64,000 bases of DNA from positions 186,001 through 250,000 of the forward strand of contig NZ_CANMMT010000003.1 in the NCBI RefSeq assembly GCF_947499065.1. The letters are read 5' to 3'. The position numbers and the translations under genes are program-made. Each line of letters starts with the position of its first letter. Within the stretch, counting starts at the first letter, position 1. The notes below the pieces were generated by a model. The model searched no databases and had not been told where the DNA came from. It was given only the letters and a program-made list of their open reading frames with translations. Origin of the DNA: an uncultured Tenacibaculum sp. Its GTDB lineage: Bacteria; Bacteroidota; Bacteroidia; Flavobacteriales; Flavobacteriaceae. Positions 1 through 64,000 of the stretch are shown here, in pieces.

Positions 1-168
1 ATAATTCCTATTTAAATTTATAGGTAACTTTTATTTTTAATGAAGATAATACTTTGCTTATAAGGGAAATAAAATTTTGTTTATAACTAAAATATTATTT
101 ATTCATTTAATTAAAATAATAGTTTACTTCTATTAAAAATTAATTTTTGTTTTGATGATAGTTCTATA

Positions 169-1752
169 TTAATTAGAGCTAGCCATTTTTTGTTGAAATG
201 TAAATACAATAAATTCAGCAGGTCTTATTGGGGCTACTGTTATAGATACTTTCATAATTCCATTAAGAATATCTTCTTCGGTCATTGTGCTACCTAATCC
301 ACATTCAACAGAAAAGGCATCTTCAGGGGTTGCACCTTGCAATCCACCTTGCTTCCAAATTCCATATAAAAAACTACTAATCATAGATTTTACAGATTCC
401 CAAGTACCATAATCATTAGGTTCAAAAACATAAGCCATCGCTGCTACTTTACAAGATTGTTCTAAAAATATAACGGTTCTCCTAACCGATAGATATCTCC
501 AATCTGGGCTATTACCGTCTAATGTTTTAGCTCCCCAAACCAAAATTCCTGCTCTATTAAAAAAACGAATTGCATTAATAGATTTTCCAGAAACAATATC
601 AACATTTAAAACTTCCTGTTGAGCATTGGTTAAGTTTATAGGTAGGTTAATAACATCGTTCATGGCAACATTTGCGGGAGCTTTCCATGGACCTAACTGA
701 TTGTCGGTTCTGGTAATTACTCCAGCCATTCCACCACTTGGAGGTAATAAGTTAGCATCAGACAATATATGTGTCATAATAGTGCTATAAATAGGACTTG
801 CTGCTATTAACAAACTATTGTATTGATGTGTAGTTAAGGCATGTTCACTCGAAGTACTTCGAATAGTATCAATGATAGCGTTCACAGATTCATTTGGATT
901 ACTTTCTGGGCTTAAAATTTCTTGTAATTTATTCAAGTCTCCACCAAATAAATTTGTATAATTAATATCATTGGTTTTCTGAACTGTGGTTTCTACAAAA
1001 GGATAGTAAGCGGCTCCATAATCTAAGCCAGTACTTCCAGTTGCATTTCTAAAAGCACTAATATCTTCGATATAGGTATTAGGATGAGGTGTTTTTCCTC
1101 CAATAATATCAAAAATACATATGGCAGTTTGTTTTTTTGAAGCTTGTGATAACATTTCCTGCATTAAAGTAGCATTGTTTTCTACAGAAAGCAATGTAGC
1201 TTCAGGACAAATGTACATGGTTGGTTCTTGTTCTTTTTTCAATAAAGCTAATCCTTTAGTTAAATCGTCAATTTGAACATTAGGATTTACAATTTGATTG
1301 CCAATTGGAGCGGCCTTTCCAGAGGTAGCTCCATAAGAACCAACAGATACGATGTAAGCATTACTTCCGCCATTATCAAAAAACAATTTAATACTATTGT
1401 ATAAGTAATAAATGGTGTTTGGATCGGGCACAATTGCATAATAATTGTCAGCAATCATTATATGATTACTGGAATTTGGTTGACTTTCTTGCTTTACTAA
1501 ATAATATTGCGGATTGTATTGCTTAGCAGGATTCACCGAAGACGGTGGTGTTGGTAAACAAAAAATCGCTTGAAATTCAGCAAAAGATGAAATTTTTGTT
1601 GGGACGTTGATGCATGATTTTCCTTGATGCATAGCTTGAGGAGTATATCCTATAAATGCAGGTACGGATGTTGCAACAGGTACTACTGAGTTTGGAATAG
1701 TATTAATTTCATTAATATATACTCCTGGCGTTTTGATAGTTGATAGATTCAT
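169..1752 (-). CDS. Contractile tail sheath protein (phage-like / eCIS)
   Basis: Sheath subunit of a contractile injection apparatus; such subunits stack around an inner tube and shorten to drive it out. The N-terminus MNLSTIKTPGVYINEINTIP is the classic sheath start, and the C-terminal part (WRYLSVRRTVIFLEQS, then FEPNDYGTWESVKSMISSFL and a final beta-strand-rich segment) matches the conserved phage_sheath_1 C-terminal domain. About 527 residues, usual for bacterial eCIS sheaths. An upstream TTG at 1761 would add three residues; I prefer the ATG at 1752. No gene precedes it for about 400 bp, so it is probably first in an operon running off the left edge; tube, baseplate and ATPase genes are not visible. 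An aligned promoter lies at 1830-1894. A prophage origin cannot be excluded, but Bacteroidota sheaths of this length are usually eCIS. Confidence 0.88.
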   Translation of the reverse strand: MNLSTIKTPGVYINEINTIPNSVVPVATSVPAFIGYTPQAMHQGKSCINVPTKISSFAEFQAIFCLPTPPSSVNPAKQYNPQYYLVKQESQPNSSNHIMIADNYYAIVPDPNTIYYLYNSIKLFFDNGGSNAYIVSVGSYGATSGKAAPIGNQIVNPNVQIDDLTKGLALLKKEQEPTMYICPEATLLSVENNATLMQEMLSQASKKQTAICIFDIIGGKTPHPNTYIEDISAFRNATGSTGLDYGAAYYPFVETTVQKTNDINYTNLFGGDLNKLQEILSPESNPNESVNAIIDTIRSTSSEHALTTHQYNSLLIAASPIYSTIMTHILSDANLLPPSGGMAGVITRTDNQLGPWKAPANVAMNDVINLPINLTNAQQEVLNVDIVSGKSINAIRFFNRAGILVWGAKTLDGNSPDWRYLSVRRTVIFLEQSCKVAAMAYVFEPNDYGTWESVKSMISSFLYGIWKQGGLQGATPEDAFSVECGLGSTMTEEDILNGIMKVSITVAPIRPAEFIVFTFQQKMASSN

Positions 1753-1829
1753 GAGGGACAATTGTTAATGTTGGTTAAAAGTGTTTTCTATATTATCATA
1801 CGTGACATTTGTATTGAATGTTTAGCATT

Positions 1830-1894
1830 TGAATCTAATATAAAAATGAGATATAACCTCATGAAAAACCTTACTAAAAGTAGGGAAAAACCCT
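1830..1894 (-). promoter_or_regulatory. Site A: direct-repeat operator and promoter of the sheath gene
   Basis: On the minus strand: distal element AGGGT (1890-1894), 17 bp with central CCCTAC, proximal element AAGGT (1868-1872), exactly 30 bp, then TAGATTCA (1830-1837), a variant of the Bacteroidota TAnnTTTG element. The repeat period is 22 bp. The same layout occurs at 5640, 8794 and 9124. The start codon would be about 75 nt downstream. The rest of the 1753-2489 gap holds a broken small ORF and a terminator; 1895-2160 shows nothing else recognisable. Confidence 0.6.
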
Positions 1895-2180
1895 ATTTTT
1901 TTAATGGTTAAAATCCTTTATAGTGATTTTAGCTTGAATTTATATGAATTATTTCTTTTAACTTGGTAAAGAAAATTTGAAAAATCTGCTGTTTATTATG
2001 ATATGAACTTTCCTGAATTAGTTTCATTTGAATACAGTGTTCTGCTATTTGTTTTTGATAATAATATTAGAGAGTGAACTAACAAAAATCTAAACATAAT
2101 TGTTGCAGAAATTTATAAAAGTTATGGAGTGCTAAAAAAATATAACCATTAAAATTAATATAGTTTTTAAAGGAGAATAA

Positions 2181-2330
2181 TTGAGTATAACTGATAAAAA
2201 ATAGATTCGCTTACGTAAAAAAGATTTAGAACTACAATTGGCTAAATATTCCTATTATAGAGAATTAAAAATGCAAACAGAAATTGCTGCTTTGGAGCAC
2301 GAGATAGCAAGTTTAGAACAGTTTTTTTGA
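2181..2330 (+). pseudogene. Small coiled-coil ORF interrupted by an in-frame TAG
   Basis: A good ribosome-binding sequence (AAAGGAG, 2169-2175) lies 5 nt before a TTG start at 2181. The frame reads seven codons, meets TAG at 2202-2204, then continues open for 41 codons to TGA at 2328. The downstream part (IRLRKKDLELQLAKYSYY and EIAALEHEIASLEQFF) is a strongly helical, heptad-rich segment. A terminator follows at 2363. This looks like a small coiled-coil gene inactivated by a nonsense change, or one that starts at the internal ATG at 2271. Function unknown. Confidence 0.4.
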
Positions 2331-2362
2331 GAAGAGAAAAGATTTTTAACATTATAATGTAT

Positions 2363-2396
2363 AACCTTTGTAAATAATTATTTACAAAGGTTTTTT
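2363..2396 (+). terminator. Rho-independent terminator
   Basis: Perfect 13-bp stem AACCTTTGTAAAT / ATTTACAAAGGTT with a 4-nt loop, followed by a T run on the plus strand. It ends the small coiled-coil ORF at 2181-2330. Confidence 0.8.
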
Positions 2397-2489
2397 AATA
2401 GTAGATATACTAAAATAACACAATACTCAAAGTGTTTCTTTTTCATAATAATTCTCTACTTAATTCTTGAGTGTTTTTTATTTCACACT

Positions 2490-3689
2490 CTATTTGTTTT
2501 TTAGGGTTTTAATCAATAATTCTTTTAATTCTTGTCCTTTTATATCAATATCAAGAACAAGTCCATTTTCATCAACAATTATCGTATAAGGGATAGTACT
2601 AAAATTATAGAGTTTATTTAGGCTAATGGATGAGTTTTTCTTTATTCCATGCGGCCAAATGTATTTATTCTTCTCAATACTTTTTTTCCAATTTTCAATG
2701 TCTCTATCTAAACTAATCCCAATTATTTCAAACCCTAATTTATGATATTCTTTGTACAATGGTAAAATCACTTTATTGTTTTCATTAATACATGGATTAC
2801 ACCAAGAAGCCCAGAAGTCTATAAGGGTTATCTTACTGAGTTTTTTTGATAATTTGAAAGAGTTTCCATCGATGGAACTTAGCTCAATATCTGGTATTAG
2901 TTTTCCTTTCATATTCTTTGAACGTTCTATCTCCGCTAAATTATTTTCATCTTGACTTATTTTCGTTAATAAAAACTGTTTAATTAGATTATTGTCAATA
3001 GAAGGTATTAAATTGTTTAAAAAATCTATTTTATCTCTTTTAACTGGAAAATAATATAATAGTTGTAATGCAATCAAACCAGAATACTCATGTTTTTCAA
3101 AACTTTTTTTAAGAAGTTTCAGGTAATTTTGGAATTGTTCTTCAATTAATTCACTAAGTTCTCTTTCTAGCTTGCTTTCTTGTTTTAAAAATTGATTTAT
3201 GTCGAGTTTCATTTCTGACATTTTATTTCTTTTATTCCAAAATTCTTCAACTTCCTTAAACATTTTACCTAATTCGTTAAACGCAGTTTGAATATGCTTG
3301 TTATTTTTATTCCCTTTGAGAAGATAGGAACGTGTATTATCTGGATCACAATTGATGTTTATATGATCTCCTCTTTTCAAGTCCAAATAAATAGCTTTTT
3401 TATTATCAAAACCTTTAAGGAAATCAACTCTGTATAAACCGTTATTATTTTCAATATTTGGTGAAAACACAACCTTATTGTCCTTAATTTTTACAGAGTC
3501 TATTAACATCAAGGCATTTTTATCTGAGCTCCATCCAGCGATAAAATTAAAATTGTTAATTTTTGATAGATAGATTACTTTATCAGAAACCGGTTTTGTA
3601 AACTCAATAGTAATTTTGGTATCTTTATTATTACAGCTATAACAAATTATGTTTAGTATAAACAATAAAGAAAATGGAATTCGTCTCAT
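2490..3689 (-). CDS. TlpA-like thioredoxin-fold lipoprotein
   Basis: Periplasmic thiol-disulfide oxidoreductase of the TlpA/ResA kind, 399 residues. The N-terminus has a signal sequence ending in a lipobox-like IICYSC, so it is probably a lipoprotein. Residues about 25-130 form a DUF4369-like beta domain; a charged helical region follows (about 135-235). The C-terminal 140 residues are a redoxin domain starting GKLIPDIELSSIDG with the active-site motif WASWCNPC and a later cis-Pro region (STIPYTIIVDENG). It lies 118 bp downstream of the membrane LuxR-type gene, which has a similar N-terminal domain, so the two may be one unit. Probable role: reduction of extracytoplasmic disulfides; the partner is unknown. 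Confidence 0.85.
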   Translation of the reverse strand: MRRIPFSLLFILNIICYSCNNKDTKITIEFTKPVSDKVIYLSKINNFNFIAGWSSDKNALMLIDSVKIKDNKVVFSPNIENNNGLYRVDFLKGFDNKKAIYLDLKRGDHININCDPDNTRSYLLKGNKNNKHIQTAFNELGKMFKEVEEFWNKRNKMSEMKLDINQFLKQESKLERELSELIEEQFQNYLKLLKKSFEKHEYSGLIALQLLYYFPVKRDKIDFLNNLIPSIDNNLIKQFLLTKISQDENNLAEIERSKNMKGKLIPDIELSSIDGNSFKLSKKLSKITLIDFWASWCNPCINENNKVILPLYKEYHKLGFEIIGISLDRDIENWKKSIEKNKYIWPHGIKKNSSISLNKLYNFSTIPYTIIVDENGLVLDIDIKGQELKELLIKTLKNK

Positions 3690-3807
3690 ACTTTTTATAA
3701 GTTTTTTTAATTTGAAAATTATTGTTCAAAACAACGAATTTTTCAAAAATCTTTATGAAACTATTGAATGTAAAAAAGGAGTATTAGGGGGAGTAAAAAA
3801 GAAGTAT

Positions 3808-4797
3808 TTAAGTTTCTTTTGAATGAATAAAGATTTTAAGTTGTTGAATTTTAGAAGCAAAAAATATTGCTTCTTTCTTATTCGTAACTTGAATTTTTTT
3901 ATAAATATTTGATAGATGTTTCTTCAATGTAGATGGCTCTATAAATAGTTCATTGGCTAATTCTGTATTAGTTTTATCTGACTTTAATTTAAACAGGATA
4001 TTTCTTTCACGAAGAGACAAAGAGTATAATATTCTTTTTAATCTATTTTTCTGTATAAATAAATAATACTTAAAACAAAGAAATATAAAAACACCCATGA
4101 ATAGTAATATAACTATTATTGTATAGTTATTTCTTAGATTTTTCATGTTAGGTCTAAGTTGTTTAGAGAAAATATTTTCATGAAAATCATTATTTATTCG
4201 ATTTTCTATTATCGTAATACTATTAAGAAAGTTTAAATTTCTTTCATATTTATCTATACTGTCTCTAATCCCAATAAAAAACACTTCAGGGTATTTTGTA
4301 TTTGCAATTAGGCTATCATGTTCTATAGTTGAAGAAATTAGATTAGCATTCTTTATTTTCTTTTCTATATCGTGTAATTTTTTTAATTCTATATTCTCTC
4401 GGGAGCCTTTAATTTGATATTTCTGAAAAAAATCATTGCTATTAATTTCAATAAAAATGTAGTCATTTTTTTTTAAGTGTAAAAAAATAGTAGAAGACGA
4501 AGTATTTAAATGAGTTTTTAAGTCATCGTTTTTATTTATGTGTAACTTATATAGTGAAGTTCTTTCATCCAATACTCCTTCTATTTTATAAAGGTTACTT
4601 CCTGTTTGTATTCCGCTATTTAAATAATTATTAGTATTAAGTGTATTTATATCAAAAGGTTCTACTATGGAGTATAGTTTAATGTCTACTAAAGGTTTTG
4701 GATTTTTAATAAGTAAATTGATAGAGAAGTCTTGGGCAGCTAAGGATAAAAAGGGTATAAAGATTAGTGAAAAAGAAATATATAAGGATTTCATCAT
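3808..4797 (-). CDS. Membrane-anchored LuxR-type (GerE) transcriptional regulator
   Basis: About 329 residues. A signal peptide (MMKSLYISFSLIFIPFLSLAAQ) is followed by a periplasmic DUF4369-like domain (DIKLYSIVEP..., FLHLKKNDYIFIEINS), a helical linker, one membrane segment (IIVILLFMGVFIFLCFKYYL) and a cytoplasmic C-terminal GerE helix-turn-helix (LSLRERNILFKLKSDKTNTE, then ANELFIEPSTLKKHLSNIYK). The architecture is a one-component sensor: periplasmic sensing, cytoplasmic DNA binding. I start at ATG 4797 because it places the signal peptide at the N-terminus. It precedes the TlpA-like gene, whose N-terminal domain resembles its sensor domain. It is a candidate local regulator of the small-gene field to the right, but nothing in the sequence proves this. 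Confidence 0.75.
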   Translation of the reverse strand: MMKSLYISFSLIFIPFLSLAAQDFSINLLIKNPKPLVDIKLYSIVEPFDINTLNTNNYLNSGIQTGSNLYKIEGVLDERTSLYKLHINKNDDLKTHLNTSSSTIFLHLKKNDYIFIEINSNDFFQKYQIKGSRENIELKKLHDIEKKIKNANLISSTIEHDSLIANTKYPEVFFIGIRDSIDKYERNLNFLNSITIIENRINNDFHENIFSKQLRPNMKNLRNNYTIIVILLFMGVFIFLCFKYYLFIQKNRLKRILYSLSLRERNILFKLKSDKTNTELANELFIEPSTLKKHLSNIYKKIQVTNKKEAIFFASKIQQLKIFIHSKET

Positions 4798-4923
4798 TGT
4801 ATTAAATCTAATCGAGTTACACATTACTACTTATCAATTTTGTATAAAAAATATAAAATTATTAATTATTAAAACCTCACCAAAGAATGTTGCTCTTATT
4901 TTGATAAAACGATTATGGGATTA

Positions 4924-5118
4924 ATGTTAAATTCAATAAATCTTTTAAGGAAGTCTTTAAAAAAGTACAATTAATTATATTTTAAGAATAGTCTTTTTAA
5001 AAAATATGAAAAGAAAATAAAAGTATTAGAAAAACAAGTTCAAGAAAATAGAAAACAAAATTCTAAGATAAAAGAGTTAGAGATTTTAGTTCAAAAATTA
5101 TTAAAAGAAAAGAATTAA
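4924..5118 (+). pseudogene. Small coiled-coil ORF with in-frame TAA
   Basis: ATG at 4924 opens a frame reading MLNSINLLRKSLKKYN, then TAA at 4972-4974; the same frame then stays open for 47 more codons to TAA at 5116. The second part (KKYEKKIKVLEKQVQENRKQ, then SKIKELEILVQKLLKEKN) is a lysine-rich coiled coil. A terminator follows at 5146. The layout copies the broken ORF at 2181. It may be a decayed small gene. No other gene is seen in the 4825-5218 gap. Confidence 0.35.
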
Positions 5119-5145
5119 TCTAGAGCAATTTATAAACTTACAATA

Positions 5146-5170
5146 AACACCTTTTAGAGGTGTTTTTTTA
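5146..5170 (+). terminator. Rho-independent terminator
   Basis: Stem AACACCT / AGGTGTT with a 5-nt loop and a following T run on the plus strand. It ends the small coiled-coil ORF upstream. Confidence 0.7.
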
Positions 5171-5218
5171 TATCAAAAAAATTAGAAATGAATAATATAA
5201 TAAGTTAGATAAAAAACT

Positions 5219-5434
5219 CTAATACATAATTATAAAGCCACAATTATTCTTAAGATACTTGATAAACAAGTTTATTGAATTTTGATTGATTTTAATATCG
5301 GTATCTAACTTAGCTTCAATTAGGTTGACGCCATAATTAGATGAATTAATTTGAATGTTTGAGTAATCTTGAAAATTGGCAGAAATTTGATTGAATTCTT
5401 TCAAATGAGATTTATAAAAATAAATTTTTACCAT
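5219..5434 (-). CDS. Hypothetical 71-residue protein
   Basis: Not recognised. ATG at 5434 (MVKIYFYKSHLKEFNQISAN) to stop at 5219, with an amphipathic, Asn/Ile-rich composition, no membrane segment and a C-terminal NNCGFIIMY. The amino-acid mix (balanced charges, beta-like alternation LIEAKLDTDIKINQNSINLF) looks coding rather than random. It stands alone between the coiled-coil ORF and the small-RNA locus. Confidence 0.5.
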   Translation of the reverse strand: MVKIYFYKSHLKEFNQISANFQDYSNIQINSSNYGVNLIEAKLDTDIKINQNSINLFIKYLKNNCGFIIMY

Positions 5435-5565
5435 GTTAAATACTTTTAATTGGTTAAGAAATCAATTTAAATTAAAAGTAAAGGGCAAAATGAAAAATAA
5501 GATAAGATTCTTAAAAGTATAGGTAAGAGACTTTAAAGTTAAGATGAAAAATTAGTGTGAGTTAT

Positions 5566-5636
5566 AAAAAAGAACCCACTCAAAGATTGAGTGGGAAAAT
5601 TGCTATGAAAAAGAACTTAAGACGTCTCTTAAGTGG
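5566..5636 (-). ncRNA. Predicted small RNA (about 65-70 nt)
   Basis: Site B (5640-5704) drives minus-strand transcription from about 5635, and a strong terminator (stem CCCACTCAA / TTGAGTGGG, 5575-5595, followed by TTCTTTTTT) ends it at about 5566. Between them there is no start codon. The transcript would hold a perfect 8-bp stem ACTTAAGA / TCTTAAGT with loop GACG (5615-5634), a short U-rich single strand, then the terminator hairpin. This is the usual build of a regulatory RNA. The promoter matches those of the two peptide genes and the sheath gene, so it may be the regulatory arm of that regulon. Inferred from sequence only. The 5435-5808 gap has no other recognisable gene. Confidence 0.5.
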
Positions 5637-5639
5637 CTG

Positions 5640-5704
5640 CAAAGATAATTTAAAATAATAGATACCTATGTTAAAAAACCGTAAAAAAAGTAAGGTTTTA
5701 CCGT
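5640..5704 (-). promoter_or_regulatory. Site B: direct-repeat operator and promoter of the small RNA
   Basis: Minus strand: ACGGT (5700-5704), 17 bp with central CCTTAC, ACGGT (5678-5682), 30 bp, TATCTTTG (5640-5647). This is the cleanest of four sites: the two 5-mers are identical, 22 bp apart (two helical turns), and the downstream element matches TAnnTTTG fully. Confidence 0.6.
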
Positions 5705-5754
5705 AAAGTTTTAAAAAATAGAAAAACCTAGGTTTCTCGATTCTATAAACAGAA

Positions 5755-5790
5755 AAGCTCATTGGTATAATATAATTGCGGTAATCTTTA
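5755..5790 (+). promoter_or_regulatory. Probable promoter of the 5809 gene
   Basis: The sequence AGAAAAGCTCATTGGTATAA (5751-5770) continuing to TAATCTTTATTTTTT aligns with the stretch upstream of the gene at 8087 (AGAAAAGCTCTTTGATATTG, then TATCTTTATTTTTT). It has a TTG box upstream of a TAnnTTT-like element. Confidence 0.35.
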
Positions 5791-5808
5791 TTTTTTTACA
5801 TTTGTTGT

Positions 5809-6036
5809 ATGATACATTTTTTCTTATTAGGAATTGTACTTTTATGTATGTTTCTTTTATTAGTACTGCTTTTCATTCTTTGGAAGAAAGATAATAGCTT
5901 TAGTTATACCGAAGCATTATTTTTTTTAAGTAATAAGATTGTGAAGGGATTTTTTATCTATGTATTTCCAACTTTAATGGGGTATGTTTTTTATTCTTTA
6001 GTTTTATATATGTACAACCATATAATCAATTTATGA
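5809..6036 (+). CDS. Small two-span membrane protein
   Basis: 75 residues, not recognised. Two hydrophobic spans: residues 3-25 (FFLLGIVLLCMFLLLVLLFI) and about 47-70 (FFIYVFPTLMGYVFYSLVLY), joined by a short polar loop (WKKDNSFSYTEALFFLSNK). ATG at 5809, terminator at 6078. One of three plus-strand small membrane genes in this field (5809, 7033, 8087) with related upstream sequences. An immunity or regulatory role would be a guess. Confidence 0.5.
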   Translation: MIHFFLLGIVLLCMFLLLVLLFILWKKDNSFSYTEALFFLSNKIVKGFFIYVFPTLMGYVFYSLVLYMYNHIINL

Positions 6037-6077
6037 AGTTGATTGAAAATCAAATTGAAAATATTGTTTAGCATAGT

Positions 6078-6103
6078 ACAACACTTGTTTAGTGTTGTTT
6101 TTT
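6078..6103 (+). terminator. Rho-independent terminator
   Basis: Stem ACAACACT / AGTGTTGT, loop TGTTT, then six T on the plus strand; ends the 5809 gene. Confidence 0.75.
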
Positions 6104-6143
6104 ATGTCAAAAATTTAGAAGACAAATAATAAATAGTAGGCTT

Positions 6144-6362
6144 TTAGAAGAAAGGAAAACAGCTAGGTCCAAAAGAAATTAAACATCCTCCATAAATACA
6201 ATAATCGTAAATATTATGTATGTATTCTAAACCAGGAATTATTTCAACCAACGGAATAGATATAATTGTTAACGATAAAATAAAGGAAATTAATTTAGTG
6301 AATGTAGAAACTTTTTTTGTTTCTACATATTCTATATTAAGTTGATCATAGCTTTTTTTCAT
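6144..6362 (-). CDS. Small membrane protein, Cys-containing C-terminus (paralogue of 9462)
   Basis: 72 residues. The N-terminus MKKSYDQLNIEYVETKKVST and the following FTKLISFILSLTIISIPLVE align closely with the gene at 9462-9683 (MKNSYEQLNIEFIEPRKASL, FTKLVSYVLIMIFILNPLYK). Both then have an IIP motif and diverge completely into Cys-containing tails (here YCIYGGCLISFGPSCFPFF). A soluble conserved leader, one membrane span and a variable Cys tail suggest either a peptide precursor or an immunity-type family. Unrecognised; both copies flank the double-glycine peptide genes. Confidence 0.55.
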   Translation of the reverse strand: MKKSYDQLNIEYVETKKVSTFTKLISFILSLTIISIPLVEIIPGLEYIHNIYDYCIYGGCLISFGPSCFPFF

Positions 6363-6418
6363 AAGAACAAAATTAATGAAAATAAATTATTAGTTGTTTT
6401 AATCTATACTAATATACA

Positions 6419-6802
6419 TTACTCTTGTATACGATATATGATATAAGGAACAATAGAAGTCCAAATTAGAACAAAAATCCAAACTCTTCCTTTAAAAATA
6501 TTGTAATCATTTAATAGGTTAGGCCAAGAATGTCCTAAGAGGTAGTGACCGAATAAAAACTCAAAAGTTACTGTAAATATTAACCAAATTAGTCCAATAA
6601 ACATTGCTTGATTGACAGAAGCTGGAAAGAAAATCTTAAATAGAATCCAGTTATATATAGCTAACAAAATAATCATACTTACAGAAGAGAGCTGGTGTGC
6701 TTGGAGTTTATTGAAATAGTTTACTAAAAACTTTTCACGAAAATATCCGTTAACTATGGCAATAATAATCATTGGAAACCATGCTAGTATATACTTCAAC
6801 AT
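6419..6802 (-). CDS. Four-span membrane protein, hypothetical
   Basis: 127 residues with four hydrophobic segments at about 2-20, 42-62, 66-90 and 107-124, so an integral inner-membrane protein. It starts MLKYILAWFPMIIIAIVNGY. The conserved-looking FGHYLLGHSWPNLLNDYNIF segment between spans three and four suggests a real family, but I cannot name it. It lies 56 bp upstream of the 6144 gene on the same strand and could be co-transcribed. Confidence 0.6.
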   Translation of the reverse strand: MLKYILAWFPMIIIAIVNGYFREKFLVNYFNKLQAHQLSSVSMIILLAIYNWILFKIFFPASVNQAMFIGLIWLIFTVTFEFLFGHYLLGHSWPNLLNDYNIFKGRVWIFVLIWTSIVPYIIYRIQE

Positions 6803-6952
6803 TTAAATTGTTTTTTTAATTAATCATCTTAATCTTATCACTATTAAAAATAATAAAAGAGTTATTAAGCTTTTATGATTTTTATCATTTAAAAGGTATA
6901 ATAGCGTCTAAGATTGATTATTAGTTTCTTATCTCTTGAAAGCAGAAAATTT

Positions 6953-6990
6953 CATTGACATAATTGTGGTGGGTAATTGATATAGATTTG
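6953..6990 (+). promoter_or_regulatory. Promoter-like repeat upstream of the 7033 gene
   Basis: TCATTGACATAATTGTGGTG (6953-6972) runs into ATATAGATTTG (6980-6990). The -7 type element TAGATTTG is at 6983-6990. A near copy differing by a 2-bp indel and few substitutions sits at 7975-8016. Confidence 0.4.
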
Positions 6991-7032
6991 AATATTATAT
7001 ATTTATATCTTAAAATTTAAAAGAGAATTTTA

Positions 7033-7404
7033 ATGCATAAGGAACTTAAAAGTATCAAGTCTGAAAAAATAATAGATGGAATTAAATGGTGGGAATCTAA
7101 GAGATGGGTTTTCAATTTGCTTGTTGGACTTTCTGGAGTACTTGGAATAGTTAAAGGAATCTATGTAGCGGCTGAAAATATATTCGTTATATCAGATATA
7201 TTTGGGATAATACTTTTAGGAATAATAGCTAATATTTTTTATTCAAGCGGCATTTTGGTTGAAATATTCGATAATTATTATTTTAATAACAAACTAAAAA
7301 TGGAAAGGTTTAGGGTAATATTTTTAATTTTAGGTTGCTTATTATGCTGTATCTATGCTTATCTTTCTACTTATTTTTATTATAATTTATCTTTTCAATG
7401 GTAA
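7033..7404 (+). CDS. Small membrane protein, hypothetical
   Basis: 123 residues. A basic soluble N-terminus (MHKELKSIKSEKIIDGIKWW) is followed by hydrophobic spans at about 27-47 (FNLLVGLSGVLGIVKGIYVA), 55-80 and 98-118 (VIFLILGCLLCCIYAYLSTY), so three or four membrane passes. ATG at 7033 with a promoter-like sequence ending 43 bp upstream. Not recognised. It belongs to the set of isolated plus-strand membrane genes in this field. Confidence 0.55.
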   Translation: MHKELKSIKSEKIIDGIKWWESKRWVFNLLVGLSGVLGIVKGIYVAAENIFVISDIFGIILLGIIANIFYSSGILVEIFDNYYFNNKLKMERFRVIFLILGCLLCCIYAYLSTYFYYNLSFQW

Positions 7405-7515
7405 AAAAAACTATCATGGTGAAAATTGTTACTTATCACAAAAATCTTTTAAAAGGTGTTTTTTTATGTTTAAAGATTTAGAAACAAATAATAAAATAGA
7501 TATAAGTAAAAGTAA

Positions 7516-7707
7516 TTACCAAAAATAAAAAACCAAAATAAAGATTACCAAATAATTAATAAGGCTAAATTTCTTTTTGTTCTTTAAATACCATTTTTTT
7601 TCTTTTTCACTAAAAAGAAAGAAAAGTTTACCAATAAGAAATTCAATAATTAAAGTAATTATAGCAAAGAGAGAACATTTTAATATCCAGAGTAACCAAC
7701 TAGTCAT
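7516..7707 (-). CDS. Small two-span membrane protein
   Basis: 63 residues: a first hydrophobic span (WLLWILKCSLFAIITLIIEF), a basic loop (FSEKEKKWYLKNKKKFSL) and a second span ending at the C-terminus (INYLVIFILVFYFW). It lies 13 bp downstream of the 7721 gene, so the pair is probably one transcript. Not recognised. Confidence 0.45.
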   Translation of the reverse strand: MTSWLLWILKCSLFAIITLIIEFLIGKLFFLFSEKEKKWYLKNKKKFSLINYLVIFILVFYFW

Positions 7708-7720
7708 AAAAAAATAATAG

Positions 7721-7918
7721 TTATTTCTTATAGATTCTATATAATCTATTAATTGAGAAAATAATAAGAAGAGCTAATGAAAAAAGGATAAATAAATCCA
7801 TAATTATAAATTCTTCAATTTTATTAGCTCTATTAAAGAAAAAAGAATAGATAAAATATATACAGATAGCAATAAAACCAAGATAATATTGAGGTCTGTG
7901 GGTTTCTTTTTCACTCAT
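7721..7918 (-). CDS. Small two-span membrane protein
   Basis: 65 residues. MSEKETHRPQYYLGFIAICI opens into the first span; the second is FIIMDLFILFSLALLIIFSI, followed by a basic tail NRLYRIYKK. Likely co-transcribed with the 7516 gene. Not recognised; compositionally convincing because hydrophobic spans and charged loops alternate regularly. Confidence 0.45.
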   Translation of the reverse strand: MSEKETHRPQYYLGFIAICIYFIYSFFFNRANKIEEFIIMDLFILFSLALLIIFSINRLYRIYKK

Positions 7919-7974
7919 AATCCAAATTTAATAAAAACAAAATAAATCTGTATTACTAAAAGAACAGATAAAGT

Positions 7975-8069
7975 TCATTGACGTAATAATGGAGGATGAT
8001 AATTAATATAGATTTTCCAATACCTTAAAGTAGAAAAGCTCTTTGATATTGTAGTAAATAGTATCTTTA
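7975..8069 (+). promoter_or_regulatory. Tandem promoter-like elements upstream of the 8087 gene
   Basis: Two elements. One at 7975-8016 copies the 6953-6990 sequence (TCATTGACGTAATAATGGAG to ATATAGATTTT). The other at 8042-8069 has TTTG, 16 bp, TATCTTTA, and aligns with the sequence before the 5809 gene. The second is better placed for the 8087 start. Confidence 0.4.
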
Positions 8070-8086
8070 TTTTTTAATTTTACAAA

Positions 8087-8446
8087 ATGAATAAAGATAA
8101 AATAGCAATGATTTTTGGAATCTTTGTTTTAGCCTTAGTTGTTTGGCGTGTAATAAGTAAAGAAAAAGAATTAGCGGAAAATAAAATGTACGGTGAAGCT
8201 AAAATTATTGATTATTATAACGTTGGGGGAAAGAAATATATTAAATATGTATTCTTTGTAAATAATAAAAAATATGTAGGAAAAAAAAATGTTTTTTCTT
8301 TTAAATGTGATAATGGAGTTGATGGGTGTGTTGGACAAAAATTTCAAGTTATTTATTCAAGTAAAGACCCTGATAATAATGAAATTCATCTAGGTAAATA
8401 TAATGGTTCAAGACCAAACAGAATTAGAGTTTATAGCCCGTATTGA
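8087..8446 (+). CDS. Membrane-anchored hypothetical protein
   Basis: 119 residues: one N-terminal membrane anchor (IAMIFGIFVLALVVWRVI), then a soluble, mostly beta domain (YGEAKIIDYYNVGGKKYIKY, VFFVNNKKYVGKKNVFSF) with two Cys in CDNGVDGC. The fold pattern recalls DUF3592-like domains, where short beta strands carry a covalent-looking Cys pair, but this is a weak comparison. ATG at 8087, terminator at 8536. Confidence 0.6.
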   Translation: MNKDKIAMIFGIFVLALVVWRVISKEKELAENKMYGEAKIIDYYNVGGKKYIKYVFFVNNKKYVGKKNVFSFKCDNGVDGCVGQKFQVIYSSKDPDNNEIHLGKYNGSRPNRIRVYSPY

Positions 8447-8535
8447 TAATAAATAACAGGACAAGGCCTTATAACTAACTCCAATTTAATTAAGAAAATT
8501 ATATAAGCACTAATAAAGCAATTTATTTAGAACAA

Positions 8536-8561
8536 AACGCCTTAAATAAGGTGTTTTTTTT
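8536..8561 (+). terminator. Rho-independent terminator
   Basis: Stem AACGCCTT / AAGGTGTT (one G-U pair), loop AAAT, long T run on the plus strand; ends the 8087 gene. Confidence 0.75.
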
Positions 8562-8593
8562 AGTCAAAAATTTAAAAAGAGATAAAAAGAAAA

Positions 8594-8611
8594 AGCGAAC
8601 CGAAGTTCGCT
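8594..8611 (-). terminator. Terminator of peptide gene 1, UUCG tetraloop
   Basis: Minus strand AGCGAAC-TTCG-GTTCGCT: a 7-bp stem closed by the very stable C(UUCG)G tetraloop, followed by TTTTTCTTTTT. It starts 9 bp after the peptide stop. Confidence 0.8.
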
Positions 8612-8620
8612 GATAAATTA

Positions 8621-8773
8621 TTATGAATTGGTTAATACGCATTGGCATAAACCAAAATCCCATTTTTCATCTAATTCGCAAGGATCGAATGGGAAACATG
8701 CTTTACCACCATTAATAGATTGTTGTTCATTTTTGTTCAAAGTTGAACCTAAGTTTGAAATGTTCTTTAACAT
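8621..8773 (-). CDS. Double-glycine-leader peptide 1 (bacteriocin/pheromone-like)
   Basis: 50 residues, below the usual ORF size cut-off. Leader: MLKNISNLGS...NKNEQQSINGG (residues 1-23), the Bacteroidota double-glycine leader of ComC/BlpC-type peptides, normally cut after GG by a C39-peptidase ABC transporter. The predicted mature part is 27 residues: KACFPFDPCELDEKWDFGLC followed by QCVLTNS, with four Cys. A close relative lies at 8939. Site C is at 8794-8858 and a strong terminator directly follows, so it is a single-gene unit. No C39 transporter is in the window. Function (bacteriocin, signal or RiPP precursor) is inferred from the leader only. Confidence 0.8.
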   Translation of the reverse strand: MLKNISNLGSTLNKNEQQSINGGKACFPFDPCELDEKWDFGLCQCVLTNS

Positions 8774-8793
8774 AAATTGAGTTTTTAATTTCT

Positions 8794-8858
8794 CAAATCT
8801 AAAAAGTAAAAATTAAGATTTGAGCAAAAAAAACGTAATAAAAGTAAGGTTTTACCTT
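8794..8858 (-). promoter_or_regulatory. Site C: direct-repeat operator and promoter of peptide 1
   Basis: Minus strand: AAGGT (8854-8858), 17 bp with central CCTTAC, ACGTT (8832-8836), 30 bp, TAGATTTG (8794-8801). Transcription would start about 15 nt before the ATG. Confidence 0.65.
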
Positions 8859-8914
8859 GTTTAACTAAAATTAACAGTTATAAAAAATAGAACAATAAGT
8901 ATAAGAAAAATAGA

Positions 8915-8932
8915 AGCGAACCGAAGTCCGCT
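8915..8932 (-). terminator. Terminator of peptide gene 2, UUCG tetraloop
   Basis: Minus strand AGCGGAC-TTCG-GTTCGCT, with one G-U pair; same hairpin as at 8594 except for one base, followed by TTCTATTTTT. The shared terminator indicates that the peptide genes arose by duplication of a whole unit. Confidence 0.75.
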
Positions 8933-8938
8933 ATTATT

Positions 8939-9103
8939 TTAAGGACAAGGTCCCATGTTAACTGGATCCCAGTGTGGCGGACAAAAAAATATGTATTGTC
9001 CTTGAGGATTACAATATTTAAAACATTGTGAGGCTCCTCCATTAATTGATTGCTGGTCTTGCTTATTAAGCAAGTTGCCAAGACTTGAGATGTTCTTTAT
9101 CAT
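8939..9103 (-). CDS. Double-glycine-leader peptide 2 (bacteriocin/pheromone-like)
   Basis: 54 residues. Leader MIKNISSLGN...NKQDQQSINGG (1-23) aligns position by position with peptide 1. The predicted mature part (31 residues) starts ASQCFKYCNPQGQYIFFC and ends in PCP; it has four Cys but no similarity in order to peptide 1. Conserved leader with variable core is the signature of a diversified exported-peptide family. Site D lies upstream and a UUCG terminator downstream. The start is fixed by the leader alignment (ATG at 9103). Confidence 0.8.
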   Translation of the reverse strand: MIKNISSLGNLLNKQDQQSINGGASQCFKYCNPQGQYIFFCPPHWDPVNMGPCP

Positions 9104-9123
9104 AATTTGAAGTTTAGATTTCT

Positions 9124-9188
9124 TAAATCTAAATATTTAAAAATCAAATGTATAATTGTAATCCGTAAAATAAGTAAGGGAAAACCTT
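9124..9188 (-). promoter_or_regulatory. Site D: direct-repeat operator and promoter of peptide 2
   Basis: Minus strand: AAGGT (9184-9188), 17 bp with central CCTTAC, ACGGA (9162-9166), 30 bp, TAGATTTA (9124-9131). The -7 element to ATG spacing is nearly the same as for peptide 1. The rest of the 9104-9461 gap holds no gene with an acceptable start codon; a long T-rich open frame on the minus strand (9195-9430) lacks one. Confidence 0.6.
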
Positions 9189-9461
9189 ACTTAGCTAGAG
9201 TTTACAAATGTTATAAATAGTATAGGTATAAAAATTATGATAAATAAATAACCAAAAGAATAGATAAGGAAAACCAATCAAGAAAATTAAAAAAGATGAT
9301 GAAAGTAATAGGAAGGATAAAAGGTGAAATTTTTTCTTATGACTATATAAAAGTCTAAATCTTTTATCAATATTTTTTGTTAAAAATATTGATATTGGCA
9401 GACTGAAAAGAAAAAAATTAAAGACATAAATTTAAAATAGAAACTTTAAAAACAGTATTTT

Positions 9462-9683
9462 CTAATATAAAATTAGTTCACATACATGAGTGTTAACTGG
9501 AAAATTGATATGTCTATATAAAAATGGCTCCCAACAAGTACAACTTATTAAATCAGGTATGATTTTGTATAAAGGATTTAAAATAAAAATCATAATTAGA
9601 ACATAAGAAACTAATTTAGTAAAGAGAGAAGCTTTTCTCGGTTCTATAAATTCAATATTAAGTTGTTCATAGCTATTTTTCAT
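9462..9683 (-). CDS. Small membrane protein, Cys-containing C-terminus (paralogue of 6144)
   Basis: 73 residues. The N-terminal half (MKNSYEQLNIEFIEPRKASL, FTKLVSYVLIMIFILNPLYK) is clearly homologous to the gene at 6144; the C-terminal tail (ISCTCWEPFLYRHINFPVNT and beyond) has three Cys and no resemblance to the other copy. Possibly co-transcribed with the genes at 9747 and 9969 (short gaps, same strand). Role unknown. Confidence 0.55.
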   Translation of the reverse strand: MKNSYEQLNIEFIEPRKASLFTKLVSYVLIMIFILNPLYKIIPDLISCTCWEPFLYRHINFPVNTHVCELILY

Positions 9684-9746
9684 AGTAGTAAAAATAGTAA
9701 AAACAAAATAAAGTCAAAGTGTAAGTATTATGAGAAGTTATTTGTC

Positions 9747-9923
9747 TTATTCTAAACTTAATTCTTGTAGGGTGCAAAAAAAATGTTCGTTAGGATCAAC
9801 TGAATCAATAGGAATAACAGCTATAGAGTCATCAGAATCTATTGCTATTATCATAATCTTTTGCTTATTGTTAGAAACAGGGTTTGTATATGTTGCTTCG
9901 GCTCCTTCTTTTATGGATTTCAT
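9747..9923 (-). CDS. Small acidic protein, hypothetical (58 residues)
   Basis: MKSIKEGAEATYTNPVSNNK ... KIMIIAIDSDDSIAVIPIDS ... CTLQELSLE. Balanced, soluble, acidic composition with alternating beta-like stretches reads far more like protein than the hydrophobic plus-strand frame over the same bases. ATG at 9923 follows a TATATTTG element (on the minus strand about 25 nt upstream). It lies between the 9969 and 9462 genes on the same strand. Not recognised. Confidence 0.5.
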   Translation of the reverse strand: MKSIKEGAEATYTNPVSNNKQKIMIIAIDSDDSIAVIPIDSVDPNEHFFCTLQELSLE

Positions 9924-9968
9924 ATTTTATCTAATATTTTCAAATATATAAAACAGTAGATATATAAG

Positions 9969-10301
9969 TTAGGTTAAAATAAATTTAGATAATTTTTTCC
10001 AAATGAAATGTGTAGATAGGGTACTTACAAGTCCAAATTTTAAAAAGACTATATGGTAATCAATACTACTTGGACCACAGTAAATAAATCCTGGTTTAGG
10101 CCTTGGAGGATAAAAAAAACGCGGTAAAATTAAATTATACACGAGCAAAATAATAATAAGAATGATCAAGTCATTTATGAAAAGACCATTCTTTTTTTTA
10201 AAAGAAATAAAATTAGAAGAGTTGTTGAAGAAATAAAAATAGAATTGGATTATAGATATTAAAATGCAAAATCCTAATGGAAAATTTAAACTAATATTCA
10301 T
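9969..10301 (-). CDS. Small membrane protein, hypothetical
   Basis: 110 residues with spans at about 6-26 (FPLGFCILISIIQFYFYFF), 42-61 (INDLIILIIILLVYNLILPR) and a weaker third at about 80-98; the loop RFFYPPRPKPGFIYCGPSSI is Pro-rich. ATG at 10301. Probably first of a three-gene unit with 9747 and 9462. The 10302-10617 gap downstream-right holds only an orphan hairpin copy. Unrecognised. Confidence 0.5.
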   Translation of the reverse strand: MNISLNFPLGFCILISIIQFYFYFFNNSSNFISFKKKNGLFINDLIILIIILLVYNLILPRFFYPPRPKPGFIYCGPSSIDYHIVFLKFGLVSTLSTHFIWKKLSKFILT

Positions 10302-10432
10302 AGTGTTTTTTCAACTAAAATAATAAATTAAAACTTCGGTATTTATTAGGGTAAATATAAACTTGGTTGTTTTATACAATGAAATTAATAATTACAACAA
10401 ATTACTTTATCAAGAATTAAATGTTGTCATAG

Positions 10433-10464
10433 AAAAGAGGTGTCTGGAGGTGATAACCTCTTTT
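10433..10464. repeat. Orphan copy of the rdrB terminator hairpin
   Basis: AAAAGAGGTGTCTGGAGGTG followed by ATAACCTCTTTT is identical to 14971-15002, which directly follows rdrB. About 40 bp to the left both copies also share the 21-bp run TATACAATGAAATTAATAAT(T). No gene ends here now, so the hairpin is probably a leftover of an earlier rearrangement. No gene is seen elsewhere in 10302-10617. Confidence 0.6.
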
Positions 10465-10617
10465 CTTATTTAAGAGTCCAGCTATAAAATCTAGTCTCTT
10501 TTTAAAATTATTGATTAAAAGAACAAGTTCCCTTAGTATAAGGAAATCATTCTTTGTTAATACATAAAGTGCTATTTATTAAAAGAGAATTGTTAGTATA
10601 TAGAAACTTCCGTTTTA

Positions 10618-10857
10618 TTATTTCCAGTAGATATTTCCTTTTAAAAAACTTCCATCATTCCATTTCAAGTTCATTCGATCGCCAATGCTAAAATCTCTAT
10701 AAACTTTTTGAGAATTTTCATTTCCCCATTTCCCTATGATGTTTTTACCATTTCTTGGTAACTCAAATAACAAAGTGGCCAAAATATCTTGCTCTTTTAA
10801 TGTTTTTAGTTTCTTTTTATAATCAGCTCCAAGAAAATCATTATAAATTTCTAAATT
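10618..10857 (-). pseudogene. Duplicated 3' fragment of the 14162-14816 gene
   Basis: About 79 codons, from EIYNDFLGADYKKKLKTLKE to the terminal GSFLKGNIYWK, match 14162-14397 with about eight base differences over 240 bp. Homology stops abruptly at AGAAATTTATAATG on one side and at the stop codon on the other. Here the fragment is joined out of frame to a SnoaL-like gene remnant. It has no start of its own. Confidence 0.75.
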
Positions 10858-11008
10858 CATTTTGTCCAACACAAAGTTCGTCCGCTCCTGTTCCAATAAC
10901 AGAAATATTATCAGAATCGTTAAAGACACTCATCATAGATTCAATATCTTTTGAATAATATGCTTCTGCATAATTTTTAAGAGTCGATTTAATCGCGTTT
11001 ATTTCCAT
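10841..11008 (-). pseudogene. Truncated SnoaL/NTF2-like domain gene
   Basis: ATG at 11008: MEINAIKSTLKNYAEAYYSK, then MMSVFNDSDNISVIGTGADE and LCVGQNEF. This is the N-terminal 50 or so residues of a nuclear-transport-factor-2-like (SnoaL/DUF4440) domain, usually 120-150 residues. It is cut at about 10856 by the duplicated fragment and ends in an unrelated RNL-stop. Clear gene remnant. Confidence 0.65.
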
Positions 11009-11019
11009 TGTTAATTGAA

Positions 11020-11210
11020 TTTGGCTACAGTTAAACACAACGTGTTTGTATAAGATTAGTTGTGGTTTTGTGTGCGAGGATTTTCCGAAGGAAAATCAGA
11101 CGTAATAAAATTACAACGACCTTTGGTTAAGCCTAATGGTTCGACTATGAAGCGTTGGCTTGTGTTGCGCCTGCGGCAAGCCTATGCTTTATGAGCTATT
11201 GTTATGCAAT
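11020..11210 (-). repeat. Cassette-boundary inverted repeat (attC-like), copy 1
   Basis: A GC-richer spacer than its surroundings. On the minus strand it begins with TTGCATAACAATAGCTCATA just after the 11212 gene and ends with TACAAACACGTTGTGTTTAA before the SnoaL remnant; inner parts include TTGCCGCAGGCGCAA and GATTTTCCTTCGGAAAATC palindromes. The AAC...GTT ends and imperfect internal pairing resemble integron attC sites, but the core sites do not fit the strict consensus. Confidence 0.4.
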
Positions 11211-11211
11211 T

Positions 11212-12237
11212 TTATTTCTTAATTTTTAATTCCTTTTCTAATTGTGTTATAAAATCTCCCCACATTCCACTTCCTGTTTTTTCAATTATTCGATTTTCAG
11301 CTTTAACCAATAAATCATATGCTTTAGAAACATCTTTTTCTACACCCTTACCTTTATAGTAATAAAATGCCAAATCAGAAATTGCATTGTAATTATTTGA
11401 ATCTGCACAAATTTTAACATACTCAATCCCTTTTTCATAGTTCAATTTATCACCTGTACCTCTCATATAAATTCTTGAAAGTTTTAATATCGCTCTTTCC
11501 TTATACCATTGTTCCTTAAACAAACTTTCGAGTAACAAAATGGCTCTATCTATATCTTCAACTTTTTCATCAATTATAAAATCAGCTAATTCGTATATGT
11601 CCTCTTTATTACCAAATTCAATTGCCTTTTCTCTCCATTCAATGACTTTGTCTATATCAACTTTATCTTGATAATAATAGTAATCAGCAATTTCTTTTGC
11701 TGCTTCAGGATGCCCTCTCTCCGCTGTTGTAAAAAACAATTCAAGTGCTTTCTTATTCCGCTTTTTAGAGAAATTGTCATCATACTCAGAAGTGTTAAGT
11801 TCAAAAGCATAGTTAAATAAGCTACCTGTGCAATTTATAATTCCTGCCAAGTCTTGATTTTGAAATCCAACAGTTTCAATTTCTTCAATCAAGCGTTGTG
11901 TTTTTTCGAAATTTTGAAATTCAGTTAATGAATAAGCGTAGAATATTATATCATTTTCTTCATCCAAGTGTGAAATCTTTGTGCTTGATTTTTTTGACTT
12001 CTGATATAATAAAACTTGATCCTCTTCATTAATAGCAAAAGCAAAATCTTTATCTGTAATTACTCCTTTATTTCTTAAGCTTATAGTCTTATCAACAGTT
12101 GTCATTATATCCCAAAATAACCAATCATCAATTTTAAAGTTGACATTTTTTTCTTTACCTAAATCAGTCCCACGATATTCTTTATAATCGTTCGGAATCT
12201 CAATTCCCAATTTATTTTCTATTGTATCTAAATTCAT
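11212..12237 (-). CDS. SMI1/KNR4-like and Sel1-repeat protein
   Basis: About 341 residues. The N-terminal 110 residues (NKLGIEIPNDYKEYRGTDLG, later DDWLFWDIMTTVDKTI) are a SMI1/KNR4 (SUKH-type) domain, common in immunity proteins against toxins. Residues about 150-340 are Sel1/TPR-like repeats (LSRIYMRGTGDKLNYEKGIE, LAFYYYKGKGVEKDVSKAYD). ATG 12237 preferred over TTG 12249. It stands alone, flanked by attC-like spacers, as a cassette would. Likely role: protein-binding or immunity function; the partner toxin is not seen. Confidence 0.7.
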   Translation of the reverse strand: MNLDTIENKLGIEIPNDYKEYRGTDLGKEKNVNFKIDDWLFWDIMTTVDKTISLRNKGVITDKDFAFAINEEDQVLLYQKSKKSSTKISHLDEENDIIFYAYSLTEFQNFEKTQRLIEEIETVGFQNQDLAGIINCTGSLFNYAFELNTSEYDDNFSKKRNKKALELFFTTAERGHPEAAKEIADYYYYQDKVDIDKVIEWREKAIEFGNKEDIYELADFIIDEKVEDIDRAILLLESLFKEQWYKERAILKLSRIYMRGTGDKLNYEKGIEYVKICADSNNYNAISDLAFYYYKGKGVEKDVSKAYDLLVKAENRIIEKTGSGMWGDFITQLEKELKIKK

Positions 12238-12319
12238 TAATTTGTCCAAAAATATTGCTTGTTTGAAAAAGGATAATGAGGAAAATAAAATTCAGCTTCA
12301 TTACTTATAGTTTCCTTTT

Positions 12320-12462
12320 TTTAATATTGTAAAACGTATTTGTGTATGATTTCGTTGTGTATTTAAGCATTAAAGTTAGCAAATCAATCACAGATAGAAA
12401 GTCCGAGAGGACTTTCGTAGTAGGCCATAACTAGCGATGAATTATACACGGTGTTAGCAGTA
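12320..12462 (-). repeat. Cassette-boundary inverted repeat (attC-like), copy 2
   Basis: Minus strand: CTGCTAACACCGTGTATAAT near the stop of the upstream gene, an internal AGTCCTCTCGGACT palindrome, and TCATACACAAATACGTT at the far end. Outer parts GTGTAT / ATACAC pair. Same position between genes as copies 1 and 3. Confidence 0.4.
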
Positions 12463-12466
12463 GTTT

Positions 12467-13258
12467 TTATTCGTAATATTCGTATTCATAATTATCTTCG
12501 TGCCTTAAAATTCCGTTTTTGTCTTTGGAAATGACTTTCATTAATAATCCATTTAAATATTCATAAACAGTAGTAAATATTAAATTGCCATTATTATCAG
12601 TTTTCGTAGTTTTTATAATTTGGCCAATTTTATTTCTGTCATATTTAAATATAATTGAATCCATATTTTGATAGATAAATTCTCCGTTTTTATATTTGTA
12701 TTTCAATTTTTTATGTGCTGTGTACCCAAATACAAAATCTCCTTTTTTCTCGAAGTACTTTTTAAGTTCATTTTCGGCTGTTTTGACCTGAAATATTTGG
12801 TTTTTGCGGTAAACATAAATGAGACACTCTTCAAGTAGAAATTCAGTTGCATTTGTACTTTTGTAATAATCACAACTTTTGATTAGTTTGTTGTCCGAAT
12901 CGTATTCATATTCGGTCAAATCTTGGTCTTTATCATTTAACCAGGTTCATTCTGTTCTTACGATTTGATGATTATCATTATACTTGTATTTCACGTCCCA
13001 ACCATCAGTAGAATCTGAATCATAAAACTCACGTTCTCTTATAATATCTCCGTTTTTGGCAAATTCTTGGATTAACTCAATATATTCCTCTTTTAATTTT
13101 CCATTATCAAATTCTTTCGTTGACACTTTCAAAGATTTTACTTTTTGACCACTATATATTCCGTGATACGAATTGTCCAAATCATAAAAATCCTTCTCTT
13201 GTCCAAATGAAAAAAGTGGAATTAAAATCAATAATATAAATTTAAGCGATAGGTTCAT
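12467..13258 (-). pseudogene. Secreted YD/RHS-like protein gene with in-frame TGA
   Basis: ATG at 13258 gives a signal peptide (MNLSLKFILLILIPLFSFGQ) and a frame that stops at TGA 12947-12949. The identical frame then stays open to 12467. Joined, this is a 263-residue-scale secreted protein with repeated Y-x-Y/D motifs (WDVKYKYNDNHQIV, EYEYDSDNKLIKS, FKYDRNKIGQIIKTTKTDNN), typical of toxin-immunity or RHS-associated lipoprotein-like families. A single C-to-T change in CGA would explain the TGA. A sequencing error is possible. Confidence 0.65.
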
Positions 13259-13267
13259 TTAAATTGT

Positions 13268-13395
13268 TGCTAACGGTGAGTATAACCGTCAGTTACGGGT
13301 TAATATGCCTGAGTTTTCGGTTTGACACTGACTTTAGCAATTCCGATTGGATTCGGACGTAGTCGAATCCGCCGTAATTGCGGTTATACATTGTT
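13268..13395 (-). repeat. Cassette-boundary inverted repeat (attC-like), copy 3
   Basis: Best preserved copy. On the minus strand GTATAACCGCAATTACGG (start) pairs with CCGTAACTGACGGTTATAC (end), leaving one extra base; outer parts are TACAAC and GTTAGCA. An unpaired extra base inside paired arms is typical of folded attC sites. The middle holds GGATTCGACTACGTCCGAATCC, a further hairpin given here by its two GGATTCG/CGAATCC arms. Confidence 0.45.
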
Positions 13396-13405
13396 GTACA
13401 TAGTC

Positions 13406-13909
13406 TTAAATCAGATTTATTTCACAACCTGATAATTCAGATTTAATTTTTTCACTTTTGAAGAACCATATTGAATGTTTAAGACTTTTTATTCCGTAAA
13501 CGTTCCCCATATTCCTTTTTTTAGCATTAGTTTTAATACTCTTTAATTCATTAAAATTAGTGAATTCAGTAACATTTGAATTATAAATGATTAATTCTCC
13601 TTTAAACAGTTTTTTAGGAGAGAAATCGAATGATTCTTTTTTAAAATTGATTGTGATATTATTGATTTTATAAGTTTTAGGGTTTACATAAACCATAAAA
13701 CCTAGCTTATCATAAGTCCATATTGTGTTATGTTTTAAAGTTATTCTGTCAGGTTTTCCTAACACTTTTTTTAATTCATCTGGGGTTAAATCCAAAGTCA
13801 CTTTTTTCCCATTATAGGTTAGAATGTTTGTAGAATCAACTTCTATTTTTTGAGCGTTAGAAAAACTTATAACTAATAATAAAGTCAGGGTCAATAATGT
13901 TCTTTTCAT
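13406..13909 (-). CDS. Secreted hypothetical protein
   Basis: 167 residues with a signal peptide (MKRTLLTLTLLLVISFSNAQ). The middle (LTPDELKKVLGKPDRITLKH, then WTYDKLGFMVYVNPKTYKIN) has the pattern of small beta-rich domains that compare a G-x-P turn and a predicted WTY strand, somewhat like DUF7738/SmpA-type folds; this is a weak assignment. Single gene between an attC-like spacer and a recombinase remnant. Intact. Confidence 0.6.
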   Translation of the reverse strand: MKRTLLTLTLLLVISFSNAQKIEVDSTNILTYNGKKVTLDLTPDELKKVLGKPDRITLKHNTIWTYDKLGFMVYVNPKTYKINNITINFKKESFDFSPKKLFKGELIIYNSNVTEFTNFNELKSIKTNAKKRNMGNVYGIKSLKHSIWFFKSEKIKSELSGCEINLI

Positions 13910-14035
13910 TCGTTTTTTTGATTATGTACAACTTGTTTATATACAGAGTTTTTGTTGTTTTATCGTTCTGTTTGGGTAGGATATACAGATGTTTAATGTC
14001 TTTATATTTCTATAGGATTTTATAAAAATAAAGGA

Positions 14036-14158
14036 TTAAAATAGATCGTCAAACGGATTTTTAATTTTTTTAAAACTAGTTTATGTAGCATGAGTATAAA
14101 TCATAGTTGTTTTAGGGCTACTGTGTCCTAAAAGTTCTTGAATATATCTAATATCAGT
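14036..14158 (-). pseudogene. C-terminal fragment of a tyrosine recombinase
   Basis: The minus strand reads TDIRYIQELLGHSSPKTTMI, then YTHAT, TAA, then TSFKKIKNPFDDLF and a stop in the same frame. LGHSSPKTTMIYTHA contains the conserved catalytic H (LGH) and the nucleophilic Tyr context of XerD/IntI-type recombinases; the rest of the catalytic domain is missing. The fragment begins exactly where the 14162 gene starts to match its 10618 copy, so it marks a recombination junction. An extra in-frame TAA sits in its tail. Confidence 0.75.
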
Positions 14159-14161
14159 TTA

Positions 14162-14816
14162 TTATTTCCAATAGATATTTCCTTTTAAAAAACTTCCATC
14201 ATTCCATTTCAAGTTCATTCGATTACCAATACTAAAATCTCTATAAACTTTTTGAGAATCTTCATTTCCCCATTTCCCTATAATGTTTTTACCATTTCTT
14301 GGTAACTCAAATAACAGAGTTGCCAAAATATCTTGCTCTTTTAATGTTTTTAGTTTCTTTTTATAATCAGCTCCAAGAAAATCATTATAAATTTCTGGGA
14401 TTATAGATTTCCAAGTAATGGGATTGAATTTTATACCATCATATTCATAAAAATCAAATTGTTCTATATAGCAAACGGGTCCACAGCCTTCAATATATTG
14501 CAATTAATTTGTTGCCATTTTTTAAATTCCAATAACACATTTGAACCTGCCCTTCAAATGCACCAATCATTCTGAGGTATCCATTTTTTTTATCAAAAAT
14601 ATCAAAAGCGTAGAGGTTTTTACTATCTCTCAAATCCTTATAAGCGTCTTCTTTTGTTAAGTTATCAGATGAATATCTCAAAATTTGTTTTCTTTTTTCT
14701 TTTGATAAATTCATCATGGAACTATCTGGTACCATTATAAAAAAATCAGCTATTGTTTGTGAAAAACTAGGAAGATTACTTAGAACAATTATTAGGATAA
14801 TTAATTTACGTTTCAT
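14162..14816 (-). pseudogene. Secreted hypothetical protein gene, frameshifted
   Basis: ATG at 14816 gives a signal peptide (MKRKLIILIIVLSNLPSFSQ) and about 108 residues ending NGNKLIAIY-stop at 14490. A second frame, shifted by one, continues YIEGCGPVCYIEQFDFYEYD through to the C-terminus at 14162. Together they make a plausible secreted protein of about 215 residues, so a one-base indel near 14495 is likely. Its last 79 codons are duplicated at 10618. Function unknown; the CGPVC motif may hold a disulfide. Confidence 0.65.
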
Positions 14817-14970
14817 TTCTCCAATCTTTTCATAGCAAATATAATGCCTTGAGGTTATCTTTTGAGTTTTCTAGATAGATTAAAAATACTATAGTTTTTA
14901 ATAAGGATTAATAGGGGAGAACTGAATGTATTAATTATACAATGAAATTAATAATTTAAAGTAGTTGTAA

Positions 14971-15002
14971 AAAAGAGGTGTCTGGAGGTGATAACCTCTT
15001 TT
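14971..15002 (-). terminator. Terminator of the RADAR operon
   Basis: One base after the rdrB stop. Nine-bp stem AAAAGAGGT / ACCTCTTTT, followed by TT-rich sequence on the minus strand. The inner sequence allows an alternative stem (GAGGT-TATC-ACCTC). An identical copy is at 10433. Confidence 0.65.
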
Positions 15003-15003
15003 C

Positions 15004-17661
15004 CTATTTAAAACTCTGTTCTAACCCCATTTTTCGAATTTTGTCTAACCATTCATAAATCATTGTTTGGTTATATTTTGGTTTTCCATTTTCATCTTTT
15101 TCTTTTTCCATAGCAATCGCTAATAAAGCATATTCATTTTCTAAAGAAGTGCCAAAAACACCTTGATCGTCTGTATTAATGGAGACAAACAATTGTGGAC
15201 ATCCTTTTATCTTATCAAAATCAGTTTCTAAATGTAAATTAAAAAAATTCTTTATGGGATGTTTCTTATATTTATTAATAGTTCCTATTAAATAATTAGA
15301 TGTTGGGTTACATTCAATTCCTATATTTGTTTGAACTATGTAGTTTTGATATTCTTTTTGAATTCTTGTTACCAGTTTTATATAAGTGTCAGTAATTTCA
15401 AATTGCTTTATATCTTTACCTTTTTTCTTTATTTTAGGGTTAAAATGATATTGTTGATATAAAAATTTAATGTTTTCATCATTTCTGATGTTCCCTCTTT
15501 TGGGATAAAAATGATTAATTCTACAACGTTCCCAATAAGTAATATTTGGAATGTCTCCCAGATTATTACTGAGGTCTTCCAAGTATAAATAAGGATCATC
15601 TCCTCTTAACTTCCATGCGTCGAAATAATTTTCATGTTTAAAATTAACATTAAAAAATTTAGATTCTTTATCAAATGAGCTTTGATAGATTTCTCTAAAC
15701 AATGAGTCAAATAATTTTTCTAATTTATAGATTTCGCTAATATGATCATTAATATTATATTTTCTAACCTTAGCTAATAACCAAGCAATATTATCTAATA
15801 ACATCTCTTTTGGAATCAATAATTTTCTTCCTTTAAATTCAAAATATTCTTTAACATTTATTCCTAACGCTAATGCATGTCCTATCCTATCTCCTTGTCG
15901 AAATTTTAGAAATTTAATGGTTTCGTCAATGCATCTAATTCCATCTATAATATCATAAAAATCTTCCCCTGCATGAAAAGTGGCATACAGTTTATTTTCT
16001 ACAATAACCTTCTTTAAATGATTGTATTTTCCATTTAGTTTATGATCTTTTAAATACCTAAAGGCTTGTGCAAAAACTTCTGGTCTTGCATTAAATTCAG
16101 ATGAAGCTGCATCAATACCTCTTATAAGTTTTGCTTTTTTAGAATAGGACTCTCGTAGTTGTACAATTGCTCTAGCTTGTTTTTTTACATTTTTTCTTAA
16201 TTGATGGTTTCTTGGTAATACCTCTTGAGCTAATTTGTAATTCGTATCTTTTTCTTTAAGTTTAATGAAATGAATTGTATAAAAATGTCTTTCTTTATTT
16301 GCTTTATACGTGCCTAAAACCTTTTTGATAGGAATATTATTGGTTGTCTGTTTTAATGCTTTCGAATCACTATTAATTTGATATTTTTTTAAACTCTTAT
16401 TAATAGCTAAAGCTGTGTCTTTAGGGGTAATTCTGGTTTCAAAAGAAGTTATATTTTGAAACTTTGTACTATCATTAATAGCCATTTGTAATAAGGCTGT
16501 TTCATAAATACTGTTATCCGGAATAAAGTATTCTTTTCTATCTTGATACGTAGAAAAGTTAGCAAAGCCGACCTTTTTATTTACTTGAATTAACTCTGAT
16601 CTAAATTGATTTTTAATAGATATATATGCGTGTAATAATTTTTCGATTATAAAGTTTTCTTTTTTTTCTGCATAAATATATTTTAAAGCCTTATAGAGTA
16701 ACTGTCTTTCACCATACAGCATGAAAGAACCTTTAAAATTATTAATATGCATGTTTTTAGTAATAGCGTAATCTGCTACTTCTTGCTTTGCTTTATGATA
16801 AAACTTATAGCCGTAGAGTTTCTTTTTCTCATTTATTTCAATTTGAATATTAGATAAATTCATTAATACTTCAAATGAATCGTTTTTATTAGAATTAGGA
16901 AATAATAAATTCTTAAAATCAGCTATGTTAATTTCACTATTTTCATTTAATAAAAATTGAAATAAAACTAGTCTTATTTTGGAAGCCTTATAAACAAGTA
17001 TATCTATTTCTTTATTTTGATTGTGAAAGGAGTGAGAAGTAGCTCCATTTAATTTAAGTTCTTTTTTTAACTTCTTAAAATTTTTAGTATGATGATTACT
17101 ATTAACTGTATTCATTAAAGAAATCCAATTCAAGTCAAAAATTGGAGCAGAGCCTTTTAAATGAAAATGATTTTCTGCAACCCCTTTAACTAATAATTTT
17201 TTAAGTCTGTTATTGTTTGAAAAAGCAACTGTTCTCCAAGAAAAGAAATTTCTTTCTCTTTTAGAACGATTATCCATGTAAGCAAAATAAGAACAAGTAA
17301 ATAAATCCTCTCCTAAAGAAAAAGATATGTCTCTCCAACGTAGTAAATGCTCATAACATATAAAAGGTTCTTTATCTCTTTCTATTACAACTTGTTTATT
17401 AAAATGAGTTAATAAATTAAAAATTGACTTACGACTACTTTTTCCTTGATAGACATCTAGCAACCAATCTGAATCTAATTTCTTATATAAGTTTTCAATT
17501 TCATCAAAACTATAATTACTAAAAAGTGATAAACCTTGTTCTAAGAATCTTTTTTCTGAAATAAAATCATTTCGAAAATTATTATCATACATATCTTGAA
17601 TAATAAAATCAGGACATGTATTGTTGAATATTGCTTCTATGGATTTCCTGAGGTTATCCAT
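15004..17661 (-). CDS. rdrB: RdrB, adenosine deaminase of the RADAR anti-phage system
   Basis: 885 residues, the expected RdrB size and far longer than housekeeping adenosine deaminases. Metal and catalytic motifs are intact: AENHFHLKGS (His165, His167), GIDAASSEFNARPE (about 515), FHAGED (563-567), DRIGHALALG (His595), IECNPTSN (about 770) and INTDDQGVF (Asp831, Asp832). In RADAR, RdrB assembles into a large shell that, with RdrA, deaminates adenosine nucleotides/RNA to inosine during phage infection. ATG at 17661 overlaps the end of the rdrA 3' part by 8 bp, so the genes are translationally coupled. Terminator directly downstream. Confidence 0.9.
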   Translation of the reverse strand: MDNLRKSIEAIFNNTCPDFIIQDMYDNNFRNDFISEKRFLEQGLSLFSNYSFDEIENLYKKLDSDWLLDVYQGKSSRKSIFNLLTHFNKQVVIERDKEPFICYEHLLRWRDISFSLGEDLFTCSYFAYMDNRSKRERNFFSWRTVAFSNNNRLKKLLVKGVAENHFHLKGSAPIFDLNWISLMNTVNSNHHTKNFKKLKKELKLNGATSHSFHNQNKEIDILVYKASKIRLVLFQFLLNENSEINIADFKNLLFPNSNKNDSFEVLMNLSNIQIEINEKKKLYGYKFYHKAKQEVADYAITKNMHINNFKGSFMLYGERQLLYKALKYIYAEKKENFIIEKLLHAYISIKNQFRSELIQVNKKVGFANFSTYQDRKEYFIPDNSIYETALLQMAINDSTKFQNITSFETRITPKDTALAINKSLKKYQINSDSKALKQTTNNIPIKKVLGTYKANKERHFYTIHFIKLKEKDTNYKLAQEVLPRNHQLRKNVKKQARAIVQLRESYSKKAKLIRGIDAASSEFNARPEVFAQAFRYLKDHKLNGKYNHLKKVIVENKLYATFHAGEDFYDIIDGIRCIDETIKFLKFRQGDRIGHALALGINVKEYFEFKGRKLLIPKEMLLDNIAWLLAKVRKYNINDHISEIYKLEKLFDSLFREIYQSSFDKESKFFNVNFKHENYFDAWKLRGDDPYLYLEDLSNNLGDIPNITYWERCRINHFYPKRGNIRNDENIKFLYQQYHFNPKIKKKGKDIKQFEITDTYIKLVTRIQKEYQNYIVQTNIGIECNPTSNYLIGTINKYKKHPIKNFFNLHLETDFDKIKGCPQLFVSINTDDQGVFGTSLENEYALLAIAMEKEKDENGKPKYNQTMIYEWLDKIRKMGLEQSFK

Positions 17662-19168
17662 TAGATTTTAGGTTATTTAATAAATTTTGTATTTCTGCTT
17701 TCTTTTCTTGAATGTTATTATTAGTAATTTGATTTTTAATTCTCCAAGCTTCATCAAAAAAAGCTTGATTTGGCGGGTTGTTTGATTTTTGTAGCTTATT
17801 AAGTAAAATAGTTAATCTAGTTTTGTTTAAATAAGGTAAGGATCTGTAAATAAATCTGTTAATCATTTTCAGGTTAGTGTTGTCAATAATATAGTTATTT
17901 TTAGATTTAAATTTTTCTTTTGTAGAATCTTCAAATAATAAGTCTAATATTTGGTTTAAAACTAGTTTGTTTTCACTCCAGTATTTAAAAAATGGATTTT
18001 CAAATAATTTTTCAAAGTTAAATTGATACTCTTCATTTAATTCGTTTATTACTTCAGGGATTCCATTAAAAATATATTCATATAGATATGTGCTAAAATG
18101 AGATAAAGAGTCCTTTGTAATAGCTCTTTTATATATTGCATTAATAAGTTTATTAAATAAAGCGATATTAAATATTTGGAAATAATCATTATCTGTTTGT
18201 AATGAGTTTTTCCATTCTTCCATTTCTATATATAGGATTGAGTCACTGACTTTGTTAGTTATAGTATTAGGAACATATGTTCTAATTGTATTTTTTAGAA
18301 ATAATATATTGTATAAAAAAGATATAGCATTAAAAGTAACAGATTTAAAAGTACTACCAGGTCTATTTATAGTCCTCTTCTTAATTTCATCATCAATTAT
18401 AGTATAATCTTTGTCATCTCCCAAACGATCGAAAAAGAATGTAAGCCATAAGTATAGTTCCTCCTTATTCTCTTGAATATTTAAATTAGAAATTAGCTCG
18501 TAAATTTCCTGAGGTGATTTATAAATTTTAAAGTAATCTCTTGGTTTACTATTATTCTCATAAGGAAAGTACTTTATTTGTTCATTAGTCAATTGGCCAT
18601 TAACTAGAAAATAAAAATCAGATTCATAATAATTTAGTAAGTTATTGTTCAAAGTTTCTGATAACCTAATTGAATAAAAATTAGATAAATAAGTTAAAAA
18701 GTATGGTGTTTCTTTTTCTGAAAATAATCTTGTTTTTTCTATATATCTTATAATTGATAAAATATCTCCATAAGAAACATTATTATAATTTGTTGCTTGA
18801 GTTAGTGAAAATAAATTATTTAGTCTACTCTCTAATTTATGATTATAAATAACACCTAGCCAGTTAATTATTTTTCTATTTAAGATTTTATTAGGCGTAT
18901 TATTTAATTCATTAAAAAACTGAACATTTTCTTTAGATAAATTACTATTAATTTCACTCATTAAATATTCCTTAAAAGAATCAAGTGTGCTTTCTCTAAA
19001 TATATAAGTAATTGTATTTACATATTCTCTTATATTAGAAGGGATAATAATATTTTCTTCTGAATCATCCTTGGTTATAGTAAAATTAGCTTTATCCTTA
19101 ACTACTTTTATAAAAGTATCTATAATACTTTTTTCTTTAGAGTATATAATTTTATTTTGATCTTGCAT
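17654..19168 (-). CDS. rdrA: RdrA, C-terminal part (split from the ATPase part by a stop codon)
   Basis: 504 residues in the same frame as the ATPase part, separated from it by TAA plus one codon. The start (MQDQNKIIYSKEKSIIDTFI) falls where RdrA-type ATPases continue from the ATPase core into a long helical C-terminal region; IIIPSNIREYVNTITYIF is typical of that junction. The rest is helix-rich without catalytic motifs. In RADAR, RdrA forms a ring that docks on RdrB. Either a nonsense change has cut one gene of about 833 residues, or ATG 19168 restarts translation (TAA-AAT-ATG) to make a two-piece RdrA. Confidence 0.75.
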   Translation of the reverse strand: MQDQNKIIYSKEKSIIDTFIKVVKDKANFTITKDDSEENIIIPSNIREYVNTITYIFRESTLDSFKEYLMSEINSNLSKENVQFFNELNNTPNKILNRKIINWLGVIYNHKLESRLNNLFSLTQATNYNNVSYGDILSIIRYIEKTRLFSEKETPYFLTYLSNFYSIRLSETLNNNLLNYYESDFYFLVNGQLTNEQIKYFPYENNSKPRDYFKIYKSPQEIYELISNLNIQENKEELYLWLTFFFDRLGDDKDYTIIDDEIKKRTINRPGSTFKSVTFNAISFLYNILFLKNTIRTYVPNTITNKVSDSILYIEMEEWKNSLQTDNDYFQIFNIALFNKLINAIYKRAITKDSLSHFSTYLYEYIFNGIPEVINELNEEYQFNFEKLFENPFFKYWSENKLVLNQILDLLFEDSTKEKFKSKNNYIIDNTNLKMINRFIYRSLPYLNKTRLTILLNKLQKSNNPPNQAFFDEAWRIKNQITNNNIQEKKAEIQNLLNNLKSNG

Positions 19169-19171
19169 ATT

Positions 19172-20155
19172 TTATAAATAAAAAGTTATTGTAACCATAG
19201 TGGAATGATTTGTTAATAAATCTGGTGTTTTTAACCTTCTCTCTATCGGAAATAATTTTGTTAAATATTTATTTGATTTATTTGAAATTATTTCTGAAAG
19301 TTCTAAATCGTTATTATCTTTTTTGTACTTAAAAAGCGTTTCATATTCCTTTAAAATTTCGTTGTTAATAGAATCTTGTAATTGTTCAATCTTACAGGCA
19401 ATAAGGATAAGAACATTACTTTGAATTAAGAATTGACGAATATCTTCTAACATTTCATAAGTTCCAGAAATGTTTAAATCGAAATCATCTATAGGAATTA
19501 ATAAAAATCCTTTTTTGCCCATAGAATTATCAATTCCGTATAGGCAAAGAAGATATTCGTCAACTAATTTTTTGAAATTATCTTTTAAGTTAGTTCCAAA
19601 AGCTAAATCACTCAAAGCTTCAATAGCTTCTTTTTCATAAACATCAGATTTTCCGTTATGAACAACTTTAAGGTTGTTAAATACCTTTTGAAACTGTTTT
19701 ATTAAATCTCTTTTACGGTCATTTTTAATAGTGTTTTCTTTCTTTAATTTTTTCTGAAACTTAGAAAACATTTTAGATATTATAATTTCAAAAAGTTTAT
19801 CTTCATTTCTAAATAAAGAAGGATCTATAATATCTAAAGATTTTATTTTAGCTTTTTCAAGATTAGGAGTGGCATTCCAAAAAGTATCTTTAGAATTTTT
19901 GTTTTTTAAAGCATCTGCAAAAGAAATCATAGAAGAACTTTTACCTGTGCCACGTTCTCCTGTAAAAGCAATTACATTATTATAGTCATCATTACTAATA
20001 CTTTTAGTATTATAAACTGTATTTGCTTGTAAAATTATTTCTTCAACATTCTTTGCTGCTTGAGTATAGACTTCTTTAAAAATAGAATTATTAAACTCGT
20101 TTTCTTTTTCAATCTTAATTTTATACTCCTCTCCAATGTTAATTCCTAATTTCAT
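19172..20155 (-). CDS. rdrA: RdrA, N-terminal ATPase part (ends at an in-frame TAA)
   Basis: 327 residues. P-loop ATPase: Walker A GERGTGKSS (66-74), Walker B LLIPIDDFDL (219-227, acidic pair 223-224), sensor-like VLILIACKIEQL, then LFPIERRLKTPDLL near the end, as in RdrA and related STAND-like ATPases. Normal RdrA is 800-950 residues, so this is only the N-terminal 40 per cent. The frame stops at TAA 19172-19174 and reopens in the same frame. AbiV-family gene 51 bp upstream, rdrB downstream. Whether the system still works is open. Confidence 0.8.
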   Translation of the reverse strand: MKLGINIGEEYKIKIEKENEFNNSIFKEVYTQAAKNVEEIILQANTVYNTKSISNDDYNNVIAFTGERGTGKSSSMISFADALKNKNSKDTFWNATPNLEKAKIKSLDIIDPSLFRNEDKLFEIIISKMFSKFQKKLKKENTIKNDRKRDLIKQFQKVFNNLKVVHNGKSDVYEKEAIEALSDLAFGTNLKDNFKKLVDEYLLCLYGIDNSMGKKGFLLIPIDDFDLNISGTYEMLEDIRQFLIQSNVLILIACKIEQLQDSINNEILKEYETLFKYKKDNNDLELSEIISNKSNKYLTKLFPIERRLKTPDLLTNHSTMVTITFYL

Positions 20156-20206
20156 ATTTTTGTTTTTTAGCGTTGTTTTTTGTTTAAGTAAAATAGAGTA
20201 TAGTTA

Positions 20207-20929
20207 TTATAATTTATTTAATTCCTTAAATGAAAAATCTTTTAACCCTTCATCAATTAAGTCTTTTAGAAGCTCTTTTCCTTTGTCTATTTCTGCATTA
20301 TTTACACGATTTTTTAATGCAGGGTTAAATAAAATTCGTAGGCCTTTATAAAAAGAAAAAATATTCTCAGTTATTTTAAGAGTTTCTTTATAAGTGTTTT
20401 CTGTTATTTCATTTTGAGGTAATATTATGTTGTTTTTATAGTCAACATATAGTCCTTTATTCTTCAGCTCATTAAACTTTTGTAGTTTTTTTATTCTATC
20501 ATTAGCGTCAATAATTGGTCTAGCAGCATTGATTATATCAATAGTTCCATTAACAAAATTATCTAACCACTTAATTTTTGTTTTTAATAGTTTAGTGGGT
20601 TCTTGTTCATCATATCTTATCATTGATTTAATAATTCCCGAACCCATTTCTATTAATTGAGCAATATGATGTCTTATTTTATGATCGAAGAAAAATTTAT
20701 GAGTTTCTTTAAGTTTGTATACATTATATCCTTCAGCATGTAGTAATACTAAAATGGACTTTATAACTTCTTCTGAACTTAAAATTAATAGCGAAGTAGC
20801 GGAGCTGTATGATTTTCTGATACTTGCAATAGATATAGCATCTTTTTTTAGTTGTAAAGCATTTTTATAAATAAGTTTATCAAAGCTTTTAGACTCTTCT
20901 GGAGTTAAGTTGGGGAACTTTTTAATCAT
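20207..20929 (-). CDS. AbiV-family abortive infection protein
   Basis: 240 residues. The N-terminal half carries the AbiV pattern: YKNALQLKKDAISIASIRKS, YSSATSLLILSSEEVIKSIL (EE-x-x-K), then HKFFFDHKIRHHIAQLI with clustered His. AbiV was first known as a phage-resistance protein of Lactococcus; mechanism in this family is poorly known. The C-terminal 100 residues are helical and charged. ATG at 20929; 51 bp before rdrA, same strand, so it is probably an accessory gene of this RADAR operon in place of the membrane partner seen in other RADAR loci (inference). Confidence 0.75.
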   Translation of the reverse strand: MIKKFPNLTPEESKSFDKLIYKNALQLKKDAISIASIRKSYSSATSLLILSSEEVIKSILVLLHAEGYNVYKLKETHKFFFDHKIRHHIAQLIEMGSGIIKSMIRYDEQEPTKLLKTKIKWLDNFVNGTIDIINAARPIIDANDRIKKLQKFNELKNKGLYVDYKNNIILPQNEITENTYKETLKITENIFSFYKGLRILFNPALKNRVNNAEIDKGKELLKDLIDEGLKDFSFKELNKL

Positions 20930-20975
20930 TTTTCTTTTTTAATGTAGAAGGATAAAATAGTTTTGTTTTATCCTT

Positions 20976-21100
20976 TTATAGTTGATTTAATAATGTAAGG
21001 ACATTATCAAATAGGTTTATTCTATTTCCTAATTCACTTTTCATTCTTGAGTTTTTCTTAAAAAGACCGCTATTGGTTTAGAAGATTGTTTAGAACTCAT
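20976..21100 (-). pseudogene. Possible small gene with a frameshift
   Basis: ATG at 21100 gives MSSKQSSKPIAVFLRKTQE-stop; in an overlapping shifted frame KNSRMKSELGNRINLFDNVL, then TLLNQL-stop runs to 20976. The two read naturally as one 40-residue helical peptide broken in the A-rich run near 21055. A hairpin (GGATAAAA / TTTTATCC, 20950-20973) follows. Weak. The rest of 21101-21459 shows no gene or RNA I recognise. Confidence 0.3.
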
Positions 21101-21459
21101 AGTCAGTTTTTTATTTTAAATAAGAATGTAGGTGTTTTTTGAGGTTTAAAAGTAATAAAATGTATTGATATATAATTGAGGATTTCCATAACTATTTAAT
21201 AGCCATTTTATAATCTAATTTTTATTTGAGTTTACTTCTAAAACTATAATGTAAGAAGAACGACTAAGAATATTTTCTTAAGTTTTGGTATTTAAATATT
21301 AATAATTTAATGTTTAAATATAACTAAAAGGATTTTAGTATTGTACGTAAACTCTTTTAATAATGTTAGATAGAGAAGAATTTAATTAATTAAACTCATG
21401 CTTGTAAATTAAAGAGCTAGATATACGATTTTAGATTTTGCGTATTCTGTATATAAAAC

Positions 21460-21490
21460 AAACCCTGTAAACATAATGCTTACAGGGTTT
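21460..21490 (-). terminator. Terminator of ssrA
   Basis: Eleven-bp perfect stem AAACCCTGTAA / TTACAGGGTTT with a 9-nt loop, 6 bp after the tmRNA 3' end, followed by GTTTTATAT on the minus strand. Confidence 0.75.
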
Positions 21491-21495
21491 AATAG

Positions 21496-21886
21496 TGGAG
21501 ACGCCGAGAATCGAACTCGGGTCCAAACAAGCAGCTCAAAGGCTTTCTACATACTTAGTTTTGATTTAATTTTCGACTAAAAGCTGATTCAAAACCACCC
21601 ACTTTTAGCTTATCTCCTTAAATTTCGAAAACTTATCGGAGTGCTAAGTCTTCTATGTTTACTTTTACGATGCCCAAAAATGAAACGCCGTAAACCAAGG
21701 CTTTTCGTGGACATAAAGCTTGCGCACCTTGTGCGCCGAGGCTAATCTTACTATGATTCGGATTATGCAGCTAAAGCGTAGTTATCTTCGCCGTTTAAAA
21801 AGTTGAAATAAGTTTAACGAGTTGTCATCTCACTCCTCGGTATGCTTACATTATCACTGGCCTTGCTGTCAAAACCAGTCGTCCCC
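21496..21886 (-). ncRNA. ssrA: Transfer-messenger RNA (tmRNA)
   Basis: Rescues stalled ribosomes with SmpB. The 5' end GGGGACGACTGGTTTTGACA and the 3' end with T-loop GGGTTCGAA(T)C and GTCTCC-A pair as the tRNA-like acceptor stem. The tag reading frame is (N)GEDNYALAA followed by TAA, at about 21766-21795. CCA is not encoded. Length about 391 nt, as usual for Bacteroidota one-piece tmRNA. Ends estimated from the acceptor-stem pairing. Confidence 0.95.
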
Positions 21887-22105
21887 AATATGTCAAAGAA
21901 TATACGTATAGCTCAGCAAAAAATATGCCTTTATCTATTTTCTAAAAAGAAAGTAATTGCAATTCTTTTTACCGCTGAAATTAACGGGCAACAAATATAT
22001 GAAAATAGTATTTGTTCAATAATTTTAAAACAAGTATTTTCGCCTAAATTGTAATAATTTAAAACAATTACAATCAATTTGTTTAATTCTATACAAAAAA
22101 CAACA

Positions 22106-23314
22106 ATGAAATTCGGAATCATCAAAGAACGTAAAAATCCTCCAGATAGAAGAGTGGTGTTTTCACCAGAAAAATTAAAAGAACTAAAAGAAAAATTTCC
22201 ATCAGCTGAGATTAAAGTAGAAAGTTCTGATATTCGAGTTTTTAACGATGATGCTTACCGTAACTTAGGTATTGAAGTAACAGACGATATGTCTGATTGC
22301 GATGTGTTATTAGGTGTAAAAGAAGTTCCTTTAGACGCATTAATTCCTAACAAAAAATATTTTTTCTTTTCACATACTATCAAAAAACAACCTTATAACC
22401 GTAAGTTGTTAAAAGGAATGTTGGAAAGAAACATTGAAATGTTTGACCATGAAACTATTGTAAAAGAAAATGGCGCACGTTTAATTGGATTTGGACGTTA
22501 TGCAGGTTTAGTAGGAGCCTACAATGGTTTTAGAGCTTTAGGGATAAGAGAAAACTTATTTAACTTACCAAAAGTAGAAACTTTAGCAGACTTAGATGAA
22601 GTAAAGGCTGAGTTAGATAAAATTACCATACCAAATATTAAGATTTTACTTACTGGTACAGGAAAAGTAGCACTAGGAGCAAAAGAAATCTTAGATCACT
22701 TACAAATAAAGCAAGTAAGCGATGCGTTGTATTTAACAGCAGATTTTACAGAGCCAGTATATTGTATGGCTGATGTAATGGAGTATAGCAAAAGAAAAGA
22801 CGGTAAAGTAGGAGATAAGTACGAGTTTTATAAAGATGCTACCGGATACGAAAGTAACTTTATGCCCTATGCTAAAGTAACAGATTTCTTTATCGCTGGT
22901 CATTTTTATGGTGATGGAGCACCTTATTTCTTTACAAGGGAAGATGCTAAACAAGCAGATTTTAGAATAAAGTATGTAGCGGATATATCATGTGATATTG
23001 ATGGACCAGTTGCTTCTACTATAAGACCTTCAACAATTGCCGATCCGATTTATGGATATGATCCAGCAACAGAATCGGAAATTGATTTTAATGATGAGAA
23101 GGCTATTACGGTAATGGCTGTAGATAATTTACCATGTGAATTACCAAAAGATGCTAGTGAAGGTTTTGGTGATATGTTTTTAGAACACGTTATTCCAGCA
23201 TTTTACAATGAGGATAAAGATGGTATTTTAGAAAGAGCTAAAATGACTACCAACGATGGGAAATTAACCAAACGTTATTTATATTTACAAGATTACGTAG
23301 ACGGAAAAGAATAA
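22106..23314 (+). CDS. Alanine dehydrogenase/PNT-family NAD(P)-dependent oxidoreductase (saccharopine dehydrogenase-like)
   Basis: 402 residues. N-terminal AlaDh/PNT catalytic domain (MKFGIIKERKNPPDRRVVFS; LGVKEVPLDALIPNKKYFFF; SHTIKKQPYNRKLL) and a central Rossmann domain (NIKILLTGTGKVALGAKEIL) followed by VADISCDIDGPVASTIRPST. The SHT-x-K-x-Q and CDIDGP motifs are those of NAD-dependent saccharopine dehydrogenase (lysine-forming) and its bacterial relatives, so a lysine-related oxidation is likeliest; exact substrate is not provable here. ATG 22106 chosen over an upstream TTG because homologous N-termini start MKFGIIKE. Terminator follows at 23323. Confidence 0.8.
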   Translation: MKFGIIKERKNPPDRRVVFSPEKLKELKEKFPSAEIKVESSDIRVFNDDAYRNLGIEVTDDMSDCDVLLGVKEVPLDALIPNKKYFFFSHTIKKQPYNRKLLKGMLERNIEMFDHETIVKENGARLIGFGRYAGLVGAYNGFRALGIRENLFNLPKVETLADLDEVKAELDKITIPNIKILLTGTGKVALGAKEILDHLQIKQVSDALYLTADFTEPVYCMADVMEYSKRKDGKVGDKYEFYKDATGYESNFMPYAKVTDFFIAGHFYGDGAPYFFTREDAKQADFRIKYVADISCDIDGPVASTIRPSTIADPIYGYDPATESEIDFNDEKAITVMAVDNLPCELPKDASEGFGDMFLEHVIPAFYNEDKDGILERAKMTTNDGKLTKRYLYLQDYVDGKE

Positions 23315-23322
23315 AAATAAAG

Positions 23323-23343
23323 CCTGCTATGAGCGGGTTTTTT
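23323..23343 (+). terminator. Rho-independent terminator
   Basis: Stem AAGCCTGCT / AGCGGGTTT (two G-U pairs), loop ATG, then seven T; ends the dehydrogenase gene, though the next gene starts only 15 bp later. Confidence 0.65.
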
Positions 23344-23358
23344 TATAGCCTAAAATAT

Positions 23359-23571
23359 ATGTTGCCAGACAAACAGTTTTTAATTGATACTGCAAAGATG
23401 AAAATGCCTTTTGGGAAATATAAAGGAACCTATTTAGTAGATATTCCTGAGTATTATCTGGTTTGGTATAAGAACAAAGGTTTTCCTGCTGGGAAATTGG
23501 GAAAGATGATGGGATTGGTATACGAAATGCAGCTAAATGGTTTAGATGATATTTTACGTAAACTTAAATAA
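23359..23571 (+). CDS. DUF3820 family protein
   Basis: 70 residues from ATG 23359. The conserved core MPFGKYKGTYLVDIPEYYLV followed by WYKNKGFPAGKLGKMM is the DUF3820 signature (small cytosolic proteins, some annotated as quorum-regulated virulence factors and some fused to exonucleases). Biochemical role unknown. The ORF can be extended upstream only through a GTG inside the terminator, so I reject that start. Confidence 0.8.
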   Translation: MLPDKQFLIDTAKMKMPFGKYKGTYLVDIPEYYLVWYKNKGFPAGKLGKMMGLVYEMQLNGLDDILRKLK

Positions 23572-23581
23572 GTTTCAAACT

Positions 23582-23950
23582 CTATTCAATAGCTTTCTGA
23601 GTTTTATTTTCAATAATTAATACAGTAATAACGCCCAGAGTATAAGCGATTAAATCATCTATGCTAAACGTATTTCCTATAATAATGTTAGCTATTTTAG
23701 AATTGCCTAATCCAATCAAGTTAACAAAATTAAAATACTGTAAAGTTTCAATAGTATAAGAGAAGAATAATACTACTAATGCAATTGTTTTAGGAGGTAA
23801 ATTGAAAAAGGATTTTAGTAGATAATACAATAAAATAACGACCAAATAGTCTCCAAAAGTATGTCTTATAAATCCTGAAGTTTGTGCTATTAATAATTCT
23901 GTTATAAATAATAGTAAAGAAATAATAAGACTTTTAATATGTAATCTCAT
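23582..23950 (-). CDS. DUF2809 family membrane protein (YjgA-like)
   Basis: 122 residues, four membrane spans. The DUF2809 landmarks are present: FIRHTFGDYLVVILLYYLLK near residue 30-50, YTIETLQYFNFVNLIGLGNS in the middle and IIIGNTFSIDDLIAYTLGVI at the end. Function unknown. ATG 23950 chosen: the upstream TTG/ATG pair lies inside a hairpin (ACGTCAAACC / GGTTTGACGT, 23965-23992) that separates it from creD. Confidence 0.8.
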   Translation of the reverse strand: MRLHIKSLIISLLLFITELLIAQTSGFIRHTFGDYLVVILLYYLLKSFFNLPPKTIALVVLFFSYTIETLQYFNFVNLIGLGNSKIANIIIGNTFSIDDLIAYTLGVITVLIIENKTQKAIE

Positions 23951-24010
23951 AACTAATTTTTTAAACGTCAAACCCATCAAAAGGTTTGACGTTAGTTTTA
24001 TAAAATTTAT

Positions 24011-25384
24011 TTATTCGTTTTGCCAGTCAATTTTTCTAGAAGCATACATTACTGAAGCTAAAATGACAAATAAACCTGTACTTCCTACTAATAGTGCATA
24101 GTTTTCTAATTGAATTATGATAAAAATAAAAGAGTACAAAGCAATTAAAGAAAGTGCAATGAAGAGTGGAAATTTAATACCTTTTAAAATAGATTTTGAA
24201 TACAGCGATATCAATGCTACTACACTTATTCCTGCAATAATATAAGCTTTTAGAAAGCTACTATGCTCAGAAATTGATATTAATAAAGTGTAAAACATGG
24301 TTAAAGCAATTCCTATCATTAAATACTGAAAAGGATGAATAGAAATTTTACTCATAGTTTGTATTAAAAAGAACACTAAAAAGGTTAAAACAATTACTAA
24401 GAAACCATATTTGGTTGAGCGCTCACTTTTTTGATATTCATCCACAGGAATCATAAAGTTTACCCCAAAAGCATATTCTTTTAAATTAGGAATACCGCTG
24501 AATGATTGTTGAGAAAAAGGTCTGTTAATGTCCAATACTTTCCATTTTGCATTAAAACCTTCGTTGGTTATTTTGTCTGAATTATGTGGTAAGTATTCTC
24601 CTAAGAAATTAGCAGTTTTCCAGTCAGATTTTATTTGAACATTGGTTTCTTTTCCTACTGGGATAAAACGAATTTGTTTACTTCCATTAATGTTCATTTC
24701 TAAACTAAAATTGACATTGTTTTTTAAAGGTAAATCTTCTTTTTGTAGAAATTTACTTTCCAGTTTATGTAAATCTAAATAGTTTGATCTTCTGTTCTTG
24801 TTTTCATATTTAGAAGTAAAAGAATAAGAATTATTGTTGAGTTTCATTTCTACCAAACTATTCACCCCTTTAAGATTTGAAGTTTCTATAATTAACTTGG
24901 CTTTATTCCATAAAATATCTTCCTCTTTAATGTCTAGTTCACTAAAATCAGGGCTAGTAAAATCACCGGTAATATTTATTTGACTTTTGTAAACAGCTGT
25001 TTTATAAATCCCTCGTTTCTTTTCTTCAGGATTTATAGTAGAATTTATGTTTAGCAATTCTGGAAAAAAATAACCGTAGTTAATTTCCTCAATCATTTCA
25101 GTCTGTAACTCATTAGTTTGCTGATTTAAAATCGATTTTTTATGATAAGTTTTATAAGGGATTTTTAAAATAGGTCCGTATAAAAGTACCTCTTTTCCCC
25201 ATTTCTGATTTATCTCTTGTACTACTTCCTTTTGTCTATACATTCGTTCGTTAATCAAGCTTTTTATAAAGGATAAAGGGATTAATAAAATTAAAATCAA
25301 AAAGCCAACCATGACCATTCTAGCAGTTATTGATGTTCTAATCCATTTAGCAAATTTCCCACTTTTGTTATTTATTGTTTCCAT
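24011..25384 (-). CDS. creD: CreD family inner-membrane protein
   Basis: 457 residues. N-terminal membrane anchor (MVMVGFLILILLIPLSFIKS) and motif INERMYRQKEVVQEINQKWG, followed by LLYGPILKIPY, define CreD. A long periplasmic beta domain (about 60-300, including NGSKQIRFIPVGKETNVQIK) precedes the C-terminal cluster of five or six membrane spans, from FLVIVLTFLVFFLIQTMSKI to the end. CreD is linked to envelope stress/colicin and beta-lactam phenotypes in enterobacteria; its biochemical activity is unknown. Downstream of an HTH regulator and a membrane gene in the order commonly seen in Flavobacteriia. Confidence 0.88.
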   Translation of the reverse strand: METINNKSGKFAKWIRTSITARMVMVGFLILILLIPLSFIKSLINERMYRQKEVVQEINQKWGKEVLLYGPILKIPYKTYHKKSILNQQTNELQTEMIEEINYGYFFPELLNINSTINPEEKKRGIYKTAVYKSQINITGDFTSPDFSELDIKEEDILWNKAKLIIETSNLKGVNSLVEMKLNNNSYSFTSKYENKNRRSNYLDLHKLESKFLQKEDLPLKNNVNFSLEMNINGSKQIRFIPVGKETNVQIKSDWKTANFLGEYLPHNSDKITNEGFNAKWKVLDINRPFSQQSFSGIPNLKEYAFGVNFMIPVDEYQKSERSTKYGFLVIVLTFLVFFLIQTMSKISIHPFQYLMIGIALTMFYTLLISISEHSSFLKAYIIAGISVVALISLYSKSILKGIKFPLFIALSLIALYSFIFIIIQLENYALLVGSTGLFVILASVMYASRKIDWQNE

Positions 25385-25435
25385 AGTTTGTTGTTTTAAA
25401 GAACTTTGAAATTCAAAGTAAATATGTAAAAAAAT

Positions 25436-25732
25436 TTATTTATTATTAATTAGCTTTTCTAAAGCTTCAATATGTTTTTTAAATTCAAGTTTTCCTTCGG
25501 CAGTAGCATAGTACCTAGTGTTTGGCTTTCGTCCTATAAATTGTTTTTCTACTCTAATAAAGCCTACTTTTTCTAATGCTTTTGAATGACTTGCTAGATT
25601 TCCATCTGTAGCGCCTAAAAGTTCTTTTAGTGTTTTAAATTCAGCGTACTCGTTAACCATTAGAACCGACATAATACCTAGTCGTATTCTATGGTCAAAA
25701 GCTTTATTTATATTTAGAATAATGTTTTTCAA
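25436..25732 (-). CDS. Winged-helix transcriptional regulator
   Basis: 98 residues. LNINKAFDHRIRLGIMSVLM followed by FKTLKELLGATDGNLASHSK and ALEKVGFIRVEKQFIGRKPN TRYYAT is a complete ArsR/MarR-like winged helix of the HTH_34 (YdfH/PadR-like) group: recognition helix GNLASHSKALEK and beta wing GRKPNTRYYAT. Lies between a membrane gene (29 bp upstream) and creD (51 bp downstream), so it probably autoregulates this three-gene unit. Confidence 0.85.
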   Translation of the reverse strand: MKNIILNINKAFDHRIRLGIMSVLMVNEYAEFKTLKELLGATDGNLASHSKALEKVGFIRVEKQFIGRKPNTRYYATAEGKLEFKKHIEALEKLINNK

Positions 25733-25761
25733 AAAACTATATTTTGTGCGAAAATAAGCAA

Positions 25762-26370
25762 CTATTTTTTATCGTATTTAAAATACATTACTAGTCCGTA
25801 TACAATATGCATTACTCCAAATCCTAATACCCAAAACCAAAAACCATAGCCAGGAAAAATTGCACAAATTAAACCTAATACAATTTCAGTATATCCAAGG
25901 TATTTTATATCGCCTATAGTATATTTAGAGGCATTTAACAAAGCCAAGCCGTAAAATAAAAGCATTAATGCTCCAGTTTGTCCGTAGCGTTGTTGTTTTA
26001 AAATGATAATGATGTATATAGCTCCAGCTATTAAGGGAATTAAGAAGCTTGTTAATAACCTCTTCGTAGTTGCGTCCCAAATTTTTTCGTTATTCTTTTT
26101 AGCTTTTCTGGTTGTTAAAAAGATAGCAGTAGAAATACTAAGGAATCCAACGATAAGTAAATCGGAAATAACTAAACGAAAGATTCTTCCATCTAATATT
26201 AAATATCCTTGTTCGCTATTTTGAACTAACCAATAAGCAAATGAAGCACCTATTAAAGCGTAAATTCCTGCAATGATTCCAGATAATCCACTTAAAGAAA
26301 TAAATCGAGATGATTTATTCATTAAGTTTTTAATTTCTGTAATGTCTTTTAAATAATCTTTTTCACTCAT
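25762..26370 (-). CDS. Multi-span membrane protein of the creD unit
   Basis: 202 residues. A cytosolic N-terminus (MSEKDYLKDITEIKNLMNKS) is followed by about six hydrophobic spans, e.g. LSGIIAGIYALIGASFAYWL, LLIVGFLSISTAIFL, FLIPLIAGAIYIIIIL, YTEIVLGLICAIFPGYGFWF. First gene of the regulator-creD unit; such a protein commonly travels with this HTH regulator in Flavobacteriia, which suggests a shared membrane-stress role. No catalytic motif. Confidence 0.75.
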   Translation of the reverse strand: MSEKDYLKDITEIKNLMNKSSRFISLSGLSGIIAGIYALIGASFAYWLVQNSEQGYLILDGRIFRLVISDLLIVGFLSISTAIFLTTRKAKKNNEKIWDATTKRLLTSFLIPLIAGAIYIIIILKQQRYGQTGALMLLFYGLALLNASKYTIGDIKYLGYTEIVLGLICAIFPGYGFWFWVLGFGVMHIVYGLVMYFKYDKK

Positions 26371-26448
26371 AGTTTAAAGAACTTTGAAATACAAAGTAAA
26401 TGTATTTATTTTAATTTGACAAATAAAAAAATGCTGTATTTTTAAATC

Positions 26449-26796
26449 ATGAAACCAGCTGAAGAATATATCTTAAAACAAAGTGAACCTTTCAAGTCTA
26501 TTTTACTGCATCTGCAAATTTTAATAGAAACAAACTTTGAGGAGGTAGAGTTGTTGTATAAATGGAAACTTCCATTTTATTATTTAAAAGGCAAACCTCT
26601 ATGTTATTTCAACGCTACCAAAAAAGGATATGTAGATGTTGGTTTTTATTCTAAAACACCACTTACCGTATATAATGAGTTCGTTGTTTCAGAAAAAAGA
26701 AAAGCAGTAAAATCACTTCGCTATAGTAGTTTAGATGGTATTAATAGCGAAGTATTAATTACTGTTTTAACTGATGCCTATGAAATAAGAGAATAA
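26449..26796 (+). CDS. DUF1801 domain protein
   Basis: 115 residues. YILKQSEPFKSILLHLQILI, then EVELLYKWKLPFYYLKGKPL CYFN and KGYVDVGFYS match the YdhG/DUF1801 fold (small cytosolic alpha/beta protein; the KW-x-x-P-x-Y motif is its hallmark). Role unknown; some members are implicated in iron or stress responses. Monocistronic, divergent from the membrane gene at 26370. Confidence 0.85.
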   Translation: MKPAEEYILKQSEPFKSILLHLQILIETNFEEVELLYKWKLPFYYLKGKPLCYFNATKKGYVDVGFYSKTPLTVYNEFVVSEKRKAVKSLRYSSLDGINSEVLITVLTDAYEIRE

Positions 26797-26800
26797 AATA

Positions 26801-27763
26801 TTATTCTGTTTTTATTTTGTATTGAAGCGCCAACTCGTTTTCAACATATACATGCAGATTTGTATTTTGCTTAGGCTTTTTTAGATATATGTTAGTAACA
26901 AGATTGTCGTTTATAATACGAGCAGTTCTAACTTTATTATCATAAGAAAATATATATTTTATGTTTTCTACGTTTTTTTGTCTTTTAATTTTTAAGTGTA
27001 TTTTCTTTTTATTTTTTACATCAATCTCACCTATATTCGGGCCAATGATTTCAATATTATACTTTAAATAAGCATTTTGGTAAAAAGGTTCGTAACAAAA
27101 CTCTACTAAAGGTTTTTGTTTCAATAAAACTTGCCAGTTCTTTGCGAAAGGAAAATGAGTGAGTCTTAAATTTTCTTTTTTAGCGTTAAAATAGTTTAAA
27201 TTTTGCTCTTTTTGCCACACGCCTCTATAAATATAACCAGCTCCATAAGTTGTATCAATAAACAACCATTCATTATTTATTTTTACAGCATTCCATACAT
27301 GATTTTTACCTGTAGGAATATAACCTATCTTGTTAACAGAAAGTTTTGTATACCCGTAAATTAATTCATTTTCTATGTTCATTAAATTACATAACTGACT
27401 AAATAACAAAGAATATTCTAAACAGATTCCTTTTCTTTTTCTGAAAGCTTTATTAATTATTTCTTGTATTATTTGTGTTTGTGTTCTTCTGAAATCATCT
27501 TTATTAGAGTAATTAACAAATTCAGGGCTTTTTAATGTTTTAGTACTTGGTAAATCATAAGCTATATTTAAACACATCCATGTATAAATAGCTCTAACTT
27601 TTTCAATATCAGATTTAAAATCATAATCTATTCTTTCAGCTAAATTTTTAATAGATTTTGGTTCTTGATAAGACAACATAACTTTGTCAACCGTTTCAAA
27701 ATCTTGTGAAAAGAAATTTAAACTGTAGAAAAAGACAAATAAGGAAAATATAATTTTTTTCAT
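26801..27763 (-). CDS. Secreted transglutaminase-like protein
   Basis: 320 residues with a signal peptide (MKKIIFSLFVFFYSLNFFSQ). Transglutaminase/cysteine-protease core: FKSDIEKVRAIYTWMCLNIA (start), RKGICLEYSLLFSQLCNLMN (catalytic Cys), NHVWNAVKINNEWLFIDTTY (catalytic His and Asp). The C-terminal 100 residues form a beta domain. Probable periplasmic peptidase or amide hydrolase/transferase; substrate unknown. Paralogue of the gene at 27796, 32 bp upstream, and probably co-transcribed with it. Confidence 0.85.
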   Translation of the reverse strand: MKKIIFSLFVFFYSLNFFSQDFETVDKVMLSYQEPKSIKNLAERIDYDFKSDIEKVRAIYTWMCLNIAYDLPSTKTLKSPEFVNYSNKDDFRRTQTQIIQEIINKAFRKRKGICLEYSLLFSQLCNLMNIENELIYGYTKLSVNKIGYIPTGKNHVWNAVKINNEWLFIDTTYGAGYIYRGVWQKEQNLNYFNAKKENLRLTHFPFAKNWQVLLKQKPLVEFCYEPFYQNAYLKYNIEIIGPNIGEIDVKNKKKIHLKIKRQKNVENIKYIFSYDNKVRTARIINDNLVTNIYLKKPKQNTNLHVYVENELALQYKIKTE

Positions 27764-27795
27764 AGGATAGCATTTTGCTGTCCAATATAATCATT

Positions 27796-28749
27796 TTATA
27801 TCAAAAGAAACTCAATGGCTATTTCTCCATCAATAAGTAAGAAAGCTGTTTTACTATTAGAAGGGGGAATTATACTAATTTGAGCAGTATTATTTTTAAA
27901 AGTAACTTCAGGTTGTTTAACATATCGATCTCCAATAAAACCAAAGTGAATTCTTTGAGTTGGCTTTATGTTTTTTAATGTGAGCTTAACAGAAGAGTTG
28001 GCAGTTCTCTTTAAAATTCCAGATGTAGGTTTACTTAAGATATAATCTTTTTTAAGAAAAGGAGAATTATAAATAGGTTGGTTAAAATATTCGTTTATAG
28101 TCATTCTTTTTACCCTAAGTTGCCATACAGTTTCTTCTGGATAATGCGTGAAAAAATACTTGCTTTTTGGAATGTTGAAAAAATAGTTGTTAAAGTTACG
28201 TTGCCATTTTCCATTGGTAACTGCACCAGCTGCCCATGTAGGGTCTATATATTGCCACTTGTTATTAATTTTAACAGCATTCCAAGCGTGGTTTGTAGTA
28301 TTTCTTATACGACCAATGTCGCGAGAAGAATTTCGTACATAGCCTTTGATTACTTCGTTTTCAATATTTAAAAGGGTGCAAACTTTACTAAATGTTTGAG
28401 CATATCCTTCGCAAACAGCACTTCTACTAGCTAATGTTTTTTTAACAATATTGTCTTTTATAGCTCTTAGTTTAGCTTGTTTATCAGCTTCATTTTTATA
28501 TCGAAAGCCTATTCTTTTTTGTTTAGGGTTGAAATATTCATCTAAGTTATATCGAATATTTTTGGCTAACCAAATAAAAACAGCTCTTACTTTATCTTCA
28601 TCAGAAGTAAAATCTGTGGCAATTTGGTCTGCTAATTTTTCAGCAGTAATATGTTTTGGGTAAGTTTTTACTGTATTGTCTACAGCAGAAAAGTCTTGTG
28701 CCGATAAGGACGAGACAGTAAGAAAAAGGAAAAAATAAAGTTGCTTCAT
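27796..28749 (-). CDS. Secreted transglutaminase-like protein
   Basis: 317 residues from ATG 28749 (MKQLYFFLFLTVSSLSAQ signal peptide); an upstream ATG at 28779 would put ten residues before the signal. Core motifs: TSDEDKVRAVFIWLAKNIRY, SRSAVCEGYAQTFSKVCTLL (Cys), NHAWNAVKINNKWQYIDPTW (His, Asp). Same domain order as the neighbour at 26801, from which it arose by duplication. Substrate unknown. Confidence 0.87.
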   Translation of the reverse strand: MKQLYFFLFLTVSSLSAQDFSAVDNTVKTYPKHITAEKLADQIATDFTSDEDKVRAVFIWLAKNIRYNLDEYFNPKQKRIGFRYKNEADKQAKLRAIKDNIVKKTLASRSAVCEGYAQTFSKVCTLLNIENEVIKGYVRNSSRDIGRIRNTTNHAWNAVKINNKWQYIDPTWAAGAVTNGKWQRNFNNYFFNIPKSKYFFTHYPEETVWQLRVKRMTINEYFNQPIYNSPFLKKDYILSKPTSGILKRTANSSVKLTLKNIKPTQRIHFGFIGDRYVKQPEVTFKNNTAQISIIPPSNSKTAFLLIDGEIAIEFLLI

Positions 28750-28788
28750 ACTATAAGTTAAAACAACTTTATTTATCAAAAATTGTGC

Positions 28789-29607
28789 CTATAAATTATT
28801 TATAGTTTTTCTTATCGAAGTTAAGTTGGTAAGTAACTTTTCTAAGTAGTCAAGATGCAACATATTTGCACCGTCACTCTTAGCGTTAGAAGGATCAAAA
28901 TGTGTTTCAATAAATAATCCATCTACATTGTTTACAACACCGGCTCTTGCAATAGTTTCAATCATATCTGGTCTACCACCAGTAACTCCACTAGATTGGT
29001 TTGGTTGCTGTAAAGAATGGGTAACATCTAAAATAGTAGGAGCAAATTGACGCATAGTAGGAATACCTCTAAAATCAACAATCATATCTTGGTATCCAAA
29101 CATAGTACCTCTGTCAGTTATCCATGCTTTTTCATTACCGGCATCGTGTACTTTTCTAACAGCATGTTGCATAGCTTCAGGACTCATAAACTGTCCCTTT
29201 TTTAAGTTAACCACTTTACCAGTTTTTGCAGCAGCCACTACTAAATCGGTTTGACGTACTAAAAAAGCAGGAATTTGTAAAACATCTACATATTCAGCGG
29301 CTTTAGCAGCATCAGATGCTTCATGGATATCAGTTACGGTAGGAACATTAAAAGTTTCAGAAACTTTCTTTAATATTTTTAAAGCTTTTTCGTCACCAAT
29401 ACCTGTAAAGCTGTCAATTCTACTACGATTTGCTTTTTTAAAACTCCCTTTAAAGATGTAAGGAATTTCTAATTTATCAGTTATAGAAACTACTTTTTCA
29501 GCAATTCTCAATGCCATCTCTTCACTTTCAATAGCACATGGGCCAGCTAAAAGGAAAAAGTTATTAGAATCAGCGTGTTTTATATTGGGAATAAGGTTTA
29601 AATCCAT
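28789..29607 (-). CDS. kdsA: 3-deoxy-8-phosphooctulonate (KDO-8-P) synthase
   Basis: 272 residues. Condenses phosphoenolpyruvate with arabinose 5-phosphate to KDO-8-phosphate for lipopolysaccharide, in the cytoplasm. Motifs: FFLLAGPCAIESEEMALRIA, FKGSFKKANRSRIDSFTGIG, GQFMSPEAMQHAVRKVHDAG, TDRGTMFGYQDMIVDFRGIP, DVTHSLQQPNQSSGVTGGRP, FIETHFDPSNAKSDG. Length and motif order are those of the family. Divergent from the M28 peptidase gene; the 66-bp gap holds both promoters. Confidence 0.97.
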   Translation of the reverse strand: MDLNLIPNIKHADSNNFFLLAGPCAIESEEMALRIAEKVVSITDKLEIPYIFKGSFKKANRSRIDSFTGIGDEKALKILKKVSETFNVPTVTDIHEASDAAKAAEYVDVLQIPAFLVRQTDLVVAAAKTGKVVNLKKGQFMSPEAMQHAVRKVHDAGNEKAWITDRGTMFGYQDMIVDFRGIPTMRQFAPTILDVTHSLQQPNQSSGVTGGRPDMIETIARAGVVNNVDGLFIETHFDPSNAKSDGANMLHLDYLEKLLTNLTSIRKTINNL

Positions 29608-29673
29608 GATTAAAAATTTTGAACAAAATTAAGAAATTAAATTGGCTATCTTTAGCCTTTTAAATTAAATAAG

Positions 29674-30675
29674 ATGAAAAAAACTATATACACTGTAATG
29701 GCTTTGGCAGTGCTAACAGTAGCCTGTAAAACACCTAAAAATAAGGATGCAGAAGAAACAAAAAATACTGTAGAAGCTCCTAAAAAAGAGTTAAACAATT
29801 CAGTAAACATAGATTCTTCTTTGGTAAGAAAACACTTATATACATTGGCTGCTGATGATATGGAAGGGCGTAAGCCTGGGACACCTGGAATGGAAAAAGC
29901 TACGCAGTATATAGAAAATGAATACAAACGAATTGGTTTAAAACATTTTGATACTTTATCAACTTACCGTCAGAATTTTACACACGAAGGTATACAAATG
30001 AGTAATATTATTGGTGTGTTAGAAGGAACTACTAAAAAAGATGAATTCGTAATTGTATCAGCTCATCACGATCATTTAGGAATGAAGGAAGATGGAGAAG
30101 GTGATCGTATTTTTAATGGAGCCAATGACGATGCTTCTGGTGTTGTAGGAGTGTTAGCTTTAGCGGACTATTATGCGAAAAAAGGAAACAACGAGCGTAG
30201 TATTTTGTTTGTATGTTTTACAGCAGAAGAAATGGGACTAATAGGTTCTAAATATTTTGGGAAAGATATAGATCCATCAAAATTTGTAGCAGGAATAAAC
30301 TTAGAGTTAATAGGGAAGGAGCCAAAAACAGGACCAAAAACAGCTTGGTTAAGTGGTTTTGAACGTTCAGACTTTGGAAAGATTATTCAGAAAAATTTGG
30401 AAGGTACTGGCTACAAATTATTTCCAGATCCATACCCAAAATATAATTTATTTTTCAGATCAGATAATGCTTCTTTAGCACGTTTAGGAGTGCCATCTCA
30501 TACTTTTTCAACAACACCTATTGATATTGACAAAGATTACCATAATGTATCTGATGAAGCTGAAACTTTAGATGTTGGTATTCTTACTGAAACTGTAAAA
30601 GCAGTAGCTAAAGGAACCGAAAGTATTATTAACGGAAAAGATACCCCAACTAGGGTTGTTATTGAAGAAAAATAA
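29674..30675 (+). CDS. M28 family metallopeptidase lipoprotein
   Basis: 333 residues. Lipobox in MALAVLTVACKT, so an outer-envelope lipoprotein. Zinc-aminopeptidase motifs: VIVSAHHDHLGMK (metal His and Asp), NGANDDASGVVGVLALADYY (bridging Asp), CFTAEEMGLIGSKYFG (catalytic Glu-Glu), and SHTFSTTPIDIDKDYHNVSD (last His). Typical of Bacteroidota secreted aminopeptidases that trim external peptides. Strong terminator at 30696. Confidence 0.92.
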   Translation: MKKTIYTVMALAVLTVACKTPKNKDAEETKNTVEAPKKELNNSVNIDSSLVRKHLYTLAADDMEGRKPGTPGMEKATQYIENEYKRIGLKHFDTLSTYRQNFTHEGIQMSNIIGVLEGTTKKDEFVIVSAHHDHLGMKEDGEGDRIFNGANDDASGVVGVLALADYYAKKGNNERSILFVCFTAEEMGLIGSKYFGKDIDPSKFVAGINLELIGKEPKTGPKTAWLSGFERSDFGKIIQKNLEGTGYKLFPDPYPKYNLFFRSDNASLARLGVPSHTFSTTPIDIDKDYHNVSDEAETLDVGILTETVKAVAKGTESIINGKDTPTRVVIEEK

Positions 30676-30695
30676 TACTTAAAAACAATTTTTTT

Positions 30696-30726
30696 AAAGA
30701 GCCTTTTTTAAGGCTCTTTTTTTATG
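30696..30726 (+). terminator. Rho-independent terminator
   Basis: Stem AAAGAGCCTT / AAGGCTCTTT, loop TTTT, then a T run; ends the M28 gene. Confidence 0.85.
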
Positions 30727-30856
30727 GTTTTTTCTTAATGAAATTAAGTTTTATTTGTTGTTTTGGTAATTTAGATGTAGTTAAATTAGTTATGTTGTTA
30801 AAATTATATTAAAATTTTAGTATATTCGCAAAGTTTTAATTAAACCCTTCAATATT

Positions 30857-32347
30857 ATGAAAAAACAAATTTTAAGCCTAGCTATTGTATTTGCTATGTT
30901 TTCGTGTTCCCAAAATGACAATTTAGAAGTTTCTGACCCTCAGGGAGATGTGCTTTCTAAAAAAGAAATTAATGCAATTATTAATAAATCTTTACAATCT
31001 ACTGGAGATTTTGAATGGACTTCGCAAGAAGTGAATACAATTTGGAGTGCTGTTAAACATGGAGAAAATATTTTAACTATTGGTTATGGTACTTCAAAAA
31101 ATAACTTTGCAAGAAGTGCAGAAGCCAATACTATTAAAAACGATTTAATTGCTTTGGTAAGAAATTTAGAAGGAACTTCTGCAAAAGGAGCTACTGAACT
31201 ATATGTAGATGAAAATATTAATGTAATAGATATTAAGGTTACTAATAAAGAAACAATCGGAATTTTATTAAAAGATAGCAGAGTACGCTATATTGAACCA
31301 AGTGGCTATAGTTTTGTTGATGAAAATAATCAAGCACGTTCTTCTTCTTCGTCATCTGGAGGATCTGGATGTGGTTATGGAACGGCTAATTTAAGTTCTA
31401 ATGATTACCGCACAGTGTCGCCAGGAGCAAGAGTGCCTTGGTCTTTCGATGCACACAATATACCACAAGCATGGAATCACAGTACAGGAGCTGGAATTAC
31501 AGTTGCTATTGTTGATTCTGGATTATCGCCAGAGCAAAAATGGATGAATCAATATTTTAACGATGGAGCTTCTTCTGGAAGATTTGTACAGAAATATGGA
31601 ACTTTTGTCGATTCTTGGTGGGCTTGGTCTAATAACTATGATGGTGTAGACGATAAGTGTGGTCATGGTACAAAAATGGCTGCAGTAGCTACAGCTCCTA
31701 GAAATAATGATAACTTACCTGTTGGTGTAGCATACAATGCAAACTTAGTTTCTTATAGAGCTGTTGAAAATGTAGTGATTAATGATTACCATGAAAAAAG
31801 AGGTATTGTAGAAGCTTTAACTGCATTAGCTAACAGAAGTGATGTAAAAGTGATATCAATGTCGTTAGGATATCCGTTTAGTATTGGTAACGTATCGGAT
31901 GCTATAAAGTATGCACATAGTAAAGGTAAAATGGTGTTAGCAGCTGGAGGTACTTCAACTTCTTTTACTACTTGGTATGGAGTTATTTTTCCAGCAAGTA
32001 TGTCAGAAACAGTTGCTGTAACAGGAGTAAGAGAAGGACAATATAATAAATGTGATGTATGTCATTCTGGTTCTAAAATCGATTTTACAGTTCAAATGCA
32101 ACGCACGAATGGAACAGACAATAAAGTTCCTGTATTAAGTTACTACAATGGGCAAGCTAATTATGTAGGTGGTTCATCTGTAGCAACTGCAACAACAGCT
32201 GGTATTGCAGCTTTAGTATGGGCGAAACACCCAACGTGGACACGTGCTCAAGTACTACAAAAAATGAAAGAATCTGCAGATTTTTATCCAAATAAACACT
32301 CAGATTATGGATATGGAAATATCGATGCTTTAAAAGCAGTTCAATAA
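30857..32347 (+). CDS. S8 (subtilisin) family serine protease lipoprotein
   Basis: 496 residues. Lipobox MFSCSQND; residues about 30-155 form a propeptide. Catalytic triad: Asp in ITVAIVDSGLSPEQ, His in KCGHGTKMAAVATAP, Ser in VGGSSVATATTAGIAALVW. A Ser-rich linker (SSSSSSGGSGCGYG) separates prodomain and catalytic domain. Cys pairs (CDVCHSG, DKCGHG) may stabilise it. No T9SS sorting domain, consistent with lipid anchoring. Monocistronic, terminator at 32370. Confidence 0.92.
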   Translation: MKKQILSLAIVFAMFSCSQNDNLEVSDPQGDVLSKKEINAIINKSLQSTGDFEWTSQEVNTIWSAVKHGENILTIGYGTSKNNFARSAEANTIKNDLIALVRNLEGTSAKGATELYVDENINVIDIKVTNKETIGILLKDSRVRYIEPSGYSFVDENNQARSSSSSSGGSGCGYGTANLSSNDYRTVSPGARVPWSFDAHNIPQAWNHSTGAGITVAIVDSGLSPEQKWMNQYFNDGASSGRFVQKYGTFVDSWWAWSNNYDGVDDKCGHGTKMAAVATAPRNNDNLPVGVAYNANLVSYRAVENVVINDYHEKRGIVEALTALANRSDVKVISMSLGYPFSIGNVSDAIKYAHSKGKMVLAAGGTSTSFTTWYGVIFPASMSETVAVTGVREGQYNKCDVCHSGSKIDFTVQMQRTNGTDNKVPVLSYYNGQANYVGGSSVATATTAGIAALVWAKHPTWTRAQVLQKMKESADFYPNKHSDYGYGNIDALKAVQ

Positions 32348-32369
32348 TTCAATCAACTAACTAATCTTC

Positions 32370-32397
32370 AAAAAGTCTCGTTAATTCGAGGCTTTTT
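32370..32397 (+). terminator. Rho-independent terminator
   Basis: Eleven-bp stem AAAAAGTCTCG / CGAGGCTTTTT (one G-U pair), loop TTAATT; ends the S8 gene. Confidence 0.8.
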
Positions 32398-32448
32398 GTA
32401 TTTTTATCAGGCACGTTTTTTGATAGCTAATCAGTAAATTTTAAAATT

Positions 32449-32973
32449 ATGAGATACTTTAAATACCTTTTCTTACTTGTTTTAATAAGTTGTTCTTCTA
32501 CAAAAGTGGTATATGATTACGATAGTCAAACAAATTTTACAGCATATAAAACCTTTAATTTTTTTGAAGATGCTGGTAAAGGTTTGAATGAGTTAGATGT
32601 AAAAAGAATAACTAACGAACTAACCAATAAACTAAAAGCTAAGGGAATGCGTTTGTCTGATAAACCAGATGTTTTTATCAATATTGTATCACAAGAGCGA
32701 GAATCAGAAAGAAGAAATACCATTGGTGTTGGCTTAGGTGGTGGCGGAAATGTTGGTTTTGGAATTTCTGGAGGTATTCCTATTGGTAGTAAGAAAATAA
32801 ATCAAGAATTGATTATTGATTTTGTTGAAAGTAAAAGTGATGAACTTGTTTGGCAAGGAATAGCTAATAGTGAGTTGAAACAACGTAGTACACCCCAAGA
32901 ACGTGTAATGCATTATAGAAAAGTAATTACAGAAATATTAAAAGGTTATCCACCAAAAAAAGCCTCTAAATAA
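32449..32973 (+). CDS. DUF4136 domain lipoprotein
   Basis: 174 residues. Lipobox LVLISCSSTK; then VVYDYDSQTNFTAYKTFNFF, NKLKAKGMRLSDKPDVFINI and the Gly-rich GVGLGGGGNVGFGISGGIPI followed by LIIDFVESKSDELVWQGIAN are DUF4136 landmarks. Envelope protein of unknown function. Terminator at 32958-32986 overlaps the last codons. Confidence 0.9.
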   Translation: MRYFKYLFLLVLISCSSTKVVYDYDSQTNFTAYKTFNFFEDAGKGLNELDVKRITNELTNKLKAKGMRLSDKPDVFINIVSQERESERRNTIGVGLGGGGNVGFGISGGIPIGSKKINQELIIDFVESKSDELVWQGIANSELKQRSTPQERVMHYRKVITEILKGYPPKKASK

Positions 32974-32986
32974 TATAGAGGCTTTC
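32958..32986. terminator. Terminator, possibly bidirectional
   Basis: Nine-bp stem AAAGCCTCT / AGAGGCTTT with a 9-nt AT loop between the convergent DUF4136 and phytase genes. Confidence 0.7.
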
Positions 32987-33008
32987 ATTACAACACACTA
33001 CTAAAATA

Positions 33009-34076
33009 CTAATCTAAAGTTAGATTTTTAGAAATTTTTCTCCAGTCTACTATTTTAAAATTCTGATGTAAACTGTCTTTATTTTGAGTATTTGCTCCGT
33101 CTTGAGCGATGAAAATACCTTTCGGATATTTAGCTCCTAAGTTAACTGAGGTAACATCAATTCCGTCTGTATCGTAAGTTCCGTCAATAATGCTGTCTTT
33201 TAACGAAAAACTATGTAAGTATTTATTACTAACTCTATCTATTACAGCATAACTATTGTTTCCTTGTGAAGAAAGAATAATATAACCTTTACCGTTTCCT
33301 GAATCGTATAAAGTAACTCCTTCAAAATCTGGATGCATATTTTTATCTTTAGTACTAATTACTTCAGTAGCATCTATAGAAGTATCTGGTTCTGCATTAA
33401 ACTTCCATAGGGCAGTTTCTTCTTCTCCGATATAAACCTTTGCATAAAAATCATCAGCAACAATTCCTTCTCCTTGACTTTTTAGTGCAAAACTTCTGGC
33501 TATTTTAGCATCAATTTTACTATTGTTTTCAAATAGTTCCCATTGTTCTATACCTCCTTCTTTTCCTACCAAGAAAACATATATTTTAGAAGTTTTTTTG
33601 CTTTTATACATGCCTAATCCATAAACTTCATTTAAGTTAGATGTTATTGGTCTTGCTGAAACTTCTTCTAATTCTCCAGTTGGTTTTACTATTAAAATAG
33701 AAATTGTATTGTGTGTTCTGTTACTTGCAGTAACTACAGAAACAGTTTCGTTATTAAGTACAAATCCATTTCGAATATCTACATTGTTCACACGTCCTAT
33801 TTTGTAAGAGTATAAGCGTTCTCCTTCTAAACTATATACTTCTAAACCTTCTTTTTTATTGGTACCTATGATTGTTGATTTTGAAACATCTTTTGGATTG
33901 ATCCAAACACAAGGGTCATCGGCAGCATCGTCGTAAGAAGTAACAGGAGTTGTTTCAGCATCGGCAGTTAACGCAATTATAGGATTGCTATTGCTTGTCT
34001 GGATTGTTGCTTTTTTTTCTGTTTTACAAGCTATAAATAGAGTAGCTGTAATAATTATTTTAAAAATGATTCTCAT
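33009..34076 (-). CDS. Beta-propeller phytase (3-phytase) lipoprotein
   Basis: 355 residues, lipobox TLFIACKTEK. Beta-propeller phytases release phosphate from phytate using Ca2+. Motifs: DDAADDPCVWINPKDVSKST, IIGTNKKEGLEVYSLEGERL, VDIRNGFVL, VYIGEEETALWKF, YIILSSQGNNSYAVIDR. Length matches the family catalytic domain. Two bp downstream of a TonB-dependent receptor on the same strand: receptor and phytase form one operon for phytate-phosphate use. Confidence 0.9.
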   Translation of the reverse strand: MRIIFKIIITATLFIACKTEKKATIQTSNSNPIIALTADAETTPVTSYDDAADDPCVWINPKDVSKSTIIGTNKKEGLEVYSLEGERLYSYKIGRVNNVDIRNGFVLNNETVSVVTASNRTHNTISILIVKPTGELEEVSARPITSNLNEVYGLGMYKSKKTSKIYVFLVGKEGGIEQWELFENNSKIDAKIARSFALKSQGEGIVADDFYAKVYIGEEETALWKFNAEPDTSIDATEVISTKDKNMHPDFEGVTLYDSGNGKGYIILSSQGNNSYAVIDRVSNKYLHSFSLKDSIIDGTYDTDGIDVTSVNLGAKYPKGIFIAQDGANTQNKDSLHQNFKIVDWRKISKNLTLD

Positions 34077-34078
34077 TG

Positions 34079-36826
34079 TTAGAAATTATATTTTAACCCA
34101 ATATTCCAGTTGTAGTTATAGAATTCGGCTTGTCTAGTTTGGTTTTTAGTTCCTTGGTAGAAACGTAATTCTTGGTTAGTTAAGTTTTTAGCTTCAGCAA
34201 AAACACGAAGCTTTTTAGTAATGTTATAGGCAGCGTTTATATCTAAAAATAATTGCTGATCATAAAATACATCAGTAAAGGTGTCTTTTCCATATTCAGA
34301 AATATAATCATCTGCAAAGTTTAACGATGTTCTTACCGATAGCTTTGAAGTTTCATAAGCTAGTGAAGCGTTGAACATATTTTTTACGGCACCTGCTAAT
34401 GGTAAACCATCGTTTCTGTCAGCAATTCCATCTGTTTTTGAATCTGTAAAAGTATAGTTTCCATAAACAGTTAGATTTCTTAAAAAGCTAGGTAAGAAGT
34501 TTAATTTTCTTTGTAAAGCTATTTCAAAACCATAGATTTCAGCTGTACCTCCGTTAAAAGGTCTTGTTACATCATAAACATCTGTAGTTCCATTTATGGT
34601 TATCGATTCTTTTGAAATTGAATTATAAATAAATTTATCAATGTCTTTATAAAAAACTCCCGCAGATATAATTCCTACGTTACTAAAATAATGTTCAAAC
34701 ATTAAATCTAGATTCATAGATTCGGTTGGATTCAAATCTGGATTCCCATATTCTGCTTCTATATCGTCACTATTAATATTTCTATAAGGAACTAAATCGA
34801 AATAATTAGGTCTAGCAATTGTATTGGTCCAAGCAGCTCTTAGTATTGTATTCTTATTTACTTTGTATTTAGCATGGAAATTTGGTAACCAGTTGGTATA
34901 GTTTTTACTTCCCGATGTTCTAGTTGCGTCGTCTATTGTTTGAGCAGTTTCAACATCAATAGCAAAACCATTATAATCAATCGTTGTTTTTTCAGCTCTA
35001 AGTCCAGCGATAATCGAGAATTTTTGACCTAATTTTTGTTGTAGCATTCCATAGAAAGCATATATGTTTTCGTTGGCATCATAATTTTCAGGAACAAACT
35101 CATCTAATACAGCTTCACCATTTGCCAAAATAAGACTTCCTAAAAATTCTTTTGAAGTAAATAATCCCGATTTATAATTGTTTCCTGCTAAGAAACCATT
35201 TACAGTATAATCGGCAGTAATTGTAGCATTCATAGTTGGAATCTGACTTTCTAAATCATATTCAAAGAAATTATTATCTCTTAATTTTTCCTTGTATTTG
35301 TGCTTGAATCCAAATTTTAAAGAATTCTTATAAGTTCCTGTAGCGTTAATTGGTATTAAGATGTTGAAGTTAGAACTAATTTTACGTTCTTGTGTAAAAC
35401 GTCTTTCTTGAGTTACTTCGTCATATACAAATTTAGAAGGATCATTAAAGTCGTTGTTTGTTGGAATTAAACTAGGAAACTTTGCTCTTGAAAAGTCTTG
35501 AGTTACTTCAATATTATCGTTTTCAAAACGAATATAACGCTCGTTTGGACGTTCTTCTTTCGCTTTTGAAATTCCCGTTTTCCAATCCAATTTAATGTTT
35601 CCAAAAATTAGATGTTCACCTCCCAAAGACAATTTATATACACTTTGTTTTTCTAAACGTGTATTATCATTAGTACTGTTATTGATTCCTCCTTTGGTTT
35701 GTCTACGGACTTCTGCTTTTGAAATTCCAGCAGCGTTAGGCTCGTCAATTTTTCTAAAACGTAATCGGTAACGATTTTCAAAGTCGTTTCTTTGGTTATA
35801 CATTGATTTAAAGAAAAAAGTATTGTTACTGCTAGCATTCCAATCTAAGTTTACAGCAACACTCATTCTATTTCTTTTTACATCGTATCGTCTAATATCG
35901 TGTTCACCAATATAGGTTTTATTGTTTTCTTGTTCCCATTCAAACTCTACGTTGTCTGATCCATAATCGTTAGAATTGTATGAAGTATTGATTACGTATC
36001 CTAGTTTTTTATTGAAAATTCGATCAGCAACTAAAGCTGAAAAATTATAATTAGGCGAATTTCTTACTGGATTTTGACCGTATGATCCTGTTAGAAAAGC
36101 TCTAAAAGTACTAGGAGCAGAGCGTGTTATTAAATTTACAGAACCACCAATTGCATCTCCTTCCATATCTGGAGTTACTGCTTTGTTAACTTCAATAGTT
36201 TGAATCATATCAGAAGGAATTAAATCCATTTGAACTCTTCGGTTGTCTCCTTCTGCTGAAGGAATTCGATCTCCGTTTAAAGTCACTGAATTTAATTGAG
36301 GAGCTAAACCACGAATAATAATATCTCTTGCTTCTCCTTGATCGTTTTGCATTGAAATTCCTGGAACACGTTTTAAAGCATCTCCAATATTAGCATCGGG
36401 AAATTTTCCAACCTGATCTGCAGAAATAATATTGGTAATATTCGCTTTATTTTTTTGTTGATTTAAAGCTTTTGCTTGTCCTTTTCCAATACTTCCTTTA
36501 ATAATTACTTCTTCTAGTTTGTTCATTTTAGGAGCTAAAGAAAAGTTCTTAATTAAAACACCATTTTGTATAGAAACAGTTTCTTCAATTGTTTGGTATC
36601 CTATAAATGAAATTGAGATTACATGATTTCCTTCTGGAATGTTTAAAAGCTCATAGTATCCATTAAAGTTACTTGAAATACCAATTTTTAAGGATGGTAT
36701 TACAATAGTGGCACCAGGTAAAGGAAGGTTACTTTCGTCTAAAATTCTTCCTTTTAAACTAGATTTGTCCTGTGCATACCCCCATAAGCTTAAAAGACAA
36801 ATACTAACTAGTAGTAGTTTTTTCAT
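34079..36826 (-). CDS. TonB-dependent outer-membrane receptor
   Basis: 915 residues. Signal peptide (MKKLLLVSICLLSLWGYAQ), carboxypeptidase-regulatory-like domain (about 22-100: LKGRILDESNLPLPGATIVI), TonB-box region KLEEVIIKGSIGKGQAKALN, plug (QVGKFPDANIGDALKRVPGI) and a 22-strand barrel ending AEFYNYNWNIGLKYNF with terminal Phe. It resembles the TonB receptors paired with phytases rather than SusC, and no SusD partner is present. Substrate (phytate or its Ca/Fe complexes) inferred from the phytase neighbour. Confidence 0.93.
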   Translation of the reverse strand: MKKLLLVSICLLSLWGYAQDKSSLKGRILDESNLPLPGATIVIPSLKIGISSNFNGYYELLNIPEGNHVISISFIGYQTIEETVSIQNGVLIKNFSLAPKMNKLEEVIIKGSIGKGQAKALNQQKNKANITNIISADQVGKFPDANIGDALKRVPGISMQNDQGEARDIIIRGLAPQLNSVTLNGDRIPSAEGDNRRVQMDLIPSDMIQTIEVNKAVTPDMEGDAIGGSVNLITRSAPSTFRAFLTGSYGQNPVRNSPNYNFSALVADRIFNKKLGYVINTSYNSNDYGSDNVEFEWEQENNKTYIGEHDIRRYDVKRNRMSVAVNLDWNASSNNTFFFKSMYNQRNDFENRYRLRFRKIDEPNAAGISKAEVRRQTKGGINNSTNDNTRLEKQSVYKLSLGGEHLIFGNIKLDWKTGISKAKEERPNERYIRFENDNIEVTQDFSRAKFPSLIPTNNDFNDPSKFVYDEVTQERRFTQERKISSNFNILIPINATGTYKNSLKFGFKHKYKEKLRDNNFFEYDLESQIPTMNATITADYTVNGFLAGNNYKSGLFTSKEFLGSLILANGEAVLDEFVPENYDANENIYAFYGMLQQKLGQKFSIIAGLRAEKTTIDYNGFAIDVETAQTIDDATRTSGSKNYTNWLPNFHAKYKVNKNTILRAAWTNTIARPNYFDLVPYRNINSDDIEAEYGNPDLNPTESMNLDLMFEHYFSNVGIISAGVFYKDIDKFIYNSISKESITINGTTDVYDVTRPFNGGTAEIYGFEIALQRKLNFLPSFLRNLTVYGNYTFTDSKTDGIADRNDGLPLAGAVKNMFNASLAYETSKLSVRTSLNFADDYISEYGKDTFTDVFYDQQLFLDINAAYNITKKLRVFAEAKNLTNQELRFYQGTKNQTRQAEFYNYNWNIGLKYNF

Positions 36827-37018
36827 TTTGTATATAATTGATGTTGAATTAGTTCATGCAAAACTATTTATCAAAAAGAGCAATTGGATTTTGAAATTGT
36901 TAGTAAACTATTACGAACTTTTAATGAAAAGATTAATAGATTGTTAATTTGTTGAATATTTTCTAATGTTTAGTTTAATTTTAAATTACGTAAAAATTAC
37001 TTTTTAAAAACATTTACT

Positions 37019-37375
37019 ATGGCATATAACGAGTTTTTAACCGATAGGATATCGCAGTTTTTTCATGAGAAACACGTTTCTTTTTATGAGAAGAAAATGT
37101 TTGGTTCGCTTTGTTTTATGGTTAATGATAAGATGTGTGTTATTGTAAACAAAAACGAATTAATGGCTCGAATACATCCTGATATTTATGAGGAAGCATT
37201 AACAAAAGATGGTTGTGAAGATATGAGCTTTAGTGGAAAAAGAAAACCTGTAAAAGGCTATGTGATATTAACTGAAGAAGCTTTTGATTTAGATGAAGAT
37301 TTACATTACTGGTTACAATTAGCTTTAGATTATAATCCATTAGCAAAAGCTAGTAAAAAGAAAACCTCCAAATAA
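37019..37375 (+). CDS. TfoX/Sxy N-terminal domain protein
   Basis: 118 residues. KKMFGSLCFMVNDKMCVIVN and KNELMARIHPDIYEEALTKD match TfoX_N (YjhX/Sxy-type). It lacks the C-terminal helical TfoX domain, as do many Bacteroidota members. In gamma-proteobacteria the family controls competence; here the role is not known. Terminator at its 3' end. Confidence 0.87.
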   Translation: MAYNEFLTDRISQFFHEKHVSFYEKKMFGSLCFMVNDKMCVIVNKNELMARIHPDIYEEALTKDGCEDMSFSGKRKPVKGYVILTEEAFDLDEDLHYWLQLALDYNPLAKASKKKTSK

Positions 37376-37390
37376 TGGAGGTTTGTATTT
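37362..37390. terminator. Terminator, possibly bidirectional
   Basis: Stem AAACCTCC / GGAGGTTT with a 7-nt loop, between the convergent TfoX-like and beta-barrel genes. Confidence 0.65.
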
Positions 37391-37407
37391 TATATTAAGA
37401 TTGGTTG

Positions 37408-37851
37408 TTAGAATCGGTAACGAACTCCCAAACCAAAATCAGATTGGAATCCGTCGTAAAAACCGTTAAACCCAATTTCTGGTCTATAGTCTAAAGAAAT
37501 TGCTAATGGAATATCGAAGTTGTATTCTATACCAACTACACCAGCAGCAAAAATAGCAGTACTACTATTTGCAGAAGCTATTCCTCCTCCAGCACCAGCA
37601 AACCACTGAAAGTTTTGTTCTAATGCCCATACCCATTGGTATAATCCAGTGGCCTTAAAAGCATCACCTTTTCTAATACCTAAATCAATTTCTAATCTGT
37701 TGCTATCGCTTAATTTTCTTTGATAAGAGATTTCTCCTCCAAAACCATTATTACCTCCAAAACGTACCCCAATAGCATTTTCAGAAATGTCTTGTGATTG
37801 CATTGTAAATGCAGCTAAAAATAACCCGATAGTTAAAAGTATTTTTTTCAT
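37408..37851 (-). CDS. Small outer-membrane beta-barrel protein
   Basis: 147 residues: signal peptide (MKKILLTIGLFLAAFTMQSQ), then alternating amphipathic strands (NAIGVRFGGNNGFGGEISYQ, LAISLDYRPEIGFNGFYDGF) and a C-terminal aromatic end GLGVRYRF. Matches OmpW/OprF-type eight-strand barrels in size. Function unknown. Confidence 0.8.
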   Translation of the reverse strand: MKKILLTIGLFLAAFTMQSQDISENAIGVRFGGNNGFGGEISYQRKLSDSNRLEIDLGIRKGDAFKATGLYQWVWALEQNFQWFAGAGGGIASANSSTAIFAAGVVGIEYNFDIPLAISLDYRPEIGFNGFYDGFQSDFGLGVRYRF

Positions 37852-38017
37852 TTTTTTTCTGATTTAATGTTATGCGAATATACTAATTAACGTTTTACTG
37901 AAGATAATAGTATTCTCATAATTCCGTTAAACTAGTTTATTTTACCGTTGGTCATAATTCTGTTTCTAGCCTTTTATAATCAAGCTAGTTTTGAGTAAAA
38001 AATCAAAATATACTATT

Positions 38018-39328
38018 ATGATCAAAACGTTGAAAATATTAATAATTGCACTACTTTTTTCAAGTTGTACATCTATTAAAGAGAATCCAAATACAATTAT
38101 AAGTACAGATGTAACTAATTTTTGGGAGGCTTATGATAAAATTAAAAAAACAAAAGATTCTATTCAGCAAATTAATTATTTAAAAGAACTGTTTTTAGAT
38201 AAAGGTACCGCTGGACTAAAAGCTATTATGGAGGCGAGAAGATATACGGCCGATTCTTATATGCAAGCAATACACAAGTATCCTAAATTTTGGGAAACAA
38301 TTCGACCTAATACTTTAAAAATAAACGGATATAAAGAAGCGATACATAATGGAATTGAACGATTTAAGAGTTTATATCCAGAAGCAAACCCAGCTACAAT
38401 ATATTTTACTATTGGAGCACTTAAAACAGGAGGAACGACTATGGATGATAAAGTACTTATTGGTTCTGAGGTTGCTTTGGGTGATTTATCTGTAAACGCT
38501 TCTGAATTAAAAAGAGACTTTCCTAATTTGTTAAACCACTTTAAATTAAATGTTCCTGATGAAAGTATTGTGTTTGGTAACGTACATGAATATGTCCATA
38601 CACAACAGGATACTACTATAGCCAATTCATTATTGTCTAAAACATTAATTGAAGGAGTAGGGGAGTTTGTTGCAGAGAAGTCATTAAACATAGCATCGCC
38701 AAACGAAAGTGTAATTTATGGTAAACAACACGATAAAAAGATAAAGGATGCCTTTGTAAAGGAAATGTTTACCAAATTTGAAATCAGATGGTTTTGGTCT
38801 AATACTAACAATCAGTTTAAAGTAGGAGATTTAGGTTATTATGTGGGGTATGCCATTTGTAAAAGTTATTATGAGAAAGCTGAAGATAAGAAGCTAGCGA
38901 TAAAAGAAATGATTGAGTTGGATTATTTAGATGAAGATGAGGTTTATAAATTTATAGATGCATCTATGTATTTTGAAAAACCAATAGCTGTATATAAAAA
39001 AGAGTTTGAGCATTACAGACCTCGTGTTATTGGTATTAGCGAATTTGAAAACAATTCAGCAAAAGTTGATACTGCTATTAAAACAATGACACTTGAGTTT
39101 TCTAAAGCAATGGATATTACAATGGTAAATTTACGATTAGGACCTTTAGGTGAAAAGAATTTATTAGAGATAACTGATATTGTAGGATGGTCTAAAGACA
39201 AAAAGAAAATTACTTATAAGATAGCGCTGCAACCTAATTTAAGGCAACAATTATTAATAACAGATATTTTTCGCTCTAAAGATGGTTATTTATTGGCTCC
39301 TTATTTAGTTGATATTACCACAAAATAA
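38018..39328 (+). CDS. Predicted zinc-dependent lipoprotein with HEXXH motif
   Basis: 436 residues from ATG 38018 (lipobox LLFSSCTSIK). The motif VHEYVHTQQ (HEXXH) followed 20 residues later by EGVGEFVAEKSL resembles gluzincin-type zinc proteases (metal ligands two His and a later Glu). The C-terminal 100 residues look like an Ig-like beta domain (SAKVDTAIKTMTLEFSKAMD). I do not recognise a named family with certainty (DUF2268-like at best). Monocistronic; directly before the two-component pair. Confidence 0.7.
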   Translation: MIKTLKILIIALLFSSCTSIKENPNTIISTDVTNFWEAYDKIKKTKDSIQQINYLKELFLDKGTAGLKAIMEARRYTADSYMQAIHKYPKFWETIRPNTLKINGYKEAIHNGIERFKSLYPEANPATIYFTIGALKTGGTTMDDKVLIGSEVALGDLSVNASELKRDFPNLLNHFKLNVPDESIVFGNVHEYVHTQQDTTIANSLLSKTLIEGVGEFVAEKSLNIASPNESVIYGKQHDKKIKDAFVKEMFTKFEIRWFWSNTNNQFKVGDLGYYVGYAICKSYYEKAEDKKLAIKEMIELDYLDEDEVYKFIDASMYFEKPIAVYKKEFEHYRPRVIGISEFENNSAKVDTAIKTMTLEFSKAMDITMVNLRLGPLGEKNLLEITDIVGWSKDKKKITYKIALQPNLRQQLLITDIFRSKDGYLLAPYLVDITTK

Positions 39329-39377
39329 ATACATTTACTTTTTTGAATAACTTCTAACAATAGCTATAAGAAATTTA

Positions 39378-40418
39378 ATGATGAATTATTTTTTCTCAAA
39401 AAAAGCAATACCTAATTACAGCGTGTGGGCAATTACATTAATGTCTTCATATGTGATGAAAATTAGTGATTTAGGAAAAAGTAGGGAGCTAATCTATTAT
39501 CTGGTTTCAGAATGTATGCTTTGGTTCTTTATAGGAGTACTATTAACAGGAGTTATTCAAATTGGTTTAGAAACATTTACTAAAAACAAAAAAGTTACTG
39601 TTAAAGCCTTGTATTTAGTTTTGTTAATGCTAATTACTTCTGTTATTTTTAATTATGTTTTTTGGCCTTTGATAGATTTGTTACATGAATATTTTCTGAA
39701 TAAATCAAGTTACCACGGTAAGTTTGCAACTCGTATTTTTAATTGGCTTAATTGGATTATATGGTTTGTGTCTTTTACCGCATTTAATTTGTATACAGAG
39801 GTAAAAGAAGCTAAGATGAAAAACCTAGTTTTAGAGGCAACTTTAAAAGAATCGCAGTTAAATACTTTAAAAGGGCAGATTAATCCTCATTTTATGTTTA
39901 ATAGTTTAAATAATATTCGAGGATTAATGTTGGAAGATGTAGGGAAAGCAAGACAAATGCTAACGTCATTATCAGAAACGTTACGTTATGCACTTACTCA
40001 AAATTCAATTACAACCATTGCGTTGGAAGACGAATTGGAAATGGTAGAAAAGTATATTGATATTTCTAAAATTCAATTTGAAAATAGATTGCATTATGAG
40101 ACTGTAATAGATAATTCATCTCTTAGTGTACAAATACCTCCAATGCTCGTTCAAATGCTAATAGAAAATGCTATTAAGCATGGGATTTCTAAATTAAAAG
40201 AAGGAGGAAGAATTTTATTATCAACTAAGGTAGATTCTGAGAAACTATTCATCAGTGTTATAAATTCAGGAGTTTTAAAAAAAGACAATAAAACTACTCA
40301 GGTAGGGGTAGAGAATATAAAAAAACGATTAGAGTTATTGTATGAGTCTAAGGCTGTTTTTAGTTTAGAGGAAAGAGAAAAAGAAGTTGTTGCTATTATA
40401 GAAATACCATTATCATGA
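39378..40418 (+). CDS. LytS/YehU-type sensor histidine kinase
   Basis: 346 residues. Four N-terminal membrane spans (about 10-135), a short coiled coil, then the His_kinase domain with phospho-acceptor GQINPHFMFNSLNNI and an ATPase domain with N-box VQMLIENAIKHGISKL and G box VGVENIKKRL. This PF06580 kinase group pairs with LytTR regulators. Its stop overlaps the regulator's start by 4 bp, so the pair is translationally coupled. Signal sensed is unknown. Confidence 0.93.
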   Translation: MMNYFFSKKAIPNYSVWAITLMSSYVMKISDLGKSRELIYYLVSECMLWFFIGVLLTGVIQIGLETFTKNKKVTVKALYLVLLMLITSVIFNYVFWPLIDLLHEYFLNKSSYHGKFATRIFNWLNWIIWFVSFTAFNLYTEVKEAKMKNLVLEATLKESQLNTLKGQINPHFMFNSLNNIRGLMLEDVGKARQMLTSLSETLRYALTQNSITTIALEDELEMVEKYIDISKIQFENRLHYETVIDNSSLSVQIPPMLVQMLIENAIKHGISKLKEGGRILLSTKVDSEKLFISVINSGVLKKDNKTTQVGVENIKKRLELLYESKAVFSLEEREKEVVAIIEIPLS

Positions 40419-41146
40419 AACAATTAAAAGCGGTTATAGTAGAAGATTCTCGTTTGGCTAGAAATGAGTTGAAAGAGTTATTAAAAGAGCATAAGGAAAT
40501 AGTATTGGAAGGAGAAGCTGAAAATGTAGATGAAGGCTTTGAATTGATTACAAAAAAGAATCCTGATTTATTGTTTTTGGATATTAATATGCCAGAGAAA
40601 GACGGTTTTGAGCTTTTGGAAATGTTAGATGAAGTTCCTATAACTATTTTTACAACAGCTTTTGATGAATATGCTATCAAATCATTCGAATACAATGCTT
40701 TTGATTATTTATTAAAACCAATTAATCCGAAGCGTTTTGCTAAAACTATAGAGAAAGTTGTAGAAGAGCATAGTAAAGATGATAGTAAAGAAGAAAAAAC
40801 AGCAAATAAGTTAAGTCCAGAAAAACAAATTTTTATAAAAGAGGGAGAGCGTTGTTGGTTGGTGAAAATAAAACATATAACTCTATTTGAAATTGTAGGA
40901 AACTATACTAGAGTGTTTTTTAAAGACAATAAACCATTAATATATAAGTCGCTTGCACAAATAGAAGAGAAGTTGCCAGAGGCATTGTTTTTTAGAGCTA
41001 ACAGACAACAAATAATAAACATTAACCATGTAAAAAAAGTAGTAGCATGGTTTAATGGGAAATTAAAAATAGAAATGCAATCTGGAGAAGAAATAGAAAT
41101 CTCCAGAAGGCAATCCTATATATTTAAAGAGCGTTTAAGCTTTTAA
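40415..41146 (+). CDS. LytTR-family response regulator
   Basis: 243 residues. Receiver domain (1-120): acidic ED at 10-11, phospho-acceptor Asp56 in LLFLDINMPEKDGFELL, conserved Thr/Lys in ITIFTTAFDEYA and LLKPINPKRF. The LytTR DNA-binding domain (about 140-243) has KQIFIKEGERCWLVKIKHIT, SLAQIEEKLPEALFFRANRQ and QIININHVKKV. LytTR proteins bind direct repeats about 21-22 bp apart, which fits the operator seen in the left region, though no link is proven. Confidence 0.95.
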   Translation: MKQLKAVIVEDSRLARNELKELLKEHKEIVLEGEAENVDEGFELITKKNPDLLFLDINMPEKDGFELLEMLDEVPITIFTTAFDEYAIKSFEYNAFDYLLKPINPKRFAKTIEKVVEEHSKDDSKEEKTANKLSPEKQIFIKEGERCWLVKIKHITLFEIVGNYTRVFFKDNKPLIYKSLAQIEEKLPEALFFRANRQQIININHVKKVVAWFNGKLKIEMQSGEEIEISRRQSYIFKERLSF

Positions 41147-41152
41147 ATAATT

Positions 41153-44100
41153 TTATTTAACTGTTATACGTGTTCCTTTACTGTGGCTACTGAATTCAGG
41201 AGCATACATACTTTGAATTGTAGTAATTCCATTACTAAAGTTACCAGCATTGTTTACTCTTACATCGTATTCGAAAACATATACTCCTTTTGGTAAGTAA
41301 TCGAAAAAGAAGTTTGTAGCAGCGTCTTTAGTACTTTGGTAATAACCTAAACCATCTTGCCACTTGTATTCTGATAATACATTTACTGGTTCAACACCAC
41401 TAGCACGCATATCTTTCATATGGATAAATTCCATATTCCTATCAGAACGTAATACAATTCTTGTGGTAATTAAATCACCTACTTTTAATGAAGTTTTGTC
41501 GGTTATTTCAATAAGTTTTTTACCAGTATCTGAGTTTACTTTTTTAAATAATTTCTTTTCTAATTGTAAAGGTGTTTTTGCTGAAGTAATTTTATCTAAA
41601 TCTTCAAAATACTGCCAGTATAAACCTCCCCAAGCAATACCTTTTCCTTTTTTAGAAATGGTTACTTCACTCATTTTTTTAGTGATTTCAGAAGTATTCC
41701 AAGAAGTTTTAAAATAACCTGTACCTGCTTCTACTTTTACTGCTGACATTTTACTTGGTTCAATTTTAAGGTCACCTAAAGTAACATCAACAGCATTGGT
41801 TACTGATATCCAATCGCTACCTTGTAATAGCAATGCATACACTGCTTCTGAAGTTGCTTTGGTAGTTTTCCATTGGCTTACTTGCTTGTTTTTCAACAAC
41901 CATATTTTTAAATTATCAATTGTTTTAGTGTCGTTTTCTATTTCAGAAAATGCTTCAATCAGTAAAGATTGTGTTTCAATAGGTGCTTGATACCAAAACC
42001 AACTTGGTTTGTTAGCCTTCCAGTACATTCCTAATTCATTAGAAGTAATACTATTTTCTTTTAATGATTTTAGAATTTTGTTTGCAATTGTTTTAGTTCC
42101 TGTTCTGTGCTGAATTAATGCAACCAATCCCTTACCGTATAAGTTTTGTTGATCCCAATATTTAGCTGTTTGCTTTGTGTAATAATCAATAGCTTTTTTT
42201 GTTTCGTTACCAATTGTAATATCATTATAAAAACTACGCATGTATAAATACTGTAAAACAAAATAGTTTACATGGTTCTTAGTTAAGTATTCTGTATACT
42301 TTTTCTCTCCATTTCTCTCTTTTACACGCTGTGCTTCTTTTAATAATTCTTGATATTGATTTTCTATTTCAAGGTCTAAAAACTGTACTGTTTTATTAAT
42401 TATAGCAGTAGTTTTTGAATCAAATTGGTTAATACCAAGATGCTTTAAATGTCCAAATCCACTTGCAATATAATTGGTGATATAACGACTAGGGTAGTGT
42501 CCTCCTTTAAACCAAGGAAAACCACCATTACTCATTTGCATGTTTTGAAGTTTGTTAACTGCTTTGCGTTGTTCGTTTTTCATTTTGTTTAAATCAAACA
42601 ACAATGCAATTCTTTTCTTCTGTTCAGTTTCTGATTGCGCATCTCGTAACCATGGTGTTTCTTGAATAATTAAGGATTTTAATTCTTGATTTTTTTCAAG
42701 ATTTGAAAGCAATGCTTCACTTGTTTTCCATTGATTAAATACTTCTTGAATTCTAGGACTAGAATTTGCAATATGACTTGCTAGAGTGTTGGCATAGTAA
42801 CGTGCAAATGTTTGCTCAGAACATTCGTATGGATATTCCATTAAATACGGTAATGCTTGTACCGCATACCATGCTGGATTTGAAGTAACCTCTAAAGTTA
42901 GTTTATGGTTTTTTAACGTTGTTGAGGTATGATTTTTAAGTTTATTTAATGTAAATGTTTTTGTTTGATTTGAGCGAACCCACATTGGTAAGGTTTCTGT
43001 TACTAACATTTTGTTAGATAATACTGGCAAAGCATTTTGCTCACCGTCAGAAAAATCACCTGCTTTAGCTATTACTTTATATTGAACTGCTTGTACTGTA
43101 GTTGGAATAGTTAAATTCCAAGATACATTAGTATTTCCATCCTTATTTACAGTGAATGATTGATTTTTTGTTGAATTATCTAATAAGTTAATTTCTTTTC
43201 CTGTAATGGCATCGCTTAGTATAAGCTGTGCTAAACCTTGTAAGTTTTTATCTGATAAATTTGAAATTTTTGCACTTAAGGTAATTTTATCTCCTTCTCT
43301 TAAAAAACGTGGTGCATTTGGAACTACCATCAACTCTTTTTGTGTAACCGTTGTTAAGGTTTTTGTAGCTGAGTGTAAGTTTTTGGTATGTGCTAATAAC
43401 TGTAATTTCCATTTAGTTAAAGCTTCAGGAACTGTAAAATTAAATGAAACATTTCCTTTTGCATCAGTTGTTAAATGCGGATAGAAGAAAGCTGTTTCTT
43501 GTAAGTTTTTACGGATCTGTATTCCTTTTGAAAAGTCTTCTTTTTCAGTATTTATATCTTGATATTTCTCAGAAGAGTCTTGAGGAGCCCATCCTTTTTC
43601 CATTTCGACATTTCCGTTCAGTCTAGATACTTCACTTTTCATCATTGCTGGAGCAGCAGCTTGCCCTCTTATTGTCAATTTATTTCTTTTATTAGTTCCA
43701 TAAGCTGTTACTACAACTTCTTCTAAAGCATTACTGTTTTCCATTACTACGAACAAGTGTTTGAAGTCCCCAACTGTTTTTTCTACAGTTTTCATTCCAA
43801 CGAACTTAAATTCTAAAACATCTCCTTTATTTACTTTTAGGCTAAAGTTTCCTTCAAAATCTGTTTCAGTTCCATAGTTAGTACCTTTAATAATAACAGT
43901 AACGCCAGGTAATGGACCGCTTTCGTCTTCTACAACTCCTGTAAGAGTTCCATCAAAATTAGTACGTTGAATAGATAAATTACTTAAGTATTGCCTGTTA
44001 ACCCAACTTCTATTAGTAAAACTAAATCCAAACCAATTTAAACGATCATAACTTTGCTGTGGGAAACCATAGTTGCTTCTTCTATCTGAATAATTATGTA

Positions 44101-47100
44101 TGTTAAATCGAGTGTTTCCAAAACTTTGATTGGCCGTAGCTGTGTTATAGGCATGGTAAATTGGTTTTTCAATTGGATTGAATTGCCATTGGTGTGCTTT
44201 AAACTGATCTAAAGAAGCATCGTACATACTTGCCAATAATTCAGCAGCTAACTTATCTTTTTGTGTTCCTTTTATGGTAAATTTCCAAGTTTCGTTGGCA
44301 CCTGGTTGTAGTTTATCTCTAAACGTATTTGTGATAATTTCTAAATCTGTACTTGGGTATGGAACAGATATGCTTATTGCTTCTTGTTCAAATGCATTAT
44401 AATTGATGAAATAATAAGTGATACCAAATCCGCCAATATCCTCTTTAGTTACAGGGATTTTTATAGTTTTACTATTCTTATCTAGTTTTATGTAATAAGA
44501 ACTGGTAATTTGATGTTTTTTCTCTACAAAAAGCATTACTGTAATATCTTCTGAATTAGAACTAACAGTTAGTATAGCAGTGTCTCCAGCTTTGTAGTTT
44601 TCTTTGTCTGTTGTTACTTGTACTAATTTGTTATCTGAAGGAAGTTTATCTTTTAAAGAATATACCGAAAAGAAATGCTTATCAGTTACTTTTTGATCAA
44701 ATTTATCTTTGGTATTTAATTCAACTACATAGTTCCCAGAAGTCCATTTTTTGATGTTTTTTAATTGAACTTCTTTCTCTTTTGCTGTATTGAATTTTGT
44801 TTCAAAAACCAATTTTCCTTTTTTCCATTGGTACACATTATCTTCGTTTTGATATGCTTCATGAGGAAACTTACTTATAAACTCTTTTTTAGGTATTATT
44901 TGATAATCTGGTGCTTTCCATGGACGTTTTCTTAACGAATAATCCGGTGCTTGTAGTTTGTATATTTTAATTGTTCCACTAGCTGCTACAAATTCGTCGT
45001 TTAGATTTTTTGTGTCAATTTTAAAAGAATTATTCTTAATCGATTTATCTATTGAATTCTCCATGTCAATAGCAGCAATTAAGCTATGATAACCAACTTT
45101 TACTGAGGTAGTAGCACTTCTCGTTTCTCCGTTGATATCTGTTACATCCGCGGTAACTTCATAGGTGAAAATTGGAAGATTATCTTTAGAAACACTTTCG
45201 TCTGCTAAAGCTTTAAACTTGATTGTAAAGTTTCCTGAATCGTCTGTAGTACTTTCTCCGAAAGTTATTTCTTGTGGTTCTGAAACAAAACTTGGTTTGT
45301 ACCAATACCACCATCTAGGGTATTGTACTTTTCTATGTACTCTGTACACAACTTTTGCATCGGTTATGTTGGCACCAGAATATGCTTTTGCAAATCCTTT
45401 TACCGTAACACTATCGTTTATTTTGTACGATTGTGTAATTGGATTAAAGTCTGTTTCAAATTTTGGACGCTTATATTTTTCTACAGCTATTCTTGTTGAA
45501 TTTTTTCTGCCTCCAACTTCTACTTCAATAGTAAAGTTTCCTGTAAGTCCTGTATTTGGAATTGTTAGAGTACTTGAAAAAGAACCAAAATCATTGGTTT
45601 TCAATTCTAAAGTTTTTATGATTTGATAATTAACATCATAAAAATTAATGGTCGCATTTTTATTAGTAACAACTTCCGATTTGTTTTTAAAAACCTTCAT
45701 TGATATTCCTTTAAAATGAACAATTTGTCCAGGACGGTATATGCTTCTATCAGTAAATAAAAAGGTTTGAACGTGTGATTTATAATCGTCGTTATTTTTG
45801 AAACGTTTGTTTAAATAAAACGGTTTAAAAACTGCTGTATCATTTTGGTGACTTACGGTAGCTGTTACATTATAGTAATAGCTACTTGGATTGTAAGTAA
45901 ATTCTCCATTACGATCAGTTGTGAAATATTTGGCTATTTTTTTCTCATAGCGATTAGGGTTATTAGCGAATTCGACTTTAGCGTTTTCTATAGGTTTTCC
46001 TGTATTTCTATTAACTACTTGGTAAGTTTTTCTTCCGTCATTATTTCTAGCTATTAGGGCTAAATTTGTTACTTGAACATCTGCTGTACCTATAATGGCT
46101 TCTTCTAAGTTTTTAGAAGTTGAAGCGACTATTAAATAGTTTCCTAATCCTAATTTAGGAATTACTACCTCACTTGTATGTTGTTGGTAATCGTTTTCGT
46201 TTTTTAATTTTGAAGACCAAGAATTTACTTTTTTTAAGGTATTGATTAATTCAATTTTATCTTTTTTCTGATAACTCTTTTCTAATTTTTCTAATTCTGA
46301 TTTACTTATTTCGTAAGCATTGAAATAGATTTGATTTAAATTTTTATAGCTTACTAATGTTTTAGAAAATTGGTTTGAAGGAATATTTTTTTCAGTAGTT
46401 AATTGAATTGTTTTTTCTAGTATTTTATTCTTTAAAGTACCACATTTTAATGCTCCTTTACTTTTAGGGAATTGTTTTATAATTTCATTACATATAGCAA
46501 GCGCTTCTTTATTTTTAAATCGATATTCGATGTTTTTTTCTGGTTTGTACAAATTACCAAGTTCATTATAAGATTTTGCTAATTCATAAGCGTATAAACC
46601 AGAAAGCTCATTGCCTTTTAAGTTATTTTGTGATGCGATTAAAGTTGCTATAAGTGTTTGCTGTTTATTACTAAAAACGGCATGTTGGTTTACAAAGGCT
46701 AAACGATGTAAATCAACGTCAACTAAAGCTCTTTTGTTATTTTTTTTATGAAATTTGATTAAATCTTGATAGATTTTTAATGCATTAAATTGAAGTGATA
46801 ATGAATCTTTACTTTCTAGTTTAAGTGAATTGAAAGTACCAGCATCGCTAAGATATTTTTTATTGTTTAGTTTAAATTGATACGCTGGCTTGGTAATATT
46901 TGTTTCTGTTGTTTTATAAAATTCTAATGCATTGTGCGCTAAAAAATCATAAAGCGTTGGTCTATATCTCTTAGAGTCTTTTACAATATTTAAAATATCA
47001 GAAAATGTATAAATATCAATTTGTTGTAATTGTTTTTTATTTTCTAATGATTTTTGGAATGTTAAATGTATTTCTTTGAACAAAGTATTTAAATCCCATG

Positions 47101-47515
47101 TTCTAAAATCATTAGTGTCAACTTTTTCTTTTGTTTGTGTTCTATTGTAAAACTTCCACCTATTTTGGTTGAAATATTGCCAGTAGAGATTGGCTAAGAT
47201 GTTTTCTAAAAAATTGCTTGTAGGAAATTCACTTTGATCAATAAGCTTTTTAAATTGATTGATGACTTTTAGTTGCGAATTTTCCTCTAATGTTAAAGAA
47301 AATTTACTCTTGTACAATAAGGTTTTAACTAGTTGTGGAGTATTCTTTTCTTTTTCAGCCTTTGTATAGATTTTTTCTACAACTTTTAAAGCAGATTTAG
47401 GTAAGTTTTCTAATTCAAACTTGTGAACTTCTTCCCACATGTTCTTGTAGTTTTTTTGAGCGTTTACAATGGTTGAAAATAAAATCACTAATATAATTGA
47501 GGTTAGTTTTTTCAT
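41153..47515 (-). CDS. Giant alpha-2-macroglobulin-like protein with a SusC-like insertion
   Basis: About 2120 residues from the second Met (signal peptide MKKLTSIILVILFSTIVNAQ). N-terminal TPR-like helices, then MG domains (FTDRSIYRPGQIVHFKGISM is the MG2 hallmark), a carboxypeptidase-regulatory-like domain (LTGVVEDESGPLPGVTVIIK) with the SusC-type ALEEVVVTAYG segment at about 1230, the bait/MG7 region (PEALTKWKLQLLAHTKN), the CXEQ thioester motif in YECSEQTFARYY (Cys about 1565) and an alpha-helical complement-like toroid, then the receptor-binding-like domain. A2M proteins trap proteases. It ends 6 bp after the LytTR gene, convergently. Confidence 0.88.
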   Translation of the reverse strand: MKKLTSIILVILFSTIVNAQKNYKNMWEEVHKFELENLPKSALKVVEKIYTKAEKEKNTPQLVKTLLYKSKFSLTLEENSQLKVINQFKKLIDQSEFPTSNFLENILANLYWQYFNQNRWKFYNRTQTKEKVDTNDFRTWDLNTLFKEIHLTFQKSLENKKQLQQIDIYTFSDILNIVKDSKRYRPTLYDFLAHNALEFYKTTETNITKPAYQFKLNNKKYLSDAGTFNSLKLESKDSLSLQFNALKIYQDLIKFHKKNNKRALVDVDLHRLAFVNQHAVFSNKQQTLIATLIASQNNLKGNELSGLYAYELAKSYNELGNLYKPEKNIEYRFKNKEALAICNEIIKQFPKSKGALKCGTLKNKILEKTIQLTTEKNIPSNQFSKTLVSYKNLNQIYFNAYEISKSELEKLEKSYQKKDKIELINTLKKVNSWSSKLKNENDYQQHTSEVVIPKLGLGNYLIVASTSKNLEEAIIGTADVQVTNLALIARNNDGRKTYQVVNRNTGKPIENAKVEFANNPNRYEKKIAKYFTTDRNGEFTYNPSSYYYNVTATVSHQNDTAVFKPFYLNKRFKNNDDYKSHVQTFLFTDRSIYRPGQIVHFKGISMKVFKNKSEVVTNKNATINFYDVNYQIIKTLELKTNDFGSFSSTLTIPNTGLTGNFTIEVEVGGRKNSTRIAVEKYKRPKFETDFNPITQSYKINDSVTVKGFAKAYSGANITDAKVVYRVHRKVQYPRWWYWYKPSFVSEPQEITFGESTTDDSGNFTIKFKALADESVSKDNLPIFTYEVTADVTDINGETRSATTSVKVGYHSLIAAIDMENSIDKSIKNNSFKIDTKNLNDEFVAASGTIKIYKLQAPDYSLRKRPWKAPDYQIIPKKEFISKFPHEAYQNEDNVYQWKKGKLVFETKFNTAKEKEVQLKNIKKWTSGNYVVELNTKDKFDQKVTDKHFFSVYSLKDKLPSDNKLVQVTTDKENYKAGDTAILTVSSNSEDITVMLFVEKKHQITSSYYIKLDKNSKTIKIPVTKEDIGGFGITYYFINYNAFEQEAISISVPYPSTDLEIITNTFRDKLQPGANETWKFTIKGTQKDKLAAELLASMYDASLDQFKAHQWQFNPIEKPIYHAYNTATANQSFGNTRFNIHNYSDRRSNYGFPQQSYDRLNWFGFSFTNRSWVNRQYLSNLSIQRTNFDGTLTGVVEDESGPLPGVTVIIKGTNYGTETDFEGNFSLKVNKGDVLEFKFVGMKTVEKTVGDFKHLFVVMENSNALEEVVVTAYGTNKRNKLTIRGQAAAPAMMKSEVSRLNGNVEMEKGWAPQDSSEKYQDINTEKEDFSKGIQIRKNLQETAFFYPHLTTDAKGNVSFNFTVPEALTKWKLQLLAHTKNLHSATKTLTTVTQKELMVVPNAPRFLREGDKITLSAKISNLSDKNLQGLAQLILSDAITGKEINLLDNSTKNQSFTVNKDGNTNVSWNLTIPTTVQAVQYKVIAKAGDFSDGEQNALPVLSNKMLVTETLPMWVRSNQTKTFTLNKLKNHTSTTLKNHKLTLEVTSNPAWYAVQALPYLMEYPYECSEQTFARYYANTLASHIANSSPRIQEVFNQWKTSEALLSNLEKNQELKSLIIQETPWLRDAQSETEQKKRIALLFDLNKMKNEQRKAVNKLQNMQMSNGGFPWFKGGHYPSRYITNYIASGFGHLKHLGINQFDSKTTAIINKTVQFLDLEIENQYQELLKEAQRVKERNGEKKYTEYLTKNHVNYFVLQYLYMRSFYNDITIGNETKKAIDYYTKQTAKYWDQQNLYGKGLVALIQHRTGTKTIANKILKSLKENSITSNELGMYWKANKPSWFWYQAPIETQSLLIEAFSEIENDTKTIDNLKIWLLKNKQVSQWKTTKATSEAVYALLLQGSDWISVTNAVDVTLGDLKIEPSKMSAVKVEAGTGYFKTSWNTSEITKKMSEVTISKKGKGIAWGGLYWQYFEDLDKITSAKTPLQLEKKLFKKVNSDTGKKLIEITDKTSLKVGDLITTRIVLRSDRNMEFIHMKDMRASGVEPVNVLSEYKWQDGLGYYQSTKDAATNFFFDYLPKGVYVFEYDVRVNNAGNFSNGITTIQSMYAPEFSSHSKGTRITVK

Positions 47516-47662
47516 AACTATATTCATTTAATTATTCAAAGCACTTAAATGTTTATGAACAATGCAATAGGCAATGTGTTAACTTCGATTTTAAGTGAGT
47601 GAACATAACTATTCAAAGAGTTTCGTTTTAAAGATACTTAAAGTATTTCTATTGGTATAAAC

Positions 47663-47690
47663 AAAAAGCAAGCCATTTAGCTTGCTTTTT
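47663..47690. terminator. Rho-independent terminator
   Basis: Eleven-bp stem AAAAAGCAAGC / GCTTGCTTTTT, loop CATTTA, just after the OmpA-family stop codon. Confidence 0.85.
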
Positions 47691-47698
47691 ATATTTAT

Positions 47699-49753
47699 CT
47701 ATAATATTTGTTTAATTACAAATTCACATCGTCTGTTAAGTTCATGTTGTTCTTCAGAGCAATCTTCTTCTGTTTTACATTTTATAATTGGTTTTGTTTC
47801 ACCATAACCAACAGCGGTAATTCTATCAGGTTCAATATCATTTTTCATAAAATACATTCTTACTGCTGTAGCTCTTTTTTGAGATAATTCTAAGTTGTAT
47901 CTGTTATTACCTCTAATGTCTGAATGTGTTCCTACTTCCATAACCATATCAGGATACTTTTTCATAAGGTTGATAACCTTATCTATTGCTTTTTTAGTAT
48001 CACGTCTTAAATACCAAAGATTATAGTCAAAATTAATATCATCTGTCTTCACTATTAATTGTCCATTTTTAGGAACAATATCTTTCTCTTTAGCTATAAT
48101 TTCTTTTATCTTTTTTTGTTTTTCTATTTCTAACTGTAAGTCTTGTTTTCTTTTTAATTCTTTTTCTTTAGCATTTTGTAAAGCAATAGCCTCTCTTTTT
48201 TCTTTTTCTAGTTGTAAAATAGACTTCAAGCTCATTGAGGCATCGTTGTTCTTTTTTCGTTCCTTGTTTAAGCTTAGTGTTCTTTGTTTAGTTTTATAAC
48301 CTTCTTTAATTGCTTTTACGGTATAAGTTGTTTCACAGGCAACAGTAAAAAAGAATTTACCTTCATTATCGGTATTAATTTCAGTAGTTTTATTAGTTGC
48401 TTTATTGCTTAGAATAATTGTGGTATTAGGTAAAACTTCTTCAGTATCAATATCAGTAATTATTCCTGAAATGTATTGTTTACAGTTTTCGATAACTAAA
48501 GGTTTTTCTTCTACAATTTTATAAATATCATCACTTCCTTTTCCTTCAAGTCTGTTTGATGCAAAGAAACCTTCTTTGGTGTCTGAATTGATATTAAAAG
48601 AAAAGTCGTCGTATCCTGAATTTATAGGAAACCCAACATTATTTGGTTTAGCGTATTTATTATCGGTTATAGCACTGACAAAAACATCTAATGAACCAAA
48701 ACCTGGATGCCCATTTGAAGAGAAGTATAATTTACCATCTTTACTAACAAAAGGAAATTGTTCTTTCTTTTCTGTGTTTATAGTAGCACCTAAATTTTGA
48801 GGAACTCCATAAGTATTATTGTTGTGTATTGTTACCGAATAGATGTCAAACGAACCAAATCCATTAGGCATGTCAGAGGCAAAATAAAGTGTTTTTTCAT
48901 CATTACTTAATGCTGGATGCTCTGTAGAATACTCATTGCTGTTAAAAGGTAAAGGAGTTATGTTTTTCCATTTTCCTTTAATGAGTTCTGCTTTGTAAAT
49001 TTGGACGTGAGTAACTTTTTTATTGTCCTTTTTTCGTTTTCCTTTTACTAAGTTATTTCGGGTGAAATATGCTGTTTTTCCATCTTTGGTAAAGATGATA
49101 TTTGATTCGTGAACTTTTGTGTTAATTGAAGAAGAGAAGCTTTTAATACTTTCTTCTTCAATTTGATTGTCAGAAATCTCATAAATGTCTAAATAATTGT
49201 TTCCAGTCCAACCAAAACGTTTGTGATAACCTTCTTCTTTTTTAGGAGCTGCAAAAATTATTGAACTTCCTTTTTGAATAGCGCCAAACTCTGAGTTTTC
49301 TGTATTGATATTTAGGTTTTCAATTTTATAACGATTACCTATTGCAGCTATATTTTCTAGATACATTATTGATTTTTCTAAATCAGATAATTGCTCATTT
49401 TTATAATGAGAACGGAGTAAATTATTTGCCCTAGTATATTCTCCTTGTGCTTTAAGGGCATTTGCATACCTGAAAAAATAAGGTTCTTTTATAATTTTAC
49501 GATAATCTCTAAAAAGTAGTTTATAATACTTTGAAGCCTTGTTCATATTATTTAGAAAATAATAAGCATCTGCTAAGTTTCTTATAGCTTCATAACTTTT
49601 GTTTTCTGAAATTGCTTTTTCATATAAAGGAATTGCTTGGCTATAAAAAGTTCTGTTAAAATACTTATGAGCTCTTTTTAAATCTCTGTTAATTTGGGCA
49701 TTGCTCAAACTAACGATGAATATGGTAATTAGTAAGGTTATTATTTTTTTCAT
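47699..49753 (-). CDS. OmpA-family protein of the T9SS/gliding triplet
   Basis: 684 residues. Signal peptide; TPR-like repeats (about 20-130); PD40/beta-propeller repeats (AALSNDEKTLYFASDMPNGF, FPFVSKDGKLYFSSNGHPGF); a carboxypeptidase-like regulatory domain (about 425-500, ISGIITDIDTEEVLPNTTII); coiled coil; C-terminal OmpA domain (MEVGTHSDIRGNNRYNLELS) that binds peptidoglycan. This layout matches the SprE/PorE-type OmpA partners of PorP/SprF proteins. Last gene of a three-gene unit. Confidence 0.9.
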   Translation of the reverse strand: MKKIITLLITIFIVSLSNAQINRDLKRAHKYFNRTFYSQAIPLYEKAISENKSYEAIRNLADAYYFLNNMNKASKYYKLLFRDYRKIIKEPYFFRYANALKAQGEYTRANNLLRSHYKNEQLSDLEKSIMYLENIAAIGNRYKIENLNINTENSEFGAIQKGSSIIFAAPKKEEGYHKRFGWTGNNYLDIYEISDNQIEEESIKSFSSSINTKVHESNIIFTKDGKTAYFTRNNLVKGKRKKDNKKVTHVQIYKAELIKGKWKNITPLPFNSNEYSTEHPALSNDEKTLYFASDMPNGFGSFDIYSVTIHNNNTYGVPQNLGATINTEKKEQFPFVSKDGKLYFSSNGHPGFGSLDVFVSAITDNKYAKPNNVGFPINSGYDDFSFNINSDTKEGFFASNRLEGKGSDDIYKIVEEKPLVIENCKQYISGIITDIDTEEVLPNTTIILSNKATNKTTEINTDNEGKFFFTVACETTYTVKAIKEGYKTKQRTLSLNKERKKNNDASMSLKSILQLEKEKREAIALQNAKEKELKRKQDLQLEIEKQKKIKEIIAKEKDIVPKNGQLIVKTDDINFDYNLWYLRRDTKKAIDKVINLMKKYPDMVMEVGTHSDIRGNNRYNLELSQKRATAVRMYFMKNDIEPDRITAVGYGETKPIIKCKTEEDCSEEQHELNRRCEFVIKQIL

Positions 49754-49762
49754 ATCGATTTT

Positions 49763-50716
49763 TTAAAAGAATCTAGGAGATTTATCATAGCCGTTTTTTA
49801 GCCCTAATGTATCAAGATCATAAAGAACAAATACTTCATGTGTTCCTGAATTGAAGTTGCTTAGATTAGTAGTTGTATAATCATAGGCATACCCGATTTT
49901 TAAACTACTACTTGCTCTTATATTAAACATAGCACTTAAAGAATCGTCAAATCGATATGATAAACCACCTTCTAATCTGTTATTGAAAAGAACATTAATA
50001 GAAGCATCAACAACAAGAGGCGAACCTTTTACTGCTTTTACCAATGTTGAAGGTTTTAATTTAACTACGTCACTTAATCTAAATACATATCCTGCGTTTA
50101 AGAATAAGTGAATTTCTTCTCCTCCGATACTTCTTAAACCGTTCTTTTCTGTAATGTGTTTCGAGTTTAAAAGGTTAGGAACTGAAAGTCCCACATAATA
50201 TTTGTCGGTAAAGTAAAATGCTCCAACTCCAAAATTAGGAGATGTTTTATTTTGGTTGTCAAAAGCAGTATCGCTAGTTAATATTCCATTAACTGGATCG
50301 TCATCTGGGAATGTGAAATTAGCAAAATTCGTTCTAAAATTAGTAAATCCAGCTTTTAATCCTAAGGAAAGTTTATGTCCTTCACTTAATGATAAAATAT
50401 AAGCAAAATCGGCATAAACATTATTTTCTCTTAATACTCCATCACCAATATTATCTGTTATTAAAGATAAACCTACTTCAAATTTTTCTGTAATTGGAGT
50501 GTGTGCAAAAAAAGTATATGTTTTAGGTGCTCCAACAGCATTTGTCCATTGAGTTCTGTGCATAAAACCAAAGTTAATAACTCCTAATTCATTAGTTGTA
50601 TAGGCTGGATTTATAACACTTTGATTGTACATGTAATTTGTGTACTGTGGGTCTTGTTGAGAAAAAACGTTACTCAACGTACTGATAAATACAATTATTA
50701 AAAAGATCTTTTTCAT
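49763..50716 (-). CDS. PorP/SprF family type IX secretion membrane protein
   Basis: 317 residues. Signal peptide and QQDPQYTNYMYNQSVINPAY, the PorP/SprF start, followed by FGFMHRTQWTNAVGAPKTYT and barrel strands ending with GTHEVFVLYDL. PorP/SprF proteins help T9SS-secreted, CHU_C-bearing adhesins to reach or stay on the surface. It lies between the CHU_C protein gene (4 bp upstream) and the OmpA gene (9 bp downstream), the usual triplet. Confidence 0.95.
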   Translation of the reverse strand: MKKIFLIIVFISTLSNVFSQQDPQYTNYMYNQSVINPAYTTNELGVINFGFMHRTQWTNAVGAPKTYTFFAHTPITEKFEVGLSLITDNIGDGVLRENNVYADFAYILSLSEGHKLSLGLKAGFTNFRTNFANFTFPDDDPVNGILTSDTAFDNQNKTSPNFGVGAFYFTDKYYVGLSVPNLLNSKHITEKNGLRSIGGEEIHLFLNAGYVFRLSDVVKLKPSTLVKAVKGSPLVVDASINVLFNNRLEGGLSYRFDDSLSAMFNIRASSSLKIGYAYDYTTTNLSNFNSGTHEVFVLYDLDTLGLKNGYDKSPRFF

Positions 50717-50720
50717 ATTC

Positions 50721-53600
50721 TTATTTACTTAAGTAAATTCTTCCTTGTTTAGCTTTAATATTATCTCTGTTATAATTAAGAATATAAAAGTAAACCCCAC
50801 TAGTAACATCGCTATTCGACAAGTTTTGTCCATTCCATTTAGGTGAATTGATATTTCCTCTAAACAGTAGTTGACCATATCTATTAAAAATTTCTAATTG
50901 ATAGTCAGGATAGAAATATCTGATATTTGGAATGTAATAGAAATCATTGACACCATCTCCGTTTGGCGAAAAACCATCAGGAATAAAAAAGTCGTAATCT
51001 TCAGGATTACAGTTGTTAAGTGTTGTTTCAATAGGTATACGTTCACCTTCACATCCTGAGTTTATATGTGTATTAGCTACATAGTATACAATACCTTCTT
51101 CTAATAAATCAGCTTTGTCAAGCTCAGTACCTCCAGTTGAAGCATCGTACCAAATAAGTTCATGACCAGTGTTATTCGTTAATGAGCTTTCAAAATCTAA
51201 AAGAGTAAGTTTTTTCAACCCACATAAAAGCGTAGTTCCAGTTAGTTGAGGTTTGGGAGGAGTGATAACTGTAACATTAAAAGCTAATCGGTTAACACTT
51301 TCGCATCCGTTAATGCTTTCTGTAGCATAATAAGTAACTCCATCTACCAAAAGCGTATCTACTGCTAATAAATTACCCCCTGATAAACTATCGTACCAAA
51401 GGAGAGTTCCTGAGTTAACAATGGCATCTAAATTGGCAAGAGTAGGTTTGTCTATACCACAAAACAAAGGTGTGGTATTAGTAGAGGTTACATTCTGAGG
51501 TGCAAGTATAGTGACTGTAACTAGAGTTCTTTTAGAACTTTCACAGTTTGTATTTAAACTTGTAGCGCTTACGAAATAATCTTCACCATCAACTAAGATT
51601 GTATTTGGATTAAGTTTAACACTAGTAGTGTTATCAGCGTACCAAGATAAGTTATCGCCACTTTTTATTTTTATATCAGCTAGGGTTGGTAAATTCGGAT
51701 GAAAATCTGAAGTACAAAAAGTTTGATTAGCATCCAGGTCTGGTGCATCTGGAATACCATCTATAGAGAAGTTCTCTTCAATTTCAAAGTCAAACTTTGT
51801 TCTACAAGGAGTAGTATCATCTTGAGTACTTTTTAAGATAACGTTATAAAAACCTTTGTCTAAATTGGTAATATCAATATTATAGTTTGCTATTCCTCCA
51901 CTGAAAACAATTGTATTTTCAGTTAATACTTTACTGGTGGCAACTTCGGTTACTTTATAGTTTATAGTATAATTACCACTTGTGAGTTTAGGAGCATCAA
52001 TCTTTACTTTTAAATCTGAAGCATCACATTTATTATCTATAGCTAAATCTAATTGAATGTCATCAGGAATTCTGTTAATAGTAAAATTGTAATTAATACA
52101 GCTCAATCCGTTTTCAGTAGCTGGAGTGATTTTAAAATTAAAATCATTTTCTGCTACAGGAAATTTAGATAAATCTAGAGGGATAATAGCTTTTCCATTT
52201 ACAAAATTAATATCATAATTAGTTATGGTTGAGGTTGAACTATCACCTGTAATTGTATATGTAATAGTTTCAATATTATTTGACAAATTACCATTCTTGT
52301 CGTAAAAATCATAAATAGTTAAATCTATATTTCCTCCATCATAGCATGTATTATCTAGTCTAGCATGTGCCTCGTTGATAGTAAAAGTATCTTCTACTAC
52401 TGTAAATGAATTACAAATAATACCTCTAATATCTTCAATTGATTTTGTTCTGATTATATAACTTCCAGGTGGTAAGGTAGTATTTGGTAATGTTATTTCA
52501 GGAGAATTTATTGTTCCATCAGGGTTAACAATATCAATGTCTAATAGCTTATTAGTATACATGACTGCATTAGTGGTAGCATTTATTATTTCGTACTCTA
52601 AATTGTACGTCAATGTAGAGTTTAGCGTACGGTCATGTAAGATTTTGATTAATAAAGAGTTTTCTCTACATTGGTTTTGAACAGAAAAATTACCTGATAT
52701 TTTAGGTAGAATTACAGAAACGGTAGCAGTTTCTTCACCACAAACTCCATGTACAGGATATACAGTATATTTAAAATCATATTTACCAGAACCAAAATTA
52801 TTATAGATTTCTTGAATGTTGATGATAGCATCTAATGGACCGCTAATTTGATCTGTTCCACTTTCTTCTACCCATATACCATTTGAGTCACCTCCAATGA
52901 TATAATCAAACAAATTAACATTGGTATAAGGAGTTAAATCATCTGTGTCACAAATTTCAATTTTTTGAGCTGTTCCTGCATTAGCTGCTCTATGTACTTC
53001 TATAACTACTCTAGCTTCTCTAGCGATGCAAGTATCAACTTTGTCAACAGTATACGTAAAAGTATATGTACCAACACCAGCAGCTTGTGCATTAAAGTAG
53101 TTGTCAGTTAAAAGTCCAGCAGGAGTACCAGCTGCAGGACTCCATTGTCCGTTAATATCAGCACTTAAGTTAATTAAATCATTATCTAAAAACGTAAATA
53201 GGTCTACAGTACTATTATCACTACATGCATTTGCACCTCCATCTACATTGTCTTCCCCTGGGTAACCTCCAAGAAGAATAGTGATTTCAGCACTTTCACC
53301 ACATTTAGGATTTGTGTAGGTAAATTTATGTTCTCCAAATCGATTAATAGCCCATAAGTTTACTATACCGGTAGTTTTGTTAATGACATGCTGATTGATT
53401 GGAGTATTAGCAGACCAAGTACCTCCATTTTCGGGAACTCCATTTAATTGATTAAATAGATTGAAGTTTTGATAATTAGGGTCAGCATCCTTATTACAAA
53501 TTGTAATAGAATTGTTTGCACCAGCACATTGTGAAAAAGCTTTATTTGAAATAAAAACAAAGCAAAATAAAAAAATAAGAAGAGTGGATCTTAATAACAT
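50721..53600 (-). CDS. Large T9SS-secreted protein with type B (CHU_C) sorting domain
   Basis: About 959 residues from ATG 53600 (a TTG lies four codons upstream). Signal peptide (MLLRSTLLIFLFCFVFISNK), then beta-rich domains with recurring GTYTFTYTV, SGTLLWYDSLSGG and GTELDKADLLEEGI patterns (Ig-like, PKD-like). The C-terminal 85 residues are the gliding-associated CHU_C domain: FFIPDGFSPNGDGVNDFYYI, LEIFNRYGQLLF, GVYFYIL. Substrate of the PorP/SprF gene that follows. A surface adhesin is likely. Confidence 0.92.
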   Translation of the reverse strand: MLLRSTLLIFLFCFVFISNKAFSQCAGANNSITICNKDADPNYQNFNLFNQLNGVPENGGTWSANTPINQHVINKTTGIVNLWAINRFGEHKFTYTNPKCGESAEITILLGGYPGEDNVDGGANACSDNSTVDLFTFLDNDLINLSADINGQWSPAAGTPAGLLTDNYFNAQAAGVGTYTFTYTVDKVDTCIAREARVVIEVHRAANAGTAQKIEICDTDDLTPYTNVNLFDYIIGGDSNGIWVEESGTDQISGPLDAIINIQEIYNNFGSGKYDFKYTVYPVHGVCGEETATVSVILPKISGNFSVQNQCRENSLLIKILHDRTLNSTLTYNLEYEIINATTNAVMYTNKLLDIDIVNPDGTINSPEITLPNTTLPPGSYIIRTKSIEDIRGIICNSFTVVEDTFTINEAHARLDNTCYDGGNIDLTIYDFYDKNGNLSNNIETITYTITGDSSTSTITNYDINFVNGKAIIPLDLSKFPVAENDFNFKITPATENGLSCINYNFTINRIPDDIQLDLAIDNKCDASDLKVKIDAPKLTSGNYTINYKVTEVATSKVLTENTIVFSGGIANYNIDITNLDKGFYNVILKSTQDDTTPCRTKFDFEIEENFSIDGIPDAPDLDANQTFCTSDFHPNLPTLADIKIKSGDNLSWYADNTTSVKLNPNTILVDGEDYFVSATSLNTNCESSKRTLVTVTILAPQNVTSTNTTPLFCGIDKPTLANLDAIVNSGTLLWYDSLSGGNLLAVDTLLVDGVTYYATESINGCESVNRLAFNVTVITPPKPQLTGTTLLCGLKKLTLLDFESSLTNNTGHELIWYDASTGGTELDKADLLEEGIVYYVANTHINSGCEGERIPIETTLNNCNPEDYDFFIPDGFSPNGDGVNDFYYIPNIRYFYPDYQLEIFNRYGQLLFRGNINSPKWNGQNLSNSDVTSGVYFYILNYNRDNIKAKQGRIYLSK

Positions 53601-53754
53601 CGTATATAGCAATTTATATTGTTATTTTCTGACTACAAAAAAACGGAAAATTTGGGGATTAATAAAAAAAGAGGCCTTCTTTTTAAAAAGAATTATTTTG
53701 CTTTCTATATGCTGTTATACTTCATTATCTTTACGGAAAATTTAGGGTGTTTAC

Positions 53755-55116
53755 ATGAATATACATTTTATAGCTATAGGAGGAAGTGCTATGCATAATT
53801 TAGCAATAGCATTACAACAAAAAGGATATCAAGTAACTGGGAGTGATGACACTATTCACGATCCGTCTAAGTCGCGTTTAGAAAAGAAAGGTTTGTTACC
53901 AGAAGAATTTGGGTGGTTTCCTGAAAAAATCTCTACAGATTTAGATGCTATAATTTTAGGGATGCATGCTAAGAAAGATAATCCAGAATTATTAAAAGCT
54001 CAAGAATTAGGAGTTAAAATATATTCGTATCCTGAATTTTTATATGAGCAATCAAAAAATAAAACTCGTGTTGTTATTGGGGGCTCTCATGGAAAAACTA
54101 CCATTACTTCAATGATTTTACATGTGTTAAATTATCACGATAGAGAAGTAGATTATATGGTAGGAGCTCAATTAGATGGGTTTGATACCATGGTAAAACT
54201 TACTGAAGAGAACGAGTTTATCGTTTTAGAAGGTGATGAGTATTTAAGTTCACCAATTGATATGCGTCCTAAGTTTCATTTGTATAAGCCAAATATTGCT
54301 TTGTTAAGTGGTATAGCTTGGGATCATATAAATGTGTTTCCAACTTTTGAAAATTATGTTGAGCAGTTTTCAATTTTTACCAATTCTCTTACCAATGGAG
54401 GAATCATGGTGTATAATGAAGAGGATGAAAATGTAAAAAGGGTCGTAGAGGAAAGTGAACATCCAATAAAAAAATATTCATATAAAACACCTCCGTACTT
54501 TATTGAAAATGGAACTACTTTTATAGAAACTGAAGAAGGTAATTTGCCTTTAGAAGTTTTTGGTGAGCATAATTTGCAAAATATAGCTGGAGCTAAATGG
54601 ATTTGCCAGCATATGGGAATTGAGGAAGATGAGTTTTATGAAGCGATTGAGAGTTTTAAAGGAGCAAGTAAACGTTTAGAGAAAATATCAGAAAATAGTT
54701 CTACAGTAATTTTTAAAGATTTTGCTCATAGTCCAAGTAAGGTAGAAGCGACTACAACTGCTGTTAAAAATCAATATAAAGATAGAACTTTATTGGCTTG
54801 TTTAGAATTACATACATACAGTAGCTTAAATGCTGAGTTCTTAGCAGAATATAAAGGAGCATTGGATAATGCTGATAAAGCTGTTGTCTTTTATTCGCCA
54901 CATGCTGTAAAAATTAAACAATTAGAAGAGGTAACAGAAGCACAAATAGCTAAAGCTTTTGAACGAGATGATTTAATCATTTATACAAAACCTCAAGAAT
55001 TTAAGGATTTCTTATTCAAACAAAATATAGAAAATACAGCTGTACTTTTAATGAGTTCAGGTAATTATGGAGGATTGGATTTTGAAGAGGTTAAGAATTT
55101 GATTATTTTGTGTTAA
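53755..55116 (+). CDS. mpl: Murein tripeptide ligase (UDP-MurNAc:L-Ala-gamma-D-Glu-meso-DAP ligase)
   Basis: 453 residues; recycles cell-wall tripeptide onto UDP-MurNAc in the cytoplasm. Motifs: MNIHFIAIGGSAMHNLAIAL (N-terminal Rossmann), TGSDDTIHDPSKSRLEKKGL, ATP loop GGSHGKTTITSMILHVLN, FIVLEGDEYLSSPIDMRPKF, EHNLQNIAGAKWICQHMG and DFAHSPSKVEATTTAVKNQY. The N-terminal GSDD and MRPKF motifs separate Mpl from MurC. Its last 14 bp overlap the end of the opposite-strand nucleotidyltransferase. Confidence 0.95.
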   Translation: MNIHFIAIGGSAMHNLAIALQQKGYQVTGSDDTIHDPSKSRLEKKGLLPEEFGWFPEKISTDLDAIILGMHAKKDNPELLKAQELGVKIYSYPEFLYEQSKNKTRVVIGGSHGKTTITSMILHVLNYHDREVDYMVGAQLDGFDTMVKLTEENEFIVLEGDEYLSSPIDMRPKFHLYKPNIALLSGIAWDHINVFPTFENYVEQFSIFTNSLTNGGIMVYNEEDENVKRVVEESEHPIKKYSYKTPPYFIENGTTFIETEEGNLPLEVFGEHNLQNIAGAKWICQHMGIEEDEFYEAIESFKGASKRLEKISENSSTVIFKDFAHSPSKVEATTTAVKNQYKDRTLLACLELHTYSSLNAEFLAEYKGALDNADKAVVFYSPHAVKIKQLEEVTEAQIAKAFERDDLIIYTKPQEFKDFLFKQNIENTAVLLMSSGNYGGLDFEEVKNLIILC

Positions 55117-56173
55117 AAAAGCGTTCTTTATACCAATTTTTATTGAAAAATTTTAAAATAAAAAAAGTAAAATACTCTTTTGTGGTAATAATTTGTTTAC
55201 TAATAATTAGTCCTCTATAAAAAGGTAGAATAGATGAAATTATTTTATTTCTAAATTTATTGTTTTTAAATACATTAGCAGTAAATTTTTTTGAAGAAAT
55301 AGTGTTATTATATTTTAAATTGGAATTAGTATTCAATAACAAACTACTTAAAGCAATATTGTCATTTAAAATATTAAAATGATATTTAAATGATAAATTA
55401 CTTTTTAGAGTATCTAATTTTTGTGAAAAAAGAAAAGTATCATATATGGTTCTTAAATTAATATTTCTATATAAGTAACCAAAATCATTTACTTGATTAG
55501 CAAGTATATTATAAGTGAATTTGTGGGGTAAAGCTAAAGAGGTATATTTTTCTTTATTTTGAATAATTTGGGAAGAGATGAGGTTATAGTTCAGATGATT
55601 TCGATGCTTTTTTCTTAGAAGTTCTCTATGAATTTCAACACCACAAATCTTAGTGTCATGAATTAATCTTGGATAATGACGTCCGTAAGATTTTGGAATT
55701 TTATTATCAAATACATAATATTTTTTTGATTGTAATATTTTAACAGTTTTTAAAATATCATTATTTACAATTAGTATATCAATATCTCCAGCCATTCTTT
55801 CTGCAATATCTTCATACAAACCTTCTAGTAAATTTCCTGTGCCTTTCAGAAAAATAGGAGTAATATTATTCGCTAATAACAAATCATTTATTTCCTTAGC
55901 TTGTGCTATTATTTGTTGGTTTCGTTCTCGGTTTAAATCAGTAATATGCTTCATATATTCTACCAAATCGTTTGGTAAATAATGAAGAAAGTTAGCACGT
56001 TTTAAATTACAATATAAGGCAGGAAATACATAATGTGAAGTACTTAATTTTACTACATTATCCCAATCAACATTTCCCGATTTTAATTCTTTCTCAATAA
56101 TCTCTTTGTTCTTAGTCTCATGTGTAATTGTTAGACACTTTCCAACAAAAAATAATGTTTCTTTATAAGTCAT
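55103..56173 (-). CDS. Nucleotidyltransferase-like protein (PF14907 type)
   Basis: 356 residues. LLANNITPIFLKGTGNLLEG, then IAERMAGDIDILIVNNDILK holds the G-x-D-x-D metal-binding triad of nucleotidyltransferases; SYGRHYPRLIHDTKICGVEI follows, as in the uncharacterised NTase family found in lasso- and other RiPP loci. ATG 56173 overlaps the kinase-like gene end by 11 bp, so the two are translationally coupled. Substrate unknown; modification of the nearby 55-residue peptides is my inference. Confidence 0.82.
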   Translation of the reverse strand: MTYKETLFFVGKCLTITHETKNKEIIEKELKSGNVDWDNVVKLSTSHYVFPALYCNLKRANFLHYLPNDLVEYMKHITDLNRERNQQIIAQAKEINDLLLANNITPIFLKGTGNLLEGLYEDIAERMAGDIDILIVNNDILKTVKILQSKKYYVFDNKIPKSYGRHYPRLIHDTKICGVEIHRELLRKKHRNHLNYNLISSQIIQNKEKYTSLALPHKFTYNILANQVNDFGYLYRNINLRTIYDTFLFSQKLDTLKSNLSFKYHFNILNDNIALSSLLLNTNSNLKYNNTISSKKFTANVFKNNKFRNKIISSILPFYRGLIISKQIITTKEYFTFFILKFFNKNWYKERFFNTK

Positions 56174-57272
56174 TGTTAAAGATTTTTGAAACCGTTTCTA
56201 TCATTTTGTTATTGTTTGAATACGTAAGTTGATAGCATGGGAGTTTAGAAAACCAGTTTAAAAAAACCTTTGCATTTTCAGTAATAGGAGATAACCAAGA
56301 ATCTGGTACTAATTTCTCAAAAGCATCAATTTTTGATATTTCTTTTAAAATTAAATCACTGTCCTGTTCATATTTTATGAAAATTAAAGCTTTACAAGGT
56401 AAATGAGCAGTGTAATTTGAATTATTAGGAGGTAAATAACGCACTATTTTATTTAACTTCTTGAAATGATATTCAGCAGATGTTTTTAATTCAGGGTAAA
56501 TAGGGAACAGAGTTTCTAAACTGTTCTTTTTTATAGAGATAGCAGAAGGGAAGCTATATACTTCTTGTTTTTTTGAGTCAATAGGAACAAAATCGTCTGC
56601 CAAACATGTAAAACCACTTGCTTGTAATAGGGCTAAAGAAGTACTTTTTCCATTTCCAGAATCACCTAAAAACAACATAGATTCTTTACCGTTACTAATT
56701 GCTGAAGCATGAAATACACCAAGCCATTCATCTTCAATTTTTTCATGGATATGTTCTACTATTTTCATAGAAAATTTTCCTTGAAAATAATGAACTTCAT
56801 TTATGTTCCAAGTATTAATTATTTCATTATTAATAGAAAAACTAATATAATCGTTATTGCTATATACTTTATAATGAAATTTAGCTTTTTGTTGATTTTG
56901 AGTTTCTAAATGAGCAAATTTTGGATGAACCAACGAAAGTTCAAAATCAGATAAATAATCAACTTGGATTATTATATCATTTATTAGGTAATGTTTTTGA
57001 AAATTGAACGATTTAGGTATTTCTATATCTTCAATGTTTTTAACCTCTTCTGCATTCGTTTTTAATAAGTTTTGTATATCCGAAACTAAGTTTTCTGCTT
57101 GTTGATAAGGAATATTTATAGAATTAAATATGTTGGTAACAATTAGAGTTTTGTCAACTTTATTATCTAATAAAGTTAAGATTTCAGTAACTAAAGGTTC
57201 AACAACAATATATTCATTGTTGTCTTGAAACCAAACTATCGATTTATTGTCTATTTTTTTATGTATAATCAT
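56163..57272 (-). CDS. PqqD-HPr-kinase-like protein
   Basis: 369 residues. Residues 1-80 resemble a PqqD-like peptide-recognition domain (WFQDNNEYIVVEPLVTEILT ... NLVSDIQNLLK). Residues about 170-369 are the HPr kinase/PEP-carboxykinase-like fold with P-loop SMLFLGDSGNGKSTSLALLQ and ASGFTCLADDFVPID (Walker B-like), and a later PCKALIFIKYE. Such PqqD-HprK proteins modify (phosphorylate) peptides in RiPP loci, e.g. paeninodin-type lasso peptides. Overlaps the NTase gene by 11 bp; the peptide genes lie upstream on the same strand. Confidence 0.82.
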   Translation of the reverse strand: MIIHKKIDNKSIVWFQDNNEYIVVEPLVTEILTLLDNKVDKTLIVTNIFNSINIPYQQAENLVSDIQNLLKTNAEEVKNIEDIEIPKSFNFQKHYLINDIIIQVDYLSDFELSLVHPKFAHLETQNQQKAKFHYKVYSNNDYISFSINNEIINTWNINEVHYFQGKFSMKIVEHIHEKIEDEWLGVFHASAISNGKESMLFLGDSGNGKSTSLALLQASGFTCLADDFVPIDSKKQEVYSFPSAISIKKNSLETLFPIYPELKTSAEYHFKKLNKIVRYLPPNNSNYTAHLPCKALIFIKYEQDSDLILKEISKIDAFEKLVPDSWLSPITENAKVFLNWFSKLPCYQLTYSNNNKMIETVSKIFNNDL

Positions 57273-57285
57273 GTGTTGTAAAAAT

Positions 57286-57316
57286 AATAAAACCCTGACT
57301 ATATCAGGGTTTTATT
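57286..57316. terminator. Terminator, perfect hairpin
   Basis: Thirteen-bp perfect stem AATAAAACCCTGA / TCAGGGTTTTATT, loop CTATA, between peptide A and the kinase-like gene. It may end the peptide transcript or attenuate read-through into the kinase gene. Confidence 0.75.
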
Positions 57317-57335
57317 ATTAAAAATGTTATTGAAT

Positions 57336-57503
57336 TTAAAAACCATCACCAGGGTCTTCTGGACTTTGAGCTTGTGCTTTTTGAGGATTCAATATCATAT
57401 AAGTTCCTAAAGCGGTTAAAGCAGTATATTTTCCATACTTACCTATTTTTTTTAATGCTTCTTTTCTAGATATATTGTTTGTATTCTTGTTTTGTTCTTT
57501 CAT
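57336..57503 (-). CDS. 55-residue peptide A, Tat-like leader and acidic tail
   Basis: MKEQNKNTNNISRKEALKKI, then GKYGKYTALTALGTYMILNP, QKAQAQ and the tail SPEDPGDGF. SRKEALKK resembles a twin-arginine motif (RK variant), a hydrophobic stretch follows, and AQA-Q looks like a signal-peptidase site; cleavage would free a ten-residue acidic peptide QSPEDPGDGF. It starts 22 bp after the big T9SS cargo gene and is followed by a terminator and the PqqD-HprK gene. Peptide B at 60528 is identical except for N9D, while the two genes differ at ten bases. Function unknown. Confidence 0.8.
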   Translation of the reverse strand: MKEQNKNTNNISRKEALKKIGKYGKYTALTALGTYMILNPQKAQAQSPEDPGDGF

Positions 57504-57525
57504 AATCTCAAAAATTAGACGGGGT

Positions 57526-60381
57526 TTATTCTAAAATGATTTTCTTGTTAGTTTTTCCTATTTCTGAGTTAATTTCAAAAATGTAAATACCTTTAGCTAA
57601 AGAAGGAATTGTGATTGAAGATATTCCGTTAGATAAAAATGTTTTTTGAAAAACTTTCTTTCCTAGAATAGAATAAACATTTAAAGAAGCATTTTTGGCT
57701 TGTAAACCAGCAATGGTTATAGTGTTAGTATTTGATTTGTACATGCTAACGTCTTCAATAGAACTATTTTCAGCTACAGTTTTTAAAGTAGTAGTGTGTA
57801 TATAGAATCTACCAATACCATCCAGGTTTTTGTCTAAAGTAACTTTGTAATTATTTTCTGATAGATTGATAAATTTATTATCAATTCGATCTTCCAAAAA
57901 TACTTTTAGACCATTAGGTAAGTTTTTAGCATTAATTAAAAACTCTATTTCTTTTCCTGAATCAGCTTTAAGTCCTAAAGGAACAACTGTTTTTTCTATA
58001 TCACTTAAAGGTAACGACTGTATGGCTAGGTTTCTTCCATTATTGTTACTAACTAATTGAGAGTACAATGTGAATTTAGAAGAAGTTCCGCCAAATATAG
58101 AACCATCATAACCATTATCAAATCCTTTAGAAGCTCCATTAATATAATAGATGTTAGTTGATTTTGAAGATTTGCCTTCATTCACAATTACAGATATTTC
58201 AGTTCTTGAACTTTTTTGAAAAGTATCAGTTGTTTGATGACTTTGATTTGCAGTATTAAAAGTTACATCGGTATTAGAACCTGCACTAACAAAGAAAGCT
58301 TGACCAGGCGCTATTTGGAAACTTCCGTGTGTACCAAACATTCTTACGTCATAGCTACTAGTAGCTTCATTCCACATCCAAACTGTTTGTTCAGATAAAT
58401 TACCAACATTATCAGTAAGAAAGGTACCTAAATTAATGTAAGATGTAAATGGATTTCCAACTAAGTTAAAATTGTTGGTTGCTTGAGTAACTCCGTAATT
58501 AATATTATTAGAGTTAATAGTTCCTGTGAATTTTAAATCGCCTACAGAAGCTAGTTTAGCGGATAAACCTTGACCAGAGGAAATAGTTCCAGTTGAGGTA
58601 TTTGTGTAATAATTCCATGCAGTTCCATCATTTTTATAAGGAGCAATTCCTATTCTTCCTCCACCAGAACCATTAGCAAAAGTGTTATTTGTTCTTAAAT
58701 CGAGAACACTTTCTCCTGAAACTGGGGATGCAACTAAATACCAGTTTGTGGTTGGTAAATTTCTTTTGTAAGTAGCACTTCCTGTAAATGCTGCATTAGC
58801 TATTAAAGAAGCTCCAGATTCTATTATAATAGAGTTAACAGTAGTTGCTGAAGAAATCGTAGGGTAGTTGGTTAATCCAGCAGGAATAACTACATCTGCA
58901 CTATTAGAAGGAACAGCTCCTCCTAACCAGTTTGTTGTTATATTCCAGTTATTATCGGTAATACCAGTCCATTTAATAGTTGAAGCAAATGAAGTGTTAT
59001 CTGTATTGTCTCTACCTGGAGAAAATAAAACAGGATTGCTAACAATAGTAGAATGATTTACAAAAGAACCAGTAAAGTCAACATTTCTAGCAATAGATTG
59101 GTTACTTCCTGCTGCGCCATATACTTCGGTTAAAATTATAGTGCCTGATTCATTTTTGATTGTAACTGTATCTCCACTGTTATTTAAACCTAAAGCATTT
59201 GTACTTGCTAATTGAACTAAACCAGGAACAGTTACTAAAGTACCTCCACCAAAAACAACAATAGCTTCGTTTGCAGGGATAATAGTTCCGTTAGGGAAGG
59301 TATGTCTGTCGCTAGCTCCATCGGCTAAAATCCATCCAGAAATATCTAAGCTAGATCCACTTATATTGTATATTTCAACAAACTCGTCTTGAGATGTATT
59401 TACTGTTCCGTCTCCATTAGCGTCACCGTTTGTAGAATCTGGATCAGCATGAATTTCATTAATCACAATTGGTACATCATCATCGGTAATAGTTACAGTA
59501 TGTTGAGAAGTAGTTATGTCGGCTGTACCAGAAGTAACAGCAATATTTAAAATAACAGTCTCACTTAAGTAATCAGCATCGTTATTAATGTCTAAAGAAA
59601 TGTTTTGACTTCCATTACCAGTAAAATTTAAAGAGCTAGTATTTAAAGTATAATCTGCTGCAGCTGCTGTACTACTACCATCAATTGTTACACTTAGGGT
59701 TACGTTAGCGTTAAAGCTTGCAAGAGTAACTGGGATTAATGTGTTAACTGTAGCATTTGTTTCATTAACCGAACTAGTAGAATTATCAAAGTTAACAGTT
59801 TGGTTAGCTGCATTTGTAACTGTGAAGGAAGATATTGAATAGCCATCTCCGCTACCATTTTCACTAAATTCAAATCCAACTTGAATAGAATTGTTTCCAG
59901 ATACGTCTAAACTACTAATACTATAGTTTACCGGATCTCCATTTGAAGTTGCACCAATTGCAGTTTCAACTCTAGTTCCTCCGTCTAAAATATAAAAATA
60001 TGTAAAATTATCATCATTAGCACCAGTGTTAGAGCCAATAGCAGAAATGTTTATAGTTGAAATAGCAGATATGTCTATTGATTGACTAGTAAATATACCT
60101 TGTCCTCCCCAGTCATTACTTACTAAGGCACCTCCACTAACTTTAAAAGAGTTTGCGGTGCCATCTGTATTAGGAGTTGTGGTATAAGATAAAGACCATT
60201 GATTAGGTGCGGTACCAAATGGGCCTACAGTAGTAGCTCCTGCAGCAGGAGGGCTGGCACTAGTATGGTCGGCAAAACCATCATTATCATTAGAAAAATC
60301 AGCGCTATAAATTTGAGCTGAAGAAATTGTGGGGATAAAAATTGATAATAGAAATATTATCAAAAAGTAATTTTTTCTCAT
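57526..60381 (-). CDS. T9SS-secreted lamin-tail-domain protein with type A sorting domain
   Basis: 951 residues. Signal peptide (MRKNYFLIIFLLSIFIPTIS), N-terminal beta domain, a Calx-beta-like domain (about 195-300, ending DADYLSETVILNIAVTSGTA), a lamin-tail (LTD) domain (VIVNEIHADPDSTNGDANGD, DEFVEIYNISGSSLDISGWI), beta domains with SATTVNSIIIESGASLIANA, and a T9SS type A sorting domain (KSNTNTITIAGLQAKNASLN; IYIFEINSEIGKTNKKIILE). The C-terminal half is clearly homologous to the neighbour at 60715. LTD proteins are typical surface nucleases/adhesins. Peptide A follows. Confidence 0.92.
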   Translation of the reverse strand: MRKNYFLIIFLLSIFIPTISSAQIYSADFSNDNDGFADHTSASPPAAGATTVGPFGTAPNQWSLSYTTTPNTDGTANSFKVSGGALVSNDWGGQGIFTSQSIDISAISTINISAIGSNTGANDDNFTYFYILDGGTRVETAIGATSNGDPVNYSISSLDVSGNNSIQVGFEFSENGSGDGYSISSFTVTNAANQTVNFDNSTSSVNETNATVNTLIPVTLASFNANVTLSVTIDGSSTAAAADYTLNTSSLNFTGNGSQNISLDINNDADYLSETVILNIAVTSGTADITTSQHTVTITDDDVPIVINEIHADPDSTNGDANGDGTVNTSQDEFVEIYNISGSSLDISGWILADGASDRHTFPNGTIIPANEAIVVFGGGTLVTVPGLVQLASTNALGLNNSGDTVTIKNESGTIILTEVYGAAGSNQSIARNVDFTGSFVNHSTIVSNPVLFSPGRDNTDNTSFASTIKWTGITDNNWNITTNWLGGAVPSNSADVVIPAGLTNYPTISSATTVNSIIIESGASLIANAAFTGSATYKRNLPTTNWYLVASPVSGESVLDLRTNNTFANGSGGGRIGIAPYKNDGTAWNYYTNTSTGTISSGQGLSAKLASVGDLKFTGTINSNNINYGVTQATNNFNLVGNPFTSYINLGTFLTDNVGNLSEQTVWMWNEATSSYDVRMFGTHGSFQIAPGQAFFVSAGSNTDVTFNTANQSHQTTDTFQKSSRTEISVIVNEGKSSKSTNIYYINGASKGFDNGYDGSIFGGTSSKFTLYSQLVSNNNGRNLAIQSLPLSDIEKTVVPLGLKADSGKEIEFLINAKNLPNGLKVFLEDRIDNKFINLSENNYKVTLDKNLDGIGRFYIHTTTLKTVAENSSIEDVSMYKSNTNTITIAGLQAKNASLNVYSILGKKVFQKTFLSNGISSITIPSLAKGIYIFEINSEIGKTNKKIILE

Positions 60382-60476
60382 TATATAGTTTTTATGGTGT
60401 TCTGAATTAGTAAGTTATAAAAAATATGCTTTAAATGAGAGCTTGTTTTAAAATGTTAACAATTTGTTAAAGAAAT

Positions 60477-60510
60477 AAAAAGGCTTCAATAATACATTGA
60501 AGCCTTTTTT
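60477..60510. terminator. Terminator after peptide B
   Basis: Perfect stem AAAAAGGCTTCAAT / ATTGAAGCCTTTTT with loop AATAC; T-rich on both sides so it may work in both directions. It lies 18 bp after the peptide B stop on the minus strand. Confidence 0.85.
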
Positions 60511-60527
60511 AAAATTATAATATTTAA

Positions 60528-60695
60528 TTAAAACCCATCACCAGGATCTTCTGGACTTTGAGCTTGCGCTTTTTGAGGGTTTAATATCATATAAGTTCCC
60601 AAAGCAGTTAAAGCAGTATATTTTCCATACTTACCTATTTTTTTTAATGCTTCTTTTCTTGATATATTATCTGTATTCTTGTTTTGTTCTTTCAT
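60528..60695 (-). CDS. 55-residue peptide B, near-identical to peptide A
   Basis: Same 55 residues as peptide A except N9D. Comparing the genes: ten differences, eight of them silent and two in codon 9, so selection has kept the protein sequence. ATG 60695 is 20 bp after the stop of the 60715 T9SS cargo gene, the same arrangement as peptide A with its own cargo. No PqqD-HprK gene follows this copy; the one at 56163 would have to serve both. Confidence 0.8.
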   Translation of the reverse strand: MKEQNKNTDNISRKEALKKIGKYGKYTALTALGTYMILNPQKAQAQSPEDPGDGF

Positions 60696-60714
60696 AATTA
60701 AAATGTGAAGGGGG

Positions 60715-63700
60715 TTATTCTAAAATAATTTTCTTAGACATATTACCTAAATCAGAGTTTAGTTTAACGATATAAACTCCTGAAGCTAAAACTGGTAATG
60801 TAATTCTACTTACTCCATTAGAGTTAATATTTGTATTAACTATTTCTTTACCAAGTATAGAGTATACTTTGATATTGGCTTTAGCTCGTAAACCAGCTAC
60901 AGTAATTTCTTGTACATCAGATTTGTACATGCTTACATTTTCAAGAGAAGTGCTAGGTGTGTTTAACTTTTGAGCCGTAGTATGTATGTAAAATTGTCCA
61001 ATTCCTTTAGTGGCATTTGTTAAGCTTACCGTATGTTCTCCTTCAGAAAGATTAATAAATTTATTATTGATTCGATCCTCTAAAAAGATTTGAGTATCAG
61101 AAGGTAGGTTTTGTGAATTTATAGAGAATGTAATTTCTTTATCTCCATCACTGATAAGCCCTACAGGAATAACAATCTTCTCTATATCCGAATTAGGTAA
61201 AGTTTGAATTGCTAACTTTTTTCCTTCATTATCATTTAATAATTCTGTAAATACAGCAAATTTATGATTTACTCCTCCATACATTTTAGAGTCATATCCA
61301 TTGTCAAACCCTTTTGTTTTTCCATCTATAAAGAACACTTTAGTAGATTTTTTGTTTTTTCCTTCAGAAACAAATAATTCAAAAGAAGTCTTTGGTGCTT
61401 GTTTCATAAAGGTATCAGAACCTTGGTGACTTTGATTTGCTGTAGCGAAAGTAACATTACCAGAACCACTTGCTTCTACAAAGAATCCTTGGGCTGGAGC
61501 TATTTGAATTGGACTCACAGCATTATAAGTTACATATTGCGAACCATCCCATAGCCAAACTGTTTCTTCACTTAATAATCCTGTGTTTGCAACAGCAAAA
61601 GTACTTGAGTTAACAAAAGACGTATATGGATTACCAATTAAATTAAAGTTGTTTCTGCTACCTGTAGCAATAGGGAAGCTTATATTAGAAGTATTTAAAC
61701 TTCCAGTAATTGAAACATCTCCAGAAGCAGCTAATTTCATAGATACACCAGCTCCTGATACTAAAGGACCAGTAGTTGCATTGGTAGCATAAACCCATGG
61801 AGTAGGACCGTTATTTGTAAATGCACCAATACCAATGTTACTTCCAGAACCAGTTGCAAAAGTATGATTAGCAATTGCATCTTGTTGTGTTTCTCCTGAA
61901 ACAGGAGCAGATACCAAATACCAGTTGGTAGTTGGTAAGTTTCTTGAATACGTTGTTGTACCAGTAACAGAAGCATTGGCTATTAATGAAGCTCCTGAAG
62001 CAATATTTATAGAGTTAACTGTTACAGATGATGAGATTGTTGGGTAATTTGTAATTCCATTTGGAATAGTTACATTTGAAGTAGCGACAGGAACTGAATT
62101 TGTATTCCAGTTAGAAGCTGTATTCCAAGAGTTGTTTGTTGCTCCAGTCCATGTAATGGCTGAAGTTTCTGTAATTGTAGGCACATCTATATAGCTAGAA
62201 GTATTTCCAGCATCATCTTCTGCTTGTACTACAAAATTGTTGATGCTATTTTGAGTTAAATTAACATTAAAGCTCCAAGCATTTCCACTAACTGTAGCTG
62301 AACCTAATGAAACTGAGTTATCAGCAGTTCCATCGTTGTTAGCGTCCACATAAGCATGTACGATAACTCCATTTTCGGCATGTGAACCAGAAATTGTTTG
62401 TGTATCAGCGTTTATTGTTACAGCTCCGGAAGGAGTTGTTACTATTGGATTTGCAGGACTAGTTGAATCTTCTGTAATTGTAGGTATATCAACATCGCTA
62501 GATGTATTTCCAGTGCTATCTTCCGCTCGTACCACAAAATTGTTAGCAGTATCAGTGGTTAAGTTTACATTAAAGCTCCAAGCATTACCACTAACTGTAG
62601 CAGAACCTAAAGAAGTAGTATTATCAGCAGTTCCATCGTTATTAGCATCGGCATATGCATGTACGGTGACACCATTTTCGGTATGTGAACCAGAAATTGT
62701 TTGTGTTGCTGCGTTTACAGTAATAGCTCCAGAAGGAGTAGTTACTATTGGATTTGCAGGACTTGTCGAATCTTCTGTAATTGTAGGTACATCTACATCG
62801 CTAGAAGTATTTCCAGCACTATCTTCCGCTTGTACCACAAAATTGTTAGGAGTGTCAGCAGTTAAGTTTACAGAGAAGCTCCAAGCGTTTCCACTAACAG
62901 TAGCAGAGCCTAAAGAAGTAGTATTATCAGCAGTTCCATCATTGTTAGCATCGGCATATGCATGTACGATGACACCATTTTCGGTAAGTGTCCCAGAAAT
63001 TGTTTGTGTTGCTGCGTTTACAGTAATAGCTCCAGAAGGAGTAATTACTATTGGATTTGCAGGACTAGTTGAATCTTCTGTAATTGTAGGTGCATCTACA
63101 TCACTAGAAGTATTTCCAGCACTATCTTCCGCTTGTACCACAAAATTGTTAGCAGTGTCAGCAGTTAAGTTTACAGAGAAGCTCCAAGCATTTCCACTAA
63201 CAGTAGCAGAGCCTAAAGAAGTAGTATTGTCAGCAGTTCCATCGTTATTAGTATCGGCATATGCATGTACGGTGACACCGTTTTCAGTAAGTGTCCCAGA
63301 AATTGTTTGTGTTGCTGCGTTTACAGTAATAGCTCCAGAAGGAGTAGTTACTATTGGATTGGCAGGGCTTGTTGAGTCTTCTGTAATTGTAGGTACATCT
63401 ACATCGCTAGAAGTATTTCCAGCACTATCTTCCGCTTGTACCACAAAATTGTTAGCAGTGTCAGCAGTTAAGTTTACAGATAAGCTCCAAGTATTTCCAC
63501 TAACTGTTGCAGAACCTAAAGAAGCAGTATTATCAGCAGTTCCATCGTTATTAGCATCGGCATATGCATGTACGGTGACACCGTTTTCAGTAAGTGTTCC
63601 AGAAATTGTTTGTGTTGCTGCGTTTACAGTAATAGCTCCAGAAGGAGTAGTTACTATTGGATTGGCAGGACTTGTTGAGTCTTCTGTAATTGTAGGTACG

Positions 63701-64000
63701 TCGACATCACTAGAAGTATCACCACTATCATTTGCTTGTACTACAAAATTATTAGCTGTATCTTGTGTTAAGTTTACAGAAAAACTCCAAGCATTTCCAC
63801 TAACAGTAGCAGAACCTAAAGAAACAGCATTGTCTGCAGTTCCATCATTATTAGAATCAGCATATGCATGTACAGTTACACCGTTTTTGGTATGAGTTCC
63901 AGAAATTGTTTGTGTTGCTGCATTTATAGTAATAGCTCCAGAGGGAGTTGTTACTACTGGAGTAGCAGTAGGTACTGAAGAAACACTAACGGTTCTTGTG
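60715..64000 (-). CDS. T9SS-secreted repeat protein with type A sorting domain (5' end outside window)
   Basis: At least 1095 residues visible; the frame is open to the right edge, so the N-terminus is missing. It has six or more copies of a 101-residue bacterial Ig-like repeat (GAITVNAATQTISGTLTENG, VTVHAYADTNNDGTADNTTS, LGSATVSGNAWSFSVNLTAD, FVVQAEDSAGNTSSDVDVPT) at 62180-63990, then beta domains with ATNNSWNTASNWNTNSVPVA, and a type A sorting domain (LNSDLGNMSKKIILE). C-terminal half homologous to the gene at 57526. Long Ig-like stalks are typical of adhesins. Peptide B follows 20 bp later. Confidence 0.93.
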   Translation of the reverse strand, partial: TRTVSVSSVPTATPVVTTPSGAITINAATQTISGTHTKNGVTVHAYADSNNDGTADNAVSLGSATVSGNAWSFSVNLTQDTANNFVVQANDSGDTSSDVDVPTITEDSTSPANPIVTTPSGAITVNAATQTISGTLTENGVTVHAYADANNDGTADNTASLGSATVSGNTWSLSVNLTADTANNFVVQAEDSAGNTSSDVDVPTITEDSTSPANPIVTTPSGAITVNAATQTISGTLTENGVTVHAYADTNNDGTADNTTSLGSATVSGNAWSFSVNLTADTANNFVVQAEDSAGNTSSDVDAPTITEDSTSPANPIVITPSGAITVNAATQTISGTLTENGVIVHAYADANNDGTADNTTSLGSATVSGNAWSFSVNLTADTPNNFVVQAEDSAGNTSSDVDVPTITEDSTSPANPIVTTPSGAITVNAATQTISGSHTENGVTVHAYADANNDGTADNTTSLGSATVSGNAWSFNVNLTTDTANNFVVRAEDSTGNTSSDVDIPTITEDSTSPANPIVTTPSGAVTINADTQTISGSHAENGVIVHAYVDANNDGTADNSVSLGSATVSGNAWSFNVNLTQNSINNFVVQAEDDAGNTSSYIDVPTITETSAITWTGATNNSWNTASNWNTNSVPVATSNVTIPNGITNYPTISSSVTVNSINIASGASLIANASVTGTTTYSRNLPTTNWYLVSAPVSGETQQDAIANHTFATGSGSNIGIGAFTNNGPTPWVYATNATTGPLVSGAGVSMKLAASGDVSITGSLNTSNISFPIATGSRNNFNLIGNPYTSFVNSSTFAVANTGLLSEETVWLWDGSQYVTYNAVSPIQIAPAQGFFVEASGSGNVTFATANQSHQGSDTFMKQAPKTSFELFVSEGKNKKSTKVFFIDGKTKGFDNGYDSKMYGGVNHKFAVFTELLNDNEGKKLAIQTLPNSDIEKIVIPVGLISDGDKEITFSINSQNLPSDTQIFLEDRINNKFINLSEGEHTVSLTNATKGIGQFYIHTTAQKLNTPSTSLENVSMYKSDVQEITVAGLRAKANIKVYSILGKEIVNTNINSNGVSRITLPVLASGVYIVKLNSDLGNMSKKIILE
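62180..63990. repeat. Six tandem repeats of about 303 bp
   Basis: Each unit encodes one Ig-like domain and the units are nearly identical at the DNA level (e.g. CAGAAATTGTTTGTGT recurs at about 62393, 62693, 62995, 63298, 63601, 63901). The near-silent drift shows recent expansion by unequal recombination; copy number can be expected to vary between strains. Spacing is 300-306 bp owing to small in-frame indels. The array may extend beyond the window. Confidence 0.85.

Follow-up and report, generated by a model that had tools for sequence, protein, structure and literature searches.

Four sites on the minus strand of a 64,000-nt stretch of Tenacibaculum DNA (hereafter the window) share one promoter-like layout and stand before a gene for a contractile-sheath homologue, a stretch with no close ORF and two genes for double-glycine (GG) leader peptides. 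Do these sites belong to one regulon, what else lies in it and which protein might switch it? The four sites are genuine and are members of a genome-wide regulon, and we consider it probable that they are promoters of a single Tenacibaculum regulon of cysteine-rich GG peptides, a conserved small RNA, an orphan sheath gene and defence-like operons, with a response-regulator-like protein, RR1, as its likely switch. The window corresponds to C3:186001-250000 of G000, a 4.01-Mb genome in 43 contigs.

A fixed operator and box layout across the genome

The first-pass annotation had described the four sites as repeated arms around a central CCYTAC followed at a constant distance by a TAnnTT(T/C)(G/A) box, and all four were confirmed to read this way (Table 1). 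Searching the window for at least 10 of the 11 core bases together with TAnnTT(T/C)(G/A) at +31 returned exactly four matches, with core starts at 1885, 5695, 8849 and 9179, and the same search gave no match in each of 20 first-order Markov shuffles of the window. Across the G000 genome the core CCYTACTTNNNNNANGG matched 33 times, compared to twice for a reversed control pattern; the 33 matches correspond to 29 places, four of which read on both strands. Without any training, 25 of the 33 matches showed the box exactly 31 nt downstream of the 17-bp core, and every other spacing from 0 to 64 gave at most one match. With 29 places in 4.0 Mb, the feared matching of hundreds of unrelated loci did not occur, while the predicted concentration before GG-peptide genes was seen genome-wide: 14 of the 29 places precede GG-type leader peptides resembling MLKNISNLG..LNK.EQ..INGG (one of these ends in GS).

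Table 1. Features at the four operator sites of the window, in order of position.
Feature	Position	Strand	Details
Sheath homologue, 527 aa	169..1752	-	stands alone; PF17482, E 2.9e-12
-7-type box of sheath gene	1830..1837	-	TAGATTCA; 31 nt after core; predicted start ~1825
Operator of orphan sheath gene	1869..1895	-	left arm TAGGG at 1895; core CCCTACTTTTAGTAAGG 1885-1869; palindromic form
71-aa ORF beyond terminator	5219..5434	-	
Predicted small RNA, 70 nt	5566..5635	-	hairpin CTTAAGA..TCTTAAG, linker, terminator-like hairpin with U run
Box of small RNA	5640..5647	-	TATCTTTG; predicted start ~5635
Operator of small RNA	5679..5705	-	core 5695-5679
First GG-leader peptide, 50 aa	8621..8773	-	MLKNISNLG...INGG
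Box of first GG peptide	8794..8801	-	TAGATTTG; predicted start ~8789
Operator of first GG peptide	8833..8859	-	core 8849-8833; final base T in place of G
Second GG-leader peptide, 54 aa	8939..9103	-	MIKNISSLG...INGG
Box of second GG peptide	9124..9131	-	TAGATTTA; predicted start ~9119
Operator of second GG peptide	9163..9189	-	core 9179-9163

The initial observation that none of the sites has a good -33 box was also borne out, since among the 25 boxed sites TTG is seen no more than twice at a given spacer position and is hence not conserved. According to PMC9723704, flavobacterial sigma-A promoters carry a TAnnTTTG -7 box; the box is the same in our sites, but a fixed upstream operator stands in place of a conserved -33 TTG. 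If the box is taken as -12 to -5, following the placement in that paper, the core spans -60 to -44, and the predicted starts in Table 1 derive from the same placement.

An alignment of 26 sites (A1) reads TARGG-N5-CCYTA, then TANGG at 22 bp from the first arm. The promoter-proximal arm is degenerate at the peptide genes and better preserved at the defence genes, many of which show TTTTCCGTA as the last arm, giving two tandem dyads. The repeat is thus better read as two tandem TARGG-N5-CCYTA dyads about 22 bp apart, an arrangement that would suit a dimeric activator. That the motif is instead an intrinsic terminator (GTAAGG-N5-CCTTAC then T) seems very improbable: many sites do look like a short hairpin with T after it, and where the motif lies behind RR genes it directly follows the stop codon, but a terminator leaves unexplained both the fixed 31-nt spacing to the -7 box and the TANGG after the T run, a run that is broken at the palindromic sites.

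To follow the promoter-type operator into other genomes we used a sequence-only model, R1, trained on 26 sites of G000 alone; two places inside genes (L016, L021), one with no box at 31 (L018), the second-strand readings of four palindromic places, and L011, which shares an identical 88-base stretch with L007, were dropped, and window site 3 (core 8849) was added to reach 26. Matches found in relatives with the full model carry the box at 31, unlike core-only matches, for which the strict box at 31 was seen in 0/8 cases among the first loci from five related genomes (4/8 had TA[AG]ATTG[AC] there) and in 0/24 in other genomes. R1 was run on 146 genomes of the genus, with up to 30 candidates scored in each. 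Some match at E<=0.05 occurred in 115 of them, mostly one to three outside the richest group, and 21 genomes whose best match had E<=1e-8 were classed as motif-rich (G000, G003, G017, G022, G027, G028, G078, G097, G101, G104, G111, G112, G116, G130, G132, G148, G154, G155, G162, G163 and G167), with G149 (2.4e-7) and G072 (5.9e-6) at the borderline. At least 30 R1 candidates were obtained for each of G000, G104, G154 and G163.

A candidate regulator adjacent to the operator

The direct repeats at the sites have a period of 22 bp, from which control by a LytTR-type activator, possibly that encoded at 40415 of the window, had been proposed. LytTR operators are built of direct repeats that recur every 21-22 bp, in line with this proposal, and G000 has 42 LytTR domains, including one encoded ~3.5 kb away from a palindromic site on C4. 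The site is, however, dyad-symmetric, the operator in relatives adjoins RR1 and no LytTR gene, and the 40415 protein, detected at E<=1e-50 in 31/146 genomes, is present in just 6/21 motif-rich versus 25/125 other genomes (Fisher p 0.39, for this one of the 42 tested). We therefore rejected the 40415 protein as the regulator and regard a LytTR reading in general as improbable. A membrane LuxR-like protein encoded at 3808-4824 was likewise rejected, having been found at E<=1e-12 in only one of the 146 genomes, G000 itself.

At seven loci the operator precedes a TTG-started gene encoding C39-like peptidase, VKOR and thioredoxin domains, and the gene just upstream is RR1 (226-227 aa) in six of the seven, the locus in G111 being cut by the contig end. 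Next in this region, in T. gallaicum and relatives, come genes for GG peptides, a C39 ABC transporter and an HlyD protein, so that matches before transporter genes, as anticipated in the first-pass annotation, were recovered as an operator preceding the maturation and export operon of relatives. RR1 of G000 (C16:62935-63612) is 100% identical to a protein of T. aiptasiae a4; the contig ends 180 bases after it, and a 264-aa piece of the operon's C39 transporter is all that was found of this transporter elsewhere in the assembly. The features of GG-leader bacteriocins, a double-glycine leader and a C39 transporter, are accordingly present, the transporter only as a piece in the G000 assembly.

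RR1 scored above 300 bits in 19 of the 146 genomes, with a further 66-residue piece at a contig edge in G111, and all 20 of these genomes are among the 21 motif-rich ones, the exception being G017, with strong sites but no RR1; this association spans related genomes, and its events do not count one by one as independent evidence. Paralogues of RR1 scoring 245 to 292 bits are frequent in the motif-poor genomes, where the C39 transporter of the RR1 operon also occurs, and those paralogues that were aligned have the canonical DD and D. In a named scan of 45 loci, an operator with spacing 31 follows RR1 in 15/15 loci with a C39-VKOR gene, six more loci gave a looser operator match and 24 gave none by the same rule. 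Among these six, two Psychroserpens loci and one of Aquimarina intermedia have the match immediately after the regulator gene and accompanied by a TAnnTTTG box.

RR1 gives a weak Response_reg match below the cut-off, and the GerE HTH profile (PF00196) had no match in the four RR1 proteins scanned. Its AlphaFold model (pLDDT 84, pTM 0.64, 27 sequences) resembles spr1814, RcsB, DesR, LiaR and VraR in Foldseek, which points to a receiver with a NarL-type fold. RR1 is thus similar to RcsB and other NarL-family response regulators in its predicted fold and in having a dyad-symmetric operator, which we take to resemble the Rcs box. It differs from them in the absence of a GerE match and in having, in this lineage, Glu in place of the canonical phosphoacceptor Asp, which is present in other RR1 orthologues. 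Given this Glu, RR1 activity may depend on its amount or on a cue other than phosphate.

Another activator could bind the sites, RR1 being merely the co-inherited neighbour of an export operon, and both the RR1-less sites of G017 and the want of a recognised HTH match in Pfam speak for this. Yet the fold predicted for RR1 is that of DNA-binding NarL-type regulators and its adjacency to the operator recurs in other genera, so we consider a different activator unlikely. With RR1 as the regulator, two RR1 dimers would occupy the tandem dyads at about -70 to -39 (box at -12 to -5), both on the same helix face, and from there would bring sigma-A RNA polymerase to a box of the TAnnTTTG type with no -33 element. 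The C39 transporter would then process and export the peptides, and the C39-VKOR-thioredoxin protein, encoded by neighbours of RR1 in relatives, would oxidise them, presumably to form disulfides.

Peptides, an orphan sheath gene and defence-like operons behind the operator

We next counted sites, using a matrix from A1, in stretches around R1 matches of five genomes (G000, G154, G163, G112 and G104). A total of 99 sites scored at least 40, and 15 more scored between 22 and 40. A GG peptide begins 15-23 nt after the box at 52 of the 99 (16/30 in G000, 12/17 in G154, 10/25 in G163, 10/16 in G112 and 4/11 in G104), and every one of the 52 peptides has at least two cysteines after the GG (mean 4.6). 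The first peptide in the window (50 aa) matched no NCBIfam or Pfam family at E<=0.1. Other sites among the 99 precede the C39-VKOR gene, small RNAs, lipoproteins and the sheath, which supports the earlier suggestion that one activator-type promoter layout is common to GG-leader peptides, small RNA and sheath gene. In G104 two further genes lie behind sites, and the one scanned has a TssD/Hcp-like domain.

From the sheath gene it had been suggested that a contractile injection system is co-regulated with the peptides; this was not supported, nor was any sign seen, in either direction, of the cell-density or kin signalling raised with it. The gene is flanked by unrelated genes, and no tube gene (gp19-like, PF06841) was detected in the G000 genome or in G154, G163 and G166, so that the link of the operator is to an orphan sheath. 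The eCIS loci of six congeners (G003, G068, G090, G101, G028 and G160) are similar in having a sheath 68 to 72% identical to that of the window but differ in that tube genes are present (four to seven PF06841 genes in each), and no operator was found in the 11-12 kb scanned around the sheath in these species (L137-L142). The sheath operator of the window scores 48.2 bits with R1, a value that is not independent because the site belongs to the training set. It also occurs in G163 (46.7 bits), whereas in G154 it has decayed (15.4 bits) even though the sheath there is 96% identical.

In all, 36 sites head a first gene of at least 100 aa with no GG peptide before it. The genes of 25 of the 36 were scanned, and a PADLOC match at E<=1e-10 was found in the operon of 11/36. 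These comprised, in G000, Septu-like PDC-M01A/B, which follow a lipoprotein gene and a gap of 213 bp; in G154, PtuA/PtuB; and elsewhere the PD-(D/E)XK protein PDC-S26; the TIR protein PDC-S35 with ThsB and PDC-M50A (TIR/Thoeris-like); LmuB (Lamassu-like), AbiZ, AbiGi and a caspase; and McrBC (PF10117), SduA (Shedu) and a type I methyltransferase (type I restriction-modification). The scan gave no PADLOC match for the sheath, L067, L154, L233, L237, L238, L243, L244, L245, L249 (-), L250 (-), L263, L271 and the first site of L270, nor for L157, which is outside the 36. L061, L065, L066, L235, L249 (+), L250 (+), L251, L252, L257 (twice) and L272 fell outside the scan; the orthologue of the L061 gene at L136 was scanned and had no PADLOC match. 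Pfam added a NACHT NTPase (L233), a TRADD-associated transmembrane domain (L154) and DUF4365 (L244). As a control, 95 proteins of the same G000 stretches whose genes do not follow a site matched 51 families at E<=1e-10, and among the matches listed (25 of the 51 families) about 3/95 proteins were hit, two of them forming one restriction-modification pair. The difference between 11/36 operons and 3/95 control proteins, among the matches listed, has an approximate Fisher p of 3.6e-5. By predicted function, these operator-headed operons resemble anti-phage defences.

Beyond the operator, several unrelated defence genes have similar leader sequences for ~150 nt, so these sites are not independent of each other; parts of this shared leader also occur without the operator, and the sites may travel as cassettes. 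Duplication or cassette movement of a promoter-leader module could even have produced the whole layout, which would then scarcely imply joint control, and besides the shared defence leader, the paralogy of the peptide genes and the identical promoter at L007 and L011 fit this idea. We nevertheless judge it distinctly unlikely, as the operator and its 31-nt spacing are kept although spacers diverge, and the leaders differ at the sheath, lipoprotein, McrBC and small-RNA sites.

The proposed regulon has partial precedents. The pln and blp regulons employ LytTR-type regulators together with a peptide pheromone and a kinase. In Firmicutes, GG-peptide loci governed by response regulators are known from these two systems (PMC2714321, PMC4739728). 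The Tenacibaculum regulon is similar in that a response regulator (a role we infer for RR1) would act through repeated sites upstream of several genes for GG peptides and export, and in having a C39 transporter, but differs in its NarL/RcsB-fold protein with a degenerate receiver, in its dispersed peptides and in the defence operons. This defence arm is its unusual feature, and the joining of peptide secretion with phage defence is surprising; titles and abstract beginnings in open-licence PMC yielded no description of the operator, of RR1 or of a joint GG-peptide and phage-defence regulon.

To our knowledge, how bacteria decide when to run their many defence systems is largely open, and we know of few regulators of peptide-based competition in Bacteroidota. 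A tentative reading, to which we give somewhat less than even chances, is that a NarL-fold regulator with a worn receiver acts as a master switch coupling attack and immunity (secreted, disulfide-rich peptides, their export and maturation, small RNA and anti-phage systems), that defence cassettes arrive with the operator and that the orphan sheath was drafted in. New defence genes would then be wired into the circuit on arrival. The compact operator on both arms makes for a testable question, with one regulator gene, one motif and about thirty promoters, and searching for it in Tenacibaculum genomes may reveal new genes for peptides and defence.

A predicted, conserved small RNA behind the operator

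The site with its box at 5640 has no close ORF downstream and is followed instead by a predicted two-hairpin RNA, for which folding of a 101-nt stretch gave a z-score of -4.55. A 38-nt core of this RNA is identical in G112 and G104, two other species, where it is also preceded by the operator, with imperfect boxes (at 32 in G112; reading TAATTTAG in G104). Sites without an ORF also occur elsewhere in G000 and in G163, G112 and G104; the stretches that follow them are different ones, again ending in terminator-like hairpins. The 71-aa ORF beyond the terminator resembles, by eye, a small ORF downstream of another site (C2:172291), hence control by read-through is possible.

Assignment to a known Rfam family was rejected, the three matches all being far below gathering scores and on the opposite strand. 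Pairing between the linker of the small RNA and peptide mRNA starts averaged -9.2 for 19 peptide mRNAs, compared to -7.9 for 159 control genes and -5.9 for 30 shuffled linkers, a weak lead that the small RNA might pair with the starts of peptide mRNAs.

Leader shared between unrelated genes

A common leader ending in ATATAAACAAGTT(G/A) is found at eight fetched loci (L063, L070, L154, L155, L233, L234, L244 and L245) and at ~50060 on the minus strand of the window. It occurs both with and without the operator, the genes behind it are unrelated to each other, and CAGCGAAG.TCGCTG hairpins with a spacing of 41 bp lie close to several of these loci. Leader and hairpins together look like the boundary of a gene cassette or mobile module.

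Other operator sites and neighbouring genes

The short stretches downstream of five further operator sites terminate in terminator-like hairpins, and some have AATTCCC(C)TTTTTT in common. In G104, another genome of the genus set, the operator-headed long proteins with a TssD/Hcp-like N-terminus may be connected with type VI secretion. The larger ORFs adjoining small ORFs at L066 and L134 may encode peptide-modifying enzymes.

Features of this part
Feature	Location	Remarks
RR1 paralogue (with orthologues)	G000:C2:119267-119947	
LuxR-type HTH protein	window 3808-4824	apparent signal peptide, one membrane span
Operator sites without ORF	G000:C2:452655, L246, L260 (-8996), L267 (-647), L268	
Long protein downstream of operator	L271:2854-4467	G104; TssD/Hcp-like N-terminus, PF17642
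Long protein downstream of operator	L272:267-1685	G104; listed with L271 protein; PF17642 scan covered L271 only
Larger ORFs adjoining cysteine-rich small ORF	L066:377-3810	
Larger ORFs adjoining GG-type small ORFs	L134:3588-6477	

Regulator-like proteins

The paralogue of RR1, the best candidate regulator, falls in a group that is common in motif-free genomes and in which the aligned members keep the canonical receiver residues. The LuxR-type protein of the window was found in only one of the 146 genomes, G000 itself.
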